Positions 1 to 64,000 of a DNA stretch of 64,000 bases are shown here, piece after piece. The notes under the pieces were generated by a model. That model was not told the origin of the DNA. It was given only the letters and a program-made list of their open reading frames with translations, and searched no databases. The position numbers and the translations under genes were made by a program. Source of the stretch: Streptomyces sclerotialus (lineage in GTDB: Bacteria; Actinomycetota; Actinomycetes; Streptomycetales; Streptomycetaceae); the NCBI RefSeq assembly GCF_040907265.1, contig NZ_JBFOHP010000002.1, positions 6,262,001 through 6,326,000 on the forward strand, read 5' to 3'. Position 1 is the first letter of the stretch. The number at the start of each line of letters is the position of its first letter.

Positions 1-890
1 CCGAGGAGTCCGAGCCGATCGACGTGGACGCCTCCGCCGCAGAGGGCTTCGACCGGGCCGAGCAGCTCGTCAGCCGGCTGGTGGAGACCACCGGCATCGA
101 CCGGTCCAAGGTCGTCGGGGTGGGCCTCGGCGTACCGGGCCCGATCGACGTGGTCTCCGGGACGCTCGGCTCGACCGCGATCCTGCCGGGCTGGACCGGC
201 ACGAACCCCGGCGAGGAGCTGTCGGACCGGCTCGGCGTGCCCGTGCACGTCGACAACGACGCCAACCTCGGCGCGCTCGGCGAGCTGGTGTGGGGCGCCG
301 GGCGGGGCGCCGCCGACCTCGCGTACATCAAGGTGGCCAGCGGCGTCGGCGCCGGGCTGGTGATCAGCGGGCAGATCTACCGCGGCCCGGGCGGCACGGC
401 GGGCGAGATCGGGCACATCACGCTGGACGAGTCGGGGCCGGTGTGCCGCTGCGGCAACCGCGGCTGCCTGGAGACCTTCGCCTCGGCCCGGTACGTGCTG
501 CCGTTGCTCCAGCCGGCCCACGGCCCGGATCTGACCATGCCGGGCGTCGTCCAGCTGGCCCGCGAGGGCGACCCGGGCTGCCGCCGGGTGATCGCGGACG
601 TCGGCCGGCACATCGGCAGCGGCGTGGCGAACCTGTGCAACCTGCTGAACCCCAGCCGGGTGGTGCTCGGCGGGGACCTCGCCGAGGCCGGGGAGCTGGT
701 GCTGGCGCCGATACGGGAGTCGGTGTCCCGGTACGCCATTCCGAGCGCGGCGCGGCAGCTGAGCGTCGTACCGGGCACGCTGGGCGGCCGGGCCGAGGTA
801 CTGGGCGCGCTGGCGCTGGTGCTCAGCGAGATGGGGGACTCCACGCTGCTGGACGGTTCGCTCGGCCAGGACACTCCCGCCATTGCCTGA
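1..890 (+). CDS. ROK-family regulator/sugar kinase-like protein (5' partial)
   Basis: The reading frame is open from the first bases (codons in phase with base 3), so the gene starts outside the window and the usual N-terminal winged-helix half is not visible. What remains is the ROK sugar-kinase fold: a DNDAN sugar/phosphate-binding motif, the TAGEIGH segment, and the zinc motif CRCGNRGCLE that defines ROK proteins. It lies upstream of, and on the same strand as, a xylose-type ABC transporter. This order matches the Rok7B7 locus of S. coelicolor, where the ROK protein controls xylFGH and carbon catabolite repression (established for that species; transferred here by context). A small hairpin follows the stop codon. 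Whether it is a repressor or a kinase cannot be settled without the N terminus; the repressor reading is favoured by context. Confidence 0.9.
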   Translation, partial: EESEPIDVDASAAEGFDRAEQLVSRLVETTGIDRSKVVGVGLGVPGPIDVVSGTLGSTAILPGWTGTNPGEELSDRLGVPVHVDNDANLGALGELVWGAGRGAADLAYIKVASGVGAGLVISGQIYRGPGGTAGEIGHITLDESGPVCRCGNRGCLETFASARYVLPLLQPAHGPDLTMPGVVQLAREGDPGCRRVIADVGRHIGSGVANLCNLLNPSRVVLGGDLAEAGELVLAPIRESVSRYAIPSAARQLSVVPGTLGGRAEVLGALALVLSEMGDSTLLDGSLGQDTPAIA

Positions 891-903
891 AGCGAACGGG
901 GTG

Positions 904-920
904 CCTCAGCGCTGCTGAGG
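904..920 (+). terminator. Short hairpin after the ROK gene
   Basis: CCTCAG / CTGAGG arms of 6 bp around a 5-nt loop lie 14 nt after the ROK stop codon, with further GTG/CAC pairing outside a small bulge. It probably attenuates transcription before the transporter operon. There is no T tract, as is common in high-GC actinomycetes. Confidence 0.5.
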
Positions 921-966
921 CGCACTCTGAGTTCACACAGCTAACGGATGGCACCGTTGTCATCTC

Positions 967-987
967 GTTAAGGATTTACTCCTTGAC
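967..987. promoter_or_regulatory. Candidate ROK operator upstream of the sugar transporter
   Basis: A dyad with 8-bp arms (GTTAAGGA and TCCTTGAC, one mismatch) around TTTAC lies 75 nt before the transporter start codon. The right arm contains a TTGAC -35-like element. A second, looser dyad (TAACGGATG / CATCTCGTTA) precedes it at 942-970. Assignment to the adjacent ROK protein is inference from position. Confidence 0.5.
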
Positions 988-1061
988 GCCCTGCGGGCGG
1001 CCGAGTTGACTCCAAGCACCTCGGCCGCAAGGACGCGGCCATGTCAGGGAGGGCCATCCCC

Positions 1062-2153
1062 ATGAACGCATTTGTGCGTCGCGTCGTCATAGCCACCACC
1101 GCGGTCTCCATGGCCGCGACCGTGGCCGCCTGCGGCAAGGCCGGCAGTGGCGGAGACGACGGTGGTGACAACAAGACCATCGGTCTGTTGCTGCCGGAGA
1201 ACAAGACCACGCGCTACGAGACCTTCGACCGCCCCTTCATCGAGCAGAAGATCGAAGAGCTCTGCTCGGACTGCGTCGTGAAGTACAACAACGCCGCGCA
1301 GGAGACCGAGACCCAGAAGAAGCAGTTCGACGCGCTGATCACGCAGGGCGTCAAGGTCATCATCCTGGACGCGGTCGATTACAAGGCCACCAAGTCCTGG
1401 GTGAACCAGGCCGCCAAGAAGGGCGTGCAGGTCGTCGCGTACGACCGCCTCGCCGAGGGCGACATTTCGGCATACGTCTCCTACGACAACGAGAAGATCG
1501 GCCGCCTCCAGGGCGAGGGCCTGGTCAAGGCCCTGGGCAGCGACGCCAAGGACGCCAACGTTGTCATGATCAACGGTTCGCCGACCGACCCGAACGCCCC
1601 CTTCTTCAAGAAGGGTGCGCACGCCGTCCTCGACAAGCAGGTCAAGAAGGTCGTCTACGAGCAGGACATCCCGGACTGGTCGCCGGACGAGGCCAACAAG
1701 AAGATGAACTCGGCGATCGACGCGGTCGGCAAGGACGGCTTCCAGGGCGTCTACTCCGCCAACGACGGCATGGCCGGCGGCATCATCACCGCGCTGAAGC
1801 AGCGCAAGGTCGACGTCCCGGTCGGCGGCCAGGACGCCGAGCTGGCCGGTCTGCAGCGGATCCTGAAGGGCGAGCAGGCCTTCACCGTCTACAAGCAGAT
1901 CAAGCCGCAGGCCGAGACCACCGCCGAGGTCGCCGTCAAGCTCCTCAAGGGCGAGAAGCTCGGCTCCGTCACCCCCGACAAGGTCGACAGCCTCAGCGGT
2001 GACGTCAAGGGCATCCCCGCGAAGCTGTACGACGCGGAGATCGTGACCAAGGACGACATCAAGGACACGATCATCAAGGACAAGGTCTACAAGGCCAGCC
2101 AGATCTGCACCGCGGACTACAAGAAGGCCTGCGAGGAAGCCGGCATCAAGTAG
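1062..2153 (+). CDS. xylF: Sugar (xylose-type) ABC transporter substrate-binding lipoprotein
   Basis: A 363-residue periplasmic-binding-protein-fold protein of the XylF/RbsB class (Peripla_BP_4). The start is the ATG preceded by GGAGG at 1048-1052 (9-nt spacing); an in-frame ATG 21 nt upstream has no ribosome site. Residues 1-24 form a lipoprotein signal peptide with a run of small hydrophobic residues and a lipobox ending TVAAC, followed by a Gly/Asp-rich linker. The mature protein has alternating Lys-rich surface and the SANDGMAGG segment typical of sugar receptors. It captures sugar outside the membrane for the ATPase and permease encoded next. The substrate is inferred as xylose from locus similarity; ribose or another pentose is possible. 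Confidence 0.88.
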   Translation: MNAFVRRVVIATTAVSMAATVAACGKAGSGGDDGGDNKTIGLLLPENKTTRYETFDRPFIEQKIEELCSDCVVKYNNAAQETETQKKQFDALITQGVKVIILDAVDYKATKSWVNQAAKKGVQVVAYDRLAEGDISAYVSYDNEKIGRLQGEGLVKALGSDAKDANVVMINGSPTDPNAPFFKKGAHAVLDKQVKKVVYEQDIPDWSPDEANKKMNSAIDAVGKDGFQGVYSANDGMAGGIITALKQRKVDVPVGGQDAELAGLQRILKGEQAFTVYKQIKPQAETTAEVAVKLLKGEKLGSVTPDKVDSLSGDVKGIPAKLYDAEIVTKDDIKDTIIKDKVYKASQICTADYKKACEEAGIK

Positions 2154-2285
2154 CCCCCTCGGGCGGCCCGCGCACGGACGGTGCGCGCCCGCCCCGGCCG
2201 CGGCCCGCGCTCCGAGAGGCGCGGGCCGCCAGGCAGCCTCGTACGCACCATTCCCGCCCGACAGGCGGCGAAGGAGATGATTCAC

Positions 2286-3080
2286 GTGTCCGCTGCGCCC
2301 GTGCTGGCGTTGCGCTCGGTCTCCAAGCGGTTCGGCGCCGTCCAGGCGCTCACGGACGTCACGCTGGAGATCGAAGCCGGTGAGGTGGTCGCCCTGGTCG
2401 GCGACAACGGCGCCGGCAAGTCGACCCTCGTCAAGACCATCGCCGGGGTCCACCCCATCGACGAAGGCACCATCGAGTGGGAAGGGCGCCCGGTCCGCAT
2501 CAACCGGCCGCACGACGCCCAGGAGCTCGGCGTCGCCACCGTCTACCAGGACCTCGCGCTCTGCGACAACCTCGACGTGGTCGCCAACCTCTTCCTCGGC
2601 AGCGAGCTGCGCCGCGCCTCCGTCCTGGACGAGATCGCCATGGAGAAGCGCGCCAAGGAGCTGCTGGACACCCTGTCCATCCGCATCCCCAGCGTCCGCA
2701 TCCCCGTCGCGGCGCTCTCCGGCGGCCAGCGCCAGGTCGTCGCCATCGCCCGCGCGCTGATCGGCGACCCCAAGGTCGTCATCCTCGACGAGCCCACCGC
2801 GGCGCTCGGCGTCGAGCAGACCGCGCAGGTCCTCGACCTCGTCGAGCGGCTCCGCGAGCGCGGCCACGGCGTGATCCTGATCAGCCACAACATGGCCGAC
2901 GTACAGGCCGTCGCGGACCGCGTCGCGGTGCTGCGCCTCGGCCGCAACAACGGCGTCTTCCCCGTGGCGGACACCTCCCACGAAGAGATCATTGCCGCGA
3001 TCACCGGCGCCTCGGACAACGCCGTCACCCGCCGCAAGGCGCGTACGGACCAGGTGAAGAAGGAGCAGGGCGCGTCATGA
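2286..3080 (+). CDS. xylG: Sugar ABC transporter ATP-binding protein
   Basis: A single-NBD ATPase of 264 residues: Walker A GDNGAGKST, signature LSGGQRQ, Walker B VVILDEP and switch His in LISHNM. The GTG start lies 9 nt after AAGGAG (2271-2276); an in-frame ATG at 2277 overlaps that site and is less likely. E. coli XylG/RbsA carry two NBDs, whereas actinobacterial members of this subfamily are usually single-domain, as here. It powers the permease encoded immediately downstream, whose ATG overlaps this TGA by 4 nt, so translational coupling is expected. About 130 bp separate it from the binding-protein gene, and the operon is likely continuous. Confidence 0.9.
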   Translation: MSAAPVLALRSVSKRFGAVQALTDVTLEIEAGEVVALVGDNGAGKSTLVKTIAGVHPIDEGTIEWEGRPVRINRPHDAQELGVATVYQDLALCDNLDVVANLFLGSELRRASVLDEIAMEKRAKELLDTLSIRIPSVRIPVAALSGGQRQVVAIARALIGDPKVVILDEPTAALGVEQTAQVLDLVERLRERGHGVILISHNMADVQAVADRVAVLRLGRNNGVFPVADTSHEEIIAAITGASDNAVTRRKARTDQVKKEQGAS

Positions 3081-4378
3081 GCAGCGACCTCACCAAGAGC
3101 GCGGCGGGCGCCCCGGCGGAGCAGCCGGTGGAGAAGAGCGCCGTACCGGCCGCCGCCGTCGACCCCCGCCTGCTCGTCCGCGAGCAGGGCTTCAAGGGCT
3201 ACTGGACCGACTTCACCCGGCGGATGCGCGGCGGCGAGCTGGGGTCGCTGCCGGTCGTCCTCGGTCTGATCGTCATCGCGGTCATCTTCCAGCTCCAGAC
3301 CAGCAGCTTCCTGTCGGCCGGCTCCCTCGCCAACATCGGGGTCTACACCTCCGGCCTCGGCATCATGGCCGTCGGCATCGTCTTCGTCCTGCTGCTGGGG
3401 GAGATCGACCTCTCGGTCGGCTCGGTGGCCGGTGTGGGCGCCGCGGTCTGGGCCGTGCTCAGCGTCACCAACGGCCTGAACGACTGGCTGTCCGTACTGA
3501 TCGCCCTCGCCTGCGGGCTGCTCATCGGCGCGCTGCACGGCTTCTTCTTCGCCAAGATCGGCGTGCCCGCCTTCGTGGTCACCCTGGCCGGCTTCCTCGG
3601 CTGGAGCGGCCTGCAGATCTGGCTGATGGGCAGTGAAGGCTCCATCAACACGCCGGACGACAGCCTGGTCGCCTACCTCACCGGCTACTACTTCGAGGAC
3701 AAGGCCGCGGCGTACGGCCTGGCGCTGGTCGCCGTCCTGGCGTACGCGGGCTCGCTGCTGCTGGACACCAAGCGGCGCAAGGCCGCCGGGCTGCCCTCGC
3801 GGCCGCTGAGCGAGGTGGGGCTGCGCACCGCCGTGGTCGCGGTGATCGCCTTCGTCGTCGCGTACGTGCTGAACGAGCCGGCGGGCGCGCGCGGCCTGCC
3901 GCTGGCCCTCGTGCTCTTCCTGGCCGTCCTGGTGATCGCCGACTTCGTGGTCCGCCGGACCGGCTACGGCCGGCAGATCTTCGCGGTCGGCGGCAACGCG
4001 GAGGCGGCCCGCCGGGCCGGCATCAACGTCGACAAGGTCCGGATCACGGTCTTCGCGATCTCCGGGATGCTCGCCGTGTTCGGCGGGCTCTTCATCGCCA
4101 GCCTGCAGGGCGGTGCCACGAAGAACCTCGGCGCGGGCAACACGCTCATGAACGTGATCGCCGCGGCGGTCATCGGCGGTACCAGCCTCTTCGGCGGCCG
4201 CGGCAAGATCTGGTCGGCGCTGCTGGGCATGCTGGTCATCCAGTCCATCCAGCAGGGGCTGAACCTGCTGGGCATGGCCAGCGAGATCCAGTTCATGATC
4301 ACGGGTGCGGTGCTGCTGGCCGCCGTCGTGATCGACTCGGTCTCCCGCCGGACCCAGAAGACGGCCGGCCGCACGTAA
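3077..4378 (+). CDS. xylH: Sugar ABC transporter permease
   Basis: A 433-residue polytopic protein of the BPD_transp_2 (RbsC/XylH) family. It starts at ATG in an ATGA overlap with the ATPase stop codon. A cytoplasmic N-terminal extension of about 60 residues precedes roughly ten membrane segments. The LGEIDLSVGS motif and the GGNAEAARRAGI cytoplasmic loop are characteristic of sugar permeases of this family. It forms the channel of the importer with the two preceding gene products, and a strong hairpin directly after the stop codon ends the operon. Confidence 0.9.
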   Translation: MSSDLTKSAAGAPAEQPVEKSAVPAAAVDPRLLVREQGFKGYWTDFTRRMRGGELGSLPVVLGLIVIAVIFQLQTSSFLSAGSLANIGVYTSGLGIMAVGIVFVLLLGEIDLSVGSVAGVGAAVWAVLSVTNGLNDWLSVLIALACGLLIGALHGFFFAKIGVPAFVVTLAGFLGWSGLQIWLMGSEGSINTPDDSLVAYLTGYYFEDKAAAYGLALVAVLAYAGSLLLDTKRRKAAGLPSRPLSEVGLRTAVVAVIAFVVAYVLNEPAGARGLPLALVLFLAVLVIADFVVRRTGYGRQIFAVGGNAEAARRAGINVDKVRITVFAISGMLAVFGGLFIASLQGGATKNLGAGNTLMNVIAAAVIGGTSLFGGRGKIWSALLGMLVIQSIQQGLNLLGMASEIQFMITGAVLLAAVVIDSVSRRTQKTAGRT

Positions 4379-4396
4379 CAGCTCTGCCACGGAATC

Positions 4397-4433
4397 GGAC
4401 ACGCACGGGCCCCCGGAGGGCCCGTGCGTGTCC
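4397..4433 (+). terminator. Strong terminator of the sugar transporter operon
   Basis: A perfect 16-bp stem (4397-4412 with 4418-4433) around a 5-nt loop, 18 nt after the permease stop codon. Confidence 0.9.
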
Positions 4434-4494
4434 CTTCCGTCCGCCCGTAACGGCCCTGCCAGGCATGACGTGTCCGGCGGGGCCGTACGGGTGA

Positions 4495-4501
4495 TATAGA
4501 T
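4495..4501 (+). promoter_or_regulatory. Possible -10 element of the dxs promoter
   Basis: TATAGAT is the only AT-rich hexamer-like element in the 183 bp between the terminator and dxs; no good -35 partner is seen at 17-18 bp. Two direct copies of AAGCTCGA at 10-bp spacing (4556-4573) lie between it and the start codon. Confidence 0.3.
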
Positions 4502-4616
4502 CGCACGGGCCGCGCATCGGTGCGCGGAGCGGAACATTAGACTCGACTGATCGGCAAGCTCGATCAAGCTCGAACCGGCGACGGGTTCGAACAACGCTCG
4601 AATGCAAGGAGGCACA

Positions 4617-6605
4617 GTGGACAAGGTGCCGCGCGCAGCGCGTCATGCTGGGGCGGTGGCGGGTGACGGGCGGGACCTGCTGACCCGCATCAGGGGACCG
4701 CGCGATCTGGACCGGCTGGGCCCGGAGCAGCTGGAGCAGCTCGCGGGAGAGATCCGTACGTTCCTTGTCGACGCCGTCTCCAAGACCGGCGGACACCTCG
4801 GCCCGAACCTCGGCGTGGTCGAGCTGACCATCGCCCTGCACCGCGTCTTCGAGTCGCCCAAGGACAAGGTCCTCTTCGACACCGGGCACCAGTCCTACGT
4901 CCACAAGCTGCTCACCGGGCGCCAGGACTTCGGCAAGCTGCGGGCCAAGGGCGGCCTGTCCGGCTACCCCTCGCGCGCCGAGTCCGAGCACGACGTCATC
5001 GAGAACAGCCACGCCTCCACGGTGCTGGGCTGGGCCGACGGCCTCGCCAAGGCCAACCAGGTCCGCGGCAGCGACGACCACGTCGTCGCGGTGATCGGTG
5101 ACGGCGCGCTGACCGGCGGCATGGCCTGGGAGGCGCTGAACAACATCGCGGTCGCCAAGGACCGCCCGCTGGTCATCGTCGTCAACGACAACGAGCGTTC
5201 GTACGCGCCGACCATCGGCGGCCTCGCCGACCACCTCGCCACGCTGCGTACGACCGACGGCTACGAGCGCTTCCTCGCCCGCGGCAAGGACCTGCTGGAG
5301 CGCACCCCGGTCGTCGGCAAGCCGCTCTACGAGACGCTGCACGGCGCGAAGAAGGGGCTGAAGGACTTCATCGCCCCGCAGGGCATGTTCGAGGACCTGG
5401 GACTGAAGTACGTCGGTCCCATCGACGGCCACGATATCGAGGCGCTGGAGTCCGCGCTGCAGCGTGCCAAGCGCTTCGGCGGCCCGGTCATCGTGCACTG
5501 CCTCACCGAGAAGGGCCGCGGCTACGAGCCCGCCGAGCAGGACGAGGCCGACCGCTTCCACGGCATCGGTGTGATCCACCCGGACACCGGCCTCCCGGTG
5601 TCGGCCTCCGGCGCCGACTGGACCTCCGTCTTCGGTGAGGAGATGGTCAAGCTCGGCCGGGAGCGCGAGGACATCGTCGCGATCACCGCGGCCATGCTCC
5701 AGCCGGTCGGCCTGAAGAAGTTCGCCCAGGCCTTCCCCGACCGCATCTACGACGTGGGCATCGCCGAGCAGCACGGCGCGGTCTCCGCCGCCGGCCTGGC
5801 CACCGGCGGCCTGCACCCGGTCTTCGCGCTGTACGCCACGTTCCTGAACCGCGCCTTCGACCAGGTCCTGATGGACGTGGCGCTGCACAAGTGCGGCGTC
5901 ACGTTCGTCCTGGACCGCTCCGGCGTCACCGGCACCGACGGCGCCTCGCACAACGGCATGTGGGACATGTCGATCCTCCAGGTCGTCCCGGGCCTGCGGA
6001 TCGCCGCGCCGCGCGACGCCGACCAGGTACGCGCCCAGCTGCGGGAGGCCGTCGAGGTCGACGACGCGCCGACCGTGGTGCGCTACTCCAAGGGCGCGGT
6101 CGGCCCGGCCGTGGAGGCCGTCGGCCGCATCGGCGGCATGGACGTCCTCCGCGAGAGCTCCGCCGAGCGCCCGGACGTCCTCCTGGTGTCCGTCGGCGCG
6201 CTCGCCCCCATGTGCCTGGAGATCGCCGGCCTCCTCGACAAGCAGGGCATCTCCACCACCGTCGTCGACCCGCGCTGGGTCAAGCCGGTCGACGCCGCGC
6301 TGCCGGGCCTGGCCGACCGGCACCGCGTCGTGGTCACCGTCGAGGACAACATCCGCTCCGGCGGTGTCGGCTGCGCGGTCGCGCAGGCGCTGCGGGACGC
6401 GGGCGTGGACGTGCCGCTGCGTGACTTCGGCATCCCCGAGAAGTTCCTCGACCACGCGTCGCGCAAGGAGATCATGGCGGAGATCGGCCTCACCGCGCCG
6501 GACATCGCCCGTCAGGTCACCGGCCTGGTCGCGAAGATCGACGGCCGTTACGAGGACGCCGGGGGCGCCCGTACCGCCGAGCCGGCCCAGGTCGCCCAGG
6601 ACTGA
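4617..6605 (+). CDS. dxs: 1-deoxy-D-xylulose-5-phosphate synthase
   Basis: A thiamine-diphosphate enzyme that condenses pyruvate and glyceraldehyde 3-phosphate, the first step of the MEP isoprenoid pathway. From the GTG start it has 662 residues, slightly above the usual 620-640 because of an N-terminal extension. AAGGAGG lies 4 nt upstream, which is short; an ATG at 4602 lacks a site. Diagnostic segments are [10 protein letters not shown], the ThDP motif [16 protein letters not shown], the catalytic-Glu region IAEQHGA, and [15 protein letters not shown]. It is flanked by hairpins on both sides, so it is likely monocistronic. The location beside the xylose locus is conserved in Streptomyces; other chromosomes carry a second dxs elsewhere. 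Confidence 0.96.
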
Positions 6606-6619
6606 CCCGAGCCCGTGAC

Positions 6620-6655
6620 GGGCCGGTCAGCACTCCGCCGAGTGCTGAGCGGCCC
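6620..6655 (+). terminator. dxs terminator
   Basis: A 16-bp stem with one mismatch (6620-6635 with 6640-6655) and a 4-nt loop, 14 nt after the stop codon. Confidence 0.85.
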
Positions 6656-6710
6656 ATCGGCATATCGAGTGATCTCGGGCCCGCCCGGGCAAGCCGTTCA
6701 TGAGCCATTC

Positions 6711-6722
6711 CGGTAATTACCG
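6711..6722. promoter_or_regulatory. Palindrome upstream of the amino-acid permease
   Basis: CGGTAATTACCG is a perfect 12-bp palindrome flanked by TT and AA, an AT-rich island 51 nt before the permease start. It resembles a dimeric-regulator operator; the regulator is unknown. Confidence 0.45.
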
Positions 6723-6773
6723 AAACTCGGTCAGTCGGTGATTCATGACGGTCGCCCAGGCGGAGGTTCGCAC

Positions 6774-8276
6774 ATGAGCAGTTCGTTGCCAGAGCCGGAG
6801 GGCCGCCGCCGCGGCCTCTTCCGGACCAAGACGGTCGAGGAGTCGATCCGGGACACGGAGGAGCCCGAGCACGCGCTCAGGAAGTCACTGTCCGCACTGG
6901 ACCTCACGGTCTTCGGCGTCGGCGTGATCATCGGCACCGGCATCTTCGTCCTCACCGGCAAGATCGCCAAGGAGTCGGCGGGCCCGGCGGTCGCCGTCTC
7001 CTTCATCGTCGCCGGTGTGGTCTGCGCGCTGGCAGCGCTGTGCTACGCCGAGTTCGCCTCCACCGTCCCGGTCGCCGGTTCCGCTTACACCTTCTCCTAC
7101 GCGTCGCTGGGCGAATTCCCCGCCTGGATCATCGGCTGGGACCTGGTCCTGGAACTGGCGCTGGCGTGTGCGGTGGTGTCGGTCGGCTGGTCCGGGTACA
7201 TCCGCTCGCTGCTCGACACCGCGGGGTTCCACCTCCCGCAGGGACTCTCCGGCACCCATGAGGGGCAGTTCGGGTTCGACCTGCTGGCCTGCATCCTCGT
7301 CCTGGTCCTGACGGCCGTCCTGGTCGCCGGCATGAAGCTGTCCTCGCGGGTGACCGCGGTGGTCGTCGGCGTCAAGGTCACCGTCGTGCTGCTCGTCATC
7401 ATCGTCGGCGCCTTCTTCGTCAACGGCGCCAACTACGAGCCGTTCGTGCCGGAGTCCGTGCCCAGCGAGGGCGGCAGCGGCTGGCAGGCGCCGCTGGCCC
7501 AGTTGGTGTTCGGCTTCACCCCGGCGAGCTTCGGCCTGATGGGCGTCTTCGCGGCGGCCGCCGTGGTGTTCTTCGCCTTCATCGGCTTCGACATCGTCGC
7601 CACCGCCGCCGAGGAGGCCCGCAACCCGCAGCGCGACGTGCCGCGCGGCATCCTCGGCTCGCTGCTGATCTGCACGGTCCTCTACGTCGCCGTGTCCGTC
7701 GTCGTCACCGGCATGCGGAAGTACAGTCAGCTGTCCACGGACGCGCCGCTCGCCGACGCCTTCAAGGACGTGGGGCACCCCTTCTGGGCCGGCCTGATCA
7801 GCTTCGGCGCGGCCGTCGGCCTCACTTCCGTCTGCATGATCCTGCTGCTCGGCCAGAGCCGGGTCTTCTTCGCGATGAGCCGCGACGGGCTGCTGCCCCG
7901 GGTGTTCTCCACGGTCCACCCGCGCTTCGGCACGCCCTACCGGTCCACGATCGCGCTCGGCGTGGTGGTCGCCGTGGTCGCGGGGTTCACGTCCATCGAC
8001 GTGCTGGCCGAACTGGTCAACATCGGCACCCTGTTCGCGTTCGTCGTGGTCGCGGTGGGCGTGATCATCCTCCGCCGTACCCGGCCCGACCTGCCGCGTT
8101 CCTTCCGTACCCCGCTGGTGCCGCTGGTGCCGGTGCTGTCGGTGCTGGCGTCCCTGTGGCTGATGGTGAACCTGACCGCGGAGACCTGGCTGCGGTTCGC
8201 CGTCTGGATGGCCGTCGGCCTCGTCTTCTACTTCGTGTACGGACGGTCGCACAGCCGGATGGGCCGCCGCGACTGA
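6774..8276 (+). CDS. APC-family amino-acid permease
   Basis: A 500-residue transporter of the amino acid-polyamine-organocation family (cationic amino-acid type). The ATG is preceded by GGAGG with 7-nt spacing. An N-terminal cytoplasmic segment with the RTKTVEESIRD motif, found in YfnA/CAT-like permeases, precedes about 12 membrane helices. The first helix holds GVGVIIGTGIFVLTG, the substrate-binding unwound segment of APC proteins, and the loop EEARNPQRDVPRGI is also conserved. It imports an amino acid by proton coupling; the substrate is not predictable from sequence alone. It appears monocistronic, with a palindromic candidate operator upstream. Confidence 0.92.
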   Translation: MSSSLPEPEGRRRGLFRTKTVEESIRDTEEPEHALRKSLSALDLTVFGVGVIIGTGIFVLTGKIAKESAGPAVAVSFIVAGVVCALAALCYAEFASTVPVAGSAYTFSYASLGEFPAWIIGWDLVLELALACAVVSVGWSGYIRSLLDTAGFHLPQGLSGTHEGQFGFDLLACILVLVLTAVLVAGMKLSSRVTAVVVGVKVTVVLLVIIVGAFFVNGANYEPFVPESVPSEGGSGWQAPLAQLVFGFTPASFGLMGVFAAAAVVFFAFIGFDIVATAAEEARNPQRDVPRGILGSLLICTVLYVAVSVVVTGMRKYSQLSTDAPLADAFKDVGHPFWAGLISFGAAVGLTSVCMILLLGQSRVFFAMSRDGLLPRVFSTVHPRFGTPYRSTIALGVVVAVVAGFTSIDVLAELVNIGTLFAFVVVAVGVIILRRTRPDLPRSFRTPLVPLVPVLSVLASLWLMVNLTAETWLRFAVWMAVGLVFYFVYGRSHSRMGRRD

Positions 8277-8283
8277 CGAGCCC

Positions 8284-8694
8284 TCAGCCTCGGTACGCCC
8301 GGCCGCCGGTGCCGGCCGGGCGTACCGAGCGCGGGCCGGTCACCTGGGCGCCCAGCGCCTCCACCCGGGCGCGCAGCCCGCGGTCGGCCGTCACGACCAC
8401 GCAGGGCCGTCCGGCGGGCAGCCCGGCGACCAGTTCCACGATGCGGTCGTCGCCGCTGCCGTCGGCCGACTCCACCCGTACGCCCTCGACGCCGGGCACG
8501 CCGCGCGCCGCGCCCTCCACGACGAGCACCAGCTCCACGGGCGGATCGGCGATCCCGGGCAGGCCGCTCCCGGCGTACGCCACGAGTCCGTCGCGCAGCC
8601 GCTCGGCCGCGCCCCGCCGGTCGTGCCACCAGCCGTCGGGCACCGAGCCGACGACGTTGGCGCCGTCGACGATGAGGGTGGTTGTCGCTGTCAT
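8284..8694 (-). CDS. NYN/PIN-like domain protein
   Basis: A 136-residue protein with the Asp-rich pattern of the NYN ribonuclease fold: an N-terminal TTTLIVDGANVVGS strand with the first acidic residue, DDRIVEL in the middle, and VVTADRGLRARVEALGA near the C terminus. Actinobacterial homologues are annotated as NTP pyrophosphohydrolases or NYN proteins. The nuclease role is inference from fold motifs. It is transcribed divergently from the HTH/Clp-N gene, and its start is 100 bp from that gene, so the tandem operators between them could control both. Confidence 0.7.
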   Translation of the reverse strand: MTATTTLIVDGANVVGSVPDGWWHDRRGAAERLRDGLVAYAGSGLPGIADPPVELVLVVEGAARGVPGVEGVRVESADGSGDDRIVELVAGLPAGRPCVVVTADRGLRARVEALGAQVTGPRSVRPAGTGGRAYRG

Positions 8695-8746
8695 GGGTTC
8701 ATCGTGGCACCGATGCGGCGGTATGGGCTGCCGTTACGCACCGATC

Positions 8747-8792
8747 GACAACCCGGGGTTGACGGTAGGGAGATCGTCAACCTATGGTTGAC
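8747..8792. promoter_or_regulatory. Tandem 17-bp operators overlapping a leaderless promoter
   Basis: Two inverted repeats, GACAACCCGGGGTTGAC (8747-8763) and GTCAACCTATGGTTGAC (8776-8792), lie 29 bp apart centre to centre. The right arm of the first supplies the -35 (TTGACG, 8759-8764). The centre of the second supplies the -10 (TATGGT, 8783-8788) after an 18-bp spacer. The start codon begins 6 nt after the -10. A protein bound to both sites would block RNA polymerase. Confidence 0.75.
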
Positions 8793-8794
8793 GC

Positions 8795-9544
8795 ATGGCA
8801 GATTCCGTGGAACCCGTACGCAGCACGCATCCCGTACGCCTCGACGACCTGATCGAGGCCATCAAGAAGGTGCACACCGACGCCCTCGACCAGCTGACCG
8901 ACGCGGTCCTCGCCGCCGACCACCTCGGTGACGTGGCCGACCACCTGATCGGCCACTTCGTGGACCAGGCGCGGCGCTCGGGCGCCTCCTGGACGGAGAT
9001 CGGCAAGAGCATGGGCGTCACCAAGCAGGCGGCCCAGAAGCGCTTCGTCCCGAAGGGTCCCGCGACCTCGGACCTCGACCCGAACGAGGGTTTCGGCCGC
9101 TACACCCCGCGCGCCCGCAACGTGATCGTCAGCGCCCAGAACGAGACCAGGGCGGCCGGGCACGCCGAGATCACGACCGGGCACCTGACGCTCGGCCTCC
9201 TCGCCGAACCGGAGGGGCTCGCCGTGCGCGCCCTGATCGCCCAGGACGTCACGCCCGAGGCCGTGCGGGAGGCGGTCACCGCCGCGCTGCCGCCGGCCGC
9301 CGAGGGCACGCTGCCCGCCCTCATCCCGTTCGACGCCGCGGCGAAGAAGGCCCTGGAGCTGACCTTCCGCGAGGCCCTGCGGCTGGGCCACAACTACGTC
9401 GGCACCGAGCACCTGCTGCTCGCCCTGCTGGAACAGGAGGACGGCGACGGCGTCCTGACCCGGCTCGGGGTCACCAAGGAGGCCACCGAGGCGTGGGTCA
9501 CCGAGGCCCTGGAAGCTCTCATGGCGGCCCGCAAGGCCGAGTGA
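8795..9544 (+). CDS. HTH plus Clp N-terminal (ClpR) domain protein, probable autoregulator
   Basis: A 249-residue protein. Residues 1-85 hold a helix-turn-helix-like segment (WTEIGKSMGVTKQAAQKRF) of the kind found in actinobacterial Clp-N regulators. The rest is a Clp repeat domain: an RARNVIVSAQNE segment, ITTGHLTLGLLAEPEGLA, and a second repeat with NYVGTEHLLLALLEQEDG, as in the substrate-recruiting N domain of ClpA/ClpC. There is no AAA ATPase module, so it cannot unfold proteins itself. It may recruit regulators to ClpC, or sense unfolded protein and repress transcription. No Shine-Dalgarno site is present, and the promoter geometry predicts a leaderless mRNA under the two tandem operators. 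Confidence 0.8.
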   Translation: MADSVEPVRSTHPVRLDDLIEAIKKVHTDALDQLTDAVLAADHLGDVADHLIGHFVDQARRSGASWTEIGKSMGVTKQAAQKRFVPKGPATSDLDPNEGFGRYTPRARNVIVSAQNETRAAGHAEITTGHLTLGLLAEPEGLAVRALIAQDVTPEAVREAVTAALPPAAEGTLPALIPFDAAAKKALELTFREALRLGHNYVGTEHLLLALLEQEDGDGVLTRLGVTKEATEAWVTEALEALMAARKAE

Positions 9545-9605
9545 CGGGCCGTCAGCGTCGCGGCGGTGCGCGCCCGCCAGGACCGGTGCGCTGTAGGCTG
9601 CGCCG

Positions 9606-10115
9606 ATGCCGATACTCAGACGGTCCGGGACCCGGCGCTCCGCCCGGGTCCTGCTCATCGACGGCGACGGCCGGACACTCCTCTTCCGGTCGCCGCTGGT
9701 CCCCGGGGAGCCCGCGGCCGGGTACTGCTGGATCACGCCCGGCGGGGGAGTGCACCGCTGGGAACGAACCGCGCGGGCCGCGGCGCGTGAACTCGCCGAG
9801 GAGACCGGCCTGTCGGTGCCGCACACGGCGCTGACCGGACCGGTCGCCCGCACCTCCGGACACGCCGACCTGGGCTGGCGCGCCGGGATGTTCGAGGACG
9901 TCTTCTACGTGTACCGGGTCGCCCGGCACGACGTGGACACCGGCGGCTTCGAGGCCCATGAACGGGCGACGATCGTGGACCACCGGTGGTGGACGGCCGA
10001 GGAGCTGGCGGCGCCCGAGGAGGCGGTCCACCCGTACGGCCTCGCGGGCCTCCTCACGGACATCCTGGCGGGCCGGCTGCCCGCGGAGCCGGTACGGCTG
10101 CCCTGGCACCACTGA
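9606..10115 (+). CDS. Nudix hydrolase
   Basis: A 169-residue Nudix protein. The signature Gx5Ex7REUxEExGU is complete around residues 46-68 (GGGVHRW..., then RELAEETGL), so it is probably an active nucleoside-diphosphate-X hydrolase; the substrate is unknown. A TAGGCT box lies 6 nt before the ATG and there is no ribosome site, indicating a leaderless transcript. A shared bidirectional hairpin separates it from the convergent fadB-like gene. Its last 19 bp around the stop codon are repeated almost exactly (18/19) 59 bp downstream, inside that hairpin. Confidence 0.88.
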   Translation: MPILRRSGTRRSARVLLIDGDGRTLLFRSPLVPGEPAAGYCWITPGGGVHRWERTARAAARELAEETGLSVPHTALTGPVARTSGHADLGWRAGMFEDVFYVYRVARHDVDTGGFEAHERATIVDHRWWTAEELAAPEEAVHPYGLAGLLTDILAGRLPAEPVRLPWHH

Positions 10116-10155
10116 GCGGCGACGTCGCGCACAGAGTCGCACCCGCACATACGGA

Positions 10156-10193
10156 ACTGCCCCGGCACCACTGAGGGATGGTGCCGGGGCAGT
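10156..10193. terminator. Bidirectional terminator between Nudix and fadB-like genes
   Basis: A perfect 15-bp stem (10156-10170 with 10179-10193) and an 8-nt loop lie between the two convergent genes. Confidence 0.9.
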
Positions 10194-10226
10194 GACCCGT
10201 GGGGGGCGTACGCCCGCTCCGCGGAC

Positions 10227-12356
10227 CTACGCGGGGACGCTCGCGACGCCCGGGGCGAGGAACTTCTTGCCGTTGACCCGCTCGGAGACGCCCTCACGGT
10301 CCAGGTACGGCGTGATGCCGCCCAGGTGGAAGGGCCAGCCGGCGCCGGTGATCAGGCACAGGTCGATGTCCTGCGCCTCGGCGACGACACCCTCGTCCAG
10401 CATCAGGCCGATCTCCTGCGCGACGGCGTCCAGGACGCGGTCGCGGACCTGCTGCTCGGTGAGGACCGTGTCGCCCTGCTGGAGGAGCGCCGCGACCTCC
10501 GGGTCCAGCTGGGGCGCGCCCGAGTCGTACACGTAGAAGCCGCGCTTGCCGGCGTCCACGACGGCCTTGAGGTTCGGCGAGACCGTGAAGCGCTCCGGGA
10601 ACGCGCGGTTCAGGGTCTCCGAGACGTGCAGGCCGATGGCCGGGCCGACCAGCTCCAGCAGCACCAGCGGCGACATCGGGAGACCGAGCGGCTCGATCGC
10701 CTTCTCGGCGGTGGCCACCGGGGTGCCCTCGTCGATGACGTTCTGGATCTCGCCCATGAAGCGGGTGAGGATGCGGTTCACGACGAAGGCGGGCGCGTCC
10801 TTGCAGAGGACGGCCGTCTTCTTCAGCGACTTGGCGACCGAGAAGGCCGTCGCCAGCGACGCGTCGTCCGTCTTCTCACCGCGGACGATCTCCAGCAGCG
10901 GCAGGATCGCGACCGGGTTGAAGAAGTGGAAGCCCACGACCCGCTCGGGGTGCTTCAGCTTCGACGCCATCTCCGAGACGGAGAGGGAGGAGGTGTTGGT
11001 GGCGAGGATGGCGTGCGCCGGGGCGACCGCCTCGACCTCGGCGAACACCTGCTGCTTGACGCTCATCTCCTCGAACACGGCCTCGATGACGAAGTCCGCG
11101 TCCGCGAAGCCGTCCGCCTTGTCCAGGACGCCGGAGACCAGGCCCTTGAGGCGGTTCGCCTTGTCCTGGTTGACGCGGCCCTTGAGCAGCAGCTTGTCGA
11201 TCTCGTCGTGGACGTACTTCACGCCCTTGTCGATGCGCTCCTGGTCGATGTCGGTCAGGACGACCGGCACCTCCAGGCGGCGGGCGAAGAGGAGCGCCAG
11301 CTGGGAGGCCATCAGACCGGCGCCGACCACGCCGACCTTGGTGACCGGGCGGGCCAGGTTCTTGTCCGGGGCGCCGGCCGGGCGCTTGGCGCGCTTCTGC
11401 ACCAGGTTGAACGAGTAGATGCCGCTGCGCAGCTCGCCGCCCATGATCAGGTCCGCGAGGGCCTGGTCCTCGGCGTCGAAGCCCTGGCGCAGGTCGCCGT
11501 TCTTGGCCTTGGCGATGATGTCCAGCGCGCGGTAGGCGGCCGGGGCCGCACCGTGCACCTTGCCGTCGGCGATGGCCTTGCCGCGCGCCACGGCCTGGTC
11601 CCAGGCGTCGCCGCGGTCCAGCTCGGGACGGACGACCTCGACGTCGCCCTTGAGGACGGAGGCGGTCCACAGCAGCGACTGCTCCAGGAAGTCGGCGCCC
11701 TCGAAGATCGCGTCGGCGATCCCCAGGTCGTAGACCTGCTGGCCCTTGAGCTGCTTGTTCTGGTTGAGCGAGTTCTCGATGATCACTGAGACCGCGCGGT
11801 CGGCGCCGATGAGGTTCGGCAGCAGCACGCAGCCGCCCCAGCCGGGCACCAGGCCGAGGAAGACCTCGGGCAGCGAGAAGGCGGGCAGCGCCTTGGAGAC
11901 GGTGCGGTACGAGCAGTGCAGGCCGACCTCGACGCCGCCGCCCATGGCCGCGCCGTTGTAGTACGCGAAGGTCGGCACGGCGAGCGCGGACAGCCGCTTG
12001 AAGACGTCGTGGCCGCCCTTGCCGATGGCGAGCGCGTCCTCGTGCTTCTTCAGCAGCTCGACGCCCTTGAGGTCGGCGCCGACGGCGAAGATGAACGGCT
12101 TGCCGGTGATGCCCACACCGACGATGTCACCGTCCGCGGCCTCCTTCTCGACCTGGTCGATCGCCACGTTGAGGTTGGCGAGCGACTGCGGCCCGAAGGT
12201 GGTCGGCTTGGTGTGGTCCAGGCCGTTGTCCAGCGTGATGAGCGCGAACCGGCCGGCGCCCAGCGGGAGGTCGAAGTGGCGCACGTGCGCCTGGGTCACG
12301 ACCTCGTCGGGGAAGAGCTCGGCCGCGCCCTTCAGAAGCTCTGCGGTGGTAGTCAC
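10227..12356 (-). CDS. fadB: Fatty-acid oxidation complex alpha subunit (enoyl-CoA hydratase / 3-hydroxyacyl-CoA dehydrogenase)
   Basis: A 709-residue bifunctional beta-oxidation enzyme. The N-terminal third is a crotonase fold (GADLKGVELL oxyanion-hole region, then NGAAMGGGVEVGLHC). The middle is a Rossmann NAD domain (KVGVVGAGLMASQLA), followed by the 3HCDH C-terminal domains (HFFNPVAILPLLEIVRG, APAFVVNRILTRF). The chosen GTG start (VTTTAEL) overlaps the thiolase TGA by 4 nt (GTGA), giving translational coupling; the longer frame upstream lies inside the thiolase gene. Together the pair runs hydration, dehydrogenation and thiolysis of fatty acyl-CoA in the cytoplasm. The S. coelicolor counterpart is remembered as SCO6026. 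Confidence 0.95.
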   Translation of the reverse strand: MTTTAELLKGAAELFPDEVVTQAHVRHFDLPLGAGRFALITLDNGLDHTKPTTFGPQSLANLNVAIDQVEKEAADGDIVGVGITGKPFIFAVGADLKGVELLKKHEDALAIGKGGHDVFKRLSALAVPTFAYYNGAAMGGGVEVGLHCSYRTVSKALPAFSLPEVFLGLVPGWGGCVLLPNLIGADRAVSVIIENSLNQNKQLKGQQVYDLGIADAIFEGADFLEQSLLWTASVLKGDVEVVRPELDRGDAWDQAVARGKAIADGKVHGAAPAAYRALDIIAKAKNGDLRQGFDAEDQALADLIMGGELRSGIYSFNLVQKRAKRPAGAPDKNLARPVTKVGVVGAGLMASQLALLFARRLEVPVVLTDIDQERIDKGVKYVHDEIDKLLLKGRVNQDKANRLKGLVSGVLDKADGFADADFVIEAVFEEMSVKQQVFAEVEAVAPAHAILATNTSSLSVSEMASKLKHPERVVGFHFFNPVAILPLLEIVRGEKTDDASLATAFSVAKSLKKTAVLCKDAPAFVVNRILTRFMGEIQNVIDEGTPVATAEKAIEPLGLPMSPLVLLELVGPAIGLHVSETLNRAFPERFTVSPNLKAVVDAGKRGFYVYDSGAPQLDPEVAALLQQGDTVLTEQQVRDRVLDAVAQEIGLMLDEGVVAEAQDIDLCLITGAGWPFHLGGITPYLDREGVSERVNGKKFLAPGVASVPA

Positions 12357-13570
12357 TTGTTCCCCTCGAAGTGCGGGTTCTCCCAGATCACGGTGCCGCC
12401 CATGCCGAAGCCGACGCACATGGTGGTGATGCCGTAGCGGACGTGCGGCTGCTCCTCGAACTGCCGCGCCAGCTGCGTCATCAGACGCACGCCGGAGGAG
12501 GCCAGCGGGTGGCCGAACGCGATCGCGCCGCCGTACTGGTTGACGCGCGGGTCGTCGTCGGCGATGCCGTAGTGGTCCAGCAGCGACAGCACCTGGACGG
12601 CGAACGCCTCGTTGATCTCGAAGAGGCCGATGTCGTCGATCGTCAGGCCGGCCTTGGCCAGCGCCTTCTCGGTGGCCGGGACCGGGCCGATGCCCATGAC
12701 CTCCGGCTCCACACCGGCGAACGCGTAGTCCACGAGGCGCATCTTGACCGGCAGGCCCAGCTCGCGCGCCACGTCCTCGGCGGCGATCAGCGAGGCGGTG
12801 GCGCCGTCGTTCAGACCGGCCGCGTTACCGGCCGTCACCCGGCCGTGCGCGCGGAACGGGGTCTTGAGGCCCGCGAGGTTCTCCAGCGTGGTGCCCGGCC
12901 GCATCGGCTCGTCGGCGGTGGCCAGACCCCAGCCGGTCTCGCCCGCCTCCTCGTTGGTCCGGCGCACGGAGATCGGCACCAGGTCGGCCTGGATCTTCCC
13001 GTCCGCGTACGCCTTGGCCGCCTTCTCCTGGCTGCGCACGGCGTACTCGTCGGCGCGCTGCTTGGTGAGGTGCGGCAGCCGGTCGTGCAGGTTCTCGGCG
13101 GTCATCCCCATGAACAGGGCGGACTGGTCGACGAGCTTCTCACTCACGAACCGCGGGTTCGGGTCGACGCCCTCGCCCATGGGGTGCCGGCCCATGTGCT
13201 CGACGCCGCCGGCCACGGCGATGTCGTACGCGCCGAAGGAGACGCCGCCCGCGACGGACGTCACGGCGGTCATCGCACCCGCACACATCCGGTCGATCGA
13301 GAAACCGGGTACGGACTGCGGCAGACCGGCCAGAATTCCGGCGGTCCGGCCCAGGGTCAGGCCCTGGTCACCGATCTGCGTCGTCGCGGCGAGCGCGACC
13401 TCGTCGATACGGGCCGGGTCCAGGTCCGGGTTGCGGCGCAGCAGCTCCCGGATGCACTTGACGACCAGGTCGTCGGCGCGGGTCTCGTGGTAGATGCCCT
13501 TCGGGCCCGCCTTGCCGAACGGGGTGCGGACGCCGTCGACGAAGACGACGTCCCTAGCGGTACGAGGCAC
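12353..13570 (-). CDS. fadA: Acetyl-CoA acyltransferase (beta-oxidation thiolase)
   Basis: A 405-residue thiolase. The first catalytic Cys is in the segment SIDRMCAGAMTAV, the GHPLASSGVR motif carries the catalytic His, and the second Cys is in TMCVGFGMGG. The GTG start is preceded by GGAGGAG at about 8 nt; the ATG further upstream has no site. It is the first gene of a two-gene operon with the fadB-like gene. About 240 bp upstream, shared with the leaderless PepSY gene, should hold the promoter; a TAGCAT -10-like box on this strand lies near 13632. Confidence 0.95.
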   Translation of the reverse strand: MPRTARDVVFVDGVRTPFGKAGPKGIYHETRADDLVVKCIRELLRRNPDLDPARIDEVALAATTQIGDQGLTLGRTAGILAGLPQSVPGFSIDRMCAGAMTAVTSVAGGVSFGAYDIAVAGGVEHMGRHPMGEGVDPNPRFVSEKLVDQSALFMGMTAENLHDRLPHLTKQRADEYAVRSQEKAAKAYADGKIQADLVPISVRRTNEEAGETGWGLATADEPMRPGTTLENLAGLKTPFRAHGRVTAGNAAGLNDGATASLIAAEDVARELGLPVKMRLVDYAFAGVEPEVMGIGPVPATEKALAKAGLTIDDIGLFEINEAFAVQVLSLLDHYGIADDDPRVNQYGGAIAFGHPLASSGVRLMTQLARQFEEQPHVRYGITTMCVGFGMGGTVIWENPHFEGNK

Positions 13571-13809
13571 GTTGGCTCTCCTCCAGGTGCGGGGTGGCAC
13601 TGCTGCGGGGCACGCTCATGGCGTGCTGCCCACCGTCATGCTACTTGCGGGTAACCAGCCTGCCCAGCCCCCTCGGCCGGAGCGGCGAACGTCACATTCA
13701 AGGGGTGTTGCTCCGGGGATGTCATGAGGCTTCACGCGTTCCGGGTGGCTTCGGCCGGTCTTCGCTGCGTCGCGGACGTACAGGGACGTACCGGCCCTAC
13801 TCTGCCCCC

Positions 13810-14514
13810 ATGGATACGAAGCGAAGCGGAATGCTCGCGCACAGGAACCGTACGGCGGGGCTCCGCGCGGCCGGCGTGGTGTGTGCCGTCGCCGTGGCGG
13901 GCGCGCTGATCACCGGGTGCGGCGACGACAAGAGCAGCGGCGGTGGCGGCTCTTCGTCCCCGTCGCCGTCCGGCGGCGGCAAGTCCGCGGCCGCCACCGC
14001 CTCTCCCGGCGCGACCGGCAAGCTCACCGAGGACCAGACCGAGCGCAAGGCCCTCATCCCCAAGGCCAAGATCACCTACGACAAGGCGCTGTCGGCCGCC
14101 ACCGGCGCCGTGTCCGGCTCCAAGCCCGTCAAGGCGGAACTGAAGCGTGACTCCGGCAACAAGCCGGTCTGGGAGACCGAGGTCGCCACGACCGACGGCA
14201 CCAAGAGCATGGTCAGCGTCGACGCGGTCTCCGGGAAGGCGGCCAAGCCCCGGACCGACAGCGACGAGGACAGCGACGACAAGAAGAAGCTCGCCGGCTG
14301 GCTCAAGAAGGCCACGGTCACCGCCCAGGAGGCGGCCAAGGTGGCCACGGACAAGAAGAAGGGCACGGTCAGCTCGATCGAGCTGGACGACAACGACCAG
14401 GGCAAGGAGATCTGGTCCGTCGACGTCGTCACCACCGACGACTGGAACAAGACGACGTACGACATCGACGCGGCCGACAAGAAGGTGCTCCGCACCCACG
14501 TCGACACGGACTGA
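13810..14514 (+). CDS. PepSY-domain lipoprotein
   Basis: A 234-residue secreted lipoprotein. A signal peptide with positive N terminus and hydrophobic core ends in the lipobox LITGC, followed by a low-complexity Gly/Ser spacer. Two PepSY repeats follow: KAKITYDKALSAA... with WETEVATTDGTKSMVSVDAVSGK, and TAQEAAKVATDKKKGT... with IWSVDVVTTDDWNKTTYDIDA. PepSY domains are proposed to inhibit extracellular peptidases. A TACTCT box 6 nt before the ATG and no ribosome site suggest a leaderless mRNA. It converges on the RNase D-like gene through a paired-hairpin terminator. Confidence 0.85.
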   Translation: MDTKRSGMLAHRNRTAGLRAAGVVCAVAVAGALITGCGDDKSSGGGGSSSPSPSGGGKSAAATASPGATGKLTEDQTERKALIPKAKITYDKALSAATGAVSGSKPVKAELKRDSGNKPVWETEVATTDGTKSMVSVDAVSGKAAKPRTDSDEDSDDKKKLAGWLKKATVTAQEAAKVATDKKKGTVSSIELDDNDQGKEIWSVDVVTTDDWNKTTYDIDAADKKVLRTHVDTD

Positions 14515-14521
14515 GCAGAAG

Positions 14522-14578
14522 CCGGCCCGTGGGGGCGAAAACGCCGGACGGGCCGGTGCACCACCAGCCCGTCCGGCG
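14522..14578. terminator. Two mutually exclusive hairpins between convergent genes
   Basis: Hairpin 1 pairs 14522-14529 with 14549-14556 and nests a GGCG-AAAA-CGCC stem. Hairpin 2 pairs the 12-bp 14542-14553 with 14567-14578. The two share 14542-14556, so only one can form per transcript. Each serves one strand, giving bidirectional termination. Confidence 0.8.
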
Positions 14579-14614
14579 AATTCGGCCGATCGAGGACAAG
14601 ACGTCCGGCAGGCG

Positions 14615-15889
14615 TCAGCCCGCGGACGAGGTACTCAGCGCCTCCACCAGCAGCGGCGTCACCAGCTCGACCTGCCAAGGCCGAGCACCGTACCCGGCCA
14701 GCGCCTCGGAGACCGCCGCCGAGGTCGGCTCCGGCGGCTCCCAGCACACCCTGCGCACCGTGTCCGGCGTGATCAGGTTCTCCTGCGGCAGGTGCAGCTC
14801 CTCGGCGAGCGCGGTCACCGCCGCGCGGGCCGCGGAGAGCCGCGCCGCGGCCGCCGGGTCCTTGTCGGCCCAGGCGCGCGGCGGCGGCGGGCCGTTCAGC
14901 GGCTGGCCCGGCTGCGGCAGCTCGGACTCGGGCAGCGCCCGGGCCCGGTCGACGGCCGCCTGCCACTGCTCCAACTGCCGGCGGCCCATCCGGTGCCCGA
15001 AGCCGGGCAGCGCGGCGAGCGCGTGCGTGTTCGTCGGGACGTTCAGCGCGGCCTCCACGATCGCCGCGTCGCCCAGCACCTTGCCCGGCGAGACGTCCCG
15101 CTTCTGCGCGACCCGGTCGCGGGCCGTCCACAGCTCCCGTACGACTGCCATCTGCCGCCGTCGCCGGACCTTGTGCATTCCGGACGTACGGCGCCAGGGG
15201 TCCTTCCGGGGCGGTGCCGGCGGAGCGGCGGCGATGGCCGCGAACTCCTGCCGGGCCCAGTCCAGCTTCCCCTGCCGGTCCAGCTCCTCCTCCAGCGCGT
15301 CCCGCAGGTCGACCAGCAGCTCCACGTCGAGCGCGGCGTACCGCAGCCAGGGCTCGGGCAGCGGGCGGGTGGACCAGTCCACCGCGGAGTGGCCCTTCTC
15401 CAGCGCGTAGCCGAGGACGTTCTCGACCATGGCGCCGAGGCCGACCCGGGCGAAGCCGGCCAGCCGCCCGGCCAGCTCGGTGTCGAAGAGCGAGGCGGGG
15501 ACCATCCCTATGTCACGCAGACAGGGCAGGTCCTGGGTCGCCGCGTGCAGCACCCACTCGGCGTCGGCGATCGCCTCACCCAGCGTGCTCAGGTCGGGGC
15601 AGGCGACCGGGTCGATCAGGACGCTGCCGGCGCCCTCGCGGCGCAGCTGGACGAGATAGGCGCGCTGGCCGTAGCGGTACCCGGAGGCCCGCTCGGCGTC
15701 GACGGCGACCGGGCCGCTGCCGGCCGCGAAAGCCGCGACGACCTGCGCGAGGTCCTCGTCGGTCGCGGTCACGGGCGGGATGCCCTCGCGGGGTTCGAGA
15801 AGCGGAACCGGCGCCGGCCGGGGGTCTTCCGTTGCGTCCCCGGGGGTTCGCAGTGTCGAGTCTTCTGCGGTCTTTTGGGCGTCGGTCAC
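14615..15889 (-). CDS. rnd: RNase D-like 3'-5' exonuclease with HRDC domain
   Basis: A 424-residue DEDD-family exonuclease. The exo motifs are VAVDAERASG (motif I D/E), HAATQDLPCL (motif II D) and YAALDVELLVDL (motif III, Y-type). An HRDC domain follows (PGKVLGDAAIVEAAL, FGHRMGRRQLEQW), then a second C-terminal helical segment. It probably trims stable RNA 3' ends. The GTG start sits 6 nt after a TACCCT box on the minus strand with no ribosome site, so it looks leaderless; an N-terminal extension of about 35 residues before the exonuclease domain is poorly conserved in character. Confidence 0.88.
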   Translation of the reverse strand: MTDAQKTAEDSTLRTPGDATEDPRPAPVPLLEPREGIPPVTATDEDLAQVVAAFAAGSGPVAVDAERASGYRYGQRAYLVQLRREGAGSVLIDPVACPDLSTLGEAIADAEWVLHAATQDLPCLRDIGMVPASLFDTELAGRLAGFARVGLGAMVENVLGYALEKGHSAVDWSTRPLPEPWLRYAALDVELLVDLRDALEEELDRQGKLDWARQEFAAIAAAPPAPPRKDPWRRTSGMHKVRRRRQMAVVRELWTARDRVAQKRDVSPGKVLGDAAIVEAALNVPTNTHALAALPGFGHRMGRRQLEQWQAAVDRARALPESELPQPGQPLNGPPPPRAWADKDPAAAARLSAARAAVTALAEELHLPQENLITPDTVRRVCWEPPEPTSAAVSEALAGYGARPWQVELVTPLLVEALSTSSAG

Positions 15890-16010
15890 CAGTCAAGGGT
15901 ATCGGTGTATGCACCACGTCCGCCGAGGGAACGTTACCTCGACGGACGCTGCGCCTGTGTAAAGGCTCGATGGACGGGGCGGGCGGGCGGCCGGACGGCC
16001 TCGAAGGACG

Positions 16011-16090
16011 ATCCCGGTGCTCAGCGGACTGTCCCGGTTCTCAGCGGACGGTCCTGGTACTCAGTGGATGATCCCGGTACGCAGTGCGAC
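16011..16090. repeat. Four tandem 20-bp repeats spanning the 3' end of the LuxR-type gene
   Basis: Units 16011-16030, 16031-16050, 16051-16070 and 16071-16090 share the core TCCCGGT-N-CTCAG-GGA with 3-6 differences each. The last 8 codons and stop of the minus-strand regulator lie in the third and fourth units; the other two are post-stop copies. Confidence 0.85.
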
Positions 16091-16723
16091 GGCGACCATG
16101 CCGGCCCGGTCGCCCGTGCCGAGCTTGCGGGCGATGCGGGCGAGGTGGCTCTTGACCGTCAGGGCCGACAGGCCCATGGAGACGCCGATGGCCTTGTTGG
16201 ACTGGCCCTCGGCGACCAGTCTCAGCACCTCCACCTCGCGCCCCGAGAGCTCGCGGTAGCCGCCGGGGTGGCCGGGGGCGCCGGGCGGGCGGCGGTGCAT
16301 GCGGGCCGCGCCGGCGCCGATGGGCGCGGCGCCGGGACGGCCCGGGATGCCGAGGTTGGTGCGGGTGCCGGTGACGACGTAGCCCTTGACGCCGCCGGCG
16401 AGGGCGTTGCGTACCGCGCCGATGTCGTCGGCGGCGGAGAGCGCCAGGCCGTTGGGCCAGCCCGCCGCCCGGGTCTCGGACAGCAGGGTGAGGCCGGAGC
16501 CGTCGGGAAGATGGACGTCGGCCACGCAGATGTCACGCGGGTTGCCGACGCGGGGGCGGGCCTCCGCGATGGACGATGCCTCGATCACGTCGCGTACTCC
16601 GAGTGCCCACAGGTGGCGGGTCACGGTGGAACGGACGCGCGGGTCGGCCACGACGACCATGGCCGTCGGCTTGTTCGGGCGGTAGGCGACCAGGCTCGAA
16701 GGTTGCTCGAGGAGAACAGACAC
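16061..16723 (-). CDS. LuxR-family response-regulator-like protein with atypical receiver
   Basis: A 220-residue protein. The receiver-like domain keeps the phospho-acceptor position (VADVHLPDGSG, D69) and a Lys in GVKGYVVTG. The acidic pocket has only one Asp (VVADPRV, D27) instead of the usual pair, so phosphorylation may be weak or absent. After an unusual Pro/Gly/Arg-rich linker (residues 131-155), the C terminus is a standard LuxR HTH (LSGREVEVLRLVAEGQSNKAIGVSMGLSALTVKSHLARI). No kinase gene is adjacent. It is an orphan regulator, conserved in Streptomyces at this position as far as recalled. Its 3' end is built from a tandem repeat, and an AT-rich palindrome lies upstream. Confidence 0.85.
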   Translation of the reverse strand: MSVLLEQPSSLVAYRPNKPTAMVVVADPRVRSTVTRHLWALGVRDVIEASSIAEARPRVGNPRDICVADVHLPDGSGLTLLSETRAAGWPNGLALSAADDIGAVRNALAGGVKGYVVTGTRTNLGIPGRPGAAPIGAGAARMHRRPPGAPGHPGGYRELSGREVEVLRLVAEGQSNKAIGVSMGLSALTVKSHLARIARKLGTGDRAGMVAVALRTGIIH

Positions 16724-16838
16724 CGGGCCTCCTGGGGAGTGGCGGGGACGGAAGCCGGCTTCAGGGGAGTGAGCCGGAGTGCTCCCGTGTTTGAAGGGTC
16801 ACAGACCTCTTCGGCAGTAATCCGGCCGGACTTTAGAG

Positions 16839-16865
16839 TTTGATCACGATTTAATTGGGATCAAA
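16839..16865. promoter_or_regulatory. AT-rich dyad upstream of the LuxR-type gene
   Basis: TTTGATC and GATCAAA form perfect 7-bp arms around 13 nt, in a conspicuously AT-rich patch about 116 bp upstream of the regulator start. It is a candidate operator or promoter region. Confidence 0.5.
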
Positions 16866-16969
16866 CCGGGCAAATCGGATGGGTGATCGACGGTCGGGGC
16901 AGCACGCGTACGGCCCGGAACCGCCCCGGAGGCGGCGCGAGCCGAGTGGCGCGTGGCGAAGAGACGTGA

Positions 16970-17617
16970 TCAGCGGGGCTGCGGCCCCCGTCGCTGCGGC
17001 AGCGGCACCACGCCGCCCCGCGTCGTCGGCTCGACCGGCGCCGGCGGCAGCCCGGCCACCTGGCACAGCAGGTCGCACCACGCCGTCAGATGCACCCCCG
17101 CGTCCCGCACCCCGTGCGGCCCCTCGGCCGGCGTCCACGAGGCGCGCAGCTCGATCTGGCTGTCCGGCGCCCGGTCACCGAGGCCGCCGAAGTAGTACGA
17201 GCCCGCACGCGTGACCGTGCCGCTCGGCTCCCCGTACGGCACGCCGCGCGCCTCCAGTGCCCCCGTCAGCCAGGACCAGCACACCTCCGGCAGCAGCGGA
17301 TCGGTGGCCATCTCCGGCTCCAGCTCGGCGCGGGCCAGCGTCACCACCCGGAAGGTGCCGTGCCAGGCGTCGTGGCCCGCCGGGTCGTGCAGCAGGACGA
17401 GCCGCCCGTCGGCCAGGTCCGTGTCGCCCTCCGCGTCCCGTTCGACGACCGTCGCCTCCAGCGCGTACGCGAACGGCGCCAGCCGCTTCGGCGCGGGCAT
17501 CGGCGCGATCTCGATCTCGGGTCGCAGCCGGGTCGCGTGGAGGGCCTCGACCGCCTGACGGAAGGCGATCGGGGTGTCGTCCGCGCTGTCCGCGAGGTGT
17601 TCGTGAGCCGCTGCCAT
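16970..17617 (-). CDS. DUF3000 family protein
   Basis: A 215-residue actinobacterial protein of unknown function, recognised as DUF3000 by the segments FRQAVEALHATRLRPEIEI, RLAPFAYALEA and SYYFGGLGDRAPDSQIELRASW. It has no signal peptide or membrane helix and is probably cytoplasmic. The ATG is 7 nt after TAACCT on the minus strand with no ribosome site, so it looks leaderless; the frame continues upstream without a convincing start. It is divergent from hemE, with a large inverted repeat between them, and this pairing is usual in Streptomyces (recalled). A link to heme synthesis is possible but unproven. Confidence 0.85.
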   Translation of the reverse strand: MAAAHEHLADSADDTPIAFRQAVEALHATRLRPEIEIAPMPAPKRLAPFAYALEATVVERDAEGDTDLADGRLVLLHDPAGHDAWHGTFRVVTLARAELEPEMATDPLLPEVCWSWLTGALEARGVPYGEPSGTVTRAGSYYFGGLGDRAPDSQIELRASWTPAEGPHGVRDAGVHLTAWCDLLCQVAGLPPAPVEPTTRGGVVPLPQRRGPQPR

Positions 17618-17702
17618 GCTGGGAAGGTTAGGCGCAATGCGCCGTTCATATGCGGAGGACACCCGCTGGGCGGGTCGCCCGTTCGGAGGTGTCCTGGAGC
17701 CT

Positions 17703-17755
17703 GGGACCGAGCCCCGGCCGGCCGCCCGCCGTCCGGCAGACCGGGGCTCGGCCCC
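17703..17755. repeat. Large inverted repeat between DUF3000 gene and hemE
   Basis: Arms of 15 bp (17703-17717 with 17741-17755, one mismatch) enclose 23 nt. The stem is very GC-rich and ends 90 bp before hemE. It could be a transcription attenuator for hemE or a cruciform in the divergent promoter. Confidence 0.6.
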
Positions 17756-17844
17756 GGGCTCCCACCGCGCGTGCGAAGATTTGAGGCGTGAGTGCCAACG
17801 ACGTTGCCCGCGCTCTCCACGCCGACCGAGCAGGGGAGACCCCG

Positions 17845-18912
17845 ATGACGGGCCAGCAGCCAACCGCCTCGTTCGCCCCGGAGAGCGCACGCGAGTCCGC
17901 TTTCCTCAAGGCCTGCCGACGGGAGCCGGTCCCGCACACCCCTGTGTGGTTCATGCGCCAGGCCGGGCGCTCACTGCCGGAGTACCGCAAGGTCCGCGAG
18001 GGCATCGCCATGCTCGACTCCTGCATGCGGCCCGAGCTGGTCACCGAGATCACGCTGCAGCCGGTCCGCCGGCACGACGTCGACGCCGCGATCTACTTCA
18101 GCGACATCGTCGTCCCGCTCAAGGCCATCGGCATCGACCTGGACATCAAGCCGGGTGTGGGCCCGGTCGTCGCCGAGCCGATCCGCAGTCGCGCGGACCT
18201 GGCGCGGCTGCGCGACCTGACCCCCGAGGACGTCTCGTACGTCTCCGAGGCGGTCCGCATGCTCGTCGGCGAGCTGGGCTCCACTCCGCTCATCGGCTTC
18301 GCGGGCGCCCCCTTCACCCTCGCCAGCTACCTCGTCGAGGGCGGCCCCTCCCGCAACCACGAGCACACCAAGGCGCTCATGTACGGCGACCCGCAGCTGT
18401 GGGCCGACCTCCTGGACCGCCTCGCCGAGATCACCGCGTCCTTCCTGAAGGTGCAGATCGAGGCCGGCGCCAGCGCCGTACAGCTCTTCGACTCCTGGGT
18501 CGGCGCGCTCGCCCCGGCCGACTACCGCCGCTCGGTCATGCCGGCCTCCGCGAAGGTCTTCGAGTCCGTCGCGGGCTACGGCGTCCCGCGTATCCACTTC
18601 GGTGTGGGCACCGGCGAGCTGCTCGGCCTGATGGGCGAGGCCGGCGCCGACGTCGTGGGCGTCGACTGGCGGGTGCCGATGGACGAGGCGGCGCGCCGGG
18701 TCGGCCCCGGGAAGGCGCTGCAGGGCAACATCGACCCGGCCGTCCTCTTCGCCCCGCGCGAGGCGGTGGAGGCCAAGGCCCGCGAGGTGCTGGACGCCGC
18801 CGCCGGCCTGGAGGGCCACATCTTCAACCTCGGCCACGGCGTCCTCCCGAACACCGACCCCGAGGCGCTGACCCGCCTGGTCGAGTACGTCCACGAGCAG
18901 ACGGCGCGCTGA
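17845..18912 (+). CDS. hemE: Uroporphyrinogen III decarboxylase
   Basis: Converts uroporphyrinogen III to coproporphyrinogen III by four decarboxylations, the step before the coproporphyrin-dependent branch completed by hemY and hemQ about 10 kb away. It has 355 residues, the normal family length. Landmarks are the N-terminal signature [49 protein letters not shown], and VGVDWRVP with [11 protein letters not shown]. The ATG is preceded by AGGGGAG at 6 nt. An in-frame GTG at 17788 (peptide starting SANDVARAL) would add 19 residues and cannot be excluded, since some Streptomyces homologues begin similarly. Confidence 0.95.
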
Positions 18913-18917
18913 GGCGC

Positions 18918-18951
18918 GCCGGGGCGCCCGCCGCACGGCCGGCGCCCCGGC
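18918..18951. terminator. Bidirectional terminator after hemE
   Basis: A perfect 11-bp stem (18918-18928 with 18941-18951) and 12-nt loop between hemE and the convergent oxidoreductase gene. Confidence 0.85.
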
Positions 18952-18961
18952 CCCCCTGCCG

Positions 18962-20344
18962 CTACTGCGGCGCGGCGTCCGCCCGTACCGCCTGCACGGC
19001 CTTGCGCGCCGCCACCAGCACCGGGTCCCACACCGGTGAGAACGGCGGCGCGTAGCCCAGGTCCAGCGCCGTCATCTGCTCGACCGTCATCTTCGCCGTC
19101 AGCGCCACCGCAGCGATGTCCACCCGCTTCGCCGCGCCCTCCCGCCCGACGATCTGCACGCCCAGCAGCCGCCCCGACAGCCGCTCGGCGAGCATCTTCA
19201 CCGTCATCGGCGCGGCGTTCGGGAAGTACCCGACCCGGCTCGTCGACTCGACCGTGACGGCCACGTACTGCAGCCCCACCGCCCGCGCGTCCTTCTCGCG
19301 CAGCCCGGTACGGGCGATCTCCAGGTCGCAGACCTTGCTGACGGCCGTGCCGACCACACCGGGGAAGGTCGCGTAGCCGCCGCCCACCCCCGAGCCGATG
19401 ACCTGCCCGTGCTTGTTGGCGTGCGTACCGAGCGCGATGTGCCGGTCCCGCCCGGAGACCAGGTCCAGCACCTCCACGCAGTCACCGCCCGCCCAGATGT
19501 CCTCGTGCCCGCGCACCCGCATCGCCAGGTCGGTCAGGATCCCGCCGGACGCGCCCAGCGGCAGCCCGGCCGCCTCGGCGAGCGTGGTCTCGGGCCGTAC
19601 ACCGAGCCCCAGCACCACCACATCCGCCGGGTACTCCTTCTCCGGCGTCACCACCGCACAGGCCCGTCCGTCGTCCCCGGTACGGATCTCCGTCACCTCG
19701 GCACCGTTGACCATCTCGATGCCGAGTCCCGTCATCGCGTCGTGCACCAGACAGCCCATGTCCGGGTCCAGCGTCGACATCGGCTCCGCGCCACGGTTGA
19801 CGACCGTGACCTCGTACCCGCGCTGGATCAGCGCCTCGGCCATCTCCACACCGATGTACCCGGCGCCCACGACGACCGCGCGCCGCCCCTCCGTACGGGA
19901 GAGCGTGTCCAGCAGCGCCTGCCCGTCGTCGAGGGTCTGCACGCCGTGCACGCCCGGCGCGTCGATGCCCGGCAGCGGCGGGCGGAGCGGCGTCGCGCCG
20001 GTCGCGATCACGAGCTTGTCGTACTCCGTCCACTCCTCGGCGCCGGTTTCGAGGTCGCGCGAGCGCACCCGCCGCTTGTCGACGTCGAGCTCGGTGACCT
20101 CCGTCCGCATCCGCAGGTCGATGTCCCGCTCCCGGTGCTGCTGCGCGGTCCGAGCGATCAGCGCGTCCCGCTCGTCCACGACCCCGCCGACCCAGTACGG
20201 GATGCCGCAGGCCGAGTACGACGTGAAGGTGCCGCGCTCGAACGCGACGATCTCCAGCTCGTCGGGCTTGCGCAGCCTGCGGGCCTGCGACGCGGCGGAC
20301 ATCCCGGTCGCGTCCCCGCCGATGACCACCAGTCGTTCCGCCAT
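18962..20344 (-). CDS. FAD-dependent pyridine-nucleotide disulfide oxidoreductase (CoA-disulfide reductase / NADH oxidase-like)
   Basis: A 460-residue flavoprotein of the CoADR/Nox class. It has an N-terminal FAD Rossmann motif (VVIGGDATGMSAA), a single redox Cys in TSYSACGIPYW (C46), an NAD Rossmann motif (VVVGAGYIGVEMAE), and the second FAD motif IWAGGDC. A C-terminal dimerisation domain carries LGVQIVGREGAAKRVDIAA. The lone active-site Cys distinguishes it from glutathione and lipoamide reductases, which have CxxxxC. Likely roles are reduction of CoA or other low-molecular-weight disulfides (mycothiol is the actinobacterial thiol), or NADH oxidation. The ATG is preceded by a GAAAGGGG site. 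Confidence 0.9.
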   Translation of the reverse strand: MAERLVVIGGDATGMSAASQARRLRKPDELEIVAFERGTFTSYSACGIPYWVGGVVDERDALIARTAQQHRERDIDLRMRTEVTELDVDKRRVRSRDLETGAEEWTEYDKLVIATGATPLRPPLPGIDAPGVHGVQTLDDGQALLDTLSRTEGRRAVVVGAGYIGVEMAEALIQRGYEVTVVNRGAEPMSTLDPDMGCLVHDAMTGLGIEMVNGAEVTEIRTGDDGRACAVVTPEKEYPADVVVLGLGVRPETTLAEAAGLPLGASGGILTDLAMRVRGHEDIWAGGDCVEVLDLVSGRDRHIALGTHANKHGQVIGSGVGGGYATFPGVVGTAVSKVCDLEIARTGLREKDARAVGLQYVAVTVESTSRVGYFPNAAPMTVKMLAERLSGRLLGVQIVGREGAAKRVDIAAVALTAKMTVEQMTALDLGYAPPFSPVWDPVLVAARKAVQAVRADAAPQ

Positions 20345-20561
20345 GACGGCCCCTTTCCCGCTCCGCTTTCCCGCTCCACCGACAGCCGGACGTGGCCCCC
20401 GCCCGGCACCGCAAAAGGCTACGGCTTGCCGTACCCGCTACCCCGGCCCCGCGCCGCGTCACGCGTCTGTCACAGCACTGTGTCCACTGTTGGCACCGAT
20501 GCCCCTGGGTTGCCACGATGTATCCGCAATCAACCGTTCAGCTCGTGGCAGGGGGAACCTG

Positions 20562-20894
20562 ATGAAGTTCGACATGGGTTCGCAGGTGCTGTCGAACCTG
20601 CAGTCGAAGTCGCGCGGGTCGAGTGAGGACCTGGGTTCGCTGATCCGTCAGCTGGTGGACGCGGCGGCGCCGCTGGAGGGCAAGTTCAACGGTTCGGGCA
20701 AGGCGGCCTTCGACCAGTTCAAGGCGCGTTCGGACGAGATCGCTTCGTCGCTGCAGAGCTCGCTGTCCGCGATCCTGGGCGGTCAGTCCGGCATGGAGTC
20801 GGCGTTCAGCTCCGGTGACCAGGAGCACGGCGACAACGCGCGGCAGCAGATGTCCGCGGCCAACTTCGACGCGGCCCGTTTCGGCGGCCGCTGA
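20562..20894 (+). CDS. WXG100/ESAT-6-like small protein
   Basis: A 110-residue helical protein with no signal peptide. The ATG is preceded by GGGGGAA. The central segment LEGKFNGSGKAAFDQFKARSDEI has the turn-flanked two-helix pattern of WXG100 proteins with F-N-G in place of W-x-G, and the C terminus is Gln/Asn/Gly-rich. It is the first gene of a four- or five-gene operon with short spacings. WXG100 proteins are exported by type VII (ESX) machinery as dimers and often chaperone larger effectors. No ESX secretion genes (EccC and others) lie in this window, so export would need a machine encoded elsewhere. Confidence 0.75.
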   Translation: MKFDMGSQVLSNLQSKSRGSSEDLGSLIRQLVDAAAPLEGKFNGSGKAAFDQFKARSDEIASSLQSSLSAILGGQSGMESAFSSGDQEHGDNARQQMSAANFDAARFGGR

Positions 20895-20956
20895 CCAATC
20901 ATCATCCGGCCCGCCCGGCGGGCCGGTGCCTGACGGCATGACGGGAGTGAGCGTTC

Positions 20957-21268
20957 ATGGGTGCGGGTCAGGATCGTCGTTCGTACGACACGGGTGCGTC
21001 GGCGGATGCGCAGGGGAACATCCAGACGGTGATCGCGCGGCTGGAGCAGGTGATCACGGCGCGGGACGGTCAGGTGAAGGCGGCGATGGCGGACTTCACC
21101 GCCGATGGCGTGGCGGATGAGTACCACGGCAAGGAGATGCGCTGGAACCGGGCCTCGCAGGAGGTCAAGAACATCATCCAGCTGCTGAGGACGACGCTGG
21201 AGAAGAACGACGGGACGGCGCAGCACACGCTGTCCAAGGCGAAGGCCGCGGTGGACAACATCGGCTGA
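20957..21268 (+). CDS. ESAT-6-family small protein (second WXG100-like partner)
   Basis: A 103-residue, almost fully helical protein beginning MGAGQDRRSYDTGASADAQ. The inter-helix turn is DEYHGKEMRW, where Y-H-G takes the place of W-x-G. The C-terminal helix is amphipathic and Lys-rich (TLSKAKAAVDNIG). Streptomyces homologues are annotated as pore-forming ESAT-6 family proteins. It lies 62 nt after the first small protein and probably pairs with it as a heterodimer. GGGAGTG precedes the start region. Confidence 0.75.
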   Translation: MGAGQDRRSYDTGASADAQGNIQTVIARLEQVITARDGQVKAAMADFTADGVADEYHGKEMRWNRASQEVKNIIQLLRTTLEKNDGTAQHTLSKAKAAVDNIG

Positions 21269-21313
21269 CCTTTTTCGGTGGGTGTGGCTGGTTACGGGGA
21301 GCAGGGGTAGCGC

Positions 21314-21718
21314 ATGGCCGGCTGGGATCTGGATCCGCAGGGCATTTCGGGTGTGCTGAAGACGACCGGCGAGGTGGCCGGGAAGATCGAGACGCATACC
21401 AAGGCGTACGGGGAGCATCTGCAGTCCGCGGCGGCCCATGCGGGCACCATCGCCGCCGAGGGCGAGGCGCACGGCGGCGGGGGCAAGGGGGAGAAGCCGG
21501 CCGGGGGGCTGGTGGCGCTGGCGCTGTCGCAGTTCTCCGAGCACACCCTGAACGATCTGAAGTTCATCGCGATGCGGGCGGGCAAGTCCCTCAACGGCGC
21601 GGTGGATGCCACCACCGCCTATACCGACGGGGATCTGGAGATGGCCGCGGAGGCGCAGCGCAAGGCGCTGGGCGCGGTGGATGTGGATCCGACGAAGCCG
21701 GGGGCCCAGGAGCGGTGA
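21314..21718 (+). CDS. Small ESX-associated protein (DUF6507-like)
   Basis: A 134-residue protein with no signal peptide and a helical N-terminal half ([28 protein letters not shown]...), a short Gly-rich hinge (about residues 54-65), and a helical C-terminal half. The composition and position between an ESAT-6-like protein and a large effector fit a T7SS chaperone or a small effector-associated protein; assignment to DUF6507 is by memory. Its TGA overlaps the first codon of the large effector gene by 4 nt (GTGA), so the two are translationally coupled, which supports a chaperone-effector relation. Confidence 0.65.
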
Positions 21719-24120
21719 AGATCGACCTGAAGCCCGAGCAGATTCCGCAGTACACCGGCAACCTGCCGGAGCTGGAGAAGGACCATGCGGCGCTGAAGGC
21801 GGACGCCGGGCACCTCCGCACCACCGGTGCGGAGGTCCACTCCCGCTTCCAGGGCCTGTCGGCGTACTACAAGGCGCCCGAGGCCGGGCAGCTGTTCGCC
21901 TCCACCAAGCCGGTGCAGACCCGGGCGGATGAGTTCGCCGACGGCCTGGAGACGGTGGCCTCGGCCCTGTCGGCCTATGCCGAGGAGATCCGCCCCCTGG
22001 TGCCGAAGCTGCAAGCGCTCAAGCGCAAGGCCGAGGCCTTCATCCGGGACCACAAGGACGATGAGGACGGCGACTACGACGAGGATCTGATCGCCGAGCA
22101 CAACCGGATCCGCGACGACATCACCGCCACCGTGGCGGCCTTCTGGGCGGCCGAGCGGACCTGCCACAACAAGATCGTCGCCCTGTGGAACGGCCCGAAG
22201 ATGGTGGCGGGGGACGGTTCGGAGAAGAAGAACCAGTACGGCTTCTCCGCCGAGGACATGAAGAACGCCAAGCTCCCCTGGGGCAACCCGGTGGAGGAGA
22301 AGCACCACTGGTACGAGGTCGGCCACTGGGTGAAGTCCTTTGTGTGGGACGGCCTGATCGTGGACGGGATCTGGGGCACCATCAAGGGGTTGGGCACCCT
22401 GGTGGGCTTCGGCGGCTGGGATGCCATGGGCCAGGCCTGGAAGGGCCTGGCGCAGCTGGCCACCGGGCTGGCGATCTCCTCCATCCCCGGGGTGGGCACC
22501 GCGTTCTGGGCGCTGCCGGATGACAAGATGCCGAGCTGGCTGCGGGATTCGCGCACCGCGATGAAGGAGACCGGCAAGGCGCTGGTGGCCTGGGACGAGT
22601 GGGGCAAGAATCCCGGCCGGGCGGCGGGGGCGGTGACCTTCAACGTGGTCACCACCGTCTTCACCGGCGGCGCCGGCGGCGCGGCCGCCGGTGCGGGCAA
22701 GGCCGGCGCGGTGGCCAAGGCCCTCTCCGTGGCGGGCAAGGCCGGCAAGGTCATCGACCCCATGACCTACGTCGCCAAGGGCGCGGGCGCGGGCCTGTCG
22801 AAGATCGGCGACATCGCCAAGAGCATCAAGGGCATCGGCAGGATCGATGTGCCGGCCCTGCCCGCGGACGCGATCAAGCTGCCCGAGGGTTCTGTGAGGC
22901 TGTCCGACGGCACGGTGAGCCTGCCCGAGGGCGCGGCCGTACCGGCGGGCGCGACCAAGCTGCCCGACGGCAACGTCAAGCTCCCCGACGATGTCCCGGC
23001 CCTGCCGGAGAACGCCGCCAAGCTGCCGACCGACCCGGGCGAGCCGGCCCGCTACTTCGACGGCGACGGCAACCTGCTGGACGAGCACGGCAACACCGTC
23101 CAGCATGCTGTCGATGCGCCTCAGCGGCTGGGTGACTCCAACATCAAGCCGACCGAGATGTCCCATGTGGACAGCCCGGTCAAGGAACCGGCTCTCGTCG
23201 GAGAGGGCTCGCGTGCCCTGGACGATGCCGGCCGTACTGGTGACAGCGCCGCCCGTGAAACCACGCACTCCACCGGGGCTTCGGCTGACCGGGGCGCTTA
23301 TGCCCAGCCTGTCCATAGCGGCCACTCCGGTGACGGAACGGTGCATGGCGGGGATCATGCCTCTGATGCCGGGCGCGCCACCGGTCACACGCCCGACGGG
23401 CCGCATGCACACGGCCCGGACGGCCATCATCCCCCCTCCGACGAGCACGTGGGCAGCGACCACACGCCTGACGGCAGCGGAAGGCACGCACCTGACGGCG
23501 GTGCGGATCACGTACCTGACGGTCACGACGGCTCGCATCCTTCGGAACCGGTCGACGCCTTCGGGCGGGACGCAGCCGACATGGGCACCCGACGAGGCTA
23601 CGAAGCCCGAGTCGCGCCTGAATCCACGATTCCGGCACCGCCCAAGGAGCCCGGTGATCTGGTCCTGTCCACCGGTGACCCGGTCTACTTCAGGGAGGGT
23701 AGGACGGCTATCGGCTACGACAGGAACACCCGAGTCAATTTCGACTACGTGAAGCCCCTCGACGGATATCACGACGTGGTCGTACATGGAAACAACCAAG
23801 GCTTCTTCGAGCCTGGCCGGGTCAATGAGGCCGGAGCTGGCTTCCCCGCGGGGGACACTCATCCGACGCACATCGCTGATGCGATTCGTGCCAATCCGAG
23901 TTACGACGGGGGCCCCGTGCGACTGGTGTCGTGCCACACCGGCACGGTTGCTGAGGGCGCGCTGGACATCCCCGCTGCCCAGTCCGTCGCCAATGAACTG
24001 GGAGTCCCTGTGATGGCTCCTACGAACAAAGTCGGCGTGAGCGGCAGGCTGGGCCCCGGGCAAACCCCGACAATCTTCGGTGGGGGATACTGGCGGACGT
24101 TCCTGCCCATGGTGCGCTGA
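21715..24120 (+). CDS. Polymorphic-toxin-like T7SS effector with C-terminal caspase-like (C80-type) domain
   Basis: An 801-residue modular protein starting at GTG in an overlap with the previous gene. Residues 1-150 are helical and ESX/LXG-like. Residues 200-350 are rich in Trp and small hydrophobics, with a Gly/Ala membrane-prone stretch at 303-345. Residues 375-440 repeat a KLP-[DE]-G pattern, and 510-615 are a His/Asp/Gly low-complexity linker. Residues 640-801 form a compact domain with H691 in DVVVHGN and C740 in [11 protein letters not shown] conserved His-Gly and a Cys after a hydrophobic strand 49 residues later is the pattern of caspase-fold peptidases such as the MARTX autoprocessing domain (H3519/C3568). 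Protease function is inference. The following small gene may be its immunity protein. Confidence 0.7.
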
Positions 24121-24135
24121 CAGAAGGTGACTAGC

Positions 24136-24519
24136 ATGCAGATCGCGGACTTCTTCGAGGAGCTCTGGGCGCCCTCGTTCGGAACGCCGGTGGGGAGCGT
24201 ACGGGATTTCCTCTCTCCCGTACCTTACGAAGACGCTAAGAAAATCACGGAGTACCTACTGGCGGGGCATGAGATCTTCAGCGTCATGGGTTCCTCCGAA
24301 GACGTTCTGGGATCCGGGGAGACCGTATTGGGGGGTGATTCGATTCTCTCCGACGGAGAGTGGCTCTGGCGAGGTGACCTCTGGTTCTACGTCTGGACCC
24401 ACCACGTGAAACTCCCTGACCAATTCCTCGCGCGCATCCGGGAGAATGACTACTTCATGCCGGCGGAGGATGAGCCGCAGTTGGTGGAAATCGCGAAGTA
24501 TGTTCAGGCCAGGCTGTAG
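24136..24519 (+). CDS. Probable immunity protein of the upstream toxin
   Basis: A 127-residue acidic protein with no recognised family, no signal peptide and no membrane helix. The ATG is preceded by AGAAGG at 8 nt; a GTG at 24127 lies inside that site. Features are an aromatic-rich N terminus (MQIADFFEELW), WLWRGDLWFYVWTHH in the middle, and a C-terminal helix. It starts 15 nt after the toxin gene, is small and acidic, and is visibly less GC-rich than its neighbours, all typical of polymorphic-toxin immunity genes acquired with their toxin domain. The function is inferred from position only. Confidence 0.6.
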   Translation: MQIADFFEELWAPSFGTPVGSVRDFLSPVPYEDAKKITEYLLAGHEIFSVMGSSEDVLGSGETVLGGDSILSDGEWLWRGDLWFYVWTHHVKLPDQFLARIRENDYFMPAEDEPQLVEIAKYVQARL

Positions 24520-24971
24520 CGGACGCGTCTGTGGCCTCCGTTGATCGACGACGTTCCACGGCCGGTGAGGCCGCACAGCGGCGCGAGCCGCCGAAGAGCT
24601 GGTGGAGATGGCGCTCGAGATGCTCAAGGATGACGTCATGTCGTCGAAGGCCGCACCGGTGTCCGTAGCGGGTGTCGATCTGCCACGCGTCGTTCTGGAG
24701 AAGTGCAACAGTGGACTGGTGCGGCGGCTGGGACAAGGCGAACAGTCACCGGCGGTCGCGTGCTCTGCTCATGCGGGAGTACCTGCGCCGTGCGGCTCTC
24801 TGGGCGCGTGAGTACGGTGCCGAGGACGAGTGGCCGTTCTTCGACATCACCGAGCGCGCCGCCCCTGGCTTCGAGGTTCTCCGAGGACGGTTTCCGGAGG
24901 CGGGAAGAGCGCCGGTGGGACGACGAGGGGCGGCTCACGGAGGACTGGCGCACGGACCGCTGACGGAGCGG
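24520..24971. other. Gene-poor segment with decayed coding remnants
   Basis: About 450 bp without a credible intact gene. Plus-strand fragments with protein-like composition occur in three frames: AARAAEELVEMALEMLKDD near 24576-24635, REYLRRAALWAREYGAEDEW near 24774-24835, and RRREERRWDDEGRLTEDW near 24898-24955. This suggests an open frame broken by frameshifts or the leftovers of an exchanged toxin/immunity cassette. No transposase motif or terminal repeats were seen. Confidence 0.4.
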
Positions 24972-25943
24972 TCAGAGGGCGAGCACCAGGCGGGGACCGT
25001 GGGAGCGGGACACGCAGATGAGCATGGTGTCGCCCGCCGCGCGTTCCGCGTCCGTGAGGAGGTGGTCGCGGTGGTCGGGGGTGCCGGACAGGACCTCGGT
25101 CTCGCAGGTGCCGCAGGTGCCCGCACGGCACGAGGAGAGCACCTGTACGCCGGCCTCCTCCAGCGTCTCCAGGATCGAACGCCCGGGCGGTACGCGGACG
25201 GTGCGCCCCGAGTCGGCCAGCTCCACTTCGAAGGAAGGGCCCTCGGCGGGCGCCGGGCGGAAGCGTTCCACGTGCAGTGAGTCGGCGGGGAGTCCCGCCG
25301 CCCGGCACTGTTCTTCGGTGGCGGCGAGCAGCGCTTCGGGGCCACAGGCGTACACGTGGGTGGCCGTGTCCGTGTCCGTGGCCGTGTCGGCGGGCCGTAG
25401 GTAGCCCGCCAGGTCCAGGAGGCCGTGCTCGTCCTCGGGGCGCAGCGTGACGCGCTCCCCGTAGGCGGAGAGCCGGTCGGCGTACGCCATCGAGGCGCGG
25501 GTCCGGCCACCGTAGAGCAGCCGCCAGTCCGTCCCGGCCGCCTGTGCGCGGGCGATCATGGGCAGCAGCGGGGTGATGCCGATGCCGCCGGCGAGGAAGA
25601 GACAGCGGGCGGCAGGGCCGGCCGGGGGCTCGAAGGGGAAGTGGTTGCGGGGCGCCGAGACGGTGACCGTGTCGCCGGCCGCGAGCCGGTCGTGCACGTA
25701 CGCGGAACCGCCCGTGCCCGCGGTCTCACGCAGCACCGCGACCCGCCACTCGGTCCGTTCTGCCGGGTCGCCGCACAGGGAGTACGAGCGGGCCAGGTCC
25801 GGCGTCAGGTGGAGGTCCAGGTGGGCGCCGGGGGTCCAGGCGGGCAGCGCGCCGCCGTCCGGGCGGCGCAGCGACAGCTCGCACACGCCCTCGGCGACGG
25901 TCCGCTTGCCCGCGACGAGGAGTCCGAGGAGGGCGTCACTCAT
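24972..25943 (-). CDS. vanB: VanB-like oxidoreductase (FMN/FAD reductase with C-terminal [2Fe-2S] ferredoxin)
   Basis: A 323-residue phthalate-dioxygenase-reductase type protein. The N-terminal flavin domain has RSYSLCG (flavin binding), the middle NAD(P)H domain has FLAGGIGITPLLPM and HVYACGPEALL, and the C-terminal plant-type ferredoxin domain has Cys ligands in SSCRAGTCGTCE and a distal Cys in LICVSRS. It passes electrons from NAD(P)H to the Rieske oxygenase encoded just upstream; the two genes overlap by 4 nt (ATGA), so they form a coupled operon. A threonine/aspartate repeat (TATDTDTAT) interrupts the NAD domain and is low-complexity. Confidence 0.9.
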   Translation of the reverse strand: MSDALLGLLVAGKRTVAEGVCELSLRRPDGGALPAWTPGAHLDLHLTPDLARSYSLCGDPAERTEWRVAVLRETAGTGGSAYVHDRLAAGDTVTVSAPRNHFPFEPPAGPAARCLFLAGGIGITPLLPMIARAQAAGTDWRLLYGGRTRASMAYADRLSAYGERVTLRPEDEHGLLDLAGYLRPADTATDTDTATHVYACGPEALLAATEEQCRAAGLPADSLHVERFRPAPAEGPSFEVELADSGRTVRVPPGRSILETLEEAGVQVLSSCRAGTCGTCETEVLSGTPDHRDHLLTDAERAAGDTMLICVSRSHGPRLVLAL

Positions 25944-27073
25944 CGGGCCGCCCCCGCTTCCGGCGCGACCGCCACAGCGGCCGTCGCCGCGCCCGGCACC
26001 CCGGCCGCCGGCGCGCCCTCATCGCGCTTCGCCGAGCGGGCGATCATCCGTTCCAGCACCCGGCGCGCCGCGAGTCCGCCCGCGTCGATGCCGATGCTCA
26101 GCTCCTGGACCCGGCGGCCTTCTTCCTCGGCCGTGACGCGCTCCAGGATGTCCAGCGCCGTCACGTCCTGAAGGACGACGGTGCGGTTGAAGTCGTGAAG
26201 GAAGGCGCTGACGCCCTCGTCCTCACGGGCGAAGTCCCGCGCCACCAGCCAGAAGTCGTAGGTCGTGGTCTCCGTGGACGGCGTGATGGCGTACGCGACC
26301 TCGGTGTGGAAGGCGTCCGGGTCGCTGCCGTCGGCGCCCGGTACCGAGCCGACCGGCGCGATGCGGCTGTGCAGCAGGTACAGGCAGGGCGCGTGGTACT
26401 CGATGTCCTGCCATCGGCTGACGCGGCCCTTCAGGCCCGTGGAGTCGGCGTAGAAGGGCGGGCACTCGGCGTCGTCCATGTGCCGGCTCACCCGGACGAT
26501 GCCGCGCTCCTCGTCGGCCTCCGTGGTGATCGGGGTGGCGGCGACCTCCGGGGTGCCGATGTACCCGGCGTGCAGAAACGTCTCGTGCGAGAGGTCCAGG
26601 AGGTTGTCGACGAGCAGGCCGTAGCGGGCGTTGAGCGGTTCCATGCCGCGGACGACCGTCCAGGCGGGGTCGGCGAGCCAGGGGGCGCGCGGTACGGCGG
26701 ACACGTCGGCGCGCGCCGGGTCGCCGATCCACACCCACACGAACCCGTCCAGCTCGGCGAGCGGGTACGAGGTGACGCGCGCGGTGCGCGGCACGCGGGT
26801 CTGGCCAGGTACGGAGACGCAGGCGCCGGCCCGGTCGTAGGTGAAGCCGTGGTAACCGCAGACCAGCCGGCCGTCCTCCAGCGTGCCTTCGGAGAGCGGG
26901 TAGCGGCGGTGGACGCAGCGGTCGGCGAGCGCGACGGCGTGGCCGTCCGGCGTGCGGTAGAGCGCCATCGGCTCCCCGCAGACCGTACGGGCGAGGATCT
27001 CCTCGCCGCCGACCTCGCTGCCGTACGCGGCGACGTACCACTGGTCGCGGGCGAACGCGGTGGGAACGGGCAT
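25940..27073 (-). CDS. vanA: Rieske aromatic-ring oxygenase alpha subunit, vanillate O-demethylase-like
   Basis: A 377-residue Rieske non-heme iron oxygenase. The [2Fe-2S] ligands are C53/H55 (RCVHRR) and C72/H75 (CGYHG); the mononuclear iron site is in DNLLDLSHETFLH (H163, H168), a VanA-type motif. The ATG is preceded by GAGGAGG. An extended Ala/Pro-rich C-terminal tail (about 25 residues) is unusual for the family. With the reductase it probably demethylates vanillate-like methoxybenzoates or oxidises a related aromatic acid; the exact substrate is not predictable. A same-strand IclR gene upstream and a palindrome 99 nt before the start suggest local control. Confidence 0.88.
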   Translation of the reverse strand: MPVPTAFARDQWYVAAYGSEVGGEEILARTVCGEPMALYRTPDGHAVALADRCVHRRYPLSEGTLEDGRLVCGYHGFTYDRAGACVSVPGQTRVPRTARVTSYPLAELDGFVWVWIGDPARADVSAVPRAPWLADPAWTVVRGMEPLNARYGLLVDNLLDLSHETFLHAGYIGTPEVAATPITTEADEERGIVRVSRHMDDAECPPFYADSTGLKGRVSRWQDIEYHAPCLYLLHSRIAPVGSVPGADGSDPDAFHTEVAYAITPSTETTTYDFWLVARDFAREDEGVSAFLHDFNRTVVLQDVTALDILERVTAEEEGRRVQELSIGIDAGGLAARRVLERMIARSAKRDEGAPAAGVPGAATAAVAVAPEAGAAR

Positions 27074-27171
27074 GACATGGCCTCCTCGACGCACAGCCGT
27101 CCGTACCGGGGCCCGGCGGGCCCCTGCGTCCAGGAACTGTGCGACGCGCCTCGGAAGCGGGCAAGGGGCCC

Positions 27172-27186
27172 TTCCAGCAGCTGGAA
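27172..27186. promoter_or_regulatory. Candidate IclR operator upstream of vanA-like gene
   Basis: TTCCAG-CAG-CTGGAA is a perfect 6-bp dyad 99 nt before the oxygenase start. E. coli IclR sites have the related TGGAAAT-N-ATTTCCA form. The regulator gene is the next gene upstream. Confidence 0.5.
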
Positions 27187-27236
27187 ACATGCGTGCACGG
27201 GGGTTGCGCACCGCCCGTCTCGTACGCAAGGGCCGT

Positions 27237-27312
27237 TTCAGGCGCGCGGACGGACGCCTCAGGCGTGCGACGGACGCTTCAGGTACGCCAGGTACGCAAG
27301 GACCGCTTCAGA
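27237..27312. repeat. Degenerate ~20-bp repeats after the IclR gene
   Basis: Four copies of a GGACGC-Y-TCAGG-like core (cores at 27237, 27258, 27278 and 27307) follow the minus-strand iclR stop codon, spaced 21, 20 and 29 bp; GTACGCAAGG also recurs at 27222 and 27292. The last unit contains the stop codon. Confidence 0.65.
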
Positions 27313-28090
27313 GGACGGGCAGGCTGCGGGCGATGCCCTGCGCGGCGACGCGTACCGCGGGTGCCAGGAGGGCCGCGCGGCCCTCGCTCACCGGGACGAC
27401 GACCGACAGCGCGGCGACCGCGCGCCCGTCCGGACCGCGTACGGGCGCCGCCACGGACACCGCGTCCATCGTGATCTGGCGCTCGCTGACCGCGACTCCG
27501 GAGGTGCGCACGTCGGCGAGGACCGACCGCAGCAGGGCCGGGTCGCCGATCGTGCGCTCGGTGAAGCGGCGCAGCGGCGCGGCGCACACCTGTGCGACCA
27601 CGGAGGGCGGTGCGTACGCCAGGAGCGCGAGGCCCACGCCGGTGGCGTGCAGCGGCCAGCGCGCGCCGACCCGGGTGCGTACCCCGACTGCGGAGCGCCC
27701 CGAGATCAGCTCGATGTAGACCGTCTCCAGGCCGTCCCGCACGGCGAGTTGCACGTTCTCGTGCGTCGCCTCGTACAGGTCCTCCATGAAGGGCAGCGCG
27801 GCCTGCCGCAGCCCCACGCCACGCCGCGCGAGCACGGCGATCTCCCACAGCCGCAGCCCGATCTCGTACCGGCCGTCCGCGCGGCGCTCCAGCGCGCCCC
27901 AGTCCGTCAGCTTGCCCGCGAGCCGGTGCGCGGTGGCCAGCGGCAGACCGGCCCGGCGGGCCAGCGCGGTCAGGGTCAGGCTCCGGTGCGCGTCGTCGAA
28001 GGCACCGAGCAGCGCGAGCACCCGGTCGGCCGCCGACCGCTCGGGACCGCGGCGCCCGGGCGGCCCGGCCTGCGGGTCGAGCAGGGCCAT
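27308..28090 (-). CDS. IclR-family transcriptional regulator
   Basis: A 260-residue regulator. The N-terminal winged helix (RVLALLGAF..., LTLTALARRAGLPLATAHRLAGKLTDWGALER) is followed by an IclR effector domain (MEDLYEATHENVQLAVRDG, VYIELISGRSAVGVRTRVGARWPLHATGVGLALLA, and VSVAAPVRGPDGRAVAALSV). The chosen ATG is preceded by a GGAGG-containing stretch. Members commonly control aromatic catabolism, and this gene lies just upstream of the vanA/vanB-like pair on the same strand, so it probably regulates them with an aromatic acid as ligand. Confidence 0.9.
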   Translation of the reverse strand: MALLDPQAGPPGRRGPERSAADRVLALLGAFDDAHRSLTLTALARRAGLPLATAHRLAGKLTDWGALERRADGRYEIGLRLWEIAVLARRGVGLRQAALPFMEDLYEATHENVQLAVRDGLETVYIELISGRSAVGVRTRVGARWPLHATGVGLALLAYAPPSVVAQVCAAPLRRFTERTIGDPALLRSVLADVRTSGVAVSERQITMDAVSVAAPVRGPDGRAVAALSVVVPVSEGRAALLAPAVRVAAQGIARSLPVL

Positions 28091-28234
28091 CCGCCTCCAC
28101 CTCAGGTCGGTCCGTACGTGCGCCGTGAGCATAGGTGAAAGCCGGACGGCCGCCCAGAGGTCCGCCGGAGCCGGGCGGTCCACCCCGCGGGAGGTCGCGT
28201 CGGGGCGCCCGCCGGGCTCTGAGAGAGTGGGGGC

Positions 28235-29736
28235 ATGAGCACTGCGCATACCGGTACGGGCCAGGCGCCCGGTCGTACGGGCCACGCGCCCGGCCACGTC
28301 GTCGTGATCGGCGGCGGCATCTCGGGGCTCGCCGCGGCGCACCGCGCGCTCGACGGCGGCGCGCGGGTGACCGTACTGGAGGCGTCCGGCCGGCTCGGCG
28401 GCAAGCTGAAGGCCGGCGCGGTCGCGGGCGTACCGGTCGACCTCGGCGCCGAGTCCATGCTGGCCAGGCGCCCGGAGGCGGTCGAGCTCGCGCGGGCCGT
28501 CGGCCTCGGCGACCGGCTGCAGCCGCCGACCACGGCCACCGCGTCCCTCTGGACGCGCGGTGCCCTGCGCCCGATGCCCAAGGGCCACGTCATGGGCGTG
28601 CCCGGGGGGCGGCGCCGCTGGCCGCCTCCGGAGTGCTCTCCGAGGCCGGCCTCGCGCGCATCGAGGAGGACGCGGAACTGCCGCGCACCGAGGTCGGCGA
28701 GGACGTGGCGGTCGGCGCGTACGTCGCCGAGCGCCTGGGCCGTGAGGTCGTCGACCGGCTCGTCGAGCCGCTGCTGGGCGGGGTGTACGCGGGCGACGCG
28801 TACCGCATCTCCATGCGGGCCGCCGTCCCGCAGCTCTTCGAGGCCGCGCGTACGCACCGCTCTCTGACGGAGGGCGTACGGGCCATTCAGGCGCGCTCGG
28901 CGGCCACTCAGCATCAGACCGGGCCCGCTGCCTCCGGGCCGGTCTTCATGGGCATCGACGGCGGCATCGGGACGCTGCCGGGCGCGGTCGCCGACGCGGT
29001 ACGGGCCAAGGGCGGCGGGATCCTCCTGAACACGGCCGTGGAGGAGGTGCGGTGGCGCGGCGACGACGGCTGGGAGGTCCGTGTCGAGGACCGCGTCATG
29101 GCGGCCGACGCGGTCGTACTGGCCTGCCCCGCGCCCGCCGCCGCCCGCATCCTCCGGCACGACTGCCCGGCCGCCGCCACGGAGCTGGACGGCGTCGAGT
29201 ACGCCTCCATGGCGCTGGTCACCATGGCCTTCCGGCGTGCCGACGTCGAGGGGCAGCTCACCGGCAGCGGCTTCCTCGTGCCGCCGGTCGACGGCCACAA
29301 GATCAAGGCGGCGACGTTCGCCGCCAACAAGTGGGGCTGGATCGACGCCGCCGACCCGGACCTCTTCGTGCTCCGCACCTCCGTCGGGCGCCACGGGGAC
29401 ACCGCCGACCTGGCCCGTGAGGACGCCGAGCTGGTCGACCTCTCGCTGCGCGACCTGGGGGAGGCGGTGGGCCTGGCCGCCCGGCCCGTCGACACCACGG
29501 TCACCCGGTGGAACGGCGGCCTGCCGCAGTACCCCGTCGGCCACCTGGAGCGGGTGGCGCGCATCCACGAAGCCGTCGGCCGGCGCCCCGGCCTCCGGGT
29601 GTGCGGCGCGCTCTACGAAGGCGTCGGCATCCCGGCCTGCATCGCGAGCGCCAGGAAGGCCGCCGACGCCGTACTGGCCACCCTGATGCCGCGCGACGCG
29701 GCGACCCCGGCGCCGGGCACCCCGGCGGGCGAGTGA
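28235..29736 (+). pseudogene. hemY: Coproporphyrinogen III oxidase (HemY/CgoX, annotated hemG) broken by a 1-nt frameshift
   Basis: The N-terminal half (FAD motif VVVIGGGISGLAAAHRAL, LEASGRLGGKLKAG, ESMLARRPEAVELA) is read in one frame to about 28603. The rest ([69 protein letters not shown]) continues in the next frame to the stop codon. The switch falls at a run of six G (28604-28609), and adding one G restores an uninterrupted 500-residue protein reading VPGGAAPLAASG. The enzyme oxidises coproporphyrinogen III to coproporphyrin III and no second copy is visible, so a sequencing or assembly error in the homopolymer is more likely than true loss. It lies 2 nt before hemQ. Confidence 0.88.
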
Positions 29737-29738
29737 GA

Positions 29739-30479
29739 ATGGACGACATGACTGACGCCACCCCTGGGCCCGCGCCCGAGAAGACCCCGAACGCCGGCAA
29801 GAAGGCGAAGGACCTGAACGAGGTCATCCGCTACACCCTCTGGTCGGTGTTCAAGCTGCGTGCCGCCCTCCCGGAGGACCGCAGCGGCTACGCCGAAGAG
29901 GTCGACGAGCTGTTCGAGCAGCTCGCCGCCAAGGACGTCGTGGTCCGCGGCACGTACGACGTGTCCGGTCTGCGCGCCGACGCCGACGTGATGATCTGGT
30001 GGCACTCGGAGAGCTCGGACGCGCTCCAGGAGGCGTACAACCTCTTCCGCCGCACCAAGCTCGGCCGTGCCCTGGAGCCGGTCTGGTCGAACATGGCGCT
30101 GCACCGCCCCGCCGAGTTCAACAAGTCGCACATCCCGGCCTTCCTGGCCGACGAGCAGGCGCGTGACTACGTCAGCGTCTACCCGTTCGTGCGCTCGTAC
30201 GACTGGTACCTCCTGCCCGACGAGGACCGCCGCCGGATGCTCGCGGACCACGGCAAGATGGCCCGCGGCTTCCCGGACGTGCGCGCCAACACCGTGCCGT
30301 CCTTCTCGCTCGGCGACTACGAGTGGATCCTCGCCTTCGAGGCCGACGAGCTGTACCGCATCGTCGACCTCATGCGTCACCTGCGCGGCTCCGAGGCGCG
30401 GCTGCACGTCCGCGAGGAGGTCCCGTTCTACACCGGCCGCCGCAAGCCGGTGTCGGAGCTGGTGGCCGGTCTGGCCTGA
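29739..30479 (+). CDS. hemQ: Coproheme decarboxylase (HemQ, chlorite-dismutase family)
   Basis: Last enzyme of the coproporphyrin heme pathway: converts iron-coproporphyrin III to protoheme with H2O2. It has 246 residues. Diagnostic segments are [14 protein letters not shown] at the N terminus, [16 protein letters not shown], the catalytic Tyr region [14 protein letters not shown], the heme-ligand His in [14 protein letters not shown], and [16 protein letters not shown]. The ATG lies 2 nt after the hemY stop codon; a second in-frame ATG 9 nt later (29748) is equally possible. Coupling with hemY is typical of Actinobacteria. Confidence 0.95.
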
Positions 30480-30539
30480 CCGGCCCCAAGGGCGCTCCAG
30501 GGGGCACCGGGGGCACGTTCACCGAGGGCGTGCCAGGGC

Positions 30540-32102
30540 TCACTTCTCACCGGGCTCGGGCTCCGCGTGCGGCGCGCAGGACGCGTCGTCCGCCGGGACC
30601 CGCCCGGTGAGCAGGTAGTCCTCGGTGTACTTGTTCACGCAGTCGTTCTTGCTGAAGGCGATGCCGTGCGTGCCCGCGTCGCGCTCGGTGACCAGCTTCG
30701 ACCCCGCCAGCCGCCGGCGCAGCTCCAGCGCGCCCGCGTACGGCGTGGCGCCGTCCCGCTCCGCCGCCAGCAGCAGTACGGGGGGCAGCGCCCCGGGGAC
30801 CGTACGGACGTCCAGCGGGCGCCGGTGCTCTTCCTGCGCGGAGCGCGGCCAGAAGGCGCAGGGCAGGTTCAGCCAGGCGTTGTCCCACGTCTCGAAGGGC
30901 GCGATCTGCGCCACCATGGTGTTGTCGCGGTCCCACGTGGCCCAGTCCCGCGGCCAGGCGGCGTCGTTGCACTCCACGGCCGCGTAGACCGCGTCGCCGT
31001 TCTCGTCCGACACCGCGTCCGCCGGGTCCGGCGCCGCCTGCGCGATCAGCGGCTTCGGGTCGCCCTTGAGGTACTTGGCCAGCGCCGCCGCCCGGATGGG
31101 CCAGTAGTGGTCGCTGTACCCGGCCGTCAGGAAGGCGGACTGGAGTTCCGCCGGGCCGACCTTGCCGCCCGCCGGCTTGCGCCGCAGCTGTGCGGCCGCC
31201 CGGTCGTACGACCGGCCGACCGCCTCCGCCGTCGTCCCGAGGCGGTAGGTCTTGTGGTGCTTGGCCACCCAGGTGCGCCAGTCCTTCCAGCGCCTCTCGA
31301 ATGCGATGTTCTGTTCGAGGTTGTTGCGGTACCAGACCTTGTCCGGGTCCGGGTTCACGACGCTGTCGAAGACCATGCGGCGCACGTGCCCCGGGTAGAG
31401 CGTCGCGTACACCGCTCCCAGGTAGGTGCCGTACGACGCGCCCATGAAGGTGAGCTTCTTCTCGCCCAGTGCGGCCCGCAGCATCTCGAGGTCACGCGCG
31501 TTGTTCAGCGTGTCGTAGTGCTTCAGTGCCGCCCCGGCCCGGCGCGCGCAGCCCTCGGCGTACTCGCGCGCCTCCTTGATCTTCCGCTGCTTGAAGCGCT
31601 CCGAGGGATGCACCGGGTTGTCCGAGGGCGCCTCGGCGGCCGCCTTCTTCGGGTCCTCGCAGGACAGCGGGGCCGACCGGCCCACCCCGCGCGGCGCGTA
31701 GCCCACGAAGTCGTACGCCCTGGCCGTGCGGCGCCACTCGGGCAGCTCGGCGTACAGGGGGAAGGCCATCGCGCTGCCCCCGGGGCCGCCGGGGTTGTAC
31801 AGGAGCGCGCCCTGCCGCTCCTTCTCGGGGCCGGTGGCGCGCCGCCTGCTGACCGTGAGGTCGATCTTCTTGCCCTCGGGGTGTGCGTAGTCCAGGGGTA
31901 CGCGGACCTTGCCGCACTGCACGCCGGACGGCAGGTGCTCCACGGCGGGGCAGCGGCCCCAGGAGATCTTCGCGGGCGTGGGGGCGGGTGCGGGTGCGGG
32001 TGCAGGAGCTGGCGCGGCTGCGGGGAGCCCGGCCGCCGGAGCGGCTGCCAGGCTGCCCAGAACCAGTGACCCGATGGTGCCGAACAACGCTACTGCCTTC
32101 AC
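30540..32102 (-). CDS. Secreted alpha/beta-hydrolase peptidase (tripeptidyl aminopeptidase-like, TAP C-terminal domain)
   Basis: A 520-residue exported serine hydrolase. It starts at GTG with GAAGGGA about 8 nt upstream. A signal peptide (residues 1-30) is followed by an Ala/Pro repeat spacer (PAPAPAPAPAPTP). The catalytic domain has an oxyanion-loop NPGGPGGS, nucleophile elbow GASYGT, and the C-terminal TAP-like domain with AERDGATPYAGALELRRRL and DAGTHG carrying the Asp/His part of the triad. Streptomyces homologues (SlpD/SlpE, Tap) release tripeptides from extracellular proteins. Confidence 0.9.
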   Translation of the reverse strand: MKAVALFGTIGSLVLGSLAAAPAAGLPAAAPAPAPAPAPAPTPAKISWGRCPAVEHLPSGVQCGKVRVPLDYAHPEGKKIDLTVSRRRATGPEKERQGALLYNPGGPGGSAMAFPLYAELPEWRRTARAYDFVGYAPRGVGRSAPLSCEDPKKAAAEAPSDNPVHPSERFKQRKIKEAREYAEGCARRAGAALKHYDTLNNARDLEMLRAALGEKKLTFMGASYGTYLGAVYATLYPGHVRRMVFDSVVNPDPDKVWYRNNLEQNIAFERRWKDWRTWVAKHHKTYRLGTTAEAVGRSYDRAAAQLRRKPAGGKVGPAELQSAFLTAGYSDHYWPIRAAALAKYLKGDPKPLIAQAAPDPADAVSDENGDAVYAAVECNDAAWPRDWATWDRDNTMVAQIAPFETWDNAWLNLPCAFWPRSAQEEHRRPLDVRTVPGALPPVLLLAAERDGATPYAGALELRRRLAGSKLVTERDAGTHGIAFSKNDCVNKYTEDYLLTGRVPADDASCAPHAEPEPGEK

Positions 32103-32216
32103 AAGCCGTCCCTTCGTGGGTCACCGTGCCGCCTCCGAATGGCGTCACCGGGTGTGACAAAAGGGATACTTGAGCGGGGGTTTGACGATGTAAAGCACCG
32201 GGCGCCGGTGTCGGAA

Positions 32217-32293
32217 GGGATGCCCCGGAAGAGACCGCAAGGGGGCGCGCGGTGGGTGCCTCGAGGCCACCGCACGCCCGGACGGGGCATCCC
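32217..32293. terminator. Nested inverted repeat downstream of the DUF4142 gene
   Basis: A perfect 11-bp outer stem (32217-32227 with 32283-32293) encloses an inner 7-bp stem (32249-32255 with 32267-32273) with a CTCGAG core. It starts 15 nt after the DUF4142 stop codon and lies upstream of the peptidase promoter region. Confidence 0.65.
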
Positions 32294-32307
32294 GTCCCCT
32301 CGCCGTG

Positions 32308-33315
32308 CTACCCGTGGGACGAGCCGGCGCGGCCTTCGGAGCCGGCGCGCCCCCCGGAGCCGGCGCGGCCCGCAGGATTCTCACGGCTCCCGGGGCCGCC
32401 TACTCCCTCCCGCTCGCCGCGGCCCTCACGCCCTTGGCCGTTCTCACGCCCTTGGCCGTTCTCACGGCCCGCGCCGTTCCCACGTCCGTCGCCGTTCCCG
32501 CGGCCGTCACCCTCCCCACGTCCGTTGCCCTCCCCGCGGTCGGAGGCCTGTGGCGGAGGTGCCGAGGCGGCCGGCGGCAGGGGGTACGTCGCGGACGGCG
32601 TGGCGGCCTCGGGCACTGCGGGCGGCGCCGACGGCGCGGCGGCGGGCGGCGGCGGTACGGGGGCGGGCGGTGCGGGCGTGGGCGCGGCCGGCGGCGTCGG
32701 CGAGCCGGTGGCCTGCGTGTCCCGGGCGATGCTGTCGAAGTCCACCACGCCGGTGCGTTCCAGCACGGTGATGTGGTCGAGCACGGTCGTGTTGGCGGCG
32801 TCCGCCAGCCCGCGGACCAGCGAGTTGCGGGTGGTCGCACGGACCTGGGCGACGACCGTGAAGACCTTGCCGTGGGCCAGCCGCAGGATGTTGGCGAACT
32901 TCCGGTCGTACTCGGTGCCGCGCACCGCCTCCAGCTCCGAGAGCCAGCCCCGCTGCTGGGCGTTGGGCTGGTTGGGCAGGTCGACATCGAGCTGCGCTGC
33001 CACCTGCCGTACGTTCCGGTCGAGTTCCTCGTGGCCGGTCACGAGGTGCTCGCCCGCGGTCCGTACGGCCTTGGTGGTGCCGCGTTCCTGCGCCTGCTGT
33101 CCGGCGGGCAGCTCCCACAGCCCGGCCAGCCGGACCTTGTTGACGAAGTCGCGGTCGAGGGCGGACAGCGGGCCGAAGCGGGTGGCCACGGTGCCCGCGT
33201 TGATGTCGGTGCCGGCCGCCGACAGTCCGGCGAAGGACAGGATGGGGAAGAGCAGTGCGGCTGCCGTCGCGACGAGTGCGGCGACGACGAGACCTGTTCC
33301 GGTGACGGATCGCAT
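32308..33315 (-). CDS. DUF4142 membrane protein with Gly/Arg/Glu/Asn-rich repetitive tail
   Basis: A 335-residue protein. The ATG is preceded by GGAGG. A hydrophobic N-terminal segment (residues 8-35) is a signal anchor. Residues 40-200 match DUF4142 (LDRDFVNKVRLAGLWELPAGQQA, RTAGEHLVTGHEELDRNVRQVA, LDHITVLERTG), a ferritin-like helical fold. A Pro/Ala linker follows, then about 90 residues of low complexity made of GRGNGDGR and GRENGQGR units, coded by imperfect 18-bp DNA repeats at roughly 32390-32540. The tail is highly charged and probably extracellular. The function is unknown; DUF4142 proteins are often envelope-located. Confidence 0.85.
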   Translation of the reverse strand: MRSVTGTGLVVAALVATAAALLFPILSFAGLSAAGTDINAGTVATRFGPLSALDRDFVNKVRLAGLWELPAGQQAQERGTTKAVRTAGEHLVTGHEELDRNVRQVAAQLDVDLPNQPNAQQRGWLSELEAVRGTEYDRKFANILRLAHGKVFTVVAQVRATTRNSLVRGLADAANTTVLDHITVLERTGVVDFDSIARDTQATGSPTPPAAPTPAPPAPVPPPPAAAPSAPPAVPEAATPSATYPLPPAASAPPPQASDRGEGNGRGEGDGRGNGDGRGNGAGRENGQGRENGQGREGRGEREGVGGPGSRENPAGRAGSGGRAGSEGRAGSSHG

Positions 33316-33618
33316 GGTGCCTCCTGGTGCGGTCCCGCACGCTAATCCGGCCGGTCCCGCCCGCACCCCGCGTTCCTCGAAGCCCGGCTCAACGGACGTC
33401 GAACGTTGGTACGTTGACTGGTTTCCGGGCCCGCCGCATACGAGGCCGGACCGACACACTGCATACGGGGCGGACCGGCTCACCGCATACGGGGGCGGAC
33501 CGGCCCCGCATACGGGCAGCGATCCCGCTGCGCCAGGGGCCGTCGGCCCGCCGCATACCGTGTGCTGCGCGCGCCGCCCTTGGAGGCCGTGCGTACACCG
33601 TGCCCTCGAAGGGGTGGC
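33316..33618. repeat. Intergenic region with GCATACG-cored tandem repeats
   Basis: 303 bp without a gene. Five GCATACG/GCATACC cores at 33436, 33461, 33485, 33508 and 33553, the first four spaced 25, 24 and 23 bp with the surrounding GG-CGGACCG, form a degenerate tandem array downstream of the TIGR04222 gene. The left part (33316-33430) must hold the DUF4142 promoter. Confidence 0.75.
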
Positions 33619-34635
33619 TCAGCCGCTGGAGCCCCCGCAGGACGAGCCACCGGAGGAGGAGCCGCCGCCGCACGAGGAGCCGCCCGTCCCGCTGCCCGAG
33701 GCGGAGCCGCCGCACGAAGAGCCGCCGCAGCCCGTACCGCCCCCGGAGGAGCCGCACCACATCCCGCCGGTGTCTCCCGCGGCGCTCCAGCCCGTTCCCG
33801 CCCCTGTTCCGGACGAGGCCACCGCGGCGGCGGCCGCGGTCCCTGCAGCGGCCCGCTGTGCCTCCAGCAGGTACTCGCGCAGCACCTGGTCCGTCAGCAG
33901 CGCCGCACCCCCGACGGCCACGGCGAGCGCGGCGGGCCGGCCCGCCGGGCCGGCGGCGGCCGCCCTGTTCGCGGTGCGGAAGCGCTTCAGGGCGCGCTTC
34001 CCGGTCTTCGTGATGCGGCGGCGTACGGCATTCCGGCACAGCGTGCCGATGAAGATCCCGGCGAATACCGCGGGCGTCACCTTGAGCACGAACGGCAGGT
34101 TCTGCGGGTACTGCGGAGCACCGTCGTCCAGCGCGCCGGTCACCGACTGGAAGATGCCGAGGAAGAAGACGCCCATGCACGCGCCGATCTGCAGCCGGGC
34201 CAGCTGCCGCCACGGCCGGCCGGCCTCCGGGCGGCGCAGCAGACCGCGGTCCGCCAGCCGGTCGCCGATCTGCTGGACGGCCGCGCTGCGCATGACCGTG
34301 GGGCGCAGCCGCGCCAGTGAGCCGCCCGGCGTCCGCGCGAGCGCTTCCAGGACCGCGGACTCGACCGGGTCGTGCGAGACGGCCGGGCGGCGCGCGGTGA
34401 CCGTGCCGGGGCCGCCGATCACCAGCCTGCCGTCGCCATGCATCCCGGCGATCGCCGCGTCGGCGACCCGGCCGGGACCGCCGGCGAGAAAGGCGTTCTC
34501 CCAGAGGTCGTGCGAGGGCACGTCGACGAGCACCGTCCGGGGGGACGGCGTGGCGCGGCGGGTGTGGACCGTACCGGCGATGAGCACCACTGAGGAGGCG
34601 GCGACGGCCAGGTACACCAACTGCGCGAAGGACAA
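33619..34635 (-). CDS. TIGR04222 membrane protein with Cys/Gly/Ser-rich C-terminal tail
   Basis: A 338-residue protein. The first start with a ribosome site is TTG, 8 nt after GGGAGG; that site overlaps the upstream gene's stop, and no ATG or GTG is better placed. It has an N-terminal membrane helix, a cytoplasmic region with DLWENAFLAGGPGRVADAAIAGMHGDGRLVIGG (TIGR04222 signature), and two more hydrophobic segments (about residues 150-210). The final 48 residues contain five Cys in Gly/Ser context, with SSCGG repeated three times. This tail resembles a substrate region for Cys-modifying enzymes. It is the last gene of an operon with an MNIO (DUF692) enzyme. Confidence 0.8.
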   Translation of the reverse strand: MSFAQLVYLAVAASSVVLIAGTVHTRRATPSPRTVLVDVPSHDLWENAFLAGGPGRVADAAIAGMHGDGRLVIGGPGTVTARRPAVSHDPVESAVLEALARTPGGSLARLRPTVMRSAAVQQIGDRLADRGLLRRPEAGRPWRQLARLQIGACMGVFFLGIFQSVTGALDDGAPQYPQNLPFVLKVTPAVFAGIFIGTLCRNAVRRRITKTGKRALKRFRTANRAAAAGPAGRPAALAVAVGGAALLTDQVLREYLLEAQRAAAGTAAAAAVASSGTGAGTGWSAAGDTGGMWCGSSGGGTGCGGSSCGGSASGSGTGGSSCGGGSSSGGSSCGGSSG

Positions 34636-34640
34636 CGTGA

Positions 34641-35225
34641 TTACCTCCCACTCCGGGGTCTGTCGACATACTCCACCCGCGAGGCACCTTCCGGCACGTT
34701 CAGGGGCCCGCTCCGGCCGCCGCCCGCCGCGCCGCCCCCGGGCCGGGGCAGCAGGCCGGTGAGCGTGCGGGCCAGCCGGGCCAGCCGCGCGGCGGGACGG
34801 TCCGACGGCGGGGTGGGGCCCGCGCGCTCGCGCCACCACTGTGTCAGCTCCCGCCGCGCGGCGGGATGCGCCGGCAGGCCGAGGGCGAGCAGATGACCGG
34901 CGAAGTCCAGCGCGTCGCGGCGGTGGCCGCCGCGCATCGGCCGGCCCTGCGCGTAGTCCAGGAAGGCGGTGCGGTAGTCCGCTCCGAGTATGCCGGGCAG
35001 CTCCGGCGCCACCGCGGCGACCACGTCAGCGCGCTTGCCGGCCAGCGCGCGCCGCTGCACGGACAGCCGCTCGGTGTCGAACCCCGCCGGGTCGGGTCCG
35101 TCCGCCACCAGCGCCGCCAGCAGCTCTTCCTGTGCCGCGGCCAGCCGCAGCCGCGCCGCCTCGGTGCCTTCAGGAGCGGGTGTTCCCCGCTCGCCGGGCC
35201 GCATCTCAGGCAGTCGCTCGGGCAT
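34641..35225 (-). CDS. Uncharacterised protein encoded between MNIO and TIGR04222 genes
   Basis: A 194-residue soluble protein, helical in the middle ([84 protein letters not shown]), with an Arg/Pro/Gly-rich C terminus. No family was recognised with certainty. The ATG is preceded by GGAGG at 9 nt; it overlaps the MNIO gene by 20 nt and ends 5 nt before the TTG start of the TIGR04222 gene. MNIO enzymes generally need a partner protein that binds the peptide substrate (MbnC, TglI), and this is the candidate partner here by position. Confidence 0.75.
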
Positions 35226-36117
35226 GGGGCGCGGCCTCCTTCACGACGGCTCGGACGGCGTCCAGTTCGGCGGCGAGTTCGTCCACGGGAGGGAAGTTCT
35301 CGTCGCGCTCCAGGAGGACGCCCGGCGGACTGACGCGGGCGCACAGCTCGGCCAGTACGTCCAGGACGGGCTGCGTCACGGGGTGCGCGTGGCTGTCGTG
35401 CCACACCCCGTCCCGTTCGAACCCGCCCGCGACGTGCACGTACGCGATGGCCTCGACGGGCAGCGCGTCCAGGGCGGCCGCCGGGTCCTCGCCCCGGTTC
35501 ACCCGGTTGGTGTGCAGGTTCGCCACGTCGATGAGGAGCCGCACGCCGGTCCGCTCGACGAGTTCGGCGAGGAACTGTCCTTCGGTGAGCTCCTCGCCGG
35601 GCCAGTTGACGAGCGCCGCGATGTTCTCCAGGGCGAGCGGGACCGGCAGCGCTTCCTGCGCGATGCGTACGTTCTCGCACAGCACGTCCAGTGCGTCGTA
35701 CGTCCGGGGCACGGGCAGCAGGTGCCCCGCCTCCATGCGCGGCCCGCCGGTCAGCTCGCCGCCGGCCCGTACGAAGGCGATGTGCTCGGTGACGAGAGGC
35801 GCGGCGAGGGCTTCGGCGCGCTCGGCCAGCGCGGCGAGCCGCCCGGCGTCCGGCCGCTCGGCGCCGCCCAGCCCGAGCGAGACGCCGTGCGGGACGACGG
35901 TGGTGCCCCGCGCGCGCAGCGCTTCGAGAGCGGGCGGGAGATGGCCGGGGCAGACGTTCTCCGCGACGACCTCGACCCAGTCGATGCCGGGCAGGCCCGC
36001 GATCCCGTCGGCGATCTCGGGCCGCCATCCGATACCGGTGCCCAGCCGGACCCGGTTCTCCCGGCGGGCCCGCCGCTCCCGGTCTTCCGTATGCCCGGTA
36101 CGCCCTGGCTGCTCCAT
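35206..36117 (-). CDS. MNIO (DUF692) multinuclear non-heme iron oxidative enzyme
   Basis: A 303-residue TIM-barrel protein of the DUF692/MNIO family (methanobactin MbnB, TglH). Conserved metal-binding segments are [55 protein letters not shown] and YVHVAGGF with HDSHAHPV. The ATG follows a G-rich site; a further in-frame ATG at 36159 would add 14 residues. MNIO enzymes oxidatively rearrange Cys (or other) residues in peptides. It is the first gene of a compact three-gene operon ending in a Cys-rich membrane protein, which makes that protein the obvious substrate candidate. Confidence 0.9.
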
Positions 36118-36311
36118 CGTTCCCCCTACGCTCCGACTCCCGGGTGTTTCCGTACTCATCACCCCTCTGAGGAGGACGAACCGTCCACGCACCGGGTTCA
36201 GAGCCGGATCTGAGCTTTTCCCGGCCTTTGCGCGGCGTACGAATGCGCAGCGCACGAACCGGTGGGCGTAAGGAACGGTACGTGCTCGGCGGGGCCCGGC
36301 CGGCCGCGGGC

Positions 36312-36956
36312 TCACCGCCGGGTGAACTCCGGCTGGGTCACCATGTCGACCCGGGTCGCGCGCCCGAGAAGGGCCACCTCCCGGAACTGCCACAGCAGCG
36401 CACCGGTCGGCGCGTGGATCACCATCCCCGGGCGCAGCGGCATCTGGAGCAGCGGTCCGCCGTCCGGAGCCGTGGCCCACCGCGGCAGGTCCGGCTTCAT
36501 CAGCCGCCGCAGCGGTACGTGGTGCAGCGACTGGACCTCCTTCGGGTCGGGCCGCGGCCGTACGGGTCCGCGGGGGATCACGACCAGCGGCGTGATGACG
36601 AACCCGGAGTCGGTACGGAAGTCGTCCAGCAGCCCGGCGACCTCCCCGGGGCCGGCCTCGACGGCGGTCTCCTCGGCCAGTTCCCGCAGCGCAGCCGTCT
36701 CCGCCGTCTCCGCCTCGTCCAGGCGGCCGCCCGGGAGTGCCCACTGTCCGGCGTTGCGGCCGCGTGGCGCCCGCTTGATGACCAGGACGTGTGGTTCGTC
36801 GCGGAACGGGACCACGGTGAGGCAGACGGCGGCGCTGCGTACGCCCTCCGGTACGGGCACCTCGCGCCGCGCGAACGCCGCCAGGTTGGCGCGCAGCGCG
36901 GCTTCGAGCCGGGACGGATCCGCGAGGTCCGCTTCCTTCAACGTCGACATCGGCAT
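36312..36956 (-). CDS. Nudix hydrolase, CoA-pyrophosphatase-like
   Basis: A 214-residue Nudix protein with the complete box [24 protein letters not shown] and an upstream [23 protein letters not shown] typical of CoA pyrophosphatases. The C-terminal segment [16 protein letters not shown] is also CoA-pyrophosphatase-like. It probably cleaves CoA or related nucleotide diphosphates. Start candidates are ATG 36956, ATG 36950 and GTG 36962, none with a ribosome site. It is divergent from the NERD-domain gene. Confidence 0.8.
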
Positions 36957-37132
36957 CGTCACGATGTACCACGCCCGGACGCCCGTTCCCACCCCTCTGT
37001 GGACGTTCACCGGCCCCTTCTGGCGTAGCCGCACTCGCTCTTGCCCCGCCCCGCACGCGCCTGGTCCCATGGGTGAGGGGCGGGTCCCGCAGTGCGGCGG
37101 TCTCCCGCCGGAGGCGAGTCCCGCAAGGGGTG

Positions 37133-37825
37133 ATGTCCGTGAAGCTGACACCGGACGACCCCGACCGGCTCTTCCTCCCTCCGGACGACGACCTCGCGCC
37201 GAACCGTCCGGGCGAGATCCTGCGCACCTTCCTCGCCGAACACCCCTTGGACGGCCCCGCGCTCCTCGGCGCCCGGTTGCTCGGCCGCCGCCCCGTGCAG
37301 GACGACTGGCGGCGCCGGCTTGCCGCGGAGAGCGCGGTGGGCGCGGAGCTGGAGCGGCTGGGCCGCGGCGGCTGGCACGTGCTGCACTCCCTGCCGCTGC
37401 CGCCCGGCAGCGAGATCAGCCATCTCCTCATCGGGCCGGGCGGCGTCTTCTGCCTCGCCACGGAGCCGGTACGCGGCGCGCGCGTACGGGCCGACGCCAC
37501 CGACGTGCGCCCGGGGCGCGGCAGGCGCCCGCAGCCGTACGTGCGCAGGGCCCGTCAGCGTGCCGTGCGCGCGACGTACGCGCTGTCCCGCGGCTGCGGC
37601 TTCCCGGTGTCCGTCCGCCCCGTGCTCGTCCTCGTAGGCCCCCGCCACGTCGAACGGCTGCCGGAGCCGCAGGAGGCGGACGCGGCCACCGAGCCGGAGG
37701 TACGCCTCGTGGCCGGCGCGCAGGCGGTCATGGCGCTCGGCGCGCTCGGCGGCGTCCTGGCCCCCGCGACCGTCGAGCGGATCCACACGGTGGCCCGCAA
37801 CCGACGCACGTGGAACGGGCTGTGA
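37133..37825 (+). CDS. NERD (nuclease-related) domain protein
   Basis: A 230-residue protein. The NERD domain spans about residues 60-175, starting at [21 protein letters not shown], with [19 protein letters not shown] (the catalytic-type strand) and a downstream [23 protein letters not shown] domains are related to archaeal Holliday-junction nucleases; activity here is unproven. AAGGGG lies close to the ATG; a GTG at 37139 has better spacing. A small hairpin follows the gene. Confidence 0.8.
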
Positions 37826-37835
37826 GGACACCTGG

Positions 37836-37853
37836 ACGGCCCCTCCGGGCCGT
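37836..37853. terminator. Hairpin after the NERD gene
   Basis: A perfect 7-bp stem ACGGCCC / GGGCCGT with a 4-nt loop, between convergent genes. Confidence 0.65.
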
Positions 37854-37889
37854 GCCCGGCGCCGGGGCCGCGTGAGGTCCCGAGGCCGC

Positions 37890-38672
37890 CTACCGCAGCG
37901 CCGGGTGGTCGGCGACGACCGTGCAGGAACCGGGAGCGATCTCCGTGAAGCCCGCGTCGCGGACGACGGGGAGGCCGCTGCGGGTCAGGTCCGCCCAGTG
38001 GTCCGGATCCGCCGTCCGCACGGACAGCGGGAAGCCCGCCGCCCGCCAGGCGTCCCGCTCGGCCCCGGACAGCTCCCACCAGGCGAGCTGCGCACCGTGG
38101 CCCGCCTGGGCCATCGCCTTGCCCGCCGACATCTCCAGCTCCGGGCTCAGCCACAGCACCGGACCGTCCGGACCGGGCGCGGCCGGCGGCTCCGGGCCGT
38201 CCAGCTCCGTCCCGGAGACCTGGAGCCTGGCCAGCTCCTTGGGCCAGCCGTCCAGCGGCACCGGCGGGAAGACGCGCACCTCGGCGGAGCCGCCGCTGAC
38301 CGTGATGCCGGGCAGTGCCTCGGCGCGGCGCCACTCGGCGCCCCGTGCCCGGCGCACGACCTTGCGGATGCGGGCGTCCTGCCAGTCCCGTACGGCAGCG
38401 GCCCACTCGCCCGCACCCTGCGCACGCGCGTCCGAGAGCAGTGTCAGCACCGCACGCGCGGCCGTCTCCAGCGCGTCCGTACGCGCCGGCGGTGCGGTCT
38501 TCTCCAGGCGGACGACCAGCGGCAGCACGAACTGCGGCGCCGCGTCGCGGTCGGTCTCCGCACGGCGCGGAGCGGCGGACGGCGTCCCGCCGTCCGCCCC
38601 TGCGGGGGTGTCCGGCGCGTCCGGGGTGCCCGGGGTGCTGGTGCTGCTCACGGTGGTCTCGGTGTTGCTCAC
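37890..38672 (-). CDS. Peptidyl-tRNA hydrolase (Pth2-like) domain protein
   Basis: A 260-residue protein starting at GTG. Residues 1-45 are a Thr/Pro/Asp-rich low-complexity extension. The body carries two related halves; the C-terminal part has MSAGKAMAQAGHGAQLAWWELS, the signature of the PTH2 fold (Lys, Ala-rich helix, His), and VVRDAGFTEIAPGSCTVVADHP at the end. Actinobacterial homologues are annotated as peptidyl-tRNA hydrolases. Whether it acts on peptidyl-tRNA or is a PTH2-like protein with another role is not shown by the sequence. It is convergent with the NERD gene. Confidence 0.75.
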   Translation of the reverse strand: MSNTETTVSSTSTPGTPDAPDTPAGADGGTPSAAPRRAETDRDAAPQFVLPLVVRLEKTAPPARTDALETAARAVLTLLSDARAQGAGEWAAAVRDWQDARIRKVVRRARGAEWRRAEALPGITVSGGSAEVRVFPPVPLDGWPKELARLQVSGTELDGPEPPAAPGPDGPVLWLSPELEMSAGKAMAQAGHGAQLAWWELSGAERDAWRAAGFPLSVRTADPDHWADLTRSGLPVVRDAGFTEIAPGSCTVVADHPALR

Positions 38673-38788
38673 GTCGTCAGTCTGCCAGCCGCCACCGACA
38701 CTCCCGCCGGGAGCCCGCGCCGCCCGCGGCCCGCCGTCCGGCGGGACGGCCTTGGCGGAGCGCAGCGTTCCGGGTGATCATCCTCGTC

Positions 38789-39466
38789 ATGCAGAGCGAA
38801 CTCTTCTCGTCCGAGAACTTGGTCACGCCGGCCACCGCCCCCGGTATGACGCTGCAGAACGCCAAGTCGATCAAGTACGCGGTGGACGGCGAGTGCTACG
38901 CGCGCCAGGGCTCCATGGTGGCCTTCCGCGGCAACCTCCAGTTCGAGAAGCAGGGCCAGGGGGTCGGCAAGTTCCTCAAGCGCGCGGTCACCGGCGAGGG
39001 GCTGGCCCTGATGGCCGTGCGCGGCCAGGGGGAGGTGTGGTTCGCCCACGAGGCGCAGAACTGCTTCATCGTCGACCTCGCCCCCGGTGACAGCATCACC
39101 CTCAACGGCCGCAACGTCCTGTGCTTCGACGCCACCCTGTCCTACGAGATAAAGGTCGTGAAGGGCGCCGGGATGACCGGCGGCGGGCTCTTCAACTCCG
39201 TGTTCACCGGCCACGGCCAGCTCGGCGTGATGTGCGAGGGCAACCCGATCGTCATCCCCGTCAGCCCGCAGCTGCCGGTCTTCGTCGACACCGACGCGGT
39301 GGTCGGCTGGAGCGCGGCCCTGAACACCTCGCTGCACCGCTCGCAGAGCGTCGGGTCGATGATCCGCGGCGGCTCGGGCGAGGCCGTGCAGCTGCGCCTG
39401 GACGGCGAGGGGTTCGTGATCGTACGTCCGAGTGAGGCCAAGCCCGCCCAGGCCTCGAACGGCTGA
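38789..39466 (+). CDS. AIM24 family protein
   Basis: A 225-residue, all-beta protein without signal peptide. The AIM24/TerD-like core repeats include KSIKYAVDGECYARQGSMVAFRGNLQF, GEGLALMAVRGQGEVWFA, FIVDLAPGDSITLNGRNVLCFDATLSYEIK and GEAVQLRLDGEGFVIVRPSE. The function of bacterial AIM24 proteins is unknown. No ribosome site precedes the ATG. The ABC transporter genes follow after 33 nt on the same strand, so co-transcription is plausible. Confidence 0.85.
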   Translation: MQSELFSSENLVTPATAPGMTLQNAKSIKYAVDGECYARQGSMVAFRGNLQFEKQGQGVGKFLKRAVTGEGLALMAVRGQGEVWFAHEAQNCFIVDLAPGDSITLNGRNVLCFDATLSYEIKVVKGAGMTGGGLFNSVFTGHGQLGVMCEGNPIVIPVSPQLPVFVDTDAVVGWSAALNTSLHRSQSVGSMIRGGSGEAVQLRLDGEGFVIVRPSEAKPAQASNG

Positions 39467-39499
39467 GGCGCGGACACCGGCCCGGAGGCGGACACCGGC

Positions 39500-40378
39500 A
39501 TGAGGCTGCACAAGGTGGGGCGGCGCTACGGACTGCGCGGCCCCTGGGTGCTGCGCGGCATCGACCTGGAGGTGGCACGCGCGTCGCTGCTGCGCTTCGA
39601 GGGGGCGAACGGCAGCGGCAAGTCCACGCTGCTGCGCCTGCTCGCGGGGATCGACGCGCCGACCACGGGTCGCGTCACGGGGCGCCCTCGCACCGCGTAC
39701 GTACCGGAGCGCTTCCCCGCCGCGCTGCCCTTCACCGCTCTCGGATACCTCAGCCACCTCGGCCGCGTCCACGGGCTGCGGGGTGCCGCGCCGGCCCGCA
39801 GGGCCACGGAATGGCTGGAGCGCTTCGGCGCGGCGGGACACGCCCGTACGCCGCTCGACGAGCTCTCCAAGGGCACCAGCCAGAAGGTGGCCGTCGCCCA
39901 GGCGCTGCTCGCCGAGCCCGAGCTGCTCGTCCTGGACGAGGCGTGGACCGGCCTGGACCGCGCCGCGCGCGGCACGCTCGACCGCGCGGTGGCCGAGCGC
40001 GTCGCGGCGGGCGGCACCGTCGTGTTCGTCGACCACGATCCGGCCCGGCTGGCCGGTGCGGCGGACGCCTGCTACCGGGTCGTGGACACCGGCCTGCTGC
40101 GGCAGGACGCGTCCCCGTACGCGCCGGACGCCGCTCCGGGGCCGCGCGTCACCGTGGAGGCGCAGGGCCCGCCCGGTGCGGTCCCGCCGCCCGGCCTTCC
40201 AGGGGCGCCGGTCACCGCACCCGGTCCGGACGGTACGACCCGGCTCACCGTGCCCGCCGCGCACTCCGACACCCTGCTGCACGCGCTGCTCACGGCCCGC
40301 CCGCCCTGGCACATCCACGCCGTGACCCCCGAAGAAGCCCGTCCCGACAGGACCGCACCGAGGCCGGATTCCCTGTGA
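39500..40378 (+). CDS. ABC transporter ATP-binding protein
   Basis: A 292-residue ATPase with Walker A EGANGSGKST and Walker B LLVLDEAW. Its signature LSKGTSQK deviates from LSGGQ, as in some export-type ATPases, and VDHDPARL carries the switch His. A C-terminal extension (residues about 205-292) is Pro/Gly-rich and ends in a small regulatory-like segment. Its stop codon overlaps the GTG of the permease gene (GTGA), forming a two-component transporter of unknown substrate. It could be a drug/lipid exporter of the CcmA type. Confidence 0.85.
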   Translation: MRLHKVGRRYGLRGPWVLRGIDLEVARASLLRFEGANGSGKSTLLRLLAGIDAPTTGRVTGRPRTAYVPERFPAALPFTALGYLSHLGRVHGLRGAAPARRATEWLERFGAAGHARTPLDELSKGTSQKVAVAQALLAEPELLVLDEAWTGLDRAARGTLDRAVAERVAAGGTVVFVDHDPARLAGAADACYRVVDTGLLRQDASPYAPDAAPGPRVTVEAQGPPGAVPPPGLPGAPVTAPGPDGTTRLTVPAAHSDTLLHALLTARPPWHIHAVTPEEARPDRTAPRPDSL

Positions 40379-41043
40379 TTCCTCTGCTCCGCTACCACTT
40401 CGCGCTGCTCATCGGCGCGCACCGCTGGCTGCCGCCCACCGTCCTGTACGCCGCGTACGTGGCGATCGGCATCCGGGCGGGCGACCCGGTACTCGACGGA
40501 TTCGCGTACACGGCCGCCCCGCTGCTGCCCGTGGCCGCGTGGCTGGTGCGGGCCGCGGTGACCGGTGAGCCGCCCGCCGCCCGGGTCTGCACCGCGGCGG
40601 CCGCCGGGCCCGGCCGCGCGCACCTGGCGGCCGTCGCGGCCGCCGCGCTCGCCACGACGGTGCTCGGGGCGCTCGGTACGGCCTTCACCGCGCTCGTCTC
40701 CGACCCGCACAGCGCCGATCACCGCGTCCGGGTGCCGATGGGAGAGGCGACCCTCGCCGCGGCGCTGACGGCCCTCTGCTGCGTCCTGCTGGGTACGGCC
40801 GTCGGGGCGCTGGCCAACCGGCCGGTGGTGCGCAGCCCCGGATGGGCGATCCCCAGCGGCGCGCTGGCCGCCCTGCTGCTGCTCGTCGTCGCGGTGTCGC
40901 CCGCGAACGCCGCCGTCAGCGGGCTGGTCACCGGCTCGCCGCACGGCACGGTGACCGTCCCCTGGCTGCCGCTGTGCGCCGCCGTCCTGATCGCGGCGGC
41001 GGCCGTCGCGGTGGCCTGCGCGCTCAGCTCACGGCGTGGCTGA
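40375..41043 (+). CDS. ABC transporter permease subunit
   Basis: A 222-residue integral membrane protein with about six hydrophobic segments, starting at GTG in a 4-nt overlap with the ATPase gene. It has no soluble domain and no recognised family motif; ABC-2-type topology is assumed from length and pairing. The conserved-looking NRPVVRSPGWAIP loop precedes the fifth segment. Confidence 0.8.
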   Translation: MIPLLRYHFALLIGAHRWLPPTVLYAAYVAIGIRAGDPVLDGFAYTAAPLLPVAAWLVRAAVTGEPPAARVCTAAAAGPGRAHLAAVAAAALATTVLGALGTAFTALVSDPHSADHRVRVPMGEATLAAALTALCCVLLGTAVGALANRPVVRSPGWAIPSGALAALLLLVVAVSPANAAVSGLVTGSPHGTVTVPWLPLCAAVLIAAAAVAVACALSSRRG

Positions 41044-41083
41044 GCGCGGCCGGGACCCGGAGCCAGGCCGTAGGCTCGGGACC

Positions 41084-41287
41084 ATGTCGTCCGCCAGTCA
41101 GTGCCCCGCCCCCGAAGATGCGCCGTCCGCCCCCGAAGCGGAGACGCCCGCCGCCTCCGGGGGAGAGCCGTTCGCCGAGTGCGTCCTGTGCCGTGAGCCC
41201 ACCGAGTACCCGGAGTCCACGCGGGGCGTCGTCCTGTGCCCGCGCTGCGAGTGGCAGGAGGCCCAGCGCACCGCCTGTTCGGGCTGA
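41084..41287 (+). CDS. Small zinc-ribbon protein
   Basis: A 67-residue protein with an acidic/Pro-rich N-terminal half and one treble-clef-like zinc ribbon: CVLC (x about 17) CPRC. A TAGGCT box lies 7 nt before the ATG and no ribosome site is seen, so the transcript is probably leaderless. The gene ends inside its own terminator: the TGA stop lies at the loop of the 16-bp hairpin that follows. The role is unknown; zinc ribbons of this size often bind RNA or protein partners. Confidence 0.75.
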   Translation: MSSASQCPAPEDAPSAPEAETPAASGGEPFAECVLCREPTEYPESTRGVVLCPRCEWQEAQRTACSG

Positions 41288-41303
41288 CCGGACAGGCGGT
41301 GCG
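41267..41303 (+). terminator. Terminator hairpin overlapping the zinc-ribbon gene 3' end
   Basis: A 16-bp stem with one mismatch (41267-41282 with 41288-41303) and a 5-nt loop that contains the TGA stop codon. The left arm encodes the last residues (RTACSG). Confidence 0.8.
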
Positions 41304-41339
41304 GATCACTCCTGACACAGGCTCTCAGGGTGACCGGGG

Positions 41340-42701
41340 TCAGAACGGCCCGGTCACCGCGAACGTGGTGCCCGGCGTGTAGCAGTTCACGTACATCGTG
41401 CGTCCGTCCGGCGCGAAGGTGACGCCGGCGAACTCGCCCCACTCCGGCTTCTCCGGCGTCCCGATGTTCTGCCGGCCGCGCGCCATCGGGTACACCGCGC
41501 CCTTCCGCGACACACCGAAGACGTGCTGCGCGCCGTCGCCGTCCTCGCACACCATCAGGCCGCCGCTGGGCGCCAGGCAGATGTTGTCGGGGGACTCGCC
41601 GGGCAGCTGGAGGTCCGAGTCGGGCCCGAAGACGACCACGAGTGTCAGCCGCCGCGCCTTCGGGTCGTACTTCCACACCTGCCCGTAGTGGTCGGCGGCG
41701 GAGCCCTCGTCCCGGTGCGCGAAGCTGGACACGAAGTACACGCAGGAGCCGCCCCAGTAGCAGCCCTCCAGCTTCTGGGCGTGCGTGATGCCCTTGCGCC
41801 CGAAGTCCTGGAAGCGGATGGCGGTCTGCTTCGCCAGCGGGTCCGGGACGTCCACCCATTCGATGCGGTCGAACGTCGCGCCCGTCTCCTGGATGGCGGA
41901 GAGGTCCCGTACCCCGGGGACGCGCATCGCCTGCAGCCGCCCGCCCGCGCGCAGCGAACCGATGCCGCCCATCGGCTTGTTCGGGTGGAAGCGGTAGAAG
42001 AGCCCGAAGGGCTTCTCGAAGGCGTCCTCGGTCTCGTAGACCGTGCCGTCCCGCGGGTCGACCGCGATCGCCTCGTGCTGGAAGCGCCCCATGTCCGTGA
42101 GCGGAACGGCCCCGGTGCGGCGCGGGTCGTACGGGTCGACCTCGAATATGAAGCCGTGGTCCTTGGTGTACCCCTCCTCGCCCGCCTTGAACTCGGTCTC
42201 CTCGCAGGTCAACCAGGTGTTCCAAGGGGTGGGGCCGCCCGCGCAGTTGGTGGAGGTGCCGGCTATGGCGACCCGTTCGGAGACCACGTGCTGGTGCGCG
42301 TCGACCTCGATGGCCGTACAGCCGCCCTCGCCCACCGGGTCGTACGTGAGGCCGGGCACGGTGGGCACGGCGGCACGGGACCTGCGGCGGTTCTCGTGGT
42401 TCCGCACGAGGTGGGTGTGGCCCCGGCGGCCGCGGAAGGCCGCCATGCCGTCACAGTTGCTTGGTATCCTGCCCTCTCCTGAGAGCAGCGGGTCGCCCTC
42501 CTTCGAAAGCACCTTGTAGCGGAAGCCCTTGGGGAGGTCGAGCAGACCGTCCGGATCGGGGGCCAGCGGTCCGTAGCCGTTCCGGCCCATCGGCTGGGCG
42601 CTGGCGGTGCCGGCGAAGATCTCCTGGACGGCGCCGGAGAAGACGATCCCCGCTCCCACCGCGCCGGTTCTCGCGAGGATCTGACGTCGTGTTGCGGACA
42701 T
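41340..42701 (-). CDS. phoX: PhoX-type alkaline phosphatase (DUF839), Tat-exported
   Basis: A 453-residue secreted phosphatase-like protein. The signal peptide has a twin-arginine motif (TRRQILARTG) and hydrophobic core ending at TASA, so Tat export is expected. The beta-propeller domain carries segments typical of PhoX: HLVRNHENR, LTYDPVGEGGCTAIEVD, TCEETEFKAGE, FQHEAIAVDPRDGTVYETED and DNICLAPSGGLMVCEDGDG. The ATG is preceded by GGGAG. PhoX enzymes are calcium/iron-dependent and usually phosphate-regulated (PhoP) in Streptomyces. An inverted repeat upstream (GTGAC...GTCAC, 42732-42757) lies in the promoter region. Confidence 0.88.
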   Translation of the reverse strand: MSATRRQILARTGAVGAGIVFSGAVQEIFAGTASAQPMGRNGYGPLAPDPDGLLDLPKGFRYKVLSKEGDPLLSGEGRIPSNCDGMAAFRGRRGHTHLVRNHENRRRSRAAVPTVPGLTYDPVGEGGCTAIEVDAHQHVVSERVAIAGTSTNCAGGPTPWNTWLTCEETEFKAGEEGYTKDHGFIFEVDPYDPRRTGAVPLTDMGRFQHEAIAVDPRDGTVYETEDAFEKPFGLFYRFHPNKPMGGIGSLRAGGRLQAMRVPGVRDLSAIQETGATFDRIEWVDVPDPLAKQTAIRFQDFGRKGITHAQKLEGCYWGGSCVYFVSSFAHRDEGSAADHYGQVWKYDPKARRLTLVVVFGPDSDLQLPGESPDNICLAPSGGLMVCEDGDGAQHVFGVSRKGAVYPMARGRQNIGTPEKPEWGEFAGVTFAPDGRTMYVNCYTPGTTFAVTGPF

Positions 42702-42731
42702 GAGGCAACTCCCTGCTGGCGGACAGGTGAT

Positions 42732-42757
42732 GTGACCGCACGTGTGTACCACGTCAC
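42732..42757. promoter_or_regulatory. Inverted repeat upstream of phoX
   Basis: GTGAC and GTCAC outer arms, with GCACGTG/CCACGT inner similarity and a bulge, lie 31 nt before the start codon. The operator role and regulator are uncertain; a PHO box was not clearly seen. Confidence 0.4.
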
Positions 42758-42810
42758 AACGCCGCCGGGAACCACGCGCGTAGAGGTGGCGCGGGAAGCC
42801 GTGGCAGGGG

Positions 42811-42839
42811 CTCAGGCGCCCTGGCGGGGGGCGCCTGAG
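42811..42839 (-). terminator. zapE terminator
   Basis: A perfect 10-bp stem CTCAGGCGCC / GGCGCCTGAG with a 9-nt loop, directly after the zapE stop codon. Confidence 0.85.
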
Positions 42840-42840
42840 G

Positions 42841-43965
42841 TCACTTCTCCGTCAGTTGCTTCGCGTCGCGTGCCAGTGCCGTCAGACGCGAGATCGCGCG
42901 GAAGTACTTCTTGCGGTAGCCGCCCTTGAGCATGTCCTCGCTGAACAGCTCGTCGAACGGCTTGCCGGACGCCAGCACCGGCACCTCGCGGTCGTAGAGC
43001 CGGTCGGCCAGCACGACCAGCCGCAGCGCCGTGGACTGGTCCGGCACCGCCTGCACGTCGGTGAGGCACACCGCCCGAATGCCGTCGCACATCGCGCCGT
43101 ACCGGCTCGGGTGCACCTTCGAGAGATGGTCCAGCAGCGCGGGGAAGCCGTCGAGCGAGGCGCCGGGCGTGGCGTACGCGACCCGGGTGACGGTCTGCTC
43201 GTCGAACGGCGCGGGCGCCTCGGGCAGGCCGCGGTGGCGGTAGTCCTCGCCGTCGATGCGCAGCGGCCGGAAGTGCGCGCTCAGGCCCTGGATCTCGCGC
43301 AGGAAGTCGGCGGCGGCGAAACGGCCCTCGCCGAGCTTGCCCGGAAGGGTGTTGGAGGTGGCGGCCAGTGCCACGCCGTGCTCGACCAGCTTGGCCAGCA
43401 GGGAGGAGACCAGCACGGTGTCGCCGGGGTCGTCCAGCTCGAACTCGTCGATGCACAGCAGGCGGTGGCCGCTGAGGGTGCGGACCGTCTCCTGGAAGCC
43501 GAGCGCGCCGACCAGGTTGGTCAGCTCCACGAAGGTGCCGAACGCCTTGAGTTCCGGGGCGGCCGGCGTGGCGTGCCACAGGGAGGCCAGCAGGTGGGTC
43601 TTGCCGACGCCGTAACCGCCGTCCAAGTAGACGCCGCGCGGCCCCTTGGGCGCCTCGGGCTTCTTCGAGAACCAGCGGCGCCTGCCCCCCGAAGGGCTCG
43701 CCGGGCCCCCGATGCTCGCCGCGAAGGAGCTGAGCACCTGTACCGCCTCGGCCTGGCTGGGCTGTGCCGGGTCCGGGATGTACGTCTCGAAGCGCGCGCT
43801 CTGGAAGCGCGGCGGCGGCACCATCTCCGCGACCAGCCGGTCGGCGGGGACGTGCGGGGCGCGCGCGGTCAGCGCGGCCGGGGCCGCGTCGTCCGGGGCG
43901 CCGGCGGCGGCCGGACCGGATATCGGAGCGGGCTGCGAGGGCGACGAGGGGTTCGAAGGCGACAC
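42841..43965 (-). CDS. zapE: ZapE/AFG1-like ATPase
   Basis: A 374-residue P-loop ATPase of the AFG1 family, named ZapE after the E. coli cell-division protein that affects the Z ring. Motifs: Walker A DGGYGVGKTHLLASLW, Walker B RLLCIDEFELDDPGD, ATSNTLPGKLGEGRFAA (sensor 1) and the family segment SRYGAMCDGIRAVCLTDV. Residues 1-50 are an Ala/Pro-rich extension. It starts at GTG with GGAG about 6 nt upstream. Neighbouring genes give no operon clue. Confidence 0.9.
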   Translation of the reverse strand: MSPSNPSSPSQPAPISGPAAAGAPDDAAPAALTARAPHVPADRLVAEMVPPPRFQSARFETYIPDPAQPSQAEAVQVLSSFAASIGGPASPSGGRRRWFSKKPEAPKGPRGVYLDGGYGVGKTHLLASLWHATPAAPELKAFGTFVELTNLVGALGFQETVRTLSGHRLLCIDEFELDDPGDTVLVSSLLAKLVEHGVALAATSNTLPGKLGEGRFAAADFLREIQGLSAHFRPLRIDGEDYRHRGLPEAPAPFDEQTVTRVAYATPGASLDGFPALLDHLSKVHPSRYGAMCDGIRAVCLTDVQAVPDQSTALRLVVLADRLYDREVPVLASGKPFDELFSEDMLKGGYRKKYFRAISRLTALARDAKQLTEK

Positions 43966-44052
43966 AGCGCTCCAGGGTAGTCGCTGCGGAGCAGGGGCCG
44001 GACAGCTGAGCGAGGCATGTCACACGGCCGTGTCCGTGCCACACTGCGGCCT

Positions 44053-44913
44053 ATGCGACGTCTGTTCCCTTCTCCGACCCAGTCCGCGCCGTCCGGAACC
44101 GTACCGCCCGAAGGAACCGCCGACGTGGTGGGATGCTCGCCGCCGAACGGGTACCGGGGGTGGATGGAAGACCGGGAGTGGACGCTGGACGAGCTGGCGG
44201 AGGCCTATGCGTATCCGGAGCCCGCGGAGGCTGCGCACACGGAGGCGGCACACGGATGGCTGCGCGCCAACATGGTGTCCTCCGTGGACGGCGCCGCGCA
44301 TCACGAAGGCCGCTCGCAGCCGCTCTCCAGCGACGCCGACATGCGGATCTTCGGGGTGCTGCGGGGGCTGGCCGACGCGGTGGTGGTCGGCGCCGAGACG
44401 GTGCGCAAGGAGGGCTACCGGCCGGCCAAGGCGCGTGAGGCCTTCGCCGCCCGGCGGGCCGCGGCCGGGCAGGGACCGGCCCCGGCGATCGCCGTGGTGA
44501 CCGCCAGCCTGGACCTGGACTTCTCGCTGCCGCTGTTCACGCGGCCGCTCGTGCCCACGGTGGTGCTCACCGGCGCGGCAGCCGACGAGGACCGCGTACG
44601 GGCCGCGCGTGCGGCCGGTGCGGAGGTGGTCTTCGTCGGGGAAGGAGCGACCGTGGACCCGGCGCGGGTCACCGGCGCGCTCGCCGGCCGGGGGTACACC
44701 CGGCTGCTGACGGAGGGCGGGCCGCGGCTGCTCGGCCAGTTCGCCGCGGCGGGCGCGCTGGACGAGCTGTGCCTGTCGCTGGCGCCGCTGGTGGCGGCGG
44801 GGGACGCGCCGCGGATCATGAACGCGCCCGGCCTGGCGGTCCCGGAACGGTTCCGGCTGGCGTCCGTGCTGGAGGACGACGGGTTCCTGTTCACCCGGTA
44901 CTGCCGGCCGTGA
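44053..44913 (+). CDS. Pyrimidine reductase (RibD C-terminal domain) family protein
   Basis: A 286-residue dihydrofolate-reductase-fold protein related to the reductase half of RibD. After a 60-residue N-terminal segment it has ANMVSSVDGAAHHEGRSQPLSS, DMRIFGVLRGLADAVVVGAETVRKEGYRP, RLLTEGGPRLLGQFAAAGALDEL and DAPRIMN; the GGP motif binds NADPH. Stand-alone actinobacterial versions are annotated as pyrimidine reductases of riboflavin biosynthesis, but no other rib genes are here. The ATG has no ribosome site; CACACT lies 7 nt upstream. Confidence 0.85.
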   Translation: MRRLFPSPTQSAPSGTVPPEGTADVVGCSPPNGYRGWMEDREWTLDELAEAYAYPEPAEAAHTEAAHGWLRANMVSSVDGAAHHEGRSQPLSSDADMRIFGVLRGLADAVVVGAETVRKEGYRPAKAREAFAARRAAAGQGPAPAIAVVTASLDLDFSLPLFTRPLVPTVVLTGAAADEDRVRAARAAGAEVVFVGEGATVDPARVTGALAGRGYTRLLTEGGPRLLGQFAAAGALDELCLSLAPLVAAGDAPRIMNAPGLAVPERFRLASVLEDDGFLFTRYCRP

Positions 44914-45079
44914 ACCGTGTCACCGCACGTCCTCGGCGTTCGGCGGAATTCGTCGTTCCGCTTAGCGTCCATTGGGCACACTGAAGGAACGAAGGCCCCG
45001 TCCCGTGGCGGGGCAGGATGGTTTCTGTCGGACCGTTCCCCGGAGCGGTCCAGTGAAGCGGAGAAGAAGGGCACGCGTC

Positions 45080-45586
45080 GTGTTCACGAGCGTATTGATG
45101 ATCGAGAAGCCTCTCACGCCCGCGGACGTGGAGTTCGTGACCACGCTGCACGGCGACGACGAGGTCTCCTTCGTCGTCCTCATGCAGCCGCGCGGCGAGC
45201 AGGACGTCTTGCTGCGGGCCATCGACGACGTCGCCCTCGGCGAGTTCGACGAGGCGGTACGGGAGGGCGACGAGCCCGAGGGCGAGCAGGCGGAGCCGCC
45301 TGCGGAGCGGGCCCTGTCGTACACCCTGCAGCAGCTGCGGGACGCGGGCGCCGAGGCCATCGGACAGGTGGTCGAGAACCATCCGCTGGACCTGTTGCGC
45401 TCGGTCGTCGACCAGACGGGCGCCGACGAGGTGATCGTGCTGACGGCCCCGCACTTCGTGGAGGAGTTCTTCCACCGCGACTGGGCCTCCCGCGCGCGCC
45501 ACAAGGTCGGCGTGCCCGTACTGAAGCTGTTCTCGCATGCTCCCGGGGAGCAGGCGGGGGAGCGGGGCGAGGCAGCCGGGGGCTGA
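45080..45586 (+). CDS. Conserved actinobacterial protein with USP-like fold (often called indole-3-glycerol phosphate synthase)
   Basis: A 168-residue protein beginning at GTG with AGAAGAAGGG upstream. Pattern: beta strand VFTSVLMIEKPLT, then VSFVVLMQPRGEQDVLLRAIDDVALGEFDEAV, an acidic hinge, ALSYTLQQLRDAGAEAIGQVVENHPLDLLRSVVDQTGADEVIVLTAPHFVEEFFHRDWASRARHKVGVPVLKLF. The end resembles a universal-stress-type alpha/beta fold. It has no TrpC catalytic motifs, so the common database name is probably wrong. An 18-bp tandem repeat array starts 16 nt after its stop codon. Confidence 0.8.
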   Translation: MFTSVLMIEKPLTPADVEFVTTLHGDDEVSFVVLMQPRGEQDVLLRAIDDVALGEFDEAVREGDEPEGEQAEPPAERALSYTLQQLRDAGAEAIGQVVENHPLDLLRSVVDQTGADEVIVLTAPHFVEEFFHRDWASRARHKVGVPVLKLFSHAPGEQAGERGEAAGG

Positions 45587-45601
45587 GCGGCCGCCGGGGC
45601 C

Positions 45602-45730
45602 GTTGCCGGGTGCGTCTCCGGTGCCGGGTGCGTCTCCGGTGCCGGGTGCGCCTTCGGTGTCGAGTGCGCCTTCGGTGTCGGGTGCGGGTGCGTGTCCGTT
45701 GCCGGGTGCGTGTCCGTTGCCGGGTGCGGC
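45602..45730 (+). repeat. 18-bp tandem repeat array after the USP-like gene
   Basis: Seven units of consensus GGTGCCGGGTGCGTCTCC, mostly 18 bp (one is 24 bp), from 45602 to 45730. The unit is a multiple of three, and the array lies in frame with the preceding gene, where readthrough of its TGA would add a GAGCVS-type repeat. Confidence 0.9.
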
Positions 45731-45779
45731 GCCGTTTCGCCTGCGGCGGGCGGTGCCGCTGCGCGGGGCTTGGCGTTAC

Positions 45780-45856
45780 GGGGACGGGCCTCCGCGGCAG
45801 GGGGTCCGGACTGCTTCGCTTTACGTCCGGACCCCCTACCGCTCCGGCCCGTCCCC
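45780..45856. terminator. Large bidirectional terminator hairpin
   Basis: Inner 13-bp stem (45799-45811 with 45825-45837) and outer 11-bp stem (45780-45790 with 45846-45856) separated by an imperfect middle; the loop is 13 nt. It lies between the USP-like gene and the convergent ABC transporter genes, and with the repeats fills the 326-bp gap. Confidence 0.85.
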
Positions 45857-45912
45857 TCCCGTCGGTGGTGGGTGGAAAGACAGGGGCCGTCGGGGTTTCC
45901 CCGAGCGGGACG

Positions 45913-46599
45913 TCAGGTGCCCGTCGGCGTCCTTGCGCCGATACGGCCGTCCAGGACCTCCACGACGGCGTCCACCGTCTCCAGGTGCGACCGGTCGTGC
46001 GTGACCAGCACCGTGGCCGTGGCGCGCCGGTGCGTGAGTGTGGTCAGCAGGTCCAGGACGGCCGCGCCGCGCTCCTGGTCCAGCGCGCTGGTCGGCTCGT
46101 CCACCAGGAGGACGGCCGGGTCGTTCATCAGGGCCCGGGCGATGTTGACCCGCTGGCGCTGGCCGCCCGAGAGCTGGTGCGGCCGCCGGTCCGCCTGCTC
46201 CGCCAGGCCCACCGCGGCCAGCAGCTCCTCCGCCCGTGCCGCGGCCGCCCGGGGCGACCGCCCGGCCAGGTGGGCCATCGCCTGCAACTGTTCGGCCGCG
46301 GTCAGCGCGGGCAGCAGGTTGGGCTGCTGGAAGACCATGCCGATCTTGTCGCGGCGGAGCGCGGTCAGCTTCGCCCGGCTCATCCCGGTGGTGGCCACGC
46401 CGTCGATCGTGACGGTGCCGCGGTCCGGAGCGATCAGCGTGGCGGCCACCGCCAGGAGGCTGGACTTGCCGGACCCCGAGGGGCCGAGCACGGCGGTCAT
46501 CGAGCCGGCGGGCACGTGCAGCGACACCGCGTCCAGCGCGGTCAGCCGCCCGTCGCCGTCGGGGTAGGTGAGGGTGACGTCGGTCAGGTCGAGGCTCAT
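45913..46599 (-). CDS. MacB-like ABC transporter ATP-binding protein
   Basis: A 228-residue ATPase of the LolD/MacB type: Walker A LGPSGSGKSS, Q-loop VFQQPNLLPALTA, signature LSGGQRQRVNIARALM, Walker B VLLVDEPTSALD and switch His VTHDRSH. GGAG lies 6 nt before the chosen ATG; an ATG 12 nt upstream is weaker. It works with the FtsX-like permease encoded just upstream on the same strand. The divergent histidine kinase and response regulator probably sense a substance exported or resisted by this transporter. Confidence 0.9.
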   Translation of the reverse strand: MSLDLTDVTLTYPDGDGRLTALDAVSLHVPAGSMTAVLGPSGSGKSSLLAVAATLIAPDRGTVTIDGVATTGMSRAKLTALRRDKIGMVFQQPNLLPALTAAEQLQAMAHLAGRSPRAAAARAEELLAAVGLAEQADRRPHQLSGGQRQRVNIARALMNDPAVLLVDEPTSALDQERGAAVLDLLTTLTHRRATATVLVTHDRSHLETVDAVVEVLDGRIGARTPTGT

Positions 46600-46654
46600 C
46601 GGGCGCTCCACGGGGCGTTCAGGGCGGTACGGGGGCGGCGGCGGTCGCGGGGCG

Positions 46655-47749
46655 TCACCGGGCGCTCCCCAGGGCCGTCAGCGGGTCCACGGCGGTGATG
46701 CGGCGGATGGACAGCGCGGCGCCCACCGCACCCAGCGCGATCATGATCAGAGCGGGGACCAGAACGGTGGCCGGCTCCAGCACGAAGGGCACGGTGCCGC
46801 CGACCGCCGCGCCCACCCCGGCGGCGACGGCGGTGCCCAGGCCCGTACCGGCGACGAGCAGGACGACGGCCTGGCCGAGCGCGTCCCTGAGGAGGTAGCG
46901 CGTCGAGGCGCCGAGCGCCTTCAGTACGGCCACGTCGCCGCTGCGCTGAATGGTCCACACGGTGAAGAACGCGCCGATGACCAGCGCCGAGATGGCGAAG
47001 AGGAAGCCGCGCATCAGTTGCAGCGAGCCGTTCTCGGCGGTGAAGGAGCCGATGGCCCGAAGGGCGTCGGCGGACGTCACCGTCCGGGTACCGAGCTTCT
47101 TGTCGGCGGCCGCGAGACCGGCCGGATCGGCGTCCCGGGTGGTCAGCGCGAGGACGGTCGCGCCGCCCTGCGCCTCGGTGGCGGCCGGGCCGCCGCCCAC
47201 CCGCTGCCAGTCGTCCAGGGCCGTCCACACGACGGGCGTGTGGCTGTACATCGCCTCGCCCGACACGGCGGCGACCCGCAGCCGCTGCCCGGCCAGCGTG
47301 AACCGGTCCCCGGCCCGTACGCCCAGCTCCTCGGCGGCCTTCCCGGAGAGCACGGCGGCACCGGGCACGAGCCGCTCCGCCTCGGGGGCCAGCGGGGATC
47401 CGGGACGTACCCCGAAGGCGGAGAGCGCCGCGGTCCGCGCCCCGGACCCGGCCTTCGTGGTGGCGATGCCCAGCGGCTCGGCCCGCTCCACCCCGGGTAC
47501 GGAAGCCCAGCTCTCGGCGGTCTCCGCATCGATGTGCGAGTCCGTGAACGCCACGTCGTCCTTCCCGGCGGGCGCGGAGAAGACGAGGTGGTCGGCGGGG
47601 AGCGAGGTGACGGCCGAGGTGTTCTCGCGGCCGAGGCCGGCCGTCAGCCCGGACAGCAGCCCCACCAGCACGGTGATCAGCACGATGACGGACCCCATCA
47701 GGGCGAACCGGCCCTTGGCGGATCTCAGGTCTCTCCAGGCGACGAACAC
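46655..47749 (-). CDS. MacB/FtsX-like ABC transporter permease
   Basis: A 364-residue membrane protein with the FtsX topology: one N-terminal helix (LMGSVIVLITVLVGLLSGLTAG), a large extracellular MacB-PCD domain (residues 50-230), and three C-terminal helices (FLFAISALVIGAFFTVW, AVVLLVAGTGLGTAVAAGV, VLVPALIMIALGAVGAAL). The C-terminal RRITAVDPLTALG is the conserved end of FtsX permeases. The GTG start (VFVAWRDL) has GAGGA upstream; an ATG 24 nt earlier is in frame. It is probably a peptide-antibiotic or envelope-stress exporter. Confidence 0.9.
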   Translation of the reverse strand: MFVAWRDLRSAKGRFALMGSVIVLITVLVGLLSGLTAGLGRENTSAVTSLPADHLVFSAPAGKDDVAFTDSHIDAETAESWASVPGVERAEPLGIATTKAGSGARTAALSAFGVRPGSPLAPEAERLVPGAAVLSGKAAEELGVRAGDRFTLAGQRLRVAAVSGEAMYSHTPVVWTALDDWQRVGGGPAATEAQGGATVLALTTRDADPAGLAAADKKLGTRTVTSADALRAIGSFTAENGSLQLMRGFLFAISALVIGAFFTVWTIQRSGDVAVLKALGASTRYLLRDALGQAVVLLVAGTGLGTAVAAGVGAAVGGTVPFVLEPATVLVPALIMIALGAVGAALSIRRITAVDPLTALGSAR

Positions 47750-48045
47750 GGTCCTCGGACATCCTCTGCGCACGGTGCCGGGCCCGGTGCCCGGCGGCTG
47801 CTCCCAACCTCGCCGCCACAGGGGGTGCCGGGCATCGCGCCCGGGACGGCTTCACGGGGATCGAAAGGGCGCGGGACCGGTCAATCTTTCGGTTGATGCC
47901 GGAGCGCCGGGCGCCGCCTAGCCTTGAGAAGCGCCCCGTCGGCCTCCTGGGCCCGCCCCGGCACCGGTACGCCATGAAGCCCGGTACAGGTGAGCGGAGC
48001 ACCGTACGAGCACACGAAGACCCGGAATGAGCACGTGAACGCGTC

Positions 48046-49287
48046 GTGAACCCGCACTCCCTCACCCCCGTCCTCCGTGTGCTGCGCCTCTGCCTGCATC
48101 TGCTGGTCGCCGCGCTGCTGGCGCTCGCCGCCGTCCGCGCGGTCGCCGGTCACGCGTCCGACGCGCCGGCCGTCATCGGAGCGGCCGCCGTGCTCGCCCT
48201 CGTGTACGCGCTCGGCCCCGTCCTCCCGAAGGTCTCCGCGGCGCCCGCTGCCGCCGCCCTCTGGCTCGCCGCCGTGCTGGCCGTATGGGCGTCCCTGGTC
48301 CTGCTCACCCCGGACGGCGTCTGGCTCGCCTTCCCGCTCTTCTTCGTACAGCTCCATCTGCTGCCCCTGAGGTGGGCGCTGTCCCTCGTCGCGGTCACCA
48401 CCGCCGTCGCCGTCGCGGGCTTCGGGTGGCACGCCGGCACCCTCACCGTCGGTACGGTCCTCGGGCCCGCCCTCGGGGCGGCCGTCGCTGTCGCCGTCGT
48501 CCTCGGGTACCAGGCGCTGTACCGGGAGAGCGAGCAGCGGCGCCGCATCGTCGAGGAGCTGACCGAGGCCCGCAGCGACCTGGCCGCCGCCGAACGCACC
48601 GCGGGCGTCCTGGCCGAGCGTGAGCGGCTCGCCCGCGAGATCCACGACACCCTCGCCCAGGGCCTGTCCAGCATCCAGCTGCTCCTGCGTGCCGCGGAAC
48701 GCTCCCTGCCCGACCGCCCCGAGAGCGCGCTCGGCCACGTACGGCACGCCCGCGAGGCCGCCGTCGACAACCTGGCCGAGGCCCGCCGCTTCGTCCACGC
48801 CCTGAGCCCGCCCGGCCTGGACCAGGACTCGCTGCCCGCCGCCCTGGAGCGGCTGTGCGCCACGACGGCGCGCGCCGGCGGTCTCGCCGTGCACTGCCAC
48901 GTGTCCGGCACGCCCGCCGTGCTGCCCACCCCGCAGGAGGTCGCCCTGCTGCGCATCGCCCAGTCGGCGCTGGCCAACACGGTGCAGCACGCCGCGGCGC
49001 ACCGGGCCGAGCTGACGCTCAGCTACATGGGCACCGAGGTCGCCCTCGACGTCGTCGACGACGGCACGGGATTCCGGCCCGCCGAGGTCCCGGCTCCCGG
49101 TGCGGACACCGCGGGCTCCGGCTTCGGTCTCGCCGCCATGCGCGCCCGGGCGCGGGCCCTGCACGGCACCTTCGTGGTCGAGTCGGCGCCGGGGGAGGGC
49201 ACGGCCGTCGCGGTCACCCTGCCCCTCGCGCACCCGCCCGCCGCTGCCACCGCCCCGCCCGACTCCTCCGGACAGGCCCGCACATGA
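48046..49287 (+). CDS. NarL-type sensor histidine kinase
   Basis: A 413-residue membrane kinase starting at GTG. Five to six hydrophobic segments in residues 10-155 form the sensor without a large extracellular domain, as in intramembrane-sensing kinases. The HisKA_3 dimerisation segment has LAREIHDTLAQGLSS with phospho-acceptor H200; the ATPase domain has RIAQSALANTVQHA (N box), VVDDGTGF and GFGLAAMRARA. Its TGA overlaps the regulator ATG by 4 nt, so kinase and regulator are coupled. Divergent to the MacB-like transporter across 296 bp. Confidence 0.93.
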   Translation: MNPHSLTPVLRVLRLCLHLLVAALLALAAVRAVAGHASDAPAVIGAAAVLALVYALGPVLPKVSAAPAAAALWLAAVLAVWASLVLLTPDGVWLAFPLFFVQLHLLPLRWALSLVAVTTAVAVAGFGWHAGTLTVGTVLGPALGAAVAVAVVLGYQALYRESEQRRRIVEELTEARSDLAAAERTAGVLAERERLAREIHDTLAQGLSSIQLLLRAAERSLPDRPESALGHVRHAREAAVDNLAEARRFVHALSPPGLDQDSLPAALERLCATTARAGGLAVHCHVSGTPAVLPTPQEVALLRIAQSALANTVQHAAAHRAELTLSYMGTEVALDVVDDGTGFRPAEVPAPGADTAGSGFGLAAMRARARALHGTFVVESAPGEGTAVAVTLPLAHPPAAATAPPDSSGQART

Positions 49288-49916
49288 CCGACAGAATCCG
49301 TCTCCTCCTGGCCGACGACCACCCTGTCGTACGCGCCGGTCTGCGGGCCGTACTGGAGACCGAGCCGGACTTCGAGGTGGTCGCCGACGTCCCCACCGCC
49401 GAGGAGTCCGTGACGCTCGCGGCCCGGCCCGGCATCGACGTGGTCCTCATGGACCTCCAGTTCGCCGGCGAGATGCGCGGCCCGCAGGCCACCGCCGAGA
49501 TCACCGCCCGGGCCGGCGCGCCCCGGGTCCTGGTGCTCACCACGTACGACACGGACGCCGACATCCTCGCCGCGATCGAGGCCGGTGCCACCGGCTACCT
49601 CCTCAAGGACGCGCCGCCGGAGGAGCTGGCGGCCGCGGTCCGTGCCGCCGCAGCGGGGAAGTCCGCGCTCGCACCGGCCGTCGCGCTGCGCCTGATGGAC
49701 CGCATGCGCGCCCCGGCCGCCGCCCTCTCGCGCCGTGAGACCGAGGTGCTCCAGCTGGTCGCCGACGGCCTGTCCAACGCGCAGATCAGCAAGCGGCTCT
49801 TCCTCAGCCAGGCGACCGTGAAGTCCCACCTGGTGCACATCTACACCAAGCTCGGGGTCGACTCGCGTACGTCCGCGGTCGCGGCGGCGACGGCACAGGG
49901 GCTGATCCGGCGCTGA
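49284..49916 (+). CDS. NarL/LuxR-type response regulator
   Basis: A 210-residue regulator with a complete receiver (acid pocket D11/D12 in LLADDHPVVRAG, phospho-acceptor D57 in VVLMDLQF, LTTYDTDADIL, and K in GYLLKDAPPEEL) and a LuxR HTH (LSRRETEVLQLVADGLSNAQISKRLFLSQATVKSHLVHIYTKLGV). It pairs with the preceding kinase and most likely controls the divergent ABC transporter. A TTGATG/TAGCCT promoter-like pair (47892-47897 and 47918-47923, spacing 20, longer than ideal) lies in the divergent region. Confidence 0.95.
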   Translation: MTDRIRLLLADDHPVVRAGLRAVLETEPDFEVVADVPTAEESVTLAARPGIDVVLMDLQFAGEMRGPQATAEITARAGAPRVLVLTTYDTDADILAAIEAGATGYLLKDAPPEELAAAVRAAAAGKSALAPAVALRLMDRMRAPAAALSRRETEVLQLVADGLSNAQISKRLFLSQATVKSHLVHIYTKLGVDSRTSAVAAATAQGLIRR

Positions 49917-50050
49917 GGCGGCCGGGTGGCGGGTGCCGACCGGCCGTGGCCTGGATTGTCGGTGCGGGGTGCGAGAATCGTGCCCGACCGACAAGCTGAC
50001 CGGCGTCCGCCGGCCGCCCGTCCGAGCAGACCGACCAGGGAGACGTCACG

Positions 50051-51448
50051 ATGGCACCCGGCATCCCCGCCGCGATGGACCGACCGCACTTCATCGGCAT
50101 CGGCGGCGCCGGCATGTCCGGCATCGCGAAGATCCTGGCGCAGCGCGGCGCCGCCGTCGCGGGCAGCGACGCCAGGGAGTCGGCGACCGTCCTGGCGCTG
50201 CGCGAGGCCGGCGCCACGGTCCACATCGGCCATGCCGCCGAGCACCTCGCAGCGGACGCCACCAGCGTCGTCGTCTCCTCCGCCATCCGCGCCGACAACC
50301 CCGAGCTGGCCGCGGCGGCCGAGCGCGGCATCCCGGTGGTGCACCGCTCCGACGCCCTCGCCGCCCTGATGGACGGCGCCCGCCCTCTCGCCGTCGCCGG
50401 CACGCACGGCAAGACGACCACCACCTCCATGCTGGCCGTCGCCCTCACCACCCTGGGCCTGGACCCCTCGTACGCCATCGGTGGCGACCTGGACGCGCCC
50501 GGCTCCAACGCCCGGCACGGCGCGGGCGAGATCTTCGTGGCCGAGGCCGACGAGTCGGACCGCAGCTTCCACAAGTACGCGCCGGAAGTCGCGATCATCC
50601 TCAACGTCGAGCTGGACCACCACGCCAACTACGCCTCGATGGACGAGATCTACGAGTCCTTCGAGACGTTCGTCGGCAAGGTGCGCCCCGGCGGCACCCT
50701 CGTGATCTCCGCCGACCACCCCGGCGCCCGCGAGCTGACCACCCGTGTCCGTGACCGCGCGGACCTCACGGTCGTCACGTACGGCGAGGCGGACGACGCC
50801 GGCCTGCGGGTCCTGGACATCACCCCGCGCGGCCTGACCAGCGAGGTCACCGCGGAGCTCCCCACCGGTGAGCGCCTGGCCTTCACCGTCTCCGTCCCCG
50901 GCCGGCACTACGCGCTGAACGCCGTGGCCGCACTGGCCGCCGGCGTGGCCCTCGGCGTGCCGGCCGCCGACCTCGCCGCCGCCATCGGCTCGTACACCGG
51001 CGTCAAGCGCCGCCTCCAGCTCAAGGGCGAGGCCAAGGGCATCCAGGTCATCGACTCCTACGCGCACCACCCCACCGAGATGACCGCCGACCTGGAGGCG
51101 ATCCGGGGCGCCGCCGCCGGCTCCCGCGTGCTCGTCGTCTTCCAGCCGCACCTCTTCTCCCGCACCCAGGAGCTGGGCCGGGAGATGGGCCAGGCGCTGG
51201 CGCTGGCCGACGCCTCCGTGGTCCTGGACATCTACCCGGCCCGCGAGGACCCGATCCCCGGCGTGACCAGCGACCTGATCGTCAAGGCCGCCGAGGCGGC
51301 CGGCGCGACGGTGGCCGCCGAGCACGACAAGACCGCGATTCCCGACGTCGTCGCAGGAATGGCCGGGCCCGGTGACCTTGTTCTGACCATGGGCGCGGGC
51401 GACGTGACGGAGCTGGGACCGGAGATCCTGGCCCGCCTCGGCGCCTGA
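50051..51448 (+). CDS. murC: UDP-N-acetylmuramate--L-alanine ligase
   Basis: Adds L-Ala to UDP-MurNAc in peptidoglycan synthesis. It has 465 residues. The N-terminal Rossmann motif FIGIGGAGMSGIAKIL, ATP-binding GTHGKTTTTSMLA, ADESDRSFHKY, NVELDHHANY, and DSYAHHPTEM with VFQPHLFSRT in the C-terminal domain are all intact. GGGAGA precedes the ATG. This is a stand-alone copy outside the dcw cluster, which is usual in Streptomyces, where the dcw operon lacks murC. Confidence 0.95.
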   Translation: MAPGIPAAMDRPHFIGIGGAGMSGIAKILAQRGAAVAGSDARESATVLALREAGATVHIGHAAEHLAADATSVVVSSAIRADNPELAAAAERGIPVVHRSDALAALMDGARPLAVAGTHGKTTTTSMLAVALTTLGLDPSYAIGGDLDAPGSNARHGAGEIFVAEADESDRSFHKYAPEVAIILNVELDHHANYASMDEIYESFETFVGKVRPGGTLVISADHPGARELTTRVRDRADLTVVTYGEADDAGLRVLDITPRGLTSEVTAELPTGERLAFTVSVPGRHYALNAVAALAAGVALGVPAADLAAAIGSYTGVKRRLQLKGEAKGIQVIDSYAHHPTEMTADLEAIRGAAAGSRVLVVFQPHLFSRTQELGREMGQALALADASVVLDIYPAREDPIPGVTSDLIVKAAEAAGATVAAEHDKTAIPDVVAGMAGPGDLVLTMGAGDVTELGPEILARLGA

Positions 51449-51506
51449 CGCGCCCCACCGGACACCCACAGGGCCGGCACACCCACCGGCCCGAAGGAGC
51501 GAGACC

Positions 51507-51914
51507 ATGGCCTACGAGATCGACAAGCCCGACGAGCAGTGGCGCGCCGAGCTGACCCCCGCGGAGTACCACGTCCTGCGCGAGGCCGGCACGGAGCCCG
51601 CCTTCGTCGGTGAGTACACCGACACCGAGACCCCCGGCGTCTACTCCTGCCGGGCGTGCGGCGCCGAACTGTTCCGCTCGGACACGAAGTTCGCCAGCCA
51701 CTGCGGCTGGCCGTCCTTCTACGACCCGAAGGACTCCGACGCCGTCGAGCTGATCGAGGACCGCTCCCACGGCATGGTCCGCACCGAGGTCCGCTGCTCC
51801 CGCTGCGGCTCCCACCTCGGCCACGTCTTCGAGGGCGAGGGCTACCCCACCCCCACGGACCAGCGCTACTGCATCAACTCGATCTCCCTGCGGCTGGCTC
51901 CGGACGAGGGCTGA
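51507..51914 (+). CDS. msrB: Peptide-methionine (R)-S-oxide reductase
   Basis: A 135-residue MsrB. Two CxxC zinc pairs (YSCRACGAELF and VRCSRCGSHLGHVF) and the catalytic Cys in QRYCINSISL are present; HCGWPSFYDP is the substrate-binding segment. GAAGGAG lies 9 nt before the ATG. It reduces methionine-R-sulfoxide with thioredoxin. It lies 58 nt after murC and may be co-transcribed. Confidence 0.95.
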   Translation: MAYEIDKPDEQWRAELTPAEYHVLREAGTEPAFVGEYTDTETPGVYSCRACGAELFRSDTKFASHCGWPSFYDPKDSDAVELIEDRSHGMVRTEVRCSRCGSHLGHVFEGEGYPTPTDQRYCINSISLRLAPDEG

Positions 51915-51927
51915 CCCCGGGACGGGG

Positions 51928-51970
51928 CCGGTGACACCAGGTATCCGGTGACACCCGGCACCGGTGACAC
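51928..51970. repeat. Short CCGGTGACAC repeats between msrB and the ligase gene
   Basis: Three copies of CCGGTGACAC at 51928, 51945 and 51961 (periods 17 and 16 bp) fill the gap between two convergent genes. Confidence 0.7.
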
Positions 51971-51976
51971 GAGGTC

Positions 51977-53050
51977 TCAGTCCACCGTGCGCCTGAGCAC
52001 CTTCCCCAGGTCGTACCGGACCGGCTCCTCCAGCTGGGCGTAGGTGCAGCTTTCCGGGGTGCGGTCCGGGCGCCAGCGGCGGAACTGGGCGGTGTGGCGG
52101 AAGCGCTGCCCGTTCTCCATGTGGTCGTACGCCACCTCCAGGACCCGCTCCGGGCGCAGCGGCACCCACGACAGGTCCTTCTTGCCGCTCCAGCGGCTGG
52201 GCGCGCCGGGCATCCGGGCCGACTCGTGCGCCTCCTCGTCCGCCCAGTCGGCCCAGGGGTGGCCCGCCGCCGACTCCATGCGCAGCGGCGCCAGCTCCGC
52301 CACCAGTTCCGCACGGCGCTTCGTGGAGAACGCGGCGCACACCCCGACGTGTTGCAGCGCGCCGGCCGCGTCGTACAGGCCCAGCAGCAGTGAGCCGACC
52401 ACCGGGCCGCTCTTGTGGTACCGGAAGCCGGCCAGCACGCAGTCGGCCGTGCGCTCGTGCTTGATCTTGACCATGACCCGTTCGCCGGGCCGGTACGGCA
52501 TGTCCAGCGGCTTGGCGAGCACGCCGTCCAGGCCGGCGCCCTCGTACTGCGTGAACCACTCAGCGGCGACGTCGCGGTCCGTGGTGGCGGGTGCGAGGTG
52601 CACGGGGGCCTCGGCGCCCCGCAGCGCTTCGGTCAGCCGGGCCCGCCGCTCCTTCTGGGGCGCGCGGAGCAGGTCCTCGTCGTCCAGCGCCAGCAGGTCG
52701 AACGCGACGAAGCCGGCCGGGGTGCGCTCGGCGAGCAGGTCGACCCGGGACTTGGCGGGGTGGATGCGCTCGGTGAGCGCGTCGAAGTCCAGCCGGTCGC
52801 CGCGTGCGATCACGATCTCGCCGTCGAGTACGCAGCGCGCGGGCAGGTTGGCGCGCAGCGCCTCGACCAGCTCGGGGAAGTAGCGGGTGAGGGTCTTGCC
52901 GGTACGGCTGCCGAGCTCGACCTCGTCGCCGTCCCGGTAGGCGATCGCCCGGAAGCCGTCCCATTTGGCCTCGTACTGCATGCCGGGCGGGATCTTCGCC
53001 GCCGGCTTCGCCAGCATCGGCTTCACGGGTGGCATCACCGGGAGATCCAT
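51977..53050 (-). CDS. ligC: ATP-dependent DNA ligase (LigC type)
   Basis: A 357-residue nucleotidyltransferase ligase. Motif I EAKWDGFRA has the adenylated Lys at K29. Further motifs are RTGKTLTRYFPELV (Ia), VLDGEIVI (III), FVAFDLLAL (IIIa), GLDGVLAKPLDMPYRPGERVMVKIK (IV/V) and a C-terminal OB fold. Mycobacterial LigC takes part in base-excision and alternative end-joining repair with a Prim-Pol partner, and here the divergent gene encodes such a polymerase. No Ku gene is in the window. Confidence 0.9.
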   Translation of the reverse strand: MDLPVMPPVKPMLAKPAAKIPPGMQYEAKWDGFRAIAYRDGDEVELGSRTGKTLTRYFPELVEALRANLPARCVLDGEIVIARGDRLDFDALTERIHPAKSRVDLLAERTPAGFVAFDLLALDDEDLLRAPQKERRARLTEALRGAEAPVHLAPATTDRDVAAEWFTQYEGAGLDGVLAKPLDMPYRPGERVMVKIKHERTADCVLAGFRYHKSGPVVGSLLLGLYDAAGALQHVGVCAAFSTKRRAELVAELAPLRMESAAGHPWADWADEEAHESARMPGAPSRWSGKKDLSWVPLRPERVLEVAYDHMENGQRFRHTAQFRRWRPDRTPESCTYAQLEEPVRYDLGKVLRRTVD

Positions 53051-53124
53051 GCCTCGATTGTGCGCGTACGTCCCTTACGTCGCCCGACGAGCGCGCCCGG
53101 CCGCGCGCCCTTACCGTGGCGCCC

Positions 53125-54195
53125 ATGGGCGGTACGAAAGGTGCCGGACCGGCGAGCGGTGCTGAAGGTGCCGGATCGGCCCGTGGTGCCAAAGGTGCGG
53201 GCGGCGCGGCGGTGGAGATCGAGGCCGGCGGCCGTACCGTACGGCTGTCGCACCCGGACAAGGTCTACTTCCCGGAGCGCGGCTTCACCAAGCTCGACGT
53301 GGCGCGGTACTACCTCGCCGTCGGCGACGGCATCGCCCGTGCGCTGCACGACCGGCCGACGACCCTGGAGCGGTACCCGGACGGCGTCACCGGCGAGTCG
53401 TTCTTCCAGAAGCGCGCCCCGAAGAACAAGCCCGACTGGCTCCCGACAGCGCACATCACCTTCCCCAGCGGCCGGTCCGCCGACGAGATCTGTCCCACCG
53501 GGATCGCCGCCGTGATCTGGGCGGCGAACCTGGGCTGCCTCACCTTCCACCCGTGGCCGGTCCGCCGTGACCGGCCCGACCACCCCGACGAGCTGCGCAT
53601 CGACCTCGACCCGCAGCCGGGCACCGACTACGAGGACGCCGTACGGGCGGCCCGGGAGCTGCACGGGCTCCTGGACGAGCTGGGGCTGCGCGGCTGGCCG
53701 AAGACCTCCGGCGGCCGCGGCCTGCACGTCTACGTGCCGATCGAGCCGCGCTGGACGTTCACCGAGGTACGGCGCGCCGCCATCGCCATCGGCCGCGAGC
53801 TGGCCCGCCGGATGCCGGACGAGGTGACCACGGCGTGGTGGAAGGAGGAGCGCGGCGCCCGCATCTTCGTCGACTACAACCAGATGGCGCGGGACCGCAC
53901 CATCGCCTCCGCCTACTCGGTACGCCCGCGGCCGCAGGCCACCGTGTCCGCGCCGCTGCGCTGGGACGAACTGGACGACGCCCGGCCGGCCGACTTCGAC
54001 CTCGCGACCATGCCGGCCCGGTACGCGGAACGGGGCGACGTGCACGCCGACATGGCCGATCACGCCTTCGGGCTCGAACGGGTCTTCGCACTCGCTGAGC
54101 GCGACACCGAACTCGGCGACCTGCCCTACCCGCCCGACCACCCGAAGGCGCCCGGCGAGCCCACCCGCGTCCAGCCGAGCCGCGCACGGCACTGA
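53125..54195 (+). CDS. LigD-type DNA polymerase (primase-polymerase) domain protein
   Basis: A 356-residue stand-alone polymerase domain of the AEP superfamily. Catalytic acids are D160 and D162 in LRIDLDPQPGTDYE; other conserved segments are LSHPDKVYFPERGFTK, GVTGESFFQKRAPK, KTSGGRGLHVYVPI and VDYNQMARDRTIASAYSVRPRP. Residues 1-30 are a Gly/Ala/Ser/Lys repeat (KGAGPASGAEGAGSARGAKGA read in pieces), absent from homologues as far as recalled. A TACCGT box lies 7 nt before the ATG, so leaderless translation is likely. It probably fills ends in repair together with the divergent LigC. Confidence 0.9.
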   Translation: MGGTKGAGPASGAEGAGSARGAKGAGGAAVEIEAGGRTVRLSHPDKVYFPERGFTKLDVARYYLAVGDGIARALHDRPTTLERYPDGVTGESFFQKRAPKNKPDWLPTAHITFPSGRSADEICPTGIAAVIWAANLGCLTFHPWPVRRDRPDHPDELRIDLDPQPGTDYEDAVRAARELHGLLDELGLRGWPKTSGGRGLHVYVPIEPRWTFTEVRRAAIAIGRELARRMPDEVTTAWWKEERGARIFVDYNQMARDRTIASAYSVRPRPQATVSAPLRWDELDDARPADFDLATMPARYAERGDVHADMADHAFGLERVFALAERDTELGDLPYPPDHPKAPGEPTRVQPSRARH

Positions 54196-54235
54196 GGAGC
54201 GCGCTGAGGAGCGTGTGCCGGCCGGTGTTCCCGCG

Positions 54236-55759
54236 TCACACCCGACCGCCGCGCCGGATGCGGGTCGCCAGCCACAGGTCGAAGCGGTCGTCGGCGTCGT
54301 CGAGGCGGCGGCCGGTGAGGGCCATGGCCTTGTCGAGGCGGTTGCGGACGGTGTGCCGGTGGACGCCGAGGCGGCGGCTGGTGGTGTCCCAGGAGCCGCC
54401 GGACTCCAGCCAGGCGGCCAGCGTCGAGATCAGTTCCTCGCCGCTGTCCGCGAGGTCGAGGGGGCCGAGGACGGTGTCCGCGTAGCCGAGGAGGGTGCGC
54501 CGGTCGCCGAGCTCCAGGAGCAGCCGGCTGGCCTGACTCTCGCGGGCCTCGACCGGCTCGCCGGCGGCCCGGCTCAGGCCCAGCAGTCCGGTGGCCTGCC
54601 GCAGGGACGTCCGTACCGCCTCCGGGGCTGCCAGGGGGCCGAGGCCGGCCGGGCAGCCGGGTGCGAAGCGGCCGAGGACGTCGCGTACGTCCAGCTCCTC
54701 GCCGACCACGGCCTCGACCAGACCGCCGCCCTCGGTGACCCGTACGAGTCCGCCCGGTACGGCCAGGGCGAGGTCGGCGGCCGCTTCCTGGGCGGTCTCC
54801 CGGGGCGCTTCGACCACGACGCCACGGACGCGGTCGGCGGCCAGGCCCACCGAGGCGAGGATGTCCCGCGCGCGGCCCGCCGCCCGTTCCTGGCCGGCCT
54901 CCGGCTCGGCGAGCAGCTCGGCGAGCAGGGCGGAGCGCCGGCGCCGTTCCGGCTCGTCCATGAGGTGGCGCCGTTCGAGCTCCAGGGAGAGCAGGGAGAT
55001 CAGGCCGGGCACGACGGCGCGGGCCGAGGCGTCGGGGCCGCCGCTCAGGAGGAGCAGCCCGCGCAGCCTACGGGCGCCGAGCGGCTGCACTTCCAGTTGC
55101 CGTCCGCCGGCCGTACTGGCGGCGCTGCCGCGCAGCCCCCGGGAGGCCACCCGGTCGATGAGGTCACGGGCGTCGTCCAGCAGGGGCTCGGCGTCCGGTC
55201 CGCCCGAGGCGAGGAGCCGGCCCAGGGGGTCCAGGACGGCGGCGCCGACCCCGGTGGCGGCCGTCCACTCCGCCAGCATCGGGCGCAGCCCGTTGTCCGT
55301 TGCCGCGGCGGTCAGCCGGCGCTGGGTGGCGAAGGCCCGCTGGAGCACCTGCCGCTCCTCATGGGCGCGCGCCTCGAAGACCGCCTTCGTGACGGCGATG
55401 AACGGCACCTCGTCCGGGACGGTGAGCAGCGGCAGCCCGGCCTCCTGCGCCGCGTCCACGAGGGGCTGCGGCGCCGCCTGGTACGGGAGCCCGTGCCCGA
55501 GACCGAGCGCGAGGGCCGCGGCGCCGCCGGCCGCCACGTCGGCGACGTACGCCCGGCAGTCCGCCGGTTCCATCGGGAGCAGCAGTCCGATGGTCATCAG
55601 CAGCTCGCCGCCCTGCAGCCACTCTCCGGGATGCAGCAGGTCGGAGACGGTGGCGGCCTCGATCGTGCGGTCCAGCAGCCCGGGCGCCGGGTCGCCGGTG
55701 ACCGAGAGGTTCAGGTCGGCACGGGCGAGGAGGTCGGTGAGGTACAGCGGCATAGACAT
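54236..55759 (-). CDS. PucR-family transcriptional regulator
   Basis: A 507-residue regulator with the N-terminal PucR purine-sensor-like domain (residues 1-125, with LHPGEWLQGGELLMTIG and ADVAAGGAAALALGLG), a central GGDEF-like CdaR fold, and the C-terminal PucR HTH (ELISTLAAWLESGGSWDTTSRRLGVHRHTVRNRLDKAMALTG). Start ATGs at 55759 and 55753 are both possible. It is divergent from an NCS1 permease gene and very likely controls it in response to purines, pyrimidines or allantoin. A palindrome lies in the gap. Confidence 0.9.
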   Translation of the reverse strand: MSMPLYLTDLLARADLNLSVTGDPAPGLLDRTIEAATVSDLLHPGEWLQGGELLMTIGLLLPMEPADCRAYVADVAAGGAAALALGLGHGLPYQAAPQPLVDAAQEAGLPLLTVPDEVPFIAVTKAVFEARAHEERQVLQRAFATQRRLTAAATDNGLRPMLAEWTAATGVGAAVLDPLGRLLASGGPDAEPLLDDARDLIDRVASRGLRGSAASTAGGRQLEVQPLGARRLRGLLLLSGGPDASARAVVPGLISLLSLELERRHLMDEPERRRRSALLAELLAEPEAGQERAAGRARDILASVGLAADRVRGVVVEAPRETAQEAAADLALAVPGGLVRVTEGGGLVEAVVGEELDVRDVLGRFAPGCPAGLGPLAAPEAVRTSLRQATGLLGLSRAAGEPVEARESQASRLLLELGDRRTLLGYADTVLGPLDLADSGEELISTLAAWLESGGSWDTTSRRLGVHRHTVRNRLDKAMALTGRRLDDADDRFDLWLATRIRRGGRV

Positions 55760-55787
55760 AGTGTCCACCACATAACTATCGGATGGA

Positions 55788-55801
55788 CGATCGGGCGATC
55801 G
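55788..55801. promoter_or_regulatory. Palindrome in the PucR/permease divergent region
   Basis: CGATCG-GG-CGATCG, 28 bp upstream of the pucR-like start and 129 bp upstream of the permease start, is a candidate regulator site. Confidence 0.45.
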
Positions 55802-55929
55802 AAGCGGCTCCGAACGGGCCCGTAGGTTCACACCACCGCGCTCAGCCGCAGGCCGCACCACCCCCGCCGGCCACCCACCGCCCCCAGTACGGCCTCCGAG
55901 CCGATCACCGCACCACCCGAGGAGGACCC

Positions 55930-57393
55930 ATGGCCGCCCCCAGGGTCATCGAACAACGATCGATCGACTACGTGCCCGTGCGCGAGCGCCACGGCAAGGT
56001 CTGGCACCAGGGGCCGTTCTGGTTCACCGGGAACTTCGTGCTCACCACGATGGTCACCGGCTTCCTCGGCCCCGAACTGGGCCTGGGCCTGGGTATGTCC
56101 GTGCTGGCCGTCGTCCTCGGCGCCTGCTTCGGCACCTTCTTCATGGCATTCCACGCCAACCAGGGCCCCCGGATGGGCCTGCCGCAGATGATCCAGTCGC
56201 GGGCCCAGTTCGGCACCCGCGGCGCCATCGTGCCGTTCGCCGCCGTCGTCTTCGTGTACGTCGGCTTCAACGTCTTCAACGTGGTGCTGGCCACAGAGGG
56301 GCTGCAGACGGTCCTGCCCGGTGGCACCACCCTCTGGTACGCCCTGATCATCGCCGTCGCGATCGTCCTCGCGGTCGTCGGCCACGACCTGCTGCACCTC
56401 GTCCAGCGCTGGCTGACGTACGTACTGATCGCCGTCTTCGGCGTCCTCACCGTCGGAGCGATCGTCCAGCTCGACCCGGGTACCGCGCACGCCGCGGCCT
56501 CCGGAGGCGGCTCGACCTGGACCTCCTTCCTGGTCGTCTTCTCCGCCGCGGCCGGCTACCAGATCAGCTACGCGATCTACGTCTCCGACTACTCCCGCTA
56601 CCTGCCGCGCGACGTCTCGGCCCGCAAGGTCATCTGGTGGACCTACGCCGGCGCGGCCGGCTCCGCCGTCTGGCTGATGTCGCTCGGCGCGCTGCTGTCC
56701 TCCGCGCTGCCCGAGCCGGGCGCGATCACCGGTATCCGCCAGGTCGGCAACGCCGTCCTGCCCGGCTTCGGCACCTTCGCCGTGGTGGTCTCCTCCGTCG
56801 CCCTGATCGGCATCACAGCCGTCAACGCGTACGGCGCGATGCTCACCACCACCAGCGCCGTGGACGCCTTCCGTACGGTCAAGCCGACCGTCCGGCTGCG
56901 GGTCGCCGGTATCACGGCGGTGGGCGTCGTGATCTTCACCGTCGCCATGCTGCTCCCGGAGAACTACCTGGAGAGCTTCAACACCTTCGTGCTGATGATG
57001 CTGTACTTCCTGGTGCCGTGGACCGCGGTCAACCTGGTGGACTTCTACTGCGTGCGGCGCGGCCACTACGCGGTCACCGCGATCTTCGACTCCCAGGGCG
57101 GCATCTACGGCCGCTGGTCCTGGCGCGGCATCGTCTCCTACGCCGTCGGCTTCGTCACGATGATCCCGTTCTTCGCCACGCACGCCTACGAAGGCCCGGC
57201 CGCCAAGGCGCTGGGCGGCGCCGACCTGTCCTTCGTACCCGGGCTGATCATCGGCGGCGGCCTGTACTACCTGCTCAACCGCAGCCTCGACCTGACCGCT
57301 GAGCAGGTCGCGGTCGAGGCGAGCGAGCGCGAGCTGGACGGCGAGCCGGAGGACCGCGAGTCGGCCGTCGCGCAGGGGGCCGTCAGCTCCTGA
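55930..57393 (+). CDS. NCS1-family nucleobase permease (cytosine/purine/allantoin type)
   Basis: A 487-residue transporter with about 12 membrane helices. The ATG follows GAGGAGG. NCS1 motifs are VWHQGPFWFTGNFVLTTMVTGFLG (TM1), the FFMAFHANQGPRMGLPQMIQSRAQFG loop and GYQISYAIYVSDYSRYLPRDV. It imports a nucleobase or hydantoin by cation coupling. Substrate could be cytosine, purine or allantoin. The PucR gene is divergent. Its last 11 bp overlap the convergent treZ gene. Confidence 0.9.
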   Translation: MAAPRVIEQRSIDYVPVRERHGKVWHQGPFWFTGNFVLTTMVTGFLGPELGLGLGMSVLAVVLGACFGTFFMAFHANQGPRMGLPQMIQSRAQFGTRGAIVPFAAVVFVYVGFNVFNVVLATEGLQTVLPGGTTLWYALIIAVAIVLAVVGHDLLHLVQRWLTYVLIAVFGVLTVGAIVQLDPGTAHAAASGGGSTWTSFLVVFSAAAGYQISYAIYVSDYSRYLPRDVSARKVIWWTYAGAAGSAVWLMSLGALLSSALPEPGAITGIRQVGNAVLPGFGTFAVVVSSVALIGITAVNAYGAMLTTTSAVDAFRTVKPTVRLRVAGITAVGVVIFTVAMLLPENYLESFNTFVLMMLYFLVPWTAVNLVDFYCVRRGHYAVTAIFDSQGGIYGRWSWRGIVSYAVGFVTMIPFFATHAYEGPAAKALGGADLSFVPGLIIGGGLYYLLNRSLDLTAEQVAVEASERELDGEPEDRESAVAQGAVSS

Positions 57394-59173
57394 GCACCGC
57401 CACCGCGGCGGGCTCCAGCCGCAGCAGGCCGTCCGCGCCCCGTTCCGGGGGCGCAGGGCGGCCTGTGAGCGTCTGTACGCCCTCGCACGGCAGCGGGACC
57501 GCCGCGGTACGGGAAGGGTGCAGATTCACCGCGAGGTGCACGCTCCCGGGGCCTCGGGGCGTCAGCCGGTCCAGCCGCAGCCACCGGTCCTCCTCGTCGT
57601 ACGCCACGCGCGTACGGGTCAGGTCCGGGTCCGTGAGGGCCGGGAGGTCGCGGCGGAGTGCGAGAAGCGTGCGGTACCAGTCGAGCAGCGCGCTGTGCGG
57701 CGCCCGCTCCGGTTCGCTCCAGTCCAGGCAGGACCGCTCCCGGGTGGCCGGGTCCTGCGGGTCGGGGATGTCCTCGGCCTGCCAGCCGTGCGCGGCGAAC
57801 TCCCGGCGCCGCCCGTTGCGTACCGCCGCCGCCAGCTCCGGGTCGGTGTGGTCGGTGAAGAACTGCCAGGGCGTGCCCGCGCCCCACTCCTCCCCCATGA
57901 AGAGCATCGGCGTGTACGGGGCGCACAGCACGAGGGCCGCGGCGCACGCCTGGAGGGCGGGCGAGAGCTGCTCCGAGAGGCGGTCGCCGAGCGCGCGGTT
58001 ACCGATCTGGTCGTGCGTCTGCGTGTAGCCGAGCAATCGGTGTGCGGGGGTGGCGCGTATGTCGAGCGGCGCGCCGTGCCTGCGCTCCCGGAAGCTGGAG
58101 TACGTATCGGCGTGGAAGAAGCCACTGGTCAGAGTGGTCGCCAGGGCCGCCATCGGGGCGCGCGCGAAGTCGGCGTAGTAGCCCTGGGACTCTCCCGTGA
58201 GCGCGGCGTGCAGGGCGTGGTGGAAGTCGTCGTTCCACTGGGCGTGCAGGCCGTGGCCCCCATACGGACGGGGCGCCGTGGTGCGCGGGTCGTTGAGGTC
58301 GGACTCGGCGATCAGGAACAGCGGCCGGCGCAGCTGCGTGCCGAGCGCGTCCACCGCCTCCGACAGCTCGGCGAGGAAGTGCCGCGCCCGGGTGTCGTGC
58401 AGCGCGTGCACGGCATCCAGGCGCAGCCCGTCGATGCGGTAGTCACGCAGCCAGGACAGGGCGCTGCCCAGGAAGTAGGCGCGCACCTCGTCGGAACCGG
58501 GGGCGTCGAGGTTGACGGCGGCGCCCCAGGGGGTGTGGTGGGTGTCGGTGAAGTACGGCCCGAAGGCGGGCAGATGGTTGCCGTACGGGCCGAGGTGGTT
58601 GTGCACGACGTCCAGGACGACGCCGAGCCCGTGGGCGTGCGCGGCGTCCACGAAGCGCTTCAGTCCGTCCGGGCCGCCGTACGGCTCGTGCACCGCCCAG
58701 GGCGCGATGCCTTCGTACCCCCACCCGTGGGTACCGGGGAACGGGCAGACCGGCATCAGTTCGAGGTGCGTGACGCCGAGGTCCTTCAGGTGCGGCAGCC
58801 GTTCGACCGCCGTGTCGAACGTGCCGCCGGGCGTGAACGTCCCGATGTGCAGCTCGTAGAGGACCGCGCCGGGCAGCCCGCGGCCCTGCCAGTCGTGCCG
58901 CCAGGCATACCGGGCGTGGTCCACGACAGCGGCGGGGCCGCCGGGGCCGTCCGGCAGCCGGGCGGCGCGCGGGTCGGGCAGCGGCCCGCCGCCGTCCAGC
59001 CGGAAGGCGTACCGGTCCCCGTGGCGGGCCGGTGCGTCCCCCTGCCACCAGCCCGTACGGGAGGGGCAGCGGGTCAGGGGGACGGTTACGGGGGCCGTGT
59101 GCCCACCCCCGTCGCCGCCCGTCCACTCCAGCTCGACCCGCCCGGCGTCCGGCGCCCACACCTCGAAGAGCAC
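57383..59173 (-). CDS. treZ: Malto-oligosyltrehalose trehalohydrolase
   Basis: A 596-residue GH13 enzyme that releases trehalose from maltooligosyltrehalose, partner of TreY encoded 1.8 kb away on the same strand. Residues 1-90 form the N-terminal CBM48-like domain (VLFEVWAPDAGRVELEW), followed by the barrel: nucleophile D253 in GLRLDAVHALHD, acid/base E290 in LFLIAESDLNDP, and TQTHDQIGNRALGDR. The GTG start is preceded by a purine-rich stretch (GGAGGGAGAGG). It overlaps the NCS1 permease gene tail to tail. Confidence 0.93.
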   Translation of the reverse strand: MLFEVWAPDAGRVELEWTGGDGGGHTAPVTVPLTRCPSRTGWWQGDAPARHGDRYAFRLDGGGPLPDPRAARLPDGPGGPAAVVDHARYAWRHDWQGRGLPGAVLYELHIGTFTPGGTFDTAVERLPHLKDLGVTHLELMPVCPFPGTHGWGYEGIAPWAVHEPYGGPDGLKRFVDAAHAHGLGVVLDVVHNHLGPYGNHLPAFGPYFTDTHHTPWGAAVNLDAPGSDEVRAYFLGSALSWLRDYRIDGLRLDAVHALHDTRARHFLAELSEAVDALGTQLRRPLFLIAESDLNDPRTTAPRPYGGHGLHAQWNDDFHHALHAALTGESQGYYADFARAPMAALATTLTSGFFHADTYSSFRERRHGAPLDIRATPAHRLLGYTQTHDQIGNRALGDRLSEQLSPALQACAAALVLCAPYTPMLFMGEEWGAGTPWQFFTDHTDPELAAAVRNGRRREFAAHGWQAEDIPDPQDPATRERSCLDWSEPERAPHSALLDWYRTLLALRRDLPALTDPDLTRTRVAYDEEDRWLRLDRLTPRGPGSVHLAVNLHPSRTAAVPLPCEGVQTLTGRPAPPERGADGLLRLEPAAVAVLRS

Positions 59174-59238
59174 GACGGCCTCTCCCTCCTCGCCACGGCA
59201 CGGCGGCACGCCCCCGGGACACCGATGCGTCCGCACGC

Positions 59239-60156
59239 CTACCTGTCGAAGAAAGCACGCTCCTGGGTGACGGGATACCCCGCCTTGGCGAATGCCGCCG
59301 CCATTGGGGTGTTGTGCTGGTCCGTGTCGGCGACGATCCGGTCCACGCCGAGCGAGGCCAGCTGGCGTGTGCAGTCGGCCAGCAGGTCGTAGGCGTAACC
59401 GTGGCCGCGTTGGCCGGGAACCACCCCGATGAAGCCCACGACGGGCGAGGTGTGGTTGCGCGCGGGGACGTGCAGGCCGACGAGCTCGCCCCCGGGCGTG
59501 TACGCCAGCCGCCACCACTCGCGCGGCGACGGGCACCAGTGGAAGAGCTCCAGCTCCTCGCGGGCGGCCTGCTCGATGCCGCCCTCGGCGATCGCCCGAC
59601 GGGCGTGCGCGTCCAGTGAGCCCCGCTCCACCTCGCGGAGCACGTCCAGGATCACGTCGTCGTCCGGCTCCGGCCGGAAGACCAGCCGTCCCGGGGCCGC
59701 CGGCACGCCGCACCGCGGTGTCCAGGTGTACCGGAAGCGCTCGACCATCGGGCGCAGCCCGGCTGCCCGTACGGCGGCGGTGCGGGCTTCGGCGGCTGCC
59801 CGTACGGCGGGCTGCTCGCGCCACCCGGGTGGCAGCATCAGCGCGTACTCGGCCGACAGCGGCGCGGTACGCAGGATCTCCGTCGCGGCGGCCGCCTCGC
59901 CGGGCGCGAAGTCCAGCCGGTCCAGGGCGAGCGGGCGGATGTCGTCGGGGCCGGCCCACCACGCGGCGCGCGCCACGACGACGCCGTCGCGCAGCGCGAC
60001 CCACGTCCAGTCGGGGCGGTACTCGCCGCCGGCCGCGCGCGTGGCGTAGGGACGGCCGAAGAGGTCGTGGCCCAGCAGCGGCGCTGTGGGGTCGTGCAGC
60101 GTGTGGAAGAGATGCGCGTCGCCTTCGGTGAGCGCGCGGATGACCAGGTCGGTCAT
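59239..60156 (-). CDS. GNAT-family N-acetyltransferase
   Basis: A 305-residue protein. The C-terminal half is a GNAT domain with acetyl-CoA loop GVVPGQRGHGYAYDLLADC and YPVTQERAFFDR at the end; the N-terminal half is a related fold, so it may be a tandem GNAT. The acceptor is unknown. It lies between treZ and treY on the same strand, an interruption of the usual treY-treZ neighbourhood. A small ORF with a strong ribosome site lies 41 nt upstream of its start. Confidence 0.85.
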   Translation of the reverse strand: MTDLVIRALTEGDAHLFHTLHDPTAPLLGHDLFGRPYATRAAGGEYRPDWTWVALRDGVVVARAAWWAGPDDIRPLALDRLDFAPGEAAAATEILRTAPLSAEYALMLPPGWREQPAVRAAAEARTAAVRAAGLRPMVERFRYTWTPRCGVPAAPGRLVFRPEPDDDVILDVLREVERGSLDAHARRAIAEGGIEQAAREELELFHWCPSPREWWRLAYTPGGELVGLHVPARNHTSPVVGFIGVVPGQRGHGYAYDLLADCTRQLASLGVDRIVADTDQHNTPMAAAFAKAGYPVTQERAFFDR

Positions 60157-60197
60157 GGGAGTCGGGTCCTCTCGGGAGGCACGCTCCCGACGGCCCG

Positions 60198-60257
60198 TCA
60201 GCGTATGGAGCGGGCGGCGCGGGAGCGCGCGAACAGGTCGATAGCCGTGCCGTACAT
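60198..60257 (-). CDS. Small ORF of 19 codons (possible leader peptide)
   Basis: Minus-strand ATG preceded by AAGGAGG at 9 nt, encoding MYGTAIDLFARSRAARSIR and ending 41 nt before the GNAT start codon. The perfect ribosome site and the basic, Arg/Ser/Ala-rich peptide suggest a leader peptide or a short translated gene. No other evidence of coding. Confidence 0.45.
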   Translation of the reverse strand: MYGTAIDLFARSRAARSIR

Positions 60258-60437
60258 GCCGTTCCGCCTCCTTCCGCTCGTGCTTCCGTGCTGTGCCGTG
60301 GACACTAACCGTTCCCCTGTGCGGAGCGCCAGGGAATTTCTTCGGAACTGATCGGGTCCGGATGCCGTCCTCCGAGGTGGAGGCCGGGTGTCGGACGGGC
60401 CTCGTCTGGACAGGAACACGGGCCGGGCCGGAGAATC

Positions 60438-60989
60438 ATGAACATGTCATCGCTCGAATTCCCGGCAGTGCCGGCCCGGTTGTCGGATGCCGAGCGGGAC
60501 CGCGCGCTGGAACTGCTGCGCGAGGGCGCGGCCGACGGACGGCTGTCCCAGGACACCTTCCTGCGCCGCCTGGAACTGGTGCTCAGCGCCCGCCACCGCA
60601 GCGAACTGGAGCGGGCGACCGGTGACTTGGCCACCCGCGGCCGCTTCGAGGCCGCCGTGCTGCGCGCGGTGGGCAAGGCGTCCGCCTTCCACCTCACGCT
60701 CCGCAGAGCCTGGCGCACGGAGCGCCTCCCCAAGCTCCTGCTGCCCGCCCCCGGGCCGTACCCCCTCCTGATCGGCCGCGCCCCGGGCGCGGGGCTGCGC
60801 CTGAACCACGACACGGTCTCCCGCTCGCACGCACAGCTCCGCGCCGCGGGGGACACCTGGCTGCTGCGCGACCTCGGCTCCATGAACGGCACCTACGTCA
60901 ACGGCCGCCGCGTCCTCGGAGAGGTCGTCGTGCAGCCCGGCGACCACGTCACCTTCGGCAGCATGGCCTACGTGCTCACGGGGCCCTGA
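60438..60989 (+). CDS. DUF1707 plus FHA domain protein
   Basis: A 183-residue protein. The N-terminal DUF1707 segment (RLSDAERDRALELLREGAADGRLSQDTFLRRLELVLSARHRSEL) is followed by an FHA phosphothreonine-binding domain (LIGRAPGAGLRLNHDTVSRSHAQL and LGSMNGTYVNGRRV). It has no membrane segment. FHA domains bind Ser/Thr-kinase targets, common in Streptomyces signalling. Start ATG 60438 or 60444 (GGAG at 4 or 10 nt). Its end overlaps the treY end by 14 bp (convergent). Confidence 0.88.
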   Translation: MNMSSLEFPAVPARLSDAERDRALELLREGAADGRLSQDTFLRRLELVLSARHRSELERATGDLATRGRFEAAVLRAVGKASAFHLTLRRAWRTERLPKLLLPAPGPYPLLIGRAPGAGLRLNHDTVSRSHAQLRAAGDTWLLRDLGSMNGTYVNGRRVLGEVVVQPGDHVTFGSMAYVLTGP

Positions 60990-63522
60990 GCACGAGGAGC
61001 GCGACCGGCAGCCGGTCCAGGAGGGCGGCCAGCGGCACGGACGGGCCCTCGAAGTCCCGGCCCGTGAGCAGGTCGTGCCAGACCCCGGATGGCGCGTCCG
61101 GCAGCCGCAGGGCGGCCGCGTGCCAGCCGCCGGACTCCGCGAGACGCAGCGACAGCCGGGTGGCGACGGTCACCGCACGGTCGGCGCGGGCGAACGCCAC
61201 GCAGTGGCCGTGCGGGTCTCCGGTGCTGCGCAGCGGCCGGTACGTGCCCTGCGGGCCGTACCACTCCGGATGCGCCCGGCGCAGCCGCAGCGCGGCGGCG
61301 GTCAGCCGCAGCTTCTCGGCGGAGAGGTCCGGGTACCCGTGCGGGTCACCGGCCGCGGCCCCGCCGCCGTCCACGTCGGCCAGGAACTCCGGGGAGAAGC
61401 GCGCCGGCGCCCGGTTGTCGGGGTCGACCAGCGCCGTGAACTCGCGCTCCGTGCCCTGGTAGAGGTCCGGCACGCCGGGCATCGTGAGGTGCAGCAGCGC
61501 CGCGCCGAGCACGTTGGCGCGTACGAAGGGGGCCAGCTCGTCGGCGAACGCGGCCAGTTCCGCCGCGGCACCGGGACTGCACGGCCCCGCCTCCAGGAAG
61601 TCCGTGACCGACTCCTCGTAGGCGGAGTCCTGCTCGGTCCAGGTGGTGTGCAGCCCGGCCTCCCGCACGGCCTTCAGGACGGCGGGCGCGAGCCGTCCGA
61701 AGGAGATGCCGTCGTGCCCGCACGACGAGGGGACGCCGGTGTCCGGCCCCGGAGAGGCCGCCGCGCCGGTGTCCGCCGCGGTCTCCGGGCGCGCCAGCCC
61801 GAAGGCCGTCTGCCAGGCCGTCCACGCCATCTGGGGGTCGGGCTCCGGGCTCTCCAGGGCGAGGGCCGTGCGGGTGTTCAGGCGGGACAGGACCTCACGC
61901 CAGCCTTCGGGGCACTCGCTCAGCGCCGCGATGCGGGCCCGGACGTCCGCGCTGCGCTTGGTGTCATGGGTGGACAGGACCGTCCCGGACGCCGGCCAGG
62001 CCTCCTGCAGGCGGGAGCAGAAGGCGTGGAACGCGTCCACGGTGACCGCCGGGCAGCCGGGATCGCCGCCGACCTCGCAGGCCGAGAGCAGCGGCGTGTA
62101 CCGGTAGAAGGCGCGGTCCTCGACCGACTTGGCGTGCAGTGCCGAGGCGGTCTGCGCGAAGCGGGCGGCGAAGTCGGCGTGGTCCGCCGCCTCGTCGCCC
62201 TCGGAGCCGTCGCCCGGACGGCCCAGCGCGAGATCGCGTACCAGCGCGACGGAGCGGGCCTCCTCGGGTACCTCGAAGGACGCGGCGGCGCCCTCCGCCG
62301 CCGCGTCCAGCATCTCGGCGTCCCGCTCGGCGCACCACGGGTCCTGTGCGTACGGGCGGTACACGGGCAGCCGGACGAGCAGTTCGTGCAGCGCCTGGCG
62401 CAGGGCCCAGGGGGCGTGGTCGCCGTGGTGCGGCGCGCGCTCGCTGATGCGCGCGGCCGTACGCACCAAGCGGTCGATCTCGGCGGACAGTTCGTGGGTG
62501 ACGACTTCGTAGGCGGCCTGCCGTACCGTTTCCTCCCAGTCGCCGCCCCGGTCCGCCAGGGGGGCCACGGTGTCGCGGTAGACCCCGTAGAGCAGGTCGG
62601 CGCCCTCCGGGCACACGAAGAGCCCGTCGATGTGGCGCAGCGCGTCGTAGCCCGTGGTGCCCGCGCACGCCCAGCTCCGCGGCAGCCGTTCGTCGCCGGT
62701 GAGGATCTTCTCCACGACCGTCCAGCGGCCGCCCGTGGCCTGCCGCAGCCGCGCCAGGTAGCCCGCGGGGTCCGCGAGCCCGTCCGGATGGTCGATGCGC
62801 AGCCCGTCGATCACGCCGTCCTCGACGAGCCGCAGCACCGTCGCGTGCGTCGCCCGGAAGACCTCTGGGTCCTCGACGCGGACCGCGATCAGCTCGGAGA
62901 TGGTGAAGAAGCGCCGGTAGTTCAGCTCCGTGCGGGCCAGCCGCCACCAGGAGAGCCGGTACCACTGCGCATCGAGGAGCTGCGGGAGCGGCAGCCGCTC
63001 CGTACCGGGGCGGATGGGGAAGGCGTGTTCGTGGTAGCGCAGCACGTCCCCCTGGATGCGCATCCGGGGCAGCTCGTCGGCCAGCCGGCCGCCCAGTACG
63101 GGCATCAGCAGCCGCCCGCCGTGCCCGCCCTCCCAGTCGATGTCGAACCAGCGGGCGTACGGCGAGGCGGGACCGTCCCGCAGAACGGACCACAGCGGCC
63201 CGTTCAAGGAGACGGGGGCGGGCCGGGCCATGTGATTGGGCACCAGGTCCACCACGAGCCGCAGGCCGTGCGCGGCGGCGACCCGCGCCAGCGCGCGCAG
63301 CCCCTCCTCGCCGCCCAGTTCGGCGCGCACCACGGAGTGGTCCACCACGTCGTACCCATGCGCGGAACCGGGGACGGCGCCGAGCACGGGGGAGAGGTGC
63401 AGGTGCGAGACGCCCAGGTCGGCCAGGTACGGCACGGCCTTCTCGGCCGCGGCGAACGGGAAGCCGGGCTGGAGCTGCAACCGGTAGGTGGCGGTGGGCG
63501 GCGCGCTGAATTCGGGCGTCAT
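60976..63522 (-). CDS. treY: Malto-oligosyltrehalose synthase
   Basis: An 848-residue GH13 enzyme that isomerises the reducing-end linkage of maltodextrin to give maltooligosyltrehalose, feeding TreZ. Diagnostic segments: ATYRLQLQPGFPFAAAEKAVPYLADLGVSHLHLSPV, VVDLVPNHMA, catalytic-Asp region VIDGLRIDHPDGLADP, WTVVEKILTGDERLP, STHDTKRSADVRARI and GVPDLYQGTE. No ribosome site precedes the ATG. A Pro/Gly/Ala insert (about residues 595-625) is longer than usual. No third gene of the pathway (treX/glgX) is seen in the window. Confidence 0.95.
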   Translation of the reverse strand: MTPEFSAPPTATYRLQLQPGFPFAAAEKAVPYLADLGVSHLHLSPVLGAVPGSAHGYDVVDHSVVRAELGGEEGLRALARVAAAHGLRLVVDLVPNHMARPAPVSLNGPLWSVLRDGPASPYARWFDIDWEGGHGGRLLMPVLGGRLADELPRMRIQGDVLRYHEHAFPIRPGTERLPLPQLLDAQWYRLSWWRLARTELNYRRFFTISELIAVRVEDPEVFRATHATVLRLVEDGVIDGLRIDHPDGLADPAGYLARLRQATGGRWTVVEKILTGDERLPRSWACAGTTGYDALRHIDGLFVCPEGADLLYGVYRDTVAPLADRGGDWEETVRQAAYEVVTHELSAEIDRLVRTAARISERAPHHGDHAPWALRQALHELLVRLPVYRPYAQDPWCAERDAEMLDAAAEGAAASFEVPEEARSVALVRDLALGRPGDGSEGDEAADHADFAARFAQTASALHAKSVEDRAFYRYTPLLSACEVGGDPGCPAVTVDAFHAFCSRLQEAWPASGTVLSTHDTKRSADVRARIAALSECPEGWREVLSRLNTRTALALESPEPDPQMAWTAWQTAFGLARPETAADTGAAASPGPDTGVPSSCGHDGISFGRLAPAVLKAVREAGLHTTWTEQDSAYEESVTDFLEAGPCSPGAAAELAAFADELAPFVRANVLGAALLHLTMPGVPDLYQGTEREFTALVDPDNRAPARFSPEFLADVDGGGAAAGDPHGYPDLSAEKLRLTAAALRLRRAHPEWYGPQGTYRPLRSTGDPHGHCVAFARADRAVTVATRLSLRLAESGGWHAAALRLPDAPSGVWHDLLTGRDFEGPSVPLAALLDRLPVALLVLRAP

Positions 63523-63643
63523 GGGGACACACGTACCCGCGCGGTGCCTTGTTGCTTCATCCGATCGGGCGGGGTGTGCCCCGATTTTCGTTCGTACGTC
63601 CTGCCCATACTGGCCGGGGCGGCCGTGCCGATAGCGTCGGGCG

Positions 63644-64000
63644 ATGACCGCTGTACTGGCCACCTACCGCACCGTGCTCGCGACGAGCGGCCCGGTGCTG
63701 CCCGCCGTCTCCTTCCTCGGCCGGCTGCCCACTGCCATGTGCCAGCTCGGCAGCGTCCTGCTGGTCGCCGAGACCAGCGGCAGCCTGGCGACGGCGGGCG
63801 TGGCGGGCGGCGCGCTGGCCGCCGGGCAGACCGTGGCCGGGCCGCTCATCGGCAGGCTCGCCGACCGGCGCGGCCAGCGTCCGGTGGTCCTGGCCGCCTG
63901 CTGGGCCAACGCCCTCGCCGTCACCGCCCTCGTACTCGCCGCGCTGTCCCACGTGGCCACGCTGCCGCTGGCCCTCCTGGCGCTGCTCGCCGGGCTCACC
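63644..64000 (+). CDS. MFS transporter (3' partial)
   Basis: The first 119 codons of a major-facilitator protein that runs past the window end. Membrane helices are followed by the MFS motif A GPLIGRLADRRGQRPVVLA, then helices three and four. A TAGCGT box lies 6 nt before the ATG with no ribosome site, so the transcript is probably leaderless. The gene is absent from simple ORF calls because it has no stop codon inside the window. The substrate is unknown. Confidence 0.85.
   Translation, partial: MTAVLATYRTVLATSGPVLPAVSFLGRLPTAMCQLGSVLLVAETSGSLATAGVAGGALAAGQTVAGPLIGRLADRRGQRPVVLAACWANALAVTALVLAALSHVATLPLALLALLAGLT

Follow-up and report, generated by a model that had tools for sequence, protein, structure and literature searches.

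What does the MNIO enzyme encoded at this Streptomyces sclerotialus locus act upon, and are the cysteines of the membrane protein encoded beside it among its targets? Within the window, the 64,000-nucleotide stretch of genomic DNA analyzed here, an MNIO (DUF692) gene, a gene for a partner protein and a gene for a TIGR04222 membrane protein with a cysteine-bearing tail follow one another on the minus strand. An earlier note on this DNA had taken the membrane-anchored tail for a likely MNIO substrate and had presented this as a distinct use of MNIO chemistry. The novelty does not hold, as subsets of TIGR04222 proteins have already been proposed, as a hypothesis, to be MNIO substrates bearing C-terminal Cys-rich tails (Antoine et al., 2025, PMC12452194), and the window operon is an additional example of these published MNIO-TIGR04222 clusters. 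A TIGR04222 peptide has also been placed in a predicted bacteriocin cluster (PMC5183585). In the available portions of PMC12452194 and PMC5183585, no experiment on a TIGR04222 protein was found.

The three-gene locus and its MNIO enzyme

The MNIO and partner genes overlap by 20 nt, and 5 nt separate the partner stop codon from the TIGR04222 start, bearing out the tight packing described in the earlier note; judged by this spacing, the three genes are probably co-transcribed (Table 1). A genome-wide profile search of the source genome recovered one MNIO match and one TIGR04222 match.

Table 1. Features of the MNIO locus and its surroundings in the window.
Feature	Position	Strand	Basis or remark
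MNIO (DUF692) enzyme, 303 aa	35206..36117	-	PF05114, 268.8 bits (Pfam cut-off 25); ATG 36117, alternative ATG 36159
Partner, 194 aa, SCO6045-like C-terminal domain (PF26136), putatively DUF2063-related	34641..35225	-	ATG 35225; PF26136 annotation; all-helical model, pLDDT 82
TIGR04222 membrane protein, 338 aa, Cys-tailed paralog A	33619..34635	-	Profile 146.8 bits (cut-off 43); TTG start at 34635, GGAGGT ribosome site upstream; model pLDDT 79
Predicted membrane helix 1, residues 6-24	34564..34620	-	Prediction
Soluble domain, residues 44-135, helices and beta hairpin, predicted cytosolic	34231..34506	-	Model; K/R pattern
Predicted membrane helix 2, residues 148-166	34138..34194	-	Prediction and model
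Predicted membrane helix 3, residues 186-204, then K/R-rich stretch	34024..34080	-	Prediction, K/R pattern, model
Ser/Gly-rich C-terminal tail, residues 293-338, five Cys, starting with conserved WC	33622..33759	-	Alignment; pLDDT
Chlorite dismutase-family gene	29739..30479	+	PF06778
DUF4142 protein	32308..33315	-	Secreted by inspection; low-complexity G/E/R/N repeat tail
NUDIX and NERD genes	36312..37825		
PTH2-family protein	37890..38672	-	PF01981
67-aa six-Cys protein	41084..41287	+	Zinc-ribbon-like by eye; no Pfam match

The window MNIO possesses equivalents of all nine iron ligands of TglH (H71, H107, E151, D184, N187, H216, D229, H231 and E258), the positions being taken from the published TglH ligand list (PMC10880893). 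All 94 aligned MNIOs, the window enzyme included, share these nine residues, which are invariant both in enzymes with and in enzymes without a neighboring paralog A, the Cys-tailed form of the TIGR04222 protein. The window enzyme scores below the cut-off of each characterized NCBIfam MNIO equivalog that it matches, the best of these profiles being BufB (NF050167) with 185.5 bits against an equivalog cut-off of 310. Its nearest relatives are the MNIOs of Streptomyces sp. Ru73, S. violens and S. niger. Inspection of the MNIO reveals no export signal, so any oxidation of the tail would be placed on the cytosolic side of the membrane.

The partner protein

The PF26136 annotation of the window partner (P0121) and of its listed relatives, several of which are joined to PF05114, is precomputed; the local Pfam copy returned no PF26136 match, and hence no score accompanies the assignment here. 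The domain is present in all 88 Streptomyces MNIO loci compared and in five of six non-Streptomyces actinobacterial TIGR04222-MNIO loci. It shares an open reading frame with the MNIO in 79 of the 88 and is encoded separately in nine, the window among them; Ru73 and S. niger likewise have two separate genes, and S. violens has a fused one. Weak DUF2063 sequence matches appear in 16 of 35 partner family members (best E 5.6e-6), and the window partner attains 12.5 bits against Pfam DUF2063, the PME-type 1 signature, below the cut-off of 27.2. PME-type 2 partners are characterized by a fold akin to NGO1945 (3dee) or TglI; a Foldseek search with the partner model yields no PDB match at E ≤0.001. 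Judged from its sequence, the partner appears to be a split-off SCO6045-like C-terminal domain and a DUF2063-related MNIO companion, and our reading is a docking domain of the DUF2063 type that lacks a complete recognition domain, which would agree with PME-type 2. A lead on physiology comes from the S. coelicolor gene SCO6045, linked to the partner here through the name of the domain: in wild-type S. coelicolor its reported induction by oxidative stress is 3.0-fold, and a mutant lacking HbpS-SenS-SenR reportedly deregulates such oxidative-stress genes (PMC4991794).

The TIGR04222 protein and the predicted side of its tail

The window TIGR04222 protein matches no Pfam family at E values of 1 or 10 and contains neither DUF2282 nor another bufferin domain. 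Its soluble domain looks winged-helix-like, by inspection only. The five tail cysteines counted in the earlier note are indeed there, at residues 294, 303, 308, 322 and 333, and two further cysteines lie in or near the membrane helices. Among 41 aligned relatives W293 is invariant and C294 nearly so, and pLDDT falls below 50 over most of the tail. Across 52 tails, the frameshifted L129 included, cysteine is followed by Gly, Ser or Ala in 383 of 391 cases (Gly in 236, Ser or Ala in 147).

The distribution of lysine and arginine residues predicts an external N-terminus, an internal soluble domain, a short external loop and an internal K/R-rich stretch past helix 3, leaving the side of the tail to a candidate fourth helix. 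On our membrane-helix score, a home-made approximation based on a hydrophobicity scale, this candidate scores above 3 (unlikely) in 79 of 115 Streptomyces A proteins and below 2 (likely) in 13 of the 115 and in five of five non-Streptomyces members. The window candidate is borderline at 2.9, compared with 2.1 for helix 3 of the same protein; the best segments of two soluble relatives, L034 and L032, score 2.4 and 6.1. At the corresponding position the window model contains an 8-residue helix; membranes are not modeled by AlphaFold. Since helix 4 is not predicted in most of the Streptomyces A proteins tested, their tails may face the cytosol, which renders doubtful the envelope placement assumed in the earlier note and runs against the published periplasmic placement of TIGR04222 tails, derived from AlphaFold models and predicted topology (PMC12452194).

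Association of paralog A with MNIO enzymes

Among 396 Actinomycetota genomes, TIGR04222 exceeded its cut-off in at least 16 (with up to seven candidates per genome scored, misses are possible), MNIO in 20 and both in 15, the distance between the two matches being at most about 2.1 kb in every one of the 15. The sixteenth TIGR04222 genome (G028, 960 contigs) gave no MNIO match. Pairing across the phylum, which the earlier note had suggested searching for, thus occurs more often than by chance. In the published survey, one third of TIGR04222 genomes are without an MNIO (PMC12452194).

Within Streptomyces, an MNIO was found in 150 of 159 genomes and a TIGR04222 match in at least 138, with up to 16 candidates per genome scored. 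HMMs built in this analysis distinguish two TIGR04222 paralogs: A, with a Ser/Gly tail containing cysteine, and B, about 260 aa long and tailless. The 88 loci compared, the window included, comprise 77 from an even genus sample and 11 from the phylum sample. The 77 were taken in handle order (G396-G485) from the 150 MNIO genomes, passing over those whose contigs were short or whose place was not clear; together with eight genomes fetched with the phylum sample they make up the 85 genomes classified, and three from the phylum sample only (G334, G352 and G369) complete the 88. L135-L137 are not MNIO loci and lie outside this set. One candidate for a Cys-tailed paralog A, L129 (G480), was rejected as a frameshifted B; without it paralog A is present or absent in 50 and 38 loci (49 and 36 genomes), with it in 51 and 37 loci (50 and 35 genomes).

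Paralog A is found in 50 of the 88 loci, alone in 23 and together with B in 27; 32 loci have only B and six neither. At least three tail cysteines are present in 50 of 51 A proteins, the exception, L128, closely related to the window locus, ending after WCGSGS, and no cysteine follows the domain in 59 of 60 B proteins, the exception being the frameshifted B. With L129 counted, all 51 loci have the Cys-tailed gene on the same strand as the MNIO, and in 48 of them it lies downstream. By profile search, paralog A is absent from all nine MNIO-less Streptomyces genomes, some of them incomplete assemblies; two of these (G441 and G494) contain B, and six others show no TIGR04222 match with all candidates scored. 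Presence of A in 49 of 85 MNIO genomes versus none of nine MNIO-less genomes corresponds to a Fisher p of 0.0008 with kinship ignored. In G445, A adjoins the MNIO (L100) and B stands alone elsewhere (L137). Paralog A therefore goes with the MNIO: it adjoins the enzyme gene in 50 of 88 loci, is missing from the MNIO-less genomes and sits with the enzyme in G445.

A strict tie between Cys tail and MNIO was rejected, as MNIO-less G491 (95% complete, 1420 contigs) encodes a divergent TIGR04222 protein with three cysteines in a short S/G tail. Frequent TIGR04222 genes without an MNIO had been named in the earlier note as evidence against its proposal; such genes do occur, chiefly as the Cys-less B of G441 and G494, with the three-Cys G491 protein besides. 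Divergent three-Cys TIGR04222 membrane proteins of this kind are encoded at L337 1438-2373 (G491) and at L171 5321-6229 (G404).

Of the closest relatives of the window locus, Ru73 (L257) has a frameshifted tail, S. violens (L258) a tail cut to one cysteine and S. niger (L259) a tail with five; the damage in Ru73 and S. violens reflects either true loss or assembly trouble in repeats. The MNIO is intact beside the frameshifted Ru73 tail and beside the one-Cys tails of L128, whose contig is that of S. violens L258, and of L254.

MNIO loci without paralog A and small soluble relatives

In 38 of the 88 loci the MNIO, its nine ligands kept, has no neighboring paralog A. On an MNIO tree built by a quick method, with weak support on 47 of 91 inner branches, these loci fall mainly into one group of 36 that encloses the A-bearing L132, with L075 and L129 elsewhere, and four changes between presence and absence of A are needed. 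Of 20 further loci 16 were complete, seven with A (counting L254, with a nine-residue, one-Cys tail, and L249, which runs into a contig end) and nine without, and the state of all 16 was predicted by the nearest MNIO relative. A set of 80 named loci, in part from genomes already sampled, includes 66 complete ones: 33 scored as A-bearing (among them L257, whose tail is frameshifted, and the one-Cys B of L318), 27 with B only and six with neither. Because 38 of the 88 loci lack A and yet keep an intact MNIO, the tail cannot be the only substrate, and the enzyme is probably retained for another role or substrate too. The earlier view of the tail as the likely MNIO substrate thus gains from the way paralog A tracks the enzyme and loses from these 38 loci.

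The whole-genome search for paralog A took in 37 of the 38 genomes without A beside the MNIO, and G480 was searched with TIGR04222 instead. Small TIGR04222 relatives without membrane helices fall into two groups. S1 proteins give strong matches (E <1e-30) in 23 of the 159 Streptomyces genomes, and 14 others show weaker ones; in L034, L035 and L172 they adjoin a protein taken for glyoxylate carboligase. Strong S1 matches occur in 13 of the 36 classified genomes without A, where they lie far from the MNIO, versus none of the 49 with A (kinship ignored); the other 23 genomes without A gave no strong match, and weaker S1-like matches appear in eight genomes with A. Between one and four cysteines lie within the last 60 residues of 19 of the 23 strong S1 members, and five of seven weaker members read contain none. 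Twelve genomes contain S2 relatives that match strongly (E 2e-24 or better), namely G161 and G471 without A, nine with A and the unclassified G515, and nine of the 12 tails have a cysteine. Neither S1 nor S2 proper was found in the MNIO-less Streptomyces genomes. G404, without A, encodes a TIGR04222 membrane member with three tail cysteines 3.5 Mb from its MNIO. Comparison of locus neighborhoods revealed no Cys-rich neighbor gene that marks loci without A. On sequence grounds the small soluble relatives are candidate second substrates, a lead and not an answer.

Genomic neighborhood

A peptidyl-tRNA-hydrolase-like neighbor of MNIO clusters has been termed adjamnio-II (PMC12452194), and the PTH2-family protein upstream of the window operon is probably its counterpart. 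Of the 51 loci with a Cys tail (L129 counted as tailed), 31 have PTH2 close to the MNIO, as do 30 of the 37 without one; being common in both, it looks like synteny. NUDIX and NERD genes stand between MNIO and PTH2 in the window, both also common to L128 and L257-L259, and NERD occurs without NUDIX in L087, L098 and others. Relatives of the DUF4142 protein often occupy the paralog A position in loci without A, and relatives of the 67-aa six-Cys protein are found in 51 of 88 loci. In L057 (G369), a second, divergent MNIO (8288-9187) has a 247-aa seven-Cys protein on one side and a 1047-aa protein on the other and is perhaps part of a different RiPP cluster.

An amine-oxidase-family gene adjoins the chlorite dismutase-family gene, which we take to be HemQ, and genes of these two families are syntenic with the MNIO locus in 81 of 88 Streptomyces loci. 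Their proximity suggests a connection of the operon with heme or redox stress no less than with copper.

Discussion

We propose that the MNIO and the DUF2063-like partner form one holoenzyme, usually a single polypeptide and here encoded by two overlapping genes, that would oxidize some or all of the cysteines in the Ser/Gly-rich tail of the TIGR04222 protein at the cytosolic side and would have other substrates besides. We give the oxidation of tail cysteines by this holoenzyme a probability of roughly 0.5. The chemistry is modeled on the bufferin and EGKCG systems; by the same analogy the oxidized tail could present a series of soft metal ligands, tethered to the membrane, that would buffer copper or a comparable metal. 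In a wider form of the proposal, which we regard as unlikely, one holoenzyme would serve membrane and soluble TIGR04222/DUF2207-like scaffolds alike, its oxidation of tail cysteines at the cytosolic face yielding intracellular, protein-anchored thiooxazole-like metal buffers instead of secreted peptides; a large Streptomyces clade would have lost the membrane substrate, and small soluble Cys-tailed relatives encoded elsewhere would have taken over in part.

A tail at the outer face, acting as an envelope metal trap and compatible with modification, is possible although we lean against it: the published periplasmic placement (PMC12452194) and the sufficiently hydrophobic helix 4 of all five non-Streptomyces and 13 of 115 Streptomyces members speak for it, but 79 of 115 Streptomyces A proteins score above 3, the window's 2.9 falls between the scores of two soluble relatives, and the window model offers only its 8-residue helix. 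It is rather unlikely, in our judgment, that the main substrate lies elsewhere and that the TIGR04222 protein is a membrane companion of the enzyme for docking, transport or metal hand-over. The intact enzyme in the clade of 36 MNIOs without A, the confinement, among the classified genomes, of strong S1 proteins, mostly with C-terminal cysteines, to those without A, and the mention of a DUF692 enzyme with a transmembrane partner (PMC10880893) would fit such a role. Yet the tail cysteines of paralog A go with the MNIO, the enzyme already has its partner domain, most genomes without A lack a strong S1, weaker S1-like proteins and most S2 proteins coexist with A, and no Cys-rich neighbor gene sets the loci without A apart.

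We consider it improbable that the tail cysteines act unmodified, by zinc or copper binding or as disulfides, beside an MNIO that is there through inherited synteny. Much of the neighborhood is syntenic with or without paralog A, and the fragmented, MNIO-less G491 assembly has its divergent Cys-tailed relative; against this, A is absent from nine MNIO-less genomes, two of which keep B, and G445 has A with its MNIO apart from that synteny. Should the tail be modified by the holoenzyme, as we propose, MNIO chemistry would not be confined to peptides but would also serve to modify, post-translationally, membrane proteins that stay full-length and uncleaved, and the topology of the tail would decide between an envelope trap and an internal buffer. 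The A/B pair, the A-less genomes that keep the enzyme and the soluble Cys-tailed relatives provide natural controls for the substrate question.

Relation to known systems

The TIGR04222 profile weakly matches DUF2207 membrane proteins (PF09972/PF20990). Weak TIGR04222 matches in other actinobacteria proved to be DUF2207 proteins in five of five scanned, and non-Streptomyces TIGR04222 members are colinear with the C-terminal part of DUF2207, their profile aligning with DUF2207_C (PF20990) at 91% probability (pairwise E 9e-7). The same comparison gave 58% for pooled TIGR04222, 2.6% for Streptomyces A, which alone has no significant alignment, and 0.5% for B, and no PF20990 match was found in the source genome. 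DUF2207 proteins share the S/G-rich tails but differ in an extra N-terminal domain and in the lack of cysteine in all 11 tails that could be read.

The clusters described by Antoine et al. contain the same three components as the window operon. PME-type 2 partner genes were reported there in at least 10% of TIGR04222 clusters, many clusters appearing partnerless (PMC12452194), whereas the partner domain is found here in every Streptomyces MNIO locus compared, mostly fused to the enzyme; the predicted cytosolic side of most Streptomyces tails likewise departs from the periplasmic placement given there. Bufferin, EGKCG, oxazolin and fontiphorin systems combine an MNIO with a PME-type 1 partner. 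Bufferin-type precursors carry Sec signal peptides, and their partners have the DUF2063 signature and an RRE-type domain (PMC12452194); the window MNIO, unlike bufferin-type enzymes, stays under the equivalog cut-offs. It nevertheless finds its best characterized profile in BufB, and the cysteines of EGKCG motifs, which are converted to 5-thiooxazole with a reported mass change of 8 Da for two repeats (PMC13097082), are followed by glycine, as are most cysteines of the TIGR04222 tails.
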